A stretch of DNA of 20,877 bases from a virus. The translations under genes and the position numbers were made by a program. The notes under the pieces were generated by a model that saw only the letters and a list, made by a program, of their open reading frames with translations, did no database searches and was not told the origin of the DNA. Shown one piece after another: positions 1-20,877 of the stretch. Location: positions 1-20,877 of IMG/VR virus record IMGVR_UViG_3300007735_000458, one strand, 5' to 3'. Within the stretch, counting starts at the first letter, position 1; every line of letters begins with the position of its first letter.

Positions 1-1
1 A

Positions 2-877
2 AGTCATTGAAGTTGTTTCGGCGCTCAAGAAGTAGGCAGGGATACCGCAAGCTCTAGCCAATTCCAAGGCCACATATTGGCGAGCTTCAGCAAGTTGCAT
101 CGACTTAGGATCAAAGCCAAATTCTTTCAAATCTACATCAGCATTAAGAAATGCAGTAGAACGGGATTGACGAGCAGTTTTCCAAGCAGATAACAAAGAC
201 GAAATTCTTTCGGCAGTTAAGTTAGTTCCATTTGACTTAAGAACCATAGTTGGAGCAGGCTCTTTGGCATAATTAACTGCTGCGTTTTCAAGATAAACTG
301 CTGCCTGAATAGTTTTGCCAGCGCGATGCAGTAAGCCCTCATCTGGGCCATCAAATCTAATAATTGAACCAACGCCAGAAATAGGAACTGGCTTTCCATC
401 CACTTTATATCCTGTAATTGAATCGGTCTGAATATCAGTATCAACTGTAACGCGACTTGGTCTAATTCTTGTCCAAGCTCTAACGCGACCGCCATCTGTT
501 GATGAATACATTTCTAAGACTTGCCCATAACCTGCGCCATACATCCAAATATCTTCAGCGAGCCAGTTATAAACAACAAAGCCTGCCACTCTTGGGTCTG
601 GCTGATTAATAACGCGATGCGGATCTACATAATCACCAGTTATGCGATTAAAAGTTGTTAAAGGTAATGAACCGATAGTTCCGCAAATAATATTTCTAGC
701 GCGAGCAACTGATGGAACGGACATAGCCAGCTGACGAGTTATTGATACTGGAGTTCCGAGAACGGAGAAGTAATCAAGATTTTGAAGAGGTTGCAAATTA
801 GCAGCTTGAACATCAGTTACCATCGCTGGCTTTGCAGCTGCAACATTTGGAAATAGGAAATCTCTTATAGCACCCAT
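2..877 (-). CDS. Portal protein, left unit (3' end cut by window edge)
   Basis: This is the portal, the ring at the capsid vertex through which DNA is packaged and to which the tail attaches. Reading from ATG at 877 gives an open frame of 292 codons that leaves the window without a stop. The N-terminus (MGAIRDFFFP-like) and the body (LAMSVPSIARARNIICGT, RVINQPDPRVPG type motifs) match the complete 372-aa portal at 14835..15953 almost residue for residue. The visible part ends at the segment AYFLSAETTSMT, so about 80 C-terminal residues are missing. It lies 24 bases downstream of the terminase stop. I am sure it is homologous to the right-hand portal; the portal identity itself rests on its position between terminase and protease-capsid and on family resemblance. 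Confidence 0.88.
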   Translation of the reverse strand, partial: MGAIRDFLFPNVAAAKPAMVTDVQAANLQPLQNLDYFSVLGTPVSITRQLAMSVPSVARARNIICGTIGSLPLTTFNRITGDYVDPHRVINQPDPRVAGFVVYNWLAEDIWMYGAGYGQVLEMYSSTDGGRVRAWTRIRPSRVTVDTDIQTDSITGYKVDGKPVPISGVGSIIRFDGPDEGLLHRAGKTIQAAVYLENAAVNYAKEPAPTMVLKSNGTNLTAERISSLLSAWKTARQSRSTAFLNADVDLKEFGFDPKSMQLAEARQYVALELARACGIPAYFLSAETTSMT

Positions 878-901
878 TGCTTACATTGTAAGCGAGCCTA
901 C

Positions 902-2383
902 TTACACTATTTGAATATCTACTCCGCTTTCAGCCATCGTTGCATAGTGTGTCGCTAAGGCTGAAGCAATTGCTCCGCAAATAGTTGTATTACTTACTTT
1001 GCGACCCATTACCCATCCGCCATCACCGAAAGGGAGTTTGACGGCGGATAGGCATTGCTTGGTCAGCTCTTCCTGTCCCGAGTGAGCTAACCGCTGAGAT
1101 GAAATTGCTCCCAATAATTCATCGCAGCTTTGGGCATAATCAAGGCCGTCTATTGGCTCAACTCTTATTCCAGCAGGAGCTAACCTAGCGGCTACCGCTG
1201 ACGCCGTTCTAGCTGAATAGGCAACTAGCTGGACTGGATATTTTCTAACCCATTCGGCTACATCATTAGCCATTGCTTTATCATCCAGATTGGCAGGGTT
1301 ATGCCAAGTCTGAAGCAATATCACTTGGAACTTATCGCCTTCAAGTCTTTGGCTGGCAACTAGGGCCGCTTGCTTTCTATCAGGGCTTAGATCAATAGCC
1401 AGCCAAGTATCTGCTTCAGGGTTGAGTCTAAGGCCCTCAACTTTGCAACTTTCCCATTGAGATGGATTGATAACTGGGTTAATAGTATCTACCCATTGGC
1501 ATAAAACTTCTGTGCGCACAATATCTTCGGGGTCTGATAAGACGGCTCGGATATTATCTGGATGGACTGTAATGCCAAGTGATGGATTGGCTTGGCAGAC
1601 ACCTAGCCAGAAGGTTGGCGAGTTATCAAATTTAATACCGGTCGGAGCTGACCATTCAAACCAACCAATATCATCGTTAGCTCCATAAATAGCAGCCATA
1701 GCTCTTTCCCTAAGTTTATTTAGAACGATTGAGTGTTGATCTCCAGCATTTGAATAAACCCATATCTGAGGATTGGCTGAAGCCATTTGCGTATATCTCA
1801 AAGCAGACCAAACATCCTCATCTTTATACTCTCGAGCTTCGTCTAGGTGTATCGTTTCTGGAGCTGCAATGCCTCGACCAGCAGAGTTATTGGCCCTGAC
1901 GATATATCGGCGGCCTTCAGTAAATTGAAGCTCCTGGAATCCTTTACTTTCTAGCTTCTTAGTAAATTCAGCAGCTAATCTAGGATTCTGTTCAATAATT
2001 CCATAGATCTTATAAAACAATTCAGCTGAAGTAGTTAGCTTATGAGCCGTATGGACTTGCAATTTCTCCTTCAATACATAGATTCTAAATAGGATTTGGA
2101 GCGCCATAAAGGTCGATTTACCTTGCTGACGAGCGCAAAGTAAAGTAACTACTGGGTGAGCCCAACGGCCGTCAGGTTTATATTTTAAGGTGTGATGAGC
2201 CAGCCATTGCTGCCAAGGCATCAGTTCAAAGCCGATTTCCTCGCAGAATTTAATCATTTGCTCGCCATAAGAGGGCAAATCATTGAGTTTAGTGTGGATT
2301 CGCGGTTCTGGCACACCTCGGTAAGCCGATTCGTCCCGAAGGCGGACAATCTCTCCCAATTCCGCCATTGCGATTTCTTTCAT
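902..2383 (-). CDS. terL: Terminase large subunit, left unit
   Basis: This is the ATP-driven packaging motor and nuclease, 493 aa. A Walker A-like motif ARQQGKS lies near residue 84 and a Walker B-like IHLDEA near residue 178. A later conserved acidic segment, AIDLSPDR, fits the first aspartate of the RNase H-like nuclease domain. The protein is nearly identical in sequence and length to the right copy (488 aa), differing mainly at the N-terminus. The ATG at 2383 overlaps the HNH stop as ATGA, which supports this start; an internal Met six codons in is an alternative. No separate small terminase gene is recognisable, so the neighbouring HNH protein or a small early DNA-binding protein may do that job (inference). 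Confidence 0.95.
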   Translation of the reverse strand: MKEIAMAELGEIVRLRDESAYRGVPEPRIHTKLNDLPSYGEQMIKFCEEIGFELMPWQQWLAHHTLKYKPDGRWAHPVVTLLCARQQGKSTFMALQILFRIYVLKEKLQVHTAHKLTTSAELFYKIYGIIEQNPRLAAEFTKKLESKGFQELQFTEGRRYIVRANNSAGRGIAAPETIHLDEAREYKDEDVWSALRYTQMASANPQIWVYSNAGDQHSIVLNKLRERAMAAIYGANDDIGWFEWSAPTGIKFDNSPTFWLGVCQANPSLGITVHPDNIRAVLSDPEDIVRTEVLCQWVDTINPVINPSQWESCKVEGLRLNPEADTWLAIDLSPDRKQAALVASQRLEGDKFQVILLQTWHNPANLDDKAMANDVAEWVRKYPVQLVAYSARTASAVAARLAPAGIRVEPIDGLDYAQSCDELLGAISSQRLAHSGQEELTKQCLSAVKLPFGDGGWVMGRKVSNTTICGAIASALATHYATMAESGVDIQIV

Positions 2384-2676
2384 TCCGAATAGTGCCTAGC
2401 CGAGCCATTTTCAGGGAAAATCTTCCCAATGGGGGTCGTGGGTCTCCCTGCGCTCTCAAAAAAGCGGGGGGTCATACGATCGCGCTTACCACTATTGCAG
2501 GGATTACAAGCTGCGACCATATTCTGCGCTTCATCCGTGCCACCTTTGCTAATTGGAATGACGTGATCAACTGTAGTCGCTTCTTGTCCGCAATAGTGAC
2601 AAGTCCAATAGTCGCGGTCTAATACTTCTTTGCGCACTCGTTGATAGTATGCAGACTGATAGCGCTTATGTCCCAT
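2380..2676 (-). CDS. HNH endonuclease, left unit
   Basis: This is a 98-aa HNH-family nuclease. The fold is visible as CHYCG, then VDHVIPISKGG, then the QN...CNPCN segment, giving two CxxC zinc-binding pairs around the His-Asn core. HNH proteins beside terminase genes are known in many cos-type phages, where they help the terminase cut DNA ends; that role here is inferred from position. The start is ATG at 2676, overlapping the previous stop by one base (TGATG). A TTG one codon upstream (2679) is also possible, because the right copy uses TTG at the same place. The C-terminal tail (RPTTPIGKIFPENGS) is unusually conserved between the two units, also at the DNA level. Confidence 0.93.
   Translation of the reverse strand: MGHKRYQSAYYQRVRKEVLDRDYWTCHYCGQEATTVDHVIPISKGGTDEAQNMVAACNPCNSGKRDRMTPRFFESAGRPTTPIGKIFPENGSARHYSE
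2405..2432 (-). promoter_or_regulatory. Nested palindrome just upstream of terL (left copy)
   Basis: On the plus strand CCATT (2405-2409) pairs with AATGG (2428-2432), and inside it GGGAA (2414-2418) pairs with TTCCC (2423-2427). A competing pairing of ATTTTC with GAAAAT is also possible. It lies in the 3' end of the HNH gene, about 20 bases before the terminase start, and forms part of a 41-base stretch identical to the right unit. It could be a cos-type site or a translational control hairpin; neither is shown. Confidence 0.45.
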
Positions 2677-3095
2677 CAATGCCAGCCCTTACGATCGAAG
2701 TGATCTAAAGCTTTACAAGCATCGCCGTAACGATGATGAATGTATTTAATCGAAGCCTCTATCTGTCCCTTAGGGCTTAAGTCTCTATACCAAGTAGATC
2801 GCATCTGGCCCAGCCCATAGTGAGAACCATTCCTTGCCTTCGGATTCCACCTTGATTCATAATGAATTAACCAATTAAAACACTGAAACTCTTTCCAACT
2901 CATTTGATTGTATGCATACAACTTGAGATTCATATCTGCTTTTGATGGCGTTGTATTTATAATTGTAAGAACGGCAGCTATAAGGGTCAGAGTCATCAGA
3001 CGAAAGACAAAGGGCTGCCCTAAGCGCTCTGCGACGGGCTGCCTTCGGGCCCCGCCTCGCAGGGAGTCTATCATCGTTGTCAAGTAGGTTCTCAT
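2676..3095 (-). CDS. Secreted lytic-transglycosylase-like enzyme, left unit
   Basis: This 139-aa protein has an SLT/lysozyme-like C-terminal domain. The likely catalytic Glu is E80 in HYESRWNP, followed by GLGQ at 94-97 and the IKYIHHRYG helix near 116-124, as in actinobacterial transglycosylase-like domains that cleave the glycan strand of peptidoglycan. Residues 34-47 are hydrophobic after a basic stretch, followed by SKA-D, so a Sec signal or N-terminal anchor is likely. The protein therefore probably acts outside the membrane. The start at 3095 is supported by the right copy, which has exactly the same length and spacing although the first 30 residues are unrelated. The first 25 codons fall in a very GC-rich patch. 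Its place between early genes and HNH, far from the lysis genes, is odd. Confidence 0.8.
   Translation of the reverse strand: MRTYLTTMIDSLRGGARRQPVAERLGQPFVFRLMTLTLIAAVLTIINTTPSKADMNLKLYAYNQMSWKEFQCFNWLIHYESRWNPKARNGSHYGLGQMRSTWYRDLSPKGQIEASIKYIHHRYGDACKALDHFDRKGWH
3029..3062 (-). other. GC-rich hairpin in the 5' part of the transglycosylase gene
   Basis: On the plus strand CTGCGA (3029-3034) plus CGGG (3035-3038) pair with CCCG (3051-3054) plus TCGCAG (3057-3062). The arms give ten base pairs with a two-base bulge and a 12-base loop. The patch is far richer in GC than its surroundings. A GC-rich hairpin of different sequence sits at the same place in the right unit (18083..18110). Confidence 0.4.
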
Positions 3096-3115
3096 AAGTG
3101 CAGGTCAAAGCCTTT

Positions 3116-3601
3116 CTATTCGAGTTCCAATACTTTTCTCACATCAATCTCTTGACTTCCATTTAATCCAATTATGGCTTCTCTTAGCTTCTCACGTCCA
3201 TCTCCGTGAAACTTCGTCATTAAGAATGGCTCTGACTGGCTACCTTCCAACCACTCAACCGGCTCACCATTGGGATCAATAACTAAATCATCAACGTAAT
3301 TGAATTTATCCAATATTGCATCAACTGACGATTCTCTTACCGATTCAACTATTTCACTAGGCACATTGGCTTTGACCCAATCAATAAACTTTTTATCCGA
3401 CTTAACAACCCACTTGAACTTTGGTTTAGTGGTTGTTATGTAGGCAACTACCTCATCACCCAATTCAGCCTTTACTCGATCAGCTCCGAGGCTATCCATC
3501 TCGGCTTTTAATTCAGCTCGTAACTCATCTTTCAAGCGTTTTGCTTGGTCTGCCAGCAGGCTAATCGCCGCTAGTTTTAGACTTAGATCCTTGATTGTCA
3601 T
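3116..3601 (-). CDS. Conserved phage protein of unknown function, 161 aa (left)
   Basis: I do not recognise a family with certainty. The first 45 residues are rich in Leu, Ala, Lys and Glu (LAAISLLADQAKRLKDELRA) and should form a helix or coiled coil. A compact mixed domain follows with conserved segments TTTKPKFKWVVKSDKKF, ESVRESS, LDKFNYVDD and WLEGSQSEPFLMTKFHGDG. The right unit encodes a homolog of 157 aa, about three quarters identical, with variation concentrated at the C-terminus. The Gam-like helical start and its place in a recombination-type cassette would allow a DNA-end-binding role, but that is a guess. Its start overlaps the upstream small gene by 41 bases. Confidence 0.8.
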   Translation of the reverse strand: MTIKDLSLKLAAISLLADQAKRLKDELRAELKAEMDSLGADRVKAELGDEVVAYITTTKPKFKWVVKSDKKFIDWVKANVPSEIVESVRESSVDAILDKFNYVDDLVIDPNGEPVEWLEGSQSEPFLMTKFHGDGREKLREAIIGLNGSQEIDVRKVLELE

Positions 3602-3761
3602 TTCGCTCCCTTTTCTTTGCTCTATTTAATCTGATTTCTAACGATGCCAGATTTACACCCATATCTCGGGCGATGAACTCTTTATCGAAGCCCCACTCCA
3701 GCATTTGCCGGATATATGCAATGGAGTGGCCGCTTCGCCTTACTTTGTCTTGCTCGCCCAT
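3561..3761 (-). CDS. Small HTH-like protein, 66 aa (left)
   Basis: This basic protein has a probable helix-turn-helix: YIRQMLEWGFDKEFIARDMG followed by VNLASLEIRLNRAKKR, where the second half looks like a recognition helix. The right copy (64 aa) keeps YIRQ, EWGFDKEFIA, the NL.SLE.RL pattern and the basic tail. A DNA-binding role, perhaps in regulation or as a small-terminase substitute, is inferred from shape only. The ATG at 3761 overlaps the 3' end of the FmdB-like gene by 22 bases, and its own 3' end overlaps the 161-aa gene by 41 bases. Confidence 0.75.
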   Translation of the reverse strand: MGEQDKVRRSGHSIAYIRQMLEWGFDKEFIARDMGVNLASLEIRLNRAKKRERNDNQGSKSKTSGD

Positions 3762-3913
3762 CCATCTCCCTTAAAATGAGTTGGAATGACTGTAAATATC
3801 TTGCGTAGAGGATAACTGCACCAGCAGCTCATTGATTGACCGGCCGATTCGATTGTTAGTGTGATTTCTATCTGCTCTTCGCATCGATCACAGTAATAAT
3901 CATATGTCGGCAT
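3740..3913 (-). CDS. FmdB-like zinc ribbon protein, 57 aa (left)
   Basis: A short gene read from ATG at 3913 to TAA at 3740-3742, beginning MPTYDYYCDRCEEQ. The N-terminal Y-x-Y-x-C-x-x-C pattern, a second cysteine pair (CWC) about 18 residues on, and the HFKG-GWA ending are typical of the FmdB putative regulatory zinc ribbon family. The second knuckle has CxC rather than the usual CxxC, so this copy may bind zinc poorly. The right-unit homolog at 18871..19044 has the same length (57 aa) and an intact CxxC. It overlaps the upstream zinc protein by 14 bases. The substrate or target is unknown. Confidence 0.82.
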   Translation of the reverse strand: MPTYDYYCDRCEEQIEITLTIESAGQSMSCWCSYPLRKIFTVIPTHFKGDGWASKTK

Positions 3914-4229
3914 CGATAAACCTTTCTAATGTTGCGTTGCCATTCCAGTAGCGTTCTTTGATGCGCTCCTGCCCATTGGCTATTTTACAGATACGGCATT
4001 TAGCTGCCTTCATCTTGTAATTACCGCATTGGTCGCACCGGTCAATTTCATCCTCTCGACTAATTACTCGGTCAATTGGATCAAATAGGCGCTGCTCAAA
4101 GCAATTTTGACACTCCATCAGCCAGACCATTTCGCCAGGTTCAATCTCGGACTCGTAAGCGGTAATCCCTCGATGGGGAGTCACTTTCTTACAAGGGCCA
4201 CACTTGAAAGGATGCATTTCGTTAATCAC
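3900..4229 (-). CDS. Double zinc-ribbon protein, 109 aa (left)
   Basis: Four CxxC pairs are visible in order: CGPC near the start, CQNC in the middle, then CDQC and CRIC near the C-terminus. This suggests two zinc-ribbon units. The last pair sits in KMKAAKCRICK, conserved in the right copy. The GTG start at 4229 overlaps the previous stop as GTGA, exactly where the right copy has ATGA; longer N-terminal readings (from 4244) are possible but not conserved. Function is unknown. It sits between the annealing protein and the FmdB-like ribbon, in a run of zinc-binding proteins that suggests a nucleic-acid-related role. Confidence 0.78.
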   Translation of the reverse strand: MINEMHPFKCGPCKKVTPHRGITAYESEIEPGEMVWLMECQNCFEQRLFDPIDRVISREDEIDRCDQCGNYKMKAAKCRICKIANGQERIKERYWNGNATLERFIDADI

Positions 4230-4813
4230 CGCTGAAACGCCCACTTACCATCTGATCCAATTTTCATCCATCGAGCTGAATGGCCGGATTTTGGAACTGG
4301 ACAGACCCATCCTCGATATTCTTTGCCTTCCTTTGTGCCTTGCTTGAGAATCATCGGGCCGCAACCTTGTGCGCACAATGGAATCTCATCGATTATCTCA
4401 GCACCAAATTCTTTAGCCATATCACTGACATCCCAGACGATTGGCTCGGGATCATTGGGCCGTTGTTCTTTTATGAATTCAGCCAATTCTGGCTTTGTTG
4501 TCTGAATTGGTTTCTTTGGAGCAACAGTTGGCTTTGCAAAGTAGCCAGCGAGGTTAAGAGCTCGACCAAGAGCACCTGTTTCCGCAAGTTCCAAACTATA
4601 TTGTTTAGACTTCGACTCTGACGATAATCCGGTTGTCCAAGCCGCAGGATCAGCCTCAGTCCTAAACAACTCGCATTTAACAATATAGACATCACAAGCA
4701 CTTGTAAGCGATTCTTCAAGGACGTGGGTCTTAATTCGGTAATCCGGATACGCATTAATAAACTCCTTTAAGCGGTCTTGCACACTTACATAATCATCAA
4801 GGTAATTCGACAT
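4226..4813 (-). CDS. Erf/Rad52-like single-strand annealing protein (putative), left
   Basis: This 195-aa protein is a candidate recombinase or ssDNA-binding protein. The N-terminal 100 residues carry the pattern seen in actinophage ssDNA-annealing proteins: YVSVQDRLKEF, YPDYRIKT, a strand-rich middle, then LELAETGALGRALNLAGYFA. A flexible Pro/Lys-rich linker follows, and then a C-terminal knuckle with Cys (C-AQGCGPM...GWVCP...GH) and a basic end. The right copy is the same length but lacks the second cysteine of the knuckle (CSGGDGP). It shares a 17-base overlap with the upstream zinc protein. Assignment rests on motif resemblance; a distant ssDNA-binding protein is the main alternative. Confidence 0.65.
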   Translation of the reverse strand: MSNYLDDYVSVQDRLKEFINAYPDYRIKTHVLEESLTSACDVYIVKCELFRTEADPAAWTTGLSSESKSKQYSLELAETGALGRALNLAGYFAKPTVAPKKPIQTTKPELAEFIKEQRPNDPEPIVWDVSDMAKEFGAEIIDEIPLCAQGCGPMILKQGTKEGKEYRGWVCPVPKSGHSARWMKIGSDGKWAFQR

Positions 4814-5084
4814 TTAATTTCTCGCTCCCTGCGAACTGTTCGATCGCATAATCTAATTGTTCTTTTAACGACCAGAATGTTCCATCCGGCCAGTTCTGCA
4901 CCTCATTGGCGCAAGGTTGGCAATAGAACCGCACCTGCGCCCTTCGGATAGGTGTTTCAGATTGGACTTTCCATACTGCTGGACTTTGTGCCAATGGATG
5001 CCAAGATCCATCTTTTAATTGGCCCCATCTACTTTTACAAATGTCACACCATTGTCTTGGATTAGAGTTGCGAGTCAGACTCAA
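4797..5084 (-). CDS. CxxC zinc-finger protein, 95 aa (left)
   Basis: Two cysteine pairs, CDIC near residue 13 and CQPC about 50 residues later (FYCQPCANE), suggest one zinc site. The conserved middle is PAVWKVQSETP and the end is KLNVELP. The open frame continues far upstream through the DUF6378-like gene, but that part is less conserved than the DUF frame. I therefore place the start at TTG 5084 (SLTRN...), which is conserved in both units and overlaps the DUF gene by 23 bases. A CTG two codons later is an alternative. Function is unknown; its neighbours are the annealing protein and other zinc proteins. Confidence 0.7.
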   Translation of the reverse strand: MSLTRNSNPRQWCDICKSRWGQLKDGSWHPLAQSPAVWKVQSETPIRRAQVRFYCQPCANEVQNWPDGTFWSLKEQLDYAIEQFAGSEKLNVELP

Positions 5085-5373
5085 CGTCGTCCCAATCTTC
5101 TGGTGTAGAAAATCTGCATCGACCCAAGATAGCGGCGTATCCAATGAGATCGAGATACGAATCTTCGCGCTCTGGACTTTCCACCATTCTGCTGAGTTTG
5201 GTCGCGATAAAGATAAGCGCCACGTCAGCTGGGTCTCTGAGCTGAATACCGAGCAGCTTTGCGATTTTGTAAATGCGTAAAAGATTGTGCCTCGGGTCGC
5301 CATATTCCATCCCTCGGTCTTCAAGGGTGTCACCAGCGTCCGAGACCCAGTCACTTAACGATCTCTCTGACAT
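5062..5373 (-). CDS. DUF6378-like phage protein, 103 aa (left)
   Basis: This looks like the DUF6378 family: EYGDPRHN, then a helix LRIYKIAKLLG, then RDPADVALIFIATKLSRM, ending SYLDLIGYAAILG. Mostly helical; the biochemical role of the family is not known to me. I chose ATG at 5373 (MSERSLSDW) because the longer reading from 5487 is not conserved in the right copy and because that region encodes a membrane peptide in another frame. The right copy begins at the equivalent GTG (20513). Part of the gene (5068..5190) is almost identical in DNA between the two units. Confidence 0.82.
   Translation of the reverse strand: MSERSLSDWVSDAGDTLEDRGMEYGDPRHNLLRIYKIAKLLGIQLRDPADVALIFIATKLSRMVESPEREDSYLDLIGYAAILGRCRFSTPEDWDDVESDSQL
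5068..5190. repeat. Near-identical block shared with 20202..20324
   Basis: These 123 bases differ from 20202..20324 at only three positions (5085, 5104, 5164), including a 59-base identical run (5105-5163). The flanks on the side of 5191 drop to roughly 70% identity. The block covers the 3' end of the DUF6378-like gene and the start of the zinc-finger gene. It could mark recent exchange, overlapping constraint or the point where two genomes were joined. Confidence 0.85.
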
Positions 5374-5506
5374 TGATACTCGCTCTCCCTCGTTTATAGC
5401 CTTCGTTAAAAGCTTTGGCTTTGATGCTGATATATGTCCGGTAAATGATCCAGACACTTGAGCAATATGCGGCCCAGATAATTGCATCAGAATATCTATT
5501 CCACAT
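5351..5506 (-). CDS. Single-pass membrane peptide, 51 aa (left)
   Basis: A short gene starting at ATG 5506 (MWNRYSDAIIWAAY). Residues 8-29 form a hydrophobic, Trp/Tyr-rich helix, followed by a strongly basic tail KAKAFNEGYKRGR and the end EIVK. The right unit has a 54-aa homolog with a different membrane helix but the same tail, in the same place, so this is a genuine gene although it is very short. The ATG overlaps the end of the 66-aa gene and its stop overlaps the DUF6378-like gene by 23 bases. Topology is probably N-out/C-in by the positive-inside rule. Function is unknown. Confidence 0.8.
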   Translation of the reverse strand: MWNRYSDAIIWAAYCSSVWIIYRTYISIKAKAFNEGYKRGRASINVREIVK

Positions 5507-5696
5507 CTGCACTCACCCCAAATCTATCTAGCCAATATGCGGATATTTCTTCGCGACTTAAACGACCGCGAGCAGACTTGCGTCCAAGCGACTCAATTGC
5601 GTATCTACGGATTATCTGGCCTTTAACGTAATTAGCGCCATCAGACCAAGCACCCGAAGTCGAATCAAATCGAATTACTTTCGGATTATTTATCAC
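5496..5696 (-). CDS. First early gene, 66-aa basic protein (left)
   Basis: The first gene of the early cassette of the left unit. The GTG start at 5696 is preceded by GGGAGA at a suitable distance. Sequence features shared with the right copy are VIRFDS..GAW at the N-terminus, the IIRR segment, then RGRLS-EISAYWLD-GVSADV. The last half is basic and helical and could bind DNA or RNA, with a possible HTH around RLSREEISAYWLDRFG. I do not recognise a family. Directly upstream lies a hairpin whose 3' arm touches its ribosome binding site. Confidence 0.8.
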   Translation of the reverse strand: MINNPKVIRFDSTSGAWSDGANYVKGQIIRRYAIESLGRKSARGRLSREEISAYWLDRFGVSADVE

Positions 5697-5703
5697 TTAC
5701 TCT

Positions 5704-5736
5704 CCCTTCTAAACCCTAGAAAATGGATTTAGTGGG
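5704..5736 (-). promoter_or_regulatory. Conserved hairpin at the head of the early cassette (left)
   Basis: On the minus strand CTAAATCC pairs with GGGTTTAG (one G-T pair) around the loop ATTTTCTA, with flanking CCC and GGG. The GGG of the 3' arm begins the ribosome binding site of the 66-aa gene. The right unit has an analogous hairpin at 20846..20877 made of partly different bases. It could control translation of the first early gene or be a protein or DNA-processing site. Confidence 0.55.
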
Positions 5737-5765
5737 ATAAATGTATTTAGATAAATCTATTTAGA
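5720..5765. repeat. Short direct repeats upstream of the early cassette
   Basis: Two adjacent 14-base copies, TAAATGTATTTAGA (5738-5751) and TAAATCTATTTAGA (5752-5765), differ at one base. A weaker third copy (11 of 14) lies at 5720-5733. They fill most of the only sizeable intergenic gap and overlap the last codon of the nuclease gene. Such tandem short repeats fit an operator or iteron-like protein-binding site (inference). Confidence 0.6.
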
Positions 5766-5768
5766 CAA
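5740..5768 (-). promoter_or_regulatory. Candidate early promoter (left unit)
   Basis: On the minus strand TTGTCT (5768-5763) is followed after 17 bases by TACATT (5745-5740), an acceptable -35/-10 pair. It points at the 66-aa early gene and lies within the direct repeats, so a repeat-binding protein could control it. Motif match only. Confidence 0.35.
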
Positions 5769-6144
5769 ATAGGAGCTCGGCGTGGCGAATATCTAAGAAG
5801 GCGCATAGTTTTTCAATAGTGCCTCTATTGGCAAAATCGGTCTTGTCCGGCAATGGCCTTAAAACCCATTCTACGGCCTCTATAGCCCCTAAATCGAACT
5901 GATAGACCCCTTGTGGGGTTGAGTTGATATAAAGCGTCCTAGCGCCCGTTCTAGCCCTTATATCGGCCAAATAGTCCCACTTCCGCTTCTCAATCAGCAA
6001 TGTCGGGTAATGGGTGCGGCGACACTTGAGTTCGATGTATGCGTCGTGGGTGATGCCGTCGTGCTTGTCGGTCGGTGAAACTGGCGTCAGGTCTGGATAA
6101 ACGGCCTTTAACGCCTCGAATAATTCGACCTCGCGAAGATAAAT
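5761..6144 (-). CDS. PD-(D/E)XK-type nuclease (putative)
   Basis: The reading frame encodes about 127 aa. A conserved block HDGITHDAYIELKCR contains an acidic residue and the E-L-K of a PD-(D/E)XK nuclease core, followed by LLIEKRKWDYLAD and YINSTPQGVYQFDL. A role in DNA processing or resolution is inferred. The start is unclear. The frame is open only back to 6150 (after a TGA) with no ATG, GTG or TTG before the conserved part; ATT at 6144 is one possibility. An ATG at 6154, overlapping the end of the upstream gene, is in another frame and would join perfectly if the TTT at 6141-6143 had one base fewer. The ATG-only reading from about 6000 would lose the catalytic motif. Last gene of the right unit. 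Confidence 0.7.
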   Translation of the reverse strand: MYLREVELFEALKAVYPDLTPVSPTDKHDGITHDAYIELKCRRTHYPTLLIEKRKWDYLADIRARTGARTLYINSTPQGVYQFDLGAIEAVEWVLRPLPDKTDFANRGTIEKLCAFLDIRHAELLFV

Positions 6145-6401
6145 TAGTCGTCATCCTCATCGAAATCATCAAGCGGATTCTTGATGGGGTCTTTCGGATC
6201 AACTATCCAATCGGGATATGAGCTGCGATCCATTGCGAAAGCAAGAGCTGAACCTTCGTCCATACCGGCTCGACGGCAAGCGTCATACACTTCTTTGGCA
6301 GCAATAGCCCAAAAATCCAGTTTTGTAAGGATTGGCTCTTTCGTCGTCTTCCGACGTTTAGCCACCTTCTTCACCGGCTTCTTAGCGCGCTTTGTTGCCA
6401 C
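6144..6401 (-). CDS. Basic/acidic small protein, 85 aa
   Basis: Residues 1-22 are strongly basic (Lys/Arg/Ala/Thr-rich), the middle is helical (KLDFWAIAAKEVYDACRRAG...ALAFAMD), then SYPDWIVDP, and the last ten residues are nearly all Asp/Glu. I recognise the general type from actinophage genomes, where it follows the lysis genes, but know no function. Its ATG at 6401 overlaps the preceding membrane-protein gene by 20 bases. The charge split suggests nucleic-acid or protein binding (inference). Confidence 0.75.
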   Translation of the reverse strand: MATKRAKKPVKKVAKRRKTTKEPILTKLDFWAIAAKEVYDACRRAGMDEGSALAFAMDRSSYPDWIVDPKDPIKNPLDDFDEDDD

Positions 6402-6570
6402 CCTTTGCCACCTTTCGACTGAGGGCCAATTCTAACTGACTCTCCATCTTGTCGAGGCGCGACACAATCGGAATGTTTTCAAGTTTTATGATGTAACGAA
6501 GGCCAGCAATAAGCAAGGCAATTGATCCGAGAACTGAGGCAACGAATCCAGCGATTGAATTGATGTCCAT
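6382..6570 (-). CDS. Small membrane protein with coiled-coil tail, 62 aa
   Basis: One hydrophobic helix (residues about 5-27, IAGFVASVLGSIALLIAGL) is followed by a charged heptad-like segment (VSRLDKMESQLELAL) and a basic end. The start overlaps the holin stop as TAATG. Its position beside the holin suggests a second lysis membrane protein (holin partner or antiholin-like), but the sequence does not decide this. Confidence 0.75.
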   Translation of the reverse strand: MDINSIAGFVASVLGSIALLIAGLRYIIKLENIPIVSRLDKMESQLELALSRKVAKGGNKAR

Positions 6571-6752
6571 TACCGGACTTTGCCGTATCGCTCGTAGTTG
6601 GGGTTGAGCCAGTTAATCACGGAAGGCAACACACTCACAAGTGCCGCATTGAGAATGTAATCGGGTTGAAGACCGACCGAGAGGTATGTTGATAGAGCCG
6701 TCGCGAGGAAAGTCTTCGCCCACGTTTCCGCCATCTTTTTCAATTCGTTCAT
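6570..6752 (-). CDS. r1t-like holin, 60 aa
   Basis: A short hydrophobic protein with two membrane-spanning segments, about residues 13-28 and 32-50, a charged N-terminus and the pattern AETWAKTFLATAL...NAALVSVLPSVINWLNP. This resembles r1t-type holins of actinophages, which perforate the membrane so that endolysin can reach the wall. A good ribosome binding site (AAGGGG) lies 6-8 bases before ATG 6752. It lies inside the 3' end of the endolysin frame, overlapping it by 140 bases. Confidence 0.75.
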   Translation of the reverse strand: MNELKKMAETWAKTFLATALSTYLSVGLQPDYILNAALVSVLPSVINWLNPNYERYGKVR

Positions 6753-7161
6753 TATTGTCCCCTTCTAGGTTAAACCAAGATCCGTCTTTATCTCCCAAAG
6801 TCGTAAAGCTGATATGAAAGTGATGCCGGTGAGGATTAATCCCTTTGTATTTGCGCCATTTCCAATTCAGAATTGGCGATGAGATACGGCCATCAAAGAT
6901 TAAATACTTAATACGTTTATCGCCTCGCTTGGCGCATTTGCGGATTTTCTCGACTAGCGCGTGAGCTTCTTCCGGATGACTTCCCAAGTCGCTCGTAATA
7001 TCGAGACCCCTAACGATTCCGTTTTCATCAGGGTTATGATCCGATTTACGAGCCGAATGTCTTGAGTCGCCGATCCAGCCGTCACTTTTACGCGATCTTT
7101 CGATGTAAAGGTCATCTATCTGCTCCCTTAATTGCTGACCGGCTTTGCATAATTTGGGCAT
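6613..7161 (-). CDS. Endolysin, M15-like zinc peptidase
   Basis: This 182-aa protein has the arrangement of M15/VanY-like peptidases: H42 in SDHNP, D54 in GLDITSD, then a His-rich zinc segment HRHHFHISF at 111-119. These enzymes cleave peptides in the cell wall. No signal peptide is seen, so release through the neighbouring holin is expected. I chose ATG 7161 (MPKLCKAGQQ); a TTG at 7188 adds nine residues. After GSWFNL the frame runs 140 bases into the holin gene, giving a tail that looks like out-of-frame holin sequence. Either the tail is real or a base is missing or extra just before the holin start. Confidence 0.82.
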   Translation of the reverse strand: MPKLCKAGQQLREQIDDLYIERSRKSDGWIGDSRHSARKSDHNPDENGIVRGLDITSDLGSHPEEAHALVEKIRKCAKRGDKRIKYLIFDGRISSPILNWKWRKYKGINPHRHHFHISFTTLGDKDGSWFNLEGDNNERIEKDGGNVGEDFPRDGSINIPLGRSSTRLHSQCGTCECVAFRD

Positions 7162-7177
7162 AATCTTGAAAATTGTG

Positions 7178-7432
7178 CTACAGACCAAGCGCTTTTAAGT
7201 CGTCAGCAGTAAGTCCTAGCGCTGCCAACTTTGCTTCAGCTTCTGCTTTCTTCCTTGCTGCTTCTGCTTCTTGTTGTGCTTTCCAAGCATCTACTTTAGC
7301 AAAACCATCCAAAAATTCTTTTTCACTTAAACCAATTTCTTTAATCCAAGTGATGTCCGAATAATTATCACCATTGATAACCCATTCTATGTTGGGACAT
7401 AGCATCGTTAAAACTTCATAACCTTTTGCCAT
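7178..7432 (-). CDS. Phage protein with coiled-coil C-terminus, 84 aa
   Basis: The N-terminal half (YEVLTMLCPNIEWVINGDNYSDI) is a small domain and the C-terminal half is Ala/Glu/Lys helix ending in LAALGLTADDLKALGL. This arrangement is common just downstream of tail-fibre genes in uncultured aquatic phages, usually annotated as hypothetical. The close link to the fibre gene (start one base from its stop, overlap TAATG) suggests a virion or fibre-assembly role, which is inference. Confidence 0.78.
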   Translation of the reverse strand: MAKGYEVLTMLCPNIEWVINGDNYSDITWIKEIGLSEKEFLDGFAKVDAWKAQQEAEAARKKAEAEAKLAALGLTADDLKALGL

Positions 7433-8280
7433 TATGCACCAATTTCTAGTAATACGATACTTGATGTTGAATTATCTGTTTCTTGATTCTGCACTCGGGT
7501 TCCAGCGACATTATTATTGGAATTAAATTGACATTTATAAGTAGTTGCAGAAGTTGTTGCTGGCGAATCCAAATATGCCGTGCTTACTGTGCCGATATTG
7601 TTTGTTGCCGTCGAAGCAGTTTTACCGGCTCCGCCTGACATTTGCACAATGGTCGTTGCCCCTCGAAGCAATCTAATGTTGCAGGTTGTGTTACCCGTGT
7701 CTTTAGCGACTCCAGCGATGGTTGCTAATACTAGAATTTTGCTTGTGCTGGCCGAAGGAGTAATAGTTGCCGTTAATCCAGTATCAGCGTAAGTCGAGCT
7801 GCTACTTGTTGTTTCAGTTGAATATGTTGCTGCAACAACTTGTAAAACTTTTCCACCGCCACTAGGCGTAGCCCATTTTAATCCTGTTGCCGTTGTTGAA
7901 TCGGCGGTTAAAACTTGTCCATTAGTTCCAACTGCTAAACGCGAAAATGTATCGGCTCCAGTTCCGCCAATTAAATCTCCTTTAGCATCAAACGCAGTAG
8001 CGACGGTATTGGTGACGACTGGTATTGGGCCAGTTCCAGAAGCTACTGAAATACCAGTTCCAGCTTGAACTTCGGTTATATCGCCTTGATCGTTTGCAAT
8101 CCAAGTAAAATCCATATCCGTATTGGATGCTTTAGATAAAATTTGTCCGGTTGTGCCACCTTTCAAATCAACCATCGATGTATCGATGCCGTTACCCAAT
8201 GTGCGAATGGCTAATGCGCCATCCTTCACAAGATCCGTGTCAGCCGGAGTCGTCCAGCCGAAGTTAGTTGTTGTTGGCAT
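7432..8280 (-). CDS. Tail fibre / receptor-binding protein, 282 aa
   Basis: The N-terminus (FGWTTPADTDLVKDGALAIR) is typical of fibre proteins of aquatic phages. Two related units follow, GTTGQILSKAS...FTW and GTNGQVLTADS...LKW, then a Thr/Ser-rich beta C-terminal domain from about residue 145. Such trimeric fibres bind the host surface. The C-terminal domain is likely the specificity part. It follows the tail-tip gene with a one-base overlap. Confidence 0.8.
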   Translation of the reverse strand: MPTTTNFGWTTPADTDLVKDGALAIRTLGNGIDTSMVDLKGGTTGQILSKASNTDMDFTWIANDQGDITEVQAGTGISVASGTGPIPVVTNTVATAFDAKGDLIGGTGADTFSRLAVGTNGQVLTADSTTATGLKWATPSGGGKVLQVVAATYSTETTSSSSTYADTGLTATITPSASTSKILVLATIAGVAKDTGNTTCNIRLLRGATTIVQMSGGAGKTASTATNNIGTVSTAYLDSPATTSATTYKCQFNSNNNVAGTRVQNQETDNSTSSIVLLEIGA

Positions 8281-9530
8281 TAACTAATCACTCCAATCGC
8301 GTCCTGCCATTCTAAGGTGTTAAGGATACTATTCCAGCTTTCTGCCGCATTGACTTGATCCCAAGTTTGAGCGACTGCCGAGAATTCTGTTGGTGAGGCC
8401 GTAAAAGTCAGATTTAGGCCATTTTGAGTGCTGGTCCAAGTCCAGCCTTCGATGTAGCCAGTAAATTCGCCGCCATAGATATTGATAGGCAAATTGGTAA
8501 TTTTGACTGGTTGGCCCATAAATATATTTAATAGAGCATCTCGATTAGAATTTCCAATTTCTGGATTTTGTAGCGGATAAGTGATGGAGTCAAAATAGGC
8601 TCGAGGATAGGCTCGCAAAGCAACCTGCCGATTGGCAACGTTTTGAGCATCGGTAGCGTCGTGAATATAGGAATTCTCTTGAACTTGGTAAAGACCATAA
8701 AGGTCAATTGAATCTTGATCCGTAGCAGATTTGGAACTATTGAAATTGTTGCCATAGTTGATTTGGTATTTATTGACGATTTTGCCAGAACGCACTGATT
8801 GGCGAATTCCTTGAGCGAAGGCTTCGCGTCCATCTAATTCGGTATACCCGTTGGCTAGAAGGTAATTTTGACGATGAGCTGCGTCGGCATACCCAATTTC
8901 GCCGTTGGCATTTTCATAAATATAGCCAAGAGCTGAATTGGCAATTTGAGTAACGATTGAATAATAATCAATTGGATCAGCCGAGCGTTGTTCCATTTTG
9001 TATTGGCCCGGCCTATCGATGTCCCCAAGACCAACATCTCCAGCATTTATCCATTGAGTCGTTGGATCATAAGAAGACCATTGAGCGGCAGGTGATACTT
9101 CATTCCAAGAGGCCAATAAAAGGTCGCTTAAAATTGTATAAATTTGATCGCCGTCGTCGTCTTGAGCTAATGAAGTCGTCCATACGGCCTTATAAAGTTT
9201 TGATAAAGCGCCAAGAGCAATAATTTGGATTTGAGTCACATAATTGGCTTCGCCAGCGGATCTTATGCTCGTCGTTATGTCGGATAGTCTGCCGCCGAAA
9301 ATTGACACCCAGTTTCCGGAACTATCTTTTACTTCAATTGTGACGCCAGTATTGACTGTCCAAGTATAGGTTGTGTTGGAAGTATTAACTAGCGTTAAGT
9401 TGCAATAACCAGCTTGTGCTTGAGTATTGATGTCAGTTCGGCCACTTGTTATGGTAAAACCAACCAACGTCAAATCGGTTGCGTTTGTGCCGTTAATTAA
9501 AACTCGATATTGAGGCGTCCAAACTGTCAT
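8280..9530 (-). CDS. Minor tail / tail-tip protein, 416 aa
   Basis: It lies directly after the tape measure, the usual place of distal-tail and tail-hub proteins. The N-terminal 110 residues (YRVLINGTNATDLTLVGFTI...FGGRLSDI) resemble hub-type beta domains; the middle is mixed (YYSIVTQIANSALGYIYE), and the end is Trp/Asn-rich. Exact subtype (distal tail, hub or both combined) cannot be decided; the small gene count suggests it combines functions. The start ATG overlaps the tape-measure stop as ATGA. Confidence 0.75.
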   Translation of the reverse strand: MTVWTPQYRVLINGTNATDLTLVGFTITSGRTDINTQAQAGYCNLTLVNTSNTTYTWTVNTGVTIEVKDSSGNWVSIFGGRLSDITTSIRSAGEANYVTQIQIIALGALSKLYKAVWTTSLAQDDDGDQIYTILSDLLLASWNEVSPAAQWSSYDPTTQWINAGDVGLGDIDRPGQYKMEQRSADPIDYYSIVTQIANSALGYIYENANGEIGYADAAHRQNYLLANGYTELDGREAFAQGIRQSVRSGKIVNKYQINYGNNFNSSKSATDQDSIDLYGLYQVQENSYIHDATDAQNVANRQVALRAYPRAYFDSITYPLQNPEIGNSNRDALLNIFMGQPVKITNLPINIYGGEFTGYIEGWTWTSTQNGLNLTFTASPTEFSAVAQTWDQVNAAESWNSILNTLEWQDAIGVIS

Positions 9531-10969
9531 AACAGATTAAAGGCGATTGACCCACCGCCGCCAGTTCCTCGAGCGCTTGCTGTGTTCAGCGCTGAAACGA
9601 CTGCTCGACTGAATCCTTCTTCATCGATGGCGCTTGGCGCATTGACGTTAATGGTTACGCCGGATGCAGCTGCGATTCCAGCCAAAGTCGTCGTATTAAC
9701 GCCGGATTGGGCAAAAGTCGGCATTGAGATTGCGGTGGTTGATCCGACCGGAACGCTTGGCGCTGACGCCACAACTTTAGGCGCAGTCGTAACTGGCGCT
9801 GGAACCGACGTCTTGGGGCTGACTGGCGCAGCATTAGCAGATCCGCTTGATGGTGGAATGATTGATGCGCCACCAAAAGGAAGACTGGCCGTTGGAACAC
9901 TTCCGGTCATTGTTGGTGATGATGTGGCGATATTTGGAATGGTCGAGATATTAGGAAGAATTGGGATTGCGTTATAGGCGCGAATGATTTTATTGACCGC
10001 ATCAATGACGTCATTAGCCAATTCTTTGACTTTGCTGGTGACTGTCCCGATGATGTTAATGATTCCAGCGATTGTTGCGCCAACGGATTTGATAGCGCCA
10101 ACCAAAGCAGTCTCGAAAATAGGCACTAAATATGTTTTGATAAAAGACCATAAATCGCGTAACGCGGCTTCATTATTCTTAAAAGCCTCAACGATTGGAT
10201 CGATGGCTGCTCTCTTTGCTTCTTGGAATTTAGGTATTAAGACATTAACTACATAATCCAAAAGTCTCTGAATGATTGGCAACAATTGGGCGCCAATTGC
10301 TTCTTTAGCTTCATCAAAGCCGACTTTTAATCTGGCAATTTGACCCTCAAAGGTATTGGCTTGCGCGGCGGCTGCTCCGCCAAAAGTTTGACCTAATTGG
10401 GTTACTGCACCCTCAAGACCCATTGTTTTAATTTCGGCAGCGGATAAACCAATTCCTAAACGAGCGAGAGACGCGGTATTGCCTTCATAGGCTTTACCTA
10501 AGGCGTTAGATACTGTCTCAACGTCTTTGCCAGTTGCCGCTGAAATGTCAAGGGCAAGAGTGAGAAGTTTTTGTGACTGCTCGACTGATCCGGTTGCAGT
10601 TGCGAGTCTTTGCAGAGCCGGACGAAGTTTGTCATCTGCGACACCGGTGGCGAGTGCGGTTTTACTAATCTGATCCTCAACGGCCTTAATTTGAGCCTCA
10701 GTTGCCCCTGTAACGTTCTCTAAAGCAAGCGCTAGGCGCTTTTGAGCAGCTTCATCTTCTATGGCCGCTTTGACGCCTTCAATGGCTAATTTGCCCGCAT
10801 AGGCAGCAGCCGCAGCAGCGGCAGCAGCAAAAGCCGCCGCAGCGACCTTGCCAAATTTTTCCAACTTACCGCCGAAGGTTTCGACTTCATTAGAGCCAAT
10901 ATCTAATTTCTTTTTAAGGTCATCTACGTCTGCGAGAATTGATAACTTAAGGGTTCTACTTCCGGCCAT
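9527..10969 (-). CDS. Tail tape measure protein, 480 aa
   Basis: This long protein has a helical N-terminal half, an Ala-rich hydrophobic stretch (about residues 45-63), repeated helix segments (QKLLTLALDISAATGKDV, ARLGIGLSAAEIK), a second hydrophobic region near 280-310 and a Pro/Ser/Thr-rich C-terminus. It sets tail length and helps DNA delivery. At about 1.5 angstrom per residue, 480 residues imply a tail near 70 nm (rule-of-thumb estimate). The start MAGSRTLKL at 10969 overlaps the previous stop as TAATG; a start four codons upstream is less likely. Confidence 0.9.
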   Translation of the reverse strand: MAGSRTLKLSILADVDDLKKKLDIGSNEVETFGGKLEKFGKVAAAAFAAAAAAAAAYAGKLAIEGVKAAIEDEAAQKRLALALENVTGATEAQIKAVEDQISKTALATGVADDKLRPALQRLATATGSVEQSQKLLTLALDISAATGKDVETVSNALGKAYEGNTASLARLGIGLSAAEIKTMGLEGAVTQLGQTFGGAAAAQANTFEGQIARLKVGFDEAKEAIGAQLLPIIQRLLDYVVNVLIPKFQEAKRAAIDPIVEAFKNNEAALRDLWSFIKTYLVPIFETALVGAIKSVGATIAGIINIIGTVTSKVKELANDVIDAVNKIIRAYNAIPILPNISTIPNIATSSPTMTGSVPTASLPFGGASIIPPSSGSANAAPVSPKTSVPAPVTTAPKVVASAPSVPVGSTTAISMPTFAQSGVNTTTLAGIAAASGVTINVNAPSAIDEEGFSRAVVSALNTASARGTGGGGSIAFNLL

Positions 10970-11433
10970 TAGTCGTCCCACTTTCCAAGAATCTTAGAAA
11001 ACGCATCTTCCCACTTTGCAATTAATTGAGGCTGAATTTTGCGAAGTGCCGGATAGATGAAATAGCCAGAATTTCCTCTGCCTTGTCTTGGGGTGCGTCG
11101 TGGGAATTGACGATAACGATTAGATCCGAATTCATAACCTGCCCAGAGGTCTTTAGTTGATCCCCCACCAGAAAAGCGCTGACTCGCGAATCCATAAGAG
11201 AGCTCGCCAATCTTCGAGGTTTTGGAAACTTTAACGCCACTTGTAATGCGATCGACAACGGCTTGTCCAAAGGTTCTTGTGATGCCGTAGGCCTTAACCT
11301 CGTTGGCGGCATATTGAGCAAGCGCAAAACTTTCGCGTTTAGCCGCATCAACAGCTTCATCATCCATCGCTTTGAACGCGGCAATGATTGAACGAAGTTC
11401 GCGCTTGTCATAGCTGATTGGTTCATCTGCCAC
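10969..11433 (-). CDS. Tail/neck-associated protein of unknown function, 154 aa
   Basis: Starts with GTG at 11433 (MADEPISYDK), preceded by AAGGAG, and overlaps the end of the frameshifted chaperone reading. Helical N-terminus, then a Gly/Arg/Tyr-rich basic middle (YEFGSNRYRQFPRRTP) and a C-terminal helix (FIYPALRKIQPQLIAKWEDAF). This pattern recalls HK97 gp10-like tail-completion proteins, but the position between chaperone and tape measure is not the classic one. Low certainty on role. Confidence 0.7.
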   Translation of the reverse strand: MADEPISYDKRELRSIIAAFKAMDDEAVDAAKRESFALAQYAANEVKAYGITRTFGQAVVDRITSGVKVSKTSKIGELSYGFASQRFSGGGSTKDLWAGYEFGSNRYRQFPRRTPRQGRGNSGYFIYPALRKIQPQLIAKWEDAFSKILGKWDD

Positions 11434-11823
11434 GTCCGTTGCGCTCCTTCAATATGTCAATTGCCGTTAATACTTGCTCGATGTCCGTCCATTCGCTCAT
11501 CGGAATTCCTGTCGCGATTGCGACTTCAATGAGAAGCCGATTTACGCTTCCGGACTCGTAGCTTTTGGGCTTTCATCCCCAATCAACATTTCATCAATTG
11601 AGAGTTCCCAAATTTCTTGCGACTTTGTGGGTTTTCCAGCTGCTTCTCGCTTGTAAGCGTAATAAGCAAGATCTAGAAAATCGGCTTGCTGGTATGCCGA
11701 AATATCCTTCATTGAATAAATCGACTTGCCAGTTTTGCGTTCCCACTTAGCCCATTCAGGTAAGCCGGCCACATAAGTAACCGACTCACCTGTTATGTAT
11801 TTAATTGTTATTGATAACTTCAT
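11423..11823 (-). CDS. Tail assembly chaperone, -1 frameshift product (G-T)
   Basis: The G part (11542..11823, 93 aa, MKLSITIKYITG...) ends at TAA 11542. Just before the stop, the in-frame heptamer C-CCA-AAA (11569-11563) is a canonical slippery site. After a -1 slip, translation continues through SYESGSVNRLLIEVAIATG, MSEWTDIEQVL and AIDILKER to TGA at 11425-11423, adding about 46 residues that look like a typical T domain. G and G-T proteins help polymerise tail tube around the tape measure, and the ratio is set by the slip. The extension overlaps the GTG start of the 154-aa gene. Confidence 0.85.
11542..11823 (-). CDS. Tail assembly chaperone, unshifted product (G)
   Basis: This is the main product, 93 aa, with a beta-rich N-terminus followed by a helix (DFLDLAYYAYKREAAGK). 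It lies between the major tail protein and the tape measure, the standard place of the chaperone. It shares its first 85 or so residues with the frameshift product. Confidence 0.85.
   Translation of the reverse strand: MKLSITIKYITGESVTYVAGLPEWAKWERKTGKSIYSMKDISAYQQADFLDLAYYAYKREAAGKPTKSQEIWELSIDEMLIGDESPKATSPEA
11563..11569 (-). other. Slippery heptamer CCCAAAA for -1 frameshifting
   Basis: Reads C-CCA-AAA in the chaperone frame, the X-XXY-YYZ form known to drive -1 slippage in tail assembly chaperones. It is followed by an open T frame of about 46 codons. I did not find a strong downstream structure by eye. Confidence 0.85.
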
Positions 11824-11842
11824 CTCCCGATGCTCCGATCTA

Positions 11843-12250
11843 TTAGCTGAAGGTCTCTGTTACTGCGCCCTTCGATACCTTGAAGGTGAAGGATACTGTT
11901 TGCGCATCAATTCCCGATCCACCAGCTGTTGGGAATTCTGGAAGGATTGGAAAAACAAATTGAGCGCCGGTTGCGGCGGTTAATGTAACGCTGATGTCTG
12001 TATCTGGTGCTGATTCTGCAGCTGCCCAAAGTGCTTCGCATACTGAGTTAGCTTTGCCCCAGTCTGCGAGCATATCTAACTGGAATGTGCCTTCGATATT
12101 GACTGTCTTGTAAGCCTCGCCGTCGAGAGTTTGATAGGTCTCGCGGACATTGGTCTTAGTCAAAACTGCGTTTGTCGCTTGGGCTTCGATATCTGTTCCA
12201 CCTGTGAAAGATAGCGAAATGTCGCGACCGGTGATGACTGTGGTTGCCAC
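11843..12250 (-). CDS. Major tail (tube) protein, 135 aa
   Basis: A small beta-rich protein (DISLSFTGGTDIEAQATNAV...TVNIEGTFQLDML...SFTFKVSKGAVTETF) of the size and layout of siphovirus tail-tube subunits. It sits between the tail terminator and the chaperone. It is preceded by AGGAG-type binding sequence in the nine-base gap after the terminator gene, as expected for a strongly expressed structural gene. Confidence 0.82.
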   Translation of the reverse strand: MATTVITGRDISLSFTGGTDIEAQATNAVLTKTNVRETYQTLDGEAYKTVNIEGTFQLDMLADWGKANSVCEALWAAAESAPDTDISVTLTAATGAQFVFPILPEFPTAGGSGIDAQTVSFTFKVSKGAVTETFS

Positions 12251-12259
12251 TTTTTCTCC

Positions 12260-12649
12260 TTAGTTGGTCTGTGTGTAATAGGTGGAAACGCGAATATCAG
12301 CGACCAATAAATTGACCGCTCCCACTTGCGTAACCGATGGCCGTTCTACTGGGCCGACTGTGTAGCCGTCCGGAATTACTGCCAAAACTGAAAATATCAG
12401 CTGCTCAAGATTGTCAAGAGAAGCTGGATTGGAAAGATAAGCAACTCCGCAAGTAATCGTCATATTAATCTTGGCGTGAATTGTTGAGTCGTTGATTGTG
12501 TTTAATTCTAAATAAGGTGAATCTGGAACAAGAATAACCGCTGGAACTTGCACAGCTTCGGGAACGTATGAATAAACGTTAGCCGAAACGGAGGCGAGTG
12601 CAGTAGCCAGCGGTGTCCGGATAGACGATAAAACTGTCGAGGCAGGCAT
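12260..12649 (-). CDS. Tail terminator protein, 129 aa
   Basis: Mixed alpha/beta protein (LSSIRTPLATALASV...VPAVILVPDSPYLE...INMTITCGVAYLS...LEQLIFSVLAVIPDG) matching the size and pattern of tail-terminator/joining proteins that cap the tube and meet the head. It directly follows the connector gene and precedes the tube gene. Confidence 0.7.
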   Translation of the reverse strand: MPASTVLSSIRTPLATALASVSANVYSYVPEAVQVPAVILVPDSPYLELNTINDSTIHAKINMTITCGVAYLSNPASLDNLEQLIFSVLAVIPDGYTVGPVERPSVTQVGAVNLLVADIRVSTYYTQTN

Positions 12650-13221
12650 TAACCCACCATCGCATCGGTATCAAGATAGGGACCAAGTAGGCCAGTTACC
12701 TTTGCCAATAAATTCTTAGAAAGTCTGTAAGGTGTGACTGCAAAATCTATTCCTTCAATGGATCCACCGGCAGCGGTTCTGGCTTGGAAGATTTCGACAG
12801 AAATAGCCAAAACTGCAGCTTCGACGTTAGCATTTCCGACATAGGTTGATGCGCCAGAGAGCGCAGCGTTTCCGGCTGGGATAATGTTCTTTTCCAGTAT
12901 GTCAGCATTTGTGATGGCGGCGGTAAATACATAGGGGCCAATTAAATCATCTGTGACTGTGTGAGTGCCGTTAAAAGGTGATCCGACACTTGTAATCACA
13001 ACCGATTGACCTTCGGTAAATTCGTGAATTGTTGCGGTGTGGAAATAAGCAACGTTATTTTCTAAAGAAACTTTGTTAATTTTGCTTTGGAAGGTAACGA
13101 GCATCGGCAAGATCAGATTCTCACTTGCATCCACAATGTCGGCAAGATAAGCGTCTGAATATAGGGAAGACGAGACGCCAAGAATAGTCCTTAGCTCTGC
13201 AGCCGTAACAATTGTTGGCAT
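12649..13221 (-). CDS. Head-tail connector / adaptor, 190 aa
   Basis: The N-terminus (TAAELRTILGVSSSLYSDAYLADIVDASENLI) and C-terminus (helical, RTAAGGSIEG...) match gp6-like adaptor proteins that bind under the portal. Residues about 50-120 form an inserted beta region (FTEGQSVVITSVGSPFNGTHTV), as in some actinophage connectors. It is the first gene after the capsid gene. Confidence 0.75.
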   Translation of the reverse strand: MPTIVTAAELRTILGVSSSLYSDAYLADIVDASENLILPMLVTFQSKINKVSLENNVAYFHTATIHEFTEGQSVVITSVGSPFNGTHTVTDDLIGPYVFTAAITNADILEKNIIPAGNAALSGASTYVGNANVEAAVLAISVEIFQARTAAGGSIEGIDFAVTPYRLSKNLLAKVTGLLGPYLDTDAMVG

Positions 13222-13244
13222 CTCGTTTCCTTTCGATCTAGAGG

Positions 13245-13279
13245 GTGACAGGCCAGCTCGGGAGCGGACTGGCCGTCAC
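13245..13279 (-). terminator. Strong stem-loop after the capsid gene
   Basis: On the minus strand GTGAC plus GGCCAG pair with CTGGCC plus GTCAC, eleven pairs with one bulged T and a 12-base loop. It lies in the 72-base gap after the capsid stop. No T-run follows on the minus strand, so it may be a partial terminator or an mRNA-stabilising/processing hairpin that raises capsid output over downstream genes. Confidence 0.5.
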
Positions 13280-13293
13280 TTTTAGGGATTTAA

Positions 13294-14838
13294 CTACGCG
13301 ACCATCCAGCGATACGATCCGGAGCCAATTTTCGTTGCCAAGGCTCCATAGCCATAGTAAGCGACTTCGATTTGACCATTGAGGGCAACGTTTGTCTGAA
13401 GACGGAAACGTGAGGATTCATACCAAGTGTATGCATCTGGATTGATAACGATGATGGTGTTGTCGCCAACGCCTGAACCTGTTGTAAGGTTACGATCAAC
13501 GCGGAAGTTCAAGCCGAGAAGATTTCCAACTGCTGAAGTGCTGGAAAGATTTCCGCCTTGGTTCATATTGCCAATGAGGTTCTGATAAATCGGACGTCCT
13601 GCATCAGCGAGGTTCTGAATCGCGCCCCATTGCTGAGGTGATGCGATGATGTTTTGAGCAAATCCGAGAGTTCCAGCGTAGATTGAAACGCCAGCATCGG
13701 AGATGAAGTCAAGAAGACCAGCAGCATCGAGAGTGCGGTTGCCGCCATCTGTTCCGCCAGCGATTAGGCCAGCGACAACTGCGACGTCGGTTGCCTTTGC
13801 GTATGCGTATTCCATTTGACGAACGAGTTCATCGAAGAACGCTGGTGAAGAACGATCAAGAAGTTCGACGGAGAAAGTTTGTCCGCCGGCATACTTCTTA
13901 ACGGATACTGAAAGGAATTCGTTTGTCATTCCTGTCTCATCAATTGCAGCTGCTTCAGCTTCTTCGCCTACTGTTGGAACTGCGGTGATTTTAGGAATCT
14001 CGAAAGACATTCCTGCATCTGGAAGAACGCCGCGAGATACCGAATCAACGGCTGGGCGATCTGCATTGGAAAGTGGGTTGATGATTTCGGTCAATTGACG
14101 TTTTGGGATGAGACCAGCGTTGTTGCTTGTGGTGTCATCTGCAGCCATCACATATTGACGAGCAGCATCATCACCGAGCTTAGCGCGAACGCTATTCTCG
14201 AGATATTTCGCCTTTGTGAACTCAAGGCGAGGAGTGGTGAAGAACGCTGGGCGTGATGCCGCAACAGTTTCCACCTTGGCAGCTTCTACCGTTTCTTCGG
14301 CAGGAGCTGGAACGGTAGTGTCTGACACTTGTTCTCCTTCGGTTGGGTTGTCTGCTTCAGCGGTTGCCGGAGCAGAATCTTCTTTGGGTGTTTCATTCTC
14401 GGAAGCAGCGACTTCGCTTACTCGAGCAGAATCAATTGCAGGATCAGTAACAAGAGAAACTTCATCGAGCGTTGCTGAGGTGATCTGCATAACGCCTTTG
14501 TTATTTGTCCATTCGTTTATTTGTGCGCCGACGCTAAATCCGTCGCGCAATCCTTCGGTGGCTTCAACAAGCGCATCTTCGCCGGCCATTGTGTTAGCGA
14601 TACGAAATACGGCCGTTATTCCTCGATCCGTCAATTCGTGACTGACAAGTTTTCCTATCGGTCTTGTTCTGTCGTGCTCGAGGAGCAATTTAACCGGCTT
14701 CATCTCAATTGAATCAGCAGCGAAGACAGTTGGCCCGACAGAAGTATTTCCCTGCTCGTTCCAAGTGACAATTGTGCCGCTAATGGTGCGCTTTACTGTG
14801 TCCGCAGCCGTGACAGTCATTGGCATATTGATCTTCAT
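13294..14838 (-). CDS. Prohead protease - major capsid protein fusion, 514 aa
   Basis: One open frame joins two head proteins. Residues 1-140 look like an S78/U35-type prohead protease: H55 in LLLEHDRTRP, S102 in DGFSVGA and an acidic residue in DEVSLVTDP (126-134). Residues 141-195 are an acidic Ala/Pro/Glu-rich linker. From about 200 on is an HK97-fold capsid subunit (PKRQLTEIINPL, FDELVRQMEYAYAKATD, YGYGALATKIG). Self-cleavage near the linker would free mature capsid protein and may let the linker act as scaffold (inference from the fusion type). The ATG overlaps the portal stop as ATGA. Confidence 0.92.
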   Translation of the reverse strand: MKINMPMTVTAADTVKRTISGTIVTWNEQGNTSVGPTVFAADSIEMKPVKLLLEHDRTRPIGKLVSHELTDRGITAVFRIANTMAGEDALVEATEGLRDGFSVGAQINEWTNNKGVMQITSATLDEVSLVTDPAIDSARVSEVAASENETPKEDSAPATAEADNPTEGEQVSDTTVPAPAEETVEAAKVETVAASRPAFFTTPRLEFTKAKYLENSVRAKLGDDAARQYVMAADDTTSNNAGLIPKRQLTEIINPLSNADRPAVDSVSRGVLPDAGMSFEIPKITAVPTVGEEAEAAAIDETGMTNEFLSVSVKKYAGGQTFSVELLDRSSPAFFDELVRQMEYAYAKATDVAVVAGLIAGGTDGGNRTLDAAGLLDFISDAGVSIYAGTLGFAQNIIASPQQWGAIQNLADAGRPIYQNLIGNMNQGGNLSSTSAVGNLLGLNFRVDRNLTTGSGVGDNTIIVINPDAYTWYESSRFRLQTNVALNGQIEVAYYGYGALATKIGSGSYRWMVA

Positions 14839-15953
14839 CGGATCAAGTCCTCTTCTTCTTGGATTTGCTCAACGCTCATCGCGCCGATGCGGTTTAGGAT
14901 TTCATAAACCTGCGCACGTTCCAATGGGTTGCCGCGCAGGAAGTCGTCCAAGTCAAAACGCACTTCGGTTGTTGCTGGGACGAAATCTGGCATTGATAAA
15001 CGCTTTTCAATTGCAGTCAATAATGGACGAAGTGAGAAATCAACCAAGGAGCGCCGTTCACTAATTGAATTTGAGTATGTCATCGAAGTAGTTTCGGCGC
15101 TCAGGAAGTATGCTGGAATTCCAGCTGCTCGAGCCAATTCTAATGCGACATATTGACGTGCTTCGGCAAGTTGTAATGATTTTGGATCATAACCAAATTC
15201 TTTGAGATCAACGTCAGCATTAAGGAAAGCCGTTGAGCGAGTTTGACGAGCAGTTCTCCAAGCTGAAAGAAGTGATGAAACTCTTTCAGCAGTTAAATTT
15301 GTTCCGTTTGATTTGAGAACCATTGACGGATTAGGTTCTTTTGCGTAATTAACCGCAGCGTTCTCGAGATAAACCGCAGCAGCGACAGTTTTACCTGCGC
15401 GATGTAAAAATCCTTCGTCGTAACCATCAAAGCGAATAATTGAACCAATTCCGGAATTTGGCACATCCATTCCATCGACTTTGTATGACTCAATCATTGT
15501 GTTACGGAAATTTGTATCGACAGTTACGCGATCAGGTGAAACGCGAGTCCAAGCGCGAACTTTTCCGCCGTCGGTTGCAGAATACATTTCAAGGACTTGT
15601 CCATACCCTACGCCATAAAGCCAAATATCTTCGGCGAGCCAAGTGTAGATAAGTGATCCGGGAACTCTTGGGTCGGGTTGATTGATAACGCGCAACGGAT
15701 CAACGTGTTCGCCGGTAAGTTTGTTATATTGCTCGAGAGGTAATGAGCCAGTCGTTCCGCAGATGATATTTCTAGCGCGAGCAATTGAAGGAACGCTCAT
15801 TGCAAGCTGACGAGTCGTATTTGTTGCTCCGCCGAGAATGTTATAGACGGAATCGCTAATTTGGACGGGAGTTAGCGCGGCGGTGACATCGCTGGACTTC
15901 GGCGGTGTCTCCGCAATTACTTGTGGAAAGAAGAAATCTCTGATAGCACCCAT
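14835..15953 (-). CDS. Portal protein, right unit
   Basis: Complete 372-aa portal of HK97-like type, preceded by AAAGG before ATG 15953. Motifs include SVPSIARARNIICGTTG, the WLAEDIWLYGVGYGQVLEM segment, and ARAAGIPAYFLSAE near the C-terminus, with an acidic end. It forms the DNA channel and the docking site for the terminase. It is 26 bases after the terminase stop and overlaps the protease-capsid gene. The length is short for portals, in keeping with the tiny genome. Confidence 0.92.
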   Translation of the reverse strand: MGAIRDFFFPQVIAETPPKSSDVTAALTPVQISDSVYNILGGATNTTRQLAMSVPSIARARNIICGTTGSLPLEQYNKLTGEHVDPLRVINQPDPRVPGSLIYTWLAEDIWLYGVGYGQVLEMYSATDGGKVRAWTRVSPDRVTVDTNFRNTMIESYKVDGMDVPNSGIGSIIRFDGYDEGFLHRAGKTVAAAVYLENAAVNYAKEPNPSMVLKSNGTNLTAERVSSLLSAWRTARQTRSTAFLNADVDLKEFGYDPKSLQLAEARQYVALELARAAGIPAYFLSAETTSMTYSNSISERRSLVDFSLRPLLTAIEKRLSMPDFVPATTEVRFDLDDFLRGNPLERAQVYEILNRIGAMSVEQIQEEEDLIR

Positions 15954-15979
15954 TGAGCCTTTATTGTAAAGGCCTTGTG

Positions 15980-17446
15980 TTACAAGATAACAATATCGAC
16001 GCCATCATTTGCTTTTGTGGCGTAATGAGTAGCCATCGCAGAAGCGACTGCTCCACAAATAATTGCATTTGAGACTTTGCGACCCATTACCCATCCGCCA
16101 TCACCGAAAGGCAACTTGACAGCGGATAGGCATTGTTTAGTCAGCTCATCTTGTCCCGAGTGAGCCAACCGCTGCGACGAAATTGCTCCCAGTAATTCAT
16201 CGCAGCTTTGGGCGTAGTCGATGCCATCTATCGGCTCAGTCTTGATCCCAGCCGGTGCTAATCGCGCAGCAACGGCGGATGCAGTTCTGGCTGAATAGGC
16301 AACCAATTGCACCGGATATTTGCGAACCCAATCGGCTAAATCATTCGCCAAAGATTTATCGTCGAGGTTAGACGGATTGAACCAAGTCTGCAGCAGAATG
16401 ACTTGGAACTTATCACCTTCGAGTTTTTGGCTTGCGACTAAGGCCGCTTGCTTGCGGTCCGGACTGAGATCGATAGCCAACCAAGTGTCCATCTCGGGAT
16501 CAAGTCTGAGACCCTCGACTCGACAAGATTCCCATTGAGACGGATTGATGACTGGGTTGATGGTATCGACCCATTGGCATAAAACTTCTGTGCGCACAAT
16601 ATCTTCGGGGTCTGACAGGACGGCTCGGATATTGTCCGGATGAACTGTGTGACCGAGTGACGGATTGGCTTGGCAGACACCTAGCCAAAAGTCCGCTGAG
16701 TTATCGAATTTGATGCCGTTCGGCGCAGACCATTCGAACCAACCAATGTCGTCCGTGCCGCCGTGAATGGCAGCGTAGGCTCGTTCGCGTAATTTATTTA
16801 AGACAATCGAGTGTTGATCTCCGGCATTGGAATAAACCCATATCTGAGGATTTGGACTAGCCATCTGCGTATATCGCAAGGCAGACCATACGTCTTCGTC
16901 TTTATATTCTCTTGCCTCATCGAGGTGAATACATTCGGGCGCCGCGATTCCTCGACCAGCTGAGTTATTGGCTCGAACGATATAACGACGGCCTTCGGTG
17001 AATTGCAATTCTTGAAATCCCTTACTTTCTAGCTTCTTAGTGAATTCGGCGGCTAATCTGGGAGTCTGCTCGATAATCCCATAAATTTTGTAAAACAATT
17101 CGGCGGAAGTTGTTAGTTTGTGGGCCGTATGAACCTGTAATTTTTCTTTAAGAACGTAGATTCTGAACAAAATTTGTAGCGCCATAAAGGTTGATTTGCC
17201 TTGCTGACGTGCGCATAAAAGGGTAACGACTGGGTGCGCCCATCGACCATCCGGCTTGTATTTAAGGGAGTGATGAGCCAACCATTGTTGCCAAGGTAAC
17301 AACTCGAAGCCGATTTCTTCGCAGAATCGGATCATTTGTTCGCCGTGAGAGGGTAAATCGCTGAGTTTTGTGTGAATTCGTGGGTTTGGCACACCACGGT
17401 AAGCCGATTCGTCCCTAGTGCGCGCTATCTCCCTCGATTGCTCCAT
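15980..17446 (-). CDS. terL: Terminase large subunit, right unit
   Basis: This 488-aa packaging motor has Walker A-like ARQQGKS at 79-85, Walker B-like IHLDEA at 173-178 and the nuclease-type AIDLSPDR at about 324-331 (D326 likely metal-binding). It is more than 90% identical by eye to the left copy. ATG 17446 overlaps the HNH stop as TAATG. Packaging of a genome near 15 kb implies either cos cutting (fits the adjacent HNH) or a very small headful. Confidence 0.95.
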   Translation of the reverse strand: MEQSREIARTRDESAYRGVPNPRIHTKLSDLPSHGEQMIRFCEEIGFELLPWQQWLAHHSLKYKPDGRWAHPVVTLLCARQQGKSTFMALQILFRIYVLKEKLQVHTAHKLTTSAELFYKIYGIIEQTPRLAAEFTKKLESKGFQELQFTEGRRYIVRANNSAGRGIAAPECIHLDEAREYKDEDVWSALRYTQMASPNPQIWVYSNAGDQHSIVLNKLRERAYAAIHGGTDDIGWFEWSAPNGIKFDNSADFWLGVCQANPSLGHTVHPDNIRAVLSDPEDIVRTEVLCQWVDTINPVINPSQWESCRVEGLRLDPEMDTWLAIDLSPDRKQAALVASQKLEGDKFQVILLQTWFNPSNLDDKSLANDLADWVRKYPVQLVAYSARTASAVAARLAPAGIKTEPIDGIDYAQSCDELLGAISSQRLAHSGQDELTKQCLSAVKLPFGDGGWVMGRKVSNAIICGAVASAMATHYATKANDGVDIVIL

Positions 17447-17751
17447 TATTCTCCAGAGTCGGCCAGATAATGAACGGACGACCCATTTTCAGGGAAAATC
17501 TTCCCAATGGGGGTCGTGGGTCTGGATGCGCGCTCAAAAAAGGTGGGGGTCATACGATCGCGCTTAGAACTATTGCATTGAGAGCAGCAAGCCACCATAT
17601 TAGAAGCTTCATCAGTTCCACCCTTGCTGATAGGTATTAAGTGATCAACTGTATTGGCTTCTTGACCGCAGTAATGGCAAGTATTGTAATCGCGTTGCAA
17701 CACTTGCAATCTAGTTCGCTGGTAATAGGTTGAGTTATATCTTCTACTCAA
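17446..17751 (-). CDS. HNH endonuclease, right unit
   Basis: 101 aa with TTG start at 17751, overlapping the transglycosylase stop (TTGA). CHYCG, VDHLIPISKGG and CSQCN give the HNH core with two zinc CxxC pairs. The tail RPTTPIGKIFPENGS is shared with the left copy, then the last residues diverge. Probable partner of the terminase at packaging ends (inference from neighbours). Confidence 0.93.
   Translation of the reverse strand: MSRRYNSTYYQRTRLQVLQRDYNTCHYCGQEANTVDHLIPISKGGTDEASNMVACCSQCNSSKRDRMTPTFFERASRPTTPIGKIFPENGSSVHYLADSGE
17482..17511 (-). promoter_or_regulatory. Nested palindrome just upstream of terL (right copy)
   Basis: CCCATT (17482-17487) pairs with AATGGG (17506-17511), and inside it GGGAA (17492-17496) pairs with TTCCC (17501-17505). 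It lies within a 41-base run (17483-17523) identical to 2405-2445 in the left unit. Candidate packaging or control site. Confidence 0.45.
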
Positions 17752-18167
17752 TGCCAGCCCCGAATCTCAAGGTGATTAAGTGCATCGCAAGCATCTTTGT
17801 ATCTATGGCGGATATAGTTGTAATGCACATCTATCTGGCGCCTAGGGTTAAGGTCTCTATACCAAGTAGAACGCATCTGACCAAGGCCATAGTGGGATCC
17901 ATTACGAGCTTTAGGATTCCATCTACTCTCTTTATGAATTAGCCAGTTATAACATTGGAATTCTGACCAATCCATTTTGTTGTAAGCATAAAGTTTGAGA
18001 TTCATATCTGCATTTGCTGGCTTTGGATTAAATATTGAAAGTAAAGCAGCTATGACCGCCGTAGCTATCAGGCGAAGGCAATGGCCCCCCTCAACCTCTG
18101 TTGCAGGGCCAGCTGCGCGCCCGCACTGTGGCGAGAGTGTAGCACCTAAGTCAAGTCGGTTTAACAT
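17748..18167 (-). CDS. Secreted lytic-transglycosylase-like enzyme, right unit
   Basis: 139 aa, same length as the left copy. Hydrophobic segment at 32-46 followed by ANA-D suggests export; E80 in HKESRWNP and GLGQ at 94-97 mark the catalytic domain. The first 30 residues do not resemble those of the left copy and lie in a GC-rich patch. The ATG at 18167 overlaps the stop of a 33-aa peptide gene (ATGTTAA), which supports the start. Its role could be wall opening during entry, release or exclusion; not determined. Confidence 0.8.
   Translation of the reverse strand: MLNRLDLGATLSPQCGRAAGPATEVEGGHCLRLIATAVIAALLSIFNPKPANADMNLKLYAYNKMDWSEFQCYNWLIHKESRWNPKARNGSHYGLGQMRSTWYRDLNPRRQIDVHYNYIRHRYKDACDALNHLEIRGWH
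18083..18110 (-). other. GC-rich hairpin in the 5' part of the right transglycosylase gene
   Basis: GGCCC (18083-18087) pairs with GGGCC (18106-18110) and CAAC (18092-18095) with GTTG (18100-18103), leaving a four-base loop. Equivalent in position, not in sequence, to the left hairpin at 3029..3062. Confidence 0.35.
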
Positions 18168-18262
18168 AAGTCCTGTTCAGAGCGGTGTTTCATATCTACC
18201 CCATCTGGCATATCCATATGATCATCTACATCTCTCCAGATTGGATATATATCATCTTTCAT
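18161..18262 (-). CDS. 33-aa acidic peptide, right unit only
   Basis: Starts MKDDIYPIWRDVDD and ends at TAA 18161-18163. Its ATG overlaps the stop of the 157-aa gene (ATGA) and its stop overlaps the start of the transglycosylase (ATGTTAA), so it is coupled on both sides. The composition is acidic with four Met. The left unit has only 20 bases here and no counterpart. Function unknown; it could be a leader that couples translation. Confidence 0.55.
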   Translation of the reverse strand: MKDDIYPIWRDVDDHMDMPDGVDMKHRSEQDLC

Positions 18263-18732
18263 TCTAACTCCCATATTTTCTTAAACTCTAACTGGCCTGA
18301 TTGAAACGCGTTCTTCAGCGTTTCTTTGCCATCACTATGAAACTTAGTCATTAGATAAGGCTCAGACTGACTGCCTTCTAACCAATCTACTACTTCACCA
18401 TTTGGATCAATAACTATATCGTCCAGATAATTAAACTTATCCAATATCGCATCAATTGATGACTCTCTTACTGATTCAACTATTTCGCTAGGGATATTAG
18501 CTTTAACCCAATCAACAAATCGCTTATCTGACTTGATAACCCACTTAAATTTAGGTTTAGTAGTAGTTACATAGGCGATAACATCATCTCCATATTCAGC
18601 CTTGACCCTATCTGCCCCAATAGCGTCCATTTCGGCCTGTAAAGCCGTTCTCAGCCTATCCTTGGCCTTTTTAGCCTCATCAGCTATTAGGCTGACTGCT
18701 GCTAGTTCCAGACTCAGTTCCTTGATTCCCAT
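18259..18732 (-). CDS. Conserved phage protein of unknown function, 157 aa (right)
   Basis: Homolog of the 161-aa protein at 3116..3601. Helical N-terminus (LELAAVSLIADEAKKAKDRL), then TTTKPKFKWVIKSDKRF, ESVRESS, DKFNYLDD and WLEGSQSEPYLMTKF. The C-terminal 25 residues differ from the left copy. The 53-base overlap with the upstream HTH-like gene is long. No family recognised with certainty. Confidence 0.8.
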   Translation of the reverse strand: MGIKELSLELAAVSLIADEAKKAKDRLRTALQAEMDAIGADRVKAEYGDDVIAYVTTTKPKFKWVIKSDKRFVDWVKANIPSEIVESVRESSIDAILDKFNYLDDIVIDPNGEVVDWLEGSQSEPYLMTKFHSDGKETLKNAFQSGQLEFKKIWELE

Positions 18733-18874
18733 TCCTGCGCTCCCTTTCCTTAGCTCTTCTTAACCTGACCTCAAGTGATTCCAGGTTGATACCGCAATCT
18801 TTAGCAATAAACTCCTTATCAAATCCCCATTCCATCAGCTGACGGATATATCTAATAGAATGGGGTCTGCTCAT
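18680..18874 (-). CDS. Small HTH-like protein, 64 aa (right)
   Basis: Same pattern as the left copy: YIRQLMEWGFDKEFIAKD, then INLESLEVRLRRAKER, and a polar Ser/Gly/Asn tail. A probable DNA-binding helix-turn-helix. ATG 18874 overlaps the FmdB-like stop as ATGA. Confidence 0.75.
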   Translation of the reverse strand: MSRPHSIRYIRQLMEWGFDKEFIAKDCGINLESLEVRLRRAKERERRNGNQGTESGTSSSQPNS

Positions 18875-19044
18875 TTGTCTTTACCTGCCCAGCCTTCGCC
18901 TTTAAAGTGGATTGGATTGGGTCTCCAGACTCTCCACATTGCAACCTTGCAATTATCGCAGATTACTTCACTTCTTAAGGTAATTGGCTGATATTCATCT
19001 TTAGTCGCTTCACATTTATCGCAGCGATATTCATAAAGAGGCAT
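18871..19044 (-). CDS. FmdB-like zinc ribbon protein, 57 aa (right)
   Basis: Starting at MPLYEYRCDKCE (ATG 19044), with CxxC, a second CxxC (CDNC) about 20 residues on, and HFKGEGWAGKDK at the end: a full FmdB-type zinc ribbon. An upstream Met at 19068 gives eight unconserved residues, so I prefer 19044. It is the intact counterpart of the left copy at 3740..3913. Confidence 0.85.
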   Translation of the reverse strand: MPLYEYRCDKCEATKDEYQPITLRSEVICDNCKVAMWRVWRPNPIHFKGEGWAGKDK

Positions 19045-19366
19045 TGTAAGGTCTTTCCTTCGTTTCATTACCAGTCCAATATCGTTCTGATATTGATTCC
19101 AATCCAGCAGCTAATCGGCATATTCGACACTTTGCTGCCTTCATCTTCCATTTACCACATTGGTCGCACCGGACAATATCGTCCTCTTTGGCAGTTACGC
19201 GATCTGATGGATAAATGATTCTTTGCATAAAGCATCTTTGGCACTCAACTAGCCAGACTTCCTCGGGTGCTTCAGCAATATCTGTTGAATCGTATTTATG
19301 CAGCTCAATATGCGGAGTAACTAGTTTGCAGTTTGAGCAGATAAATGGATGAGCATCTTGCTTCAT
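19031..19366 (-). CDS. Double zinc-ribbon protein, 111 aa (right)
   Basis: Four CxxC pairs: CSNC, CQRC, CDQC and CRIC. The ATG at 19366 (MKQDAHPF) overlaps the annealing-protein stop as ATGA; a longer frame up to 19408 is not conserved. Nucleic-acid-related role inferred from zinc ribbons and operon position. Confidence 0.78.
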   Translation of the reverse strand: MKQDAHPFICSNCKLVTPHIELHKYDSTDIAEAPEEVWLVECQRCFMQRIIYPSDRVTAKEDDIVRCDQCGKWKMKAAKCRICRLAAGLESISERYWTGNETKERPYNASL

Positions 19367-19950
19367 TTCTGAAATACCCAATGCCCATCTGAACCAATAC
19401 GCATCCACTTAGCAGGATGACCAGACTTAGGTGTTGGACATACCCAACCCCTATATTCCTTGCCTTCCTTTGTGCCAGTCTTTAGCACCATTGGCCCATC
19501 TCCACCAGAACAAAGCGGAATCTCATCAATTATTTCTGCACCGAATTCTTTAGTTATCTGTGCAACATCCCAGACAATTGGCTCAGGATCATTAGGCCGT
19601 TGCTCTTTTATGAATTCAGCAAGCGCTGGTTTAGTCGTTTCAATTGCCTTCTTTGGGCTCGGTTTAGTCTTAGCGAAGTATCCAGCGAGGTTAAGTGCGC
19701 GTCCCAGAGATCCAGTTTCCGCAAGCTCGAGTGCATATTGCTTGGATTTAGACTCTGAGGATAAACCTGTAGTCCAAGGATGTGCGTCAGCTTCAGTGCG
19801 ATATAGCTCAGTTTTAATGATATAGACATCGCAATTAGCGACAAGCGACTCTGCCAATATATGCGTTTTAATTCGATAGTCCGGGTAAGCATTTATAAAC
19901 TCCTTTAATCGGTCTTGAACTGATACATAATCATCAAGGTAATTCGACAT
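19363..19950 (-). CDS. Erf/Rad52-like single-strand annealing protein (putative), right
   Basis: 195 aa, same length as the left copy. The core is YVSVQDRLKEF, YPDYRIKTH, TTGLSSESKSKQYALELAET and LGRALNLAGYFA. The C-terminal knuckle keeps C...GWVCP...GH but has CSGGD where the left copy has a second Cys. A phage with no polymerase may use it for recombination-dependent end joining; that is inference. Confidence 0.65.
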   Translation of the reverse strand: MSNYLDDYVSVQDRLKEFINAYPDYRIKTHILAESLVANCDVYIIKTELYRTEADAHPWTTGLSSESKSKQYALELAETGSLGRALNLAGYFAKTKPSPKKAIETTKPALAEFIKEQRPNDPEPIVWDVAQITKEFGAEIIDEIPLCSGGDGPMVLKTGTKEGKEYRGWVCPTPKSGHPAKWMRIGSDGHWVFQK

Positions 19951-20218
19951 TTAACTTCTCTCTCCCTGCGAAATCATTTATCGCATCTTCTAACTGTTCT
20001 TTCAATGAATAAAATGTGCCATCTGGCCAGTTCTGTGCTTCATCGGCGCAGGGCTGGCAATAGAACCTGACCTGTGCTTTGCGAAGTGGTGTTTCGCTCT
20101 GGACTTTCCAAACTGCTGGAGTCATCGCTCTTAAGTCCCAGCCGTTCTTATTTGCTCCCCAGCGATATTTGCAGTAATCGCAGTATTGATTTTGATTATG
20201 ATTGCGAGTCAGACTCAA
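19934..20218 (-). CDS. CxxC zinc-finger protein, 94 aa (right)
   Basis: CDYC near residue 12 and CQPC later, with PAVWKVQSETP and KLNVELP conserved. Start placed at TTG 20218, matching the left copy; the frame is open upstream to 20488 but that part shadows the DUF6378-like gene. Confidence 0.7.
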   Translation of the reverse strand: MSLTRNHNQNQYCDYCKYRWGANKNGWDLRAMTPAVWKVQSETPLRKAQVRFYCQPCADEAQNWPDGTFYSLKEQLEDAINDFAGREKLNVELP

Positions 20219-20513
20219 TGTCGTCCCAATCTTCTGGAGTAGAAAATCTGCATCGACCCAAGATAGCGGCGTATCCAATGAGATCGAGATACGAATCCTC
20301 GCGCTCTGGACTTTCCACCATTCTTGAGAGTTTTGTTGCAATAGCAATAAGTGCCAATTCAGATGGGTCTCTGAGCTGAATACCGAGTGCTCTCGCGATT
20401 TTGTAAATGCGTAAAAAATTGTGCCTCGGGTCGCCATACTCAATCCCTCGGTCGAATAAGGTAGCACCAGCTTCTTCAAGCCATTCACTTAACGATTTCT
20501 GTGTATCGGACAC
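20196..20513 (-). CDS. DUF6378-like phage protein, 105 aa (right)
   Basis: EYGDPRHNFLRIYKIARALG, RDPSELALIAIATKLSRM and SYLDLIGYAAILG match the left copy. The GTG start at 20513 (VSDTQKSLSEW) aligns with the left ATG; the longer frame from 20606 overlaps the membrane peptide and is unconserved. Function unknown. Confidence 0.82.
   Translation of the reverse strand: MSDTQKSLSEWLEEAGATLFDRGIEYGDPRHNFLRIYKIARALGIQLRDPSELALIAIATKLSRMVESPEREDSYLDLIGYAAILGRCRFSTPEDWDDIESDSQS
20202..20324. repeat. Near-identical block shared with 5068..5190
   Basis: Partner of the left block, with three differences in 123 bases. See 5068..5190. Confidence 0.85.
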
Positions 20514-20649
20514 TTGACCTGCCTCTCTTATAGCCTTCATTAAAAGCTTTGGCTTTGGCTGAAGTAAATAGACTCCAGATATAAAGGCCGATAAATGGAA
20601 CTCCAATGATGATTCCTACTACTGCTTCATCAGATAAATTAGGCAACAT
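20485..20649 (-). CDS. Single-pass membrane peptide, 54 aa (right)
   Basis: Starts MLPNLSDEAVVGIII; residues about 9-28 form a hydrophobic helix, followed by KAKAFNEGYKRGR and ending EIVK. The tail is nearly identical to the left peptide while the helix differs, so selection acts on the cytoplasmic tail. The ATG at 20649 overlaps the 66-aa gene end and the stop overlaps the DUF gene by 29 bases. Confidence 0.8.
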   Translation of the reverse strand: MLPNLSDEAVVGIIIGVPFIGLYIWSLFTSAKAKAFNEGYKRGRSSVRYTEIVK

Positions 20650-20839
20650 CTGCGCTCACCCCATATTTATCTAACCAATATGCTGATATTTCAGCCTTAG
20701 ATAAACGGCCTCTCAGCTGCTTCTTGCCCATCCGCTCTTTAGCGAATCGCCTGATTATTGATCCCTTAACCCAATTTGTCTCATCAGTCCAAGCCCCTGC
20801 TTGAGAATCAAATCGAATAAGAGCTACTTTATTTACCAT
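20639..20839 (-). CDS. First early gene, 66-aa basic protein (right)
   Basis: ATG at 20839 preceded by GGGAGC. Conserved with the left copy in LIRFDS..GAWTD, IIRRFA, and RGRLSKAEISAYWLD-YGVSADV. Basic and helical; probable nucleic-acid binder of unknown family. It leads the early cassette of the right unit. Confidence 0.8.
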   Translation of the reverse strand: MVNKVALIRFDSQAGAWTDETNWVKGSIIRRFAKERMGKKQLRGRLSKAEISAYWLDKYGVSADVA

Positions 20840-20845
20840 TTTGCT

Positions 20846-20877
20846 CCCGTTCTGTAATCCCTAAATGGATTAACGGG
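20846..20877 (-). promoter_or_regulatory. Conserved hairpin at the head of the early cassette (right)
   Basis: CCCGTT (20846-20851) pairs with AACGGG (20872-20877) and AATCC (20856-20860) with GGATT (20867-20871), with a four-base bulge and loop CTAAAT on the plus strand. The 20846-20848 arm is part of the ribosome binding site of the 66-aa gene. The window ends at the outer base of this hairpin. Confidence 0.55.

Follow-up and report, generated by a model that had tools for sequence, protein, structure and literature searches.

A conserved RNA hairpin at an operon start of small freshwater phages and its possible role in access to the Shine-Dalgarno sequence

The window analysed here comprises 20,877 nt of viral DNA (IMG/VR record IMGVR_UViG_3300007735_000458) and carries, at the front of an operon, a stem-loop whose 3' arm includes part of the Shine-Dalgarno (SD) sequence. 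We are highly confident that this is a hairpin of the sense-strand RNA under selection. Its function is addressed more tentatively: the leading proposal, still short of probable, is a start-site switch in which the hairpin, at the 5' end of a presumed early operon message, controls access to the SD.

The hairpins of two phages

Stem-loops were found on the minus strand at 5704..5736 and 20846..20877, in each case just before a gene for a 66-aa protein, as described in an earlier note on this DNA. The first hairpin (class A; identified by sequence, folding and covariation) consists of an outer 5' arm CCC (5734-5736), an inner 5' arm CTAAATCC (5725-5732), a loop (5717-5724), an inner 3' arm GGGTTTAG (5709-5716) followed by AA, and an outer 3' arm GGG (5704-5706), all on the minus strand. 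The SD, GGGAG (5702..5706, minus strand), contributes its GGG to the stem as the outer 3' arm. The second hairpin (class B; identified by sequence and folding) has the stem CCCGTTAATCC/GGATTA..ACGGG. The stems thus differ yet pair (CCC.CTAAATCC/GGGTTTAG..GGG in class A), and in both phages the GGG of GGGAG forms the last part of the 3' arm, so that the ribosome binding site touches this arm as the note had stated. GGGAG is the SD of other genes in the class A phage, too. RNA folding gave -14.2 kcal/mol (z -2.8) for 5702-5737 and -12.7 kcal/mol (z -3.6) for 20844-20877. Of the gene starts inspected in the window, none had a lower leader energy than these two; the third in rank reached -10.1.

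The two hairpin-bearing units of the earlier note were recovered, not as halves of one genome but as parts of two different 15-kb phages. One complete phage covers 2442-17508 (15,067 nt); a contig of 15,067 nt ends exactly at 2442 and was 100% identical over the 13,255 nt compared. On either side, the window continues with sequence resembling the ends of another phage, the joins lying at conserved cos motifs. The probable cos site CCACGACCCCC (2431-2441 and 17509-17519, minus strand) was located by contig ends and would form an 11-nt cohesive end: more than 20 contigs stop at one identical base before CCACGACCCCC, between the HNH and terminase genes, and complete contigs of 15-16 kb open directly after it, at ATTGGG / ATTGGGAAGATTTTCC. 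The window seems to represent an insertion of one phage at the cos motif that it shares with another, whose ends flank it; this would be an assembly join or a mixed concatemer. Other contigs, among them one of 26 kb (L083/L122), likewise contain a pair of units that are spaced about 15.7 kb and differ in their leaders.

An inverted repeat in an intergenic gap between operons might itself be a packaging (cos) site or an intrinsic terminator. Both are very improbable here. The genome ends map between HNH and terminase, about 3.3 kb away from the leader hairpin; the stem is followed by an SD and a start codon instead of a U-tract, and it is absent from the terminator list. The DNA-processing site suggested earlier is disfavoured by the distance to the packaging end and by a wobble bias that favours RNA.

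Occurrence and stem classes

The two 66-aa proteins, as well as leader patterns, served as queries against viral contigs and retrieved several hundred loci. Homologs without pairing at this place had been named as the case against the hairpin; every one of 178 distinct regions following the nuclease-like gene, the direct upstream neighbour of the leader, carried the leader (174 detected by pattern, 4 by eye). In two loci (L010 and L021), about 70 nt of extra sequence lie between the nuclease stop codon and the leader, which is retained. An alignment-based search added no diversity of leaders.

The patterns yielded 67 distinct hairpins. The 65 distinct hairpins shorter than 42 nt had a mean z of about -3.2, and 62 were significant at p<0.05 relative to dinucleotide shuffles. 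An unplanned control came from matches of the pattern AATACATTTA-N-CC...GGGAG in unrelated DNA; upon folding, the related leaders ranged from -11.7 to -17.0 and the unrelated matches from -1.1 to -14.9 (p 3e-5). Of 64 hairpins, 60 carried CCC or a variant of it with a single C->T change.

At least seven stem classes (A-G) were distinguished, some with unrelated sequence at the same place. Class A has the stem CTAAATCC/GGRTTTRG, class B AATCC/GGATT within CCCGT/ACGGG, and class D GTCGGA/TCCGAC; class C is a longer form. Classes E, F and G are stems around the common loop GC[GA]AAYGWC. This loop is shared by differing stems (L043, L246, L331, L358), and contact with a protein or the ribosome is possible. 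Rfam covariance models, applied at gathering score, matched neither the window nor any of six related loci. The leader hairpin is regarded as a conserved cis-regulatory RNA absent from Rfam.

Covariation and strand bias

The covariation analysis over more homologs that had been proposed earlier revealed compensatory changes in class A and in classes E/F/G. For class A, 97.6% of the alignment cells were paired, compared with at most 60% for slid partners, and both sides had changed at two pairs (C-G to G-C and A-U to U-A). For classes E/F/G, 87.7% of the cells were paired, with both sides changed at 6 of 13 pairs (10 cells). The covariation score was matched by 2 of 500 shuffles for class A and by none of 500 for E/F/G; since the sequences are related, these shuffle counts are not probabilities. 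Class B was nearly invariant, showed no covariation and is uninformative. The outer CCC:GGG pairs do not covary because the SD fixes the GGG; changes in the outer CCC are mostly C->T, with pairing retained.

Across the three alignments, 43 G-U cells but only 1 A-C cell were counted on the sense strand. Counted by pair position, the ratio was 11 to 1 (sign test p=0.006, the positions being not fully independent). A DNA cruciform or an RNA of the opposite strand would lack such a bias, which argues for RNA and not DNA as the selected molecule. Selection on structure, as claimed in the earlier note, is supported by the covariation and by the classes of unrelated sequence at the same place.

Promoter and palindromic boxes

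The leaders carry a promoter-like pattern, TTG-N17-TAnATT, laid over palindromic TAAATNNATTTA boxes. In the class A phage, the predicted -35 hexamer TTGTCT (5763..5768) is separated by 17 nt from the predicted -10 hexamer TACATT (5740..5745), and transcription is predicted to start at the A at 5733, just inside CCC (all minus strand). TTG stands exactly 17 nt before TAnATT in 89 of 103 distinct leaders and at 18 nt in 3 more, and the spacing is kept even where the nuclease reading frame differs. The 7th nucleotide after TAnATT, the expected start just past CCC, is a purine in 101 of these 103 leaders. From this start, the inner stem would begin at +1 to +3 in almost every class. A generic promoter scan with a 9-of-12 cutoff omitted the leader promoter because its hexamers score below that cutoff; the case for a promoter is made from conserved spacing in the sequences and stays a prediction. 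Class C leaders have no clear promoter, which counts against the start-site switch.

Three TAAATNNATTTA boxes occur in the leader, with hardly any elsewhere in the window. Box 1, TAAATAGATTTA (5752..5763, minus strand), is a candidate operator and overlaps the nuclease stop codon. Box 2, TAAATACATTTA (5738..5749, minus strand), contains the TAnATT with the -10 hexamer. Box 3, TAAATCCATTTT (5720..5731, minus strand), covers part of the 5' arm and loop of the hairpin and is absent from classes D-G. A candidate binder of the boxes, judged from a structural model, is the 66-aa HTH-like protein encoded at 3564-3761 (minus strand), which is conserved across the phage group. Its three-helix model resembles DNA-binding domains weakly, with no E below 0.6.

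The concentration of boxes in the leader, and the overlap of box 3 with the 5' arm and loop in classes A-C, would also be expected if the leader were a DNA element only, i.e., operator or replication-origin repeats with the hairpin as a by-product of palindromic boxes. Such a reading is given little credence. Classes D-G have the hairpin without box 3, which argues against a by-product of palindromes; the stem pairs box 3 with non-box sequence, and the wobbles are G-U on the sense strand. A replication origin at the leader was rejected because the GC skew has no turning point there. An operator, also suggested earlier, is probably present as separate promoter boxes, which overlap the hairpin only in part.

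First genes of the operon

Classes A, B and F each precede several different, unrelated first genes. In loci with an additional gene inserted, the leader remains foremost and the 66-aa gene comes second; one first gene was found behind different loop classes. In the window, the 66-aa gene is the first gene after the leader (5496..5696, minus strand, GTG start; in the second phage 20639..20839, minus strand, ATG start, 64% identical). It had no match in cultured phages, and comparison of the model of its product (mean pLDDT 92) with the PDB gave nothing significant. The link to the 66-aa protein drawn in the earlier note was not borne out, as the same hairpins stand before several unrelated first genes, and this protein was rejected as a dedicated binder since other first genes follow the same leader. 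With first genes being interchangeable, autoregulation by the 66-aa protein is disfavoured, and a generic role is indicated for the hairpin at the operon start, to which it belongs.

Access to the Shine-Dalgarno sequence

In the proposed start-site switch, a sigma-70-type promoter with palindromic operator boxes would start RNA at the purine inside the 5' arm, so that the outer CCC would stay untranscribed. The RNA from this promoter would have the inner stem-loop at its 5' end and, behind it, an accessible GGGAG. Read-through RNA from the upstream, presumably late genes would include CCC; the full hairpin would form and hide the SD, and the presumed early genes would not be translated from this RNA. 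No terminator-like site was detected on the same strand from the nuclease gene to the leader, and the genes are codirectional; late read-through is therefore likely.

The two RNAs were compared by folding of 62 distinct leaders. The mean unpaired probability of the SD GGG was 0.59-0.66 in RNA from the predicted start and 0.10 in RNA from 80 nt upstream; the promoter's own RNA was more open than read-through RNA in 55-60 of the 62 leaders. Changing CCC to AAA in silico raised openness of the read-through RNA from 0.10 to 0.26-0.31 only; CCC is thus not sufficient to account for the predicted switch. Among the class B leaders, some had the SD partly re-masked by the downstream coding sequence (0.31 unpaired).

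Translational control, one of the roles considered in the earlier note, is plausible on these grounds and is the leading reading; folding and promoter layout suggest the mechanism. Its fuller, temporal form is possible but doubtful: the start would divide the hairpin, the SD would be open in early-promoter RNA and closed in late read-through RNA, and the whole stem would be an exchangeable cassette, with at least seven classes, common to this large phage group.

Start-site-dependent masking of the SD has precedents in T4 (e, I-TevI, segB) and in Aeh1 mobE (PMC3014915, PMC2988022); T4 soc and 49 belong to this type, too. In T4 gene e and I-TevI, the SD is masked in early RNA, and late transcription begins within the arm (PMC3014915, PMC2988022); in I-TevI, an operator also lies over the promoter (PMC2988022). 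The leader resembles this type in its hairpin over the SD and in an RNA helix that takes in the SD, the GGG being predicted to pair when CCC is in the RNA; judged by the -35/-10 spacing and the conserved purine, its adjoining upstream promoter would also start in the 5' arm. It differs in that T4 hides late genes in early RNA, whereas early genes would here be hidden in late read-through, that the arm would lose no more than its outermost 3 nt, and that an unrelated phage group with several interchangeable stem classes is concerned. If the switch is real, the logic of T4 gene e would be used in the opposite temporal direction. It would provide a very economical late shut-off of early genes, suited to a genome in which all genes share one strand and the late operon is not separated from the early one by a terminator. 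The leader itself comes in dozens of natural compensatory variants, which make it easy to test structure against function.

SAS and ESAS elements were also compared. The SAS of cluster K mycobacteriophages is a conserved 13-bp sequence present in 11-19 copies per genome (PMC3203893). These repeats also come from actinophages and, as in the leader, have inverted repeats directly ahead of the SD. They were rejected as a match: the 13-bp sequence GGGATAGGAGCCC was not found conserved in many copies, and the leader has the SD GGGAG, occurs once per genome and varies in its stem letters.

Alternatively, the hairpin might be a regulated mask on the early message, with transcription starting upstream of CCC and a phage or host factor opening or locking the stem. 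CCC-bearing RNA pairs the SD GGG almost fully in the representative leaders folded (one only partly), and the common loop of classes E/F/G could be a binding site. This is nevertheless unlikely, because the fixed distance from -10 to the purine favours a start inside the arm, and the occurrence of the same gene after different loops and of different genes after the same class leaves no dedicated pair.

A 5'-terminal mRNA stabiliser, in which stem-loop and strong SD slow 5'-end-dependent decay without masking, is a possibility that we rank just below the start-site switch. Precedents are ompA of E. coli, aprE of B. subtilis and the SP82 stabiliser (PMC7509114, PMC3997798), the last in a phage early RNA as proposed here. 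With the predicted start, the leader would likewise begin with a 5'-terminal stem, at +1 to +3, and continue with a purine-rich SD; any stem sequence apparently serves, and interchangeable first genes indicate a generic function. Stabilising alone leaves unexplained the conserved CCC, which would lie outside the transcript and is in register with GGG across unrelated stems. For one B. subtilis mRNA, lifetime fell when a stem stood too close to the SD (PMC7509114). Overall, a stabiliser is nearly as likely as the start-site switch, and both could hold together.

The position at the operon start and the common loop of classes E/F/G would also suit an antitermination signal, i.e., a hairpin at the start of the early transcript that modifies RNA polymerase, presumably in the manner of put or nut sites. 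This is quite improbable: the leader is a single short stem overlapping the SD, no boxA-type element or second stem was noticed in a non-systematic look, and the loop varies in classes A-D.

The phage group and the upstream nuclease gene

The owners of the leader form a large, very common, uncultured group of small freshwater actinophages, for which no close cultured relative was found. An actinobacterial host is suggested by two sequence features, an actinophage-like terminase and a nuclease common to Nanopelagicales phages. The terminase had no relatives in bacterial genomes, and the box pattern gave scattered matches in unrelated bacterial genomes only; thus, neither a prophage nor a host locus came to light. 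Two phages of 'Ca. Planktophila' LanE-43, E7 and F5 (PMC10202952; OX376640, OX376641), have a nuclease that shares about 44% identity with the nuclease encoded upstream of the leader. Their genomes are 39 kb in size, the nuclease starts with ATG, and no such leader follows its gene.

In the window, the nuclease-like gene (5761..6146, minus strand) has an apparent ATT start. This start (approximately 6144-6146, minus strand) overlaps the stop codon of the previous gene; across loci, the overlap reads TAATT or TAATC. Among the starts tabulated from 185 distinct copies, the apparent start at this place was ATT or ATC, with ATA once and no ATG, GTG or TTG. The gene is a candidate for a conserved non-AUG start.
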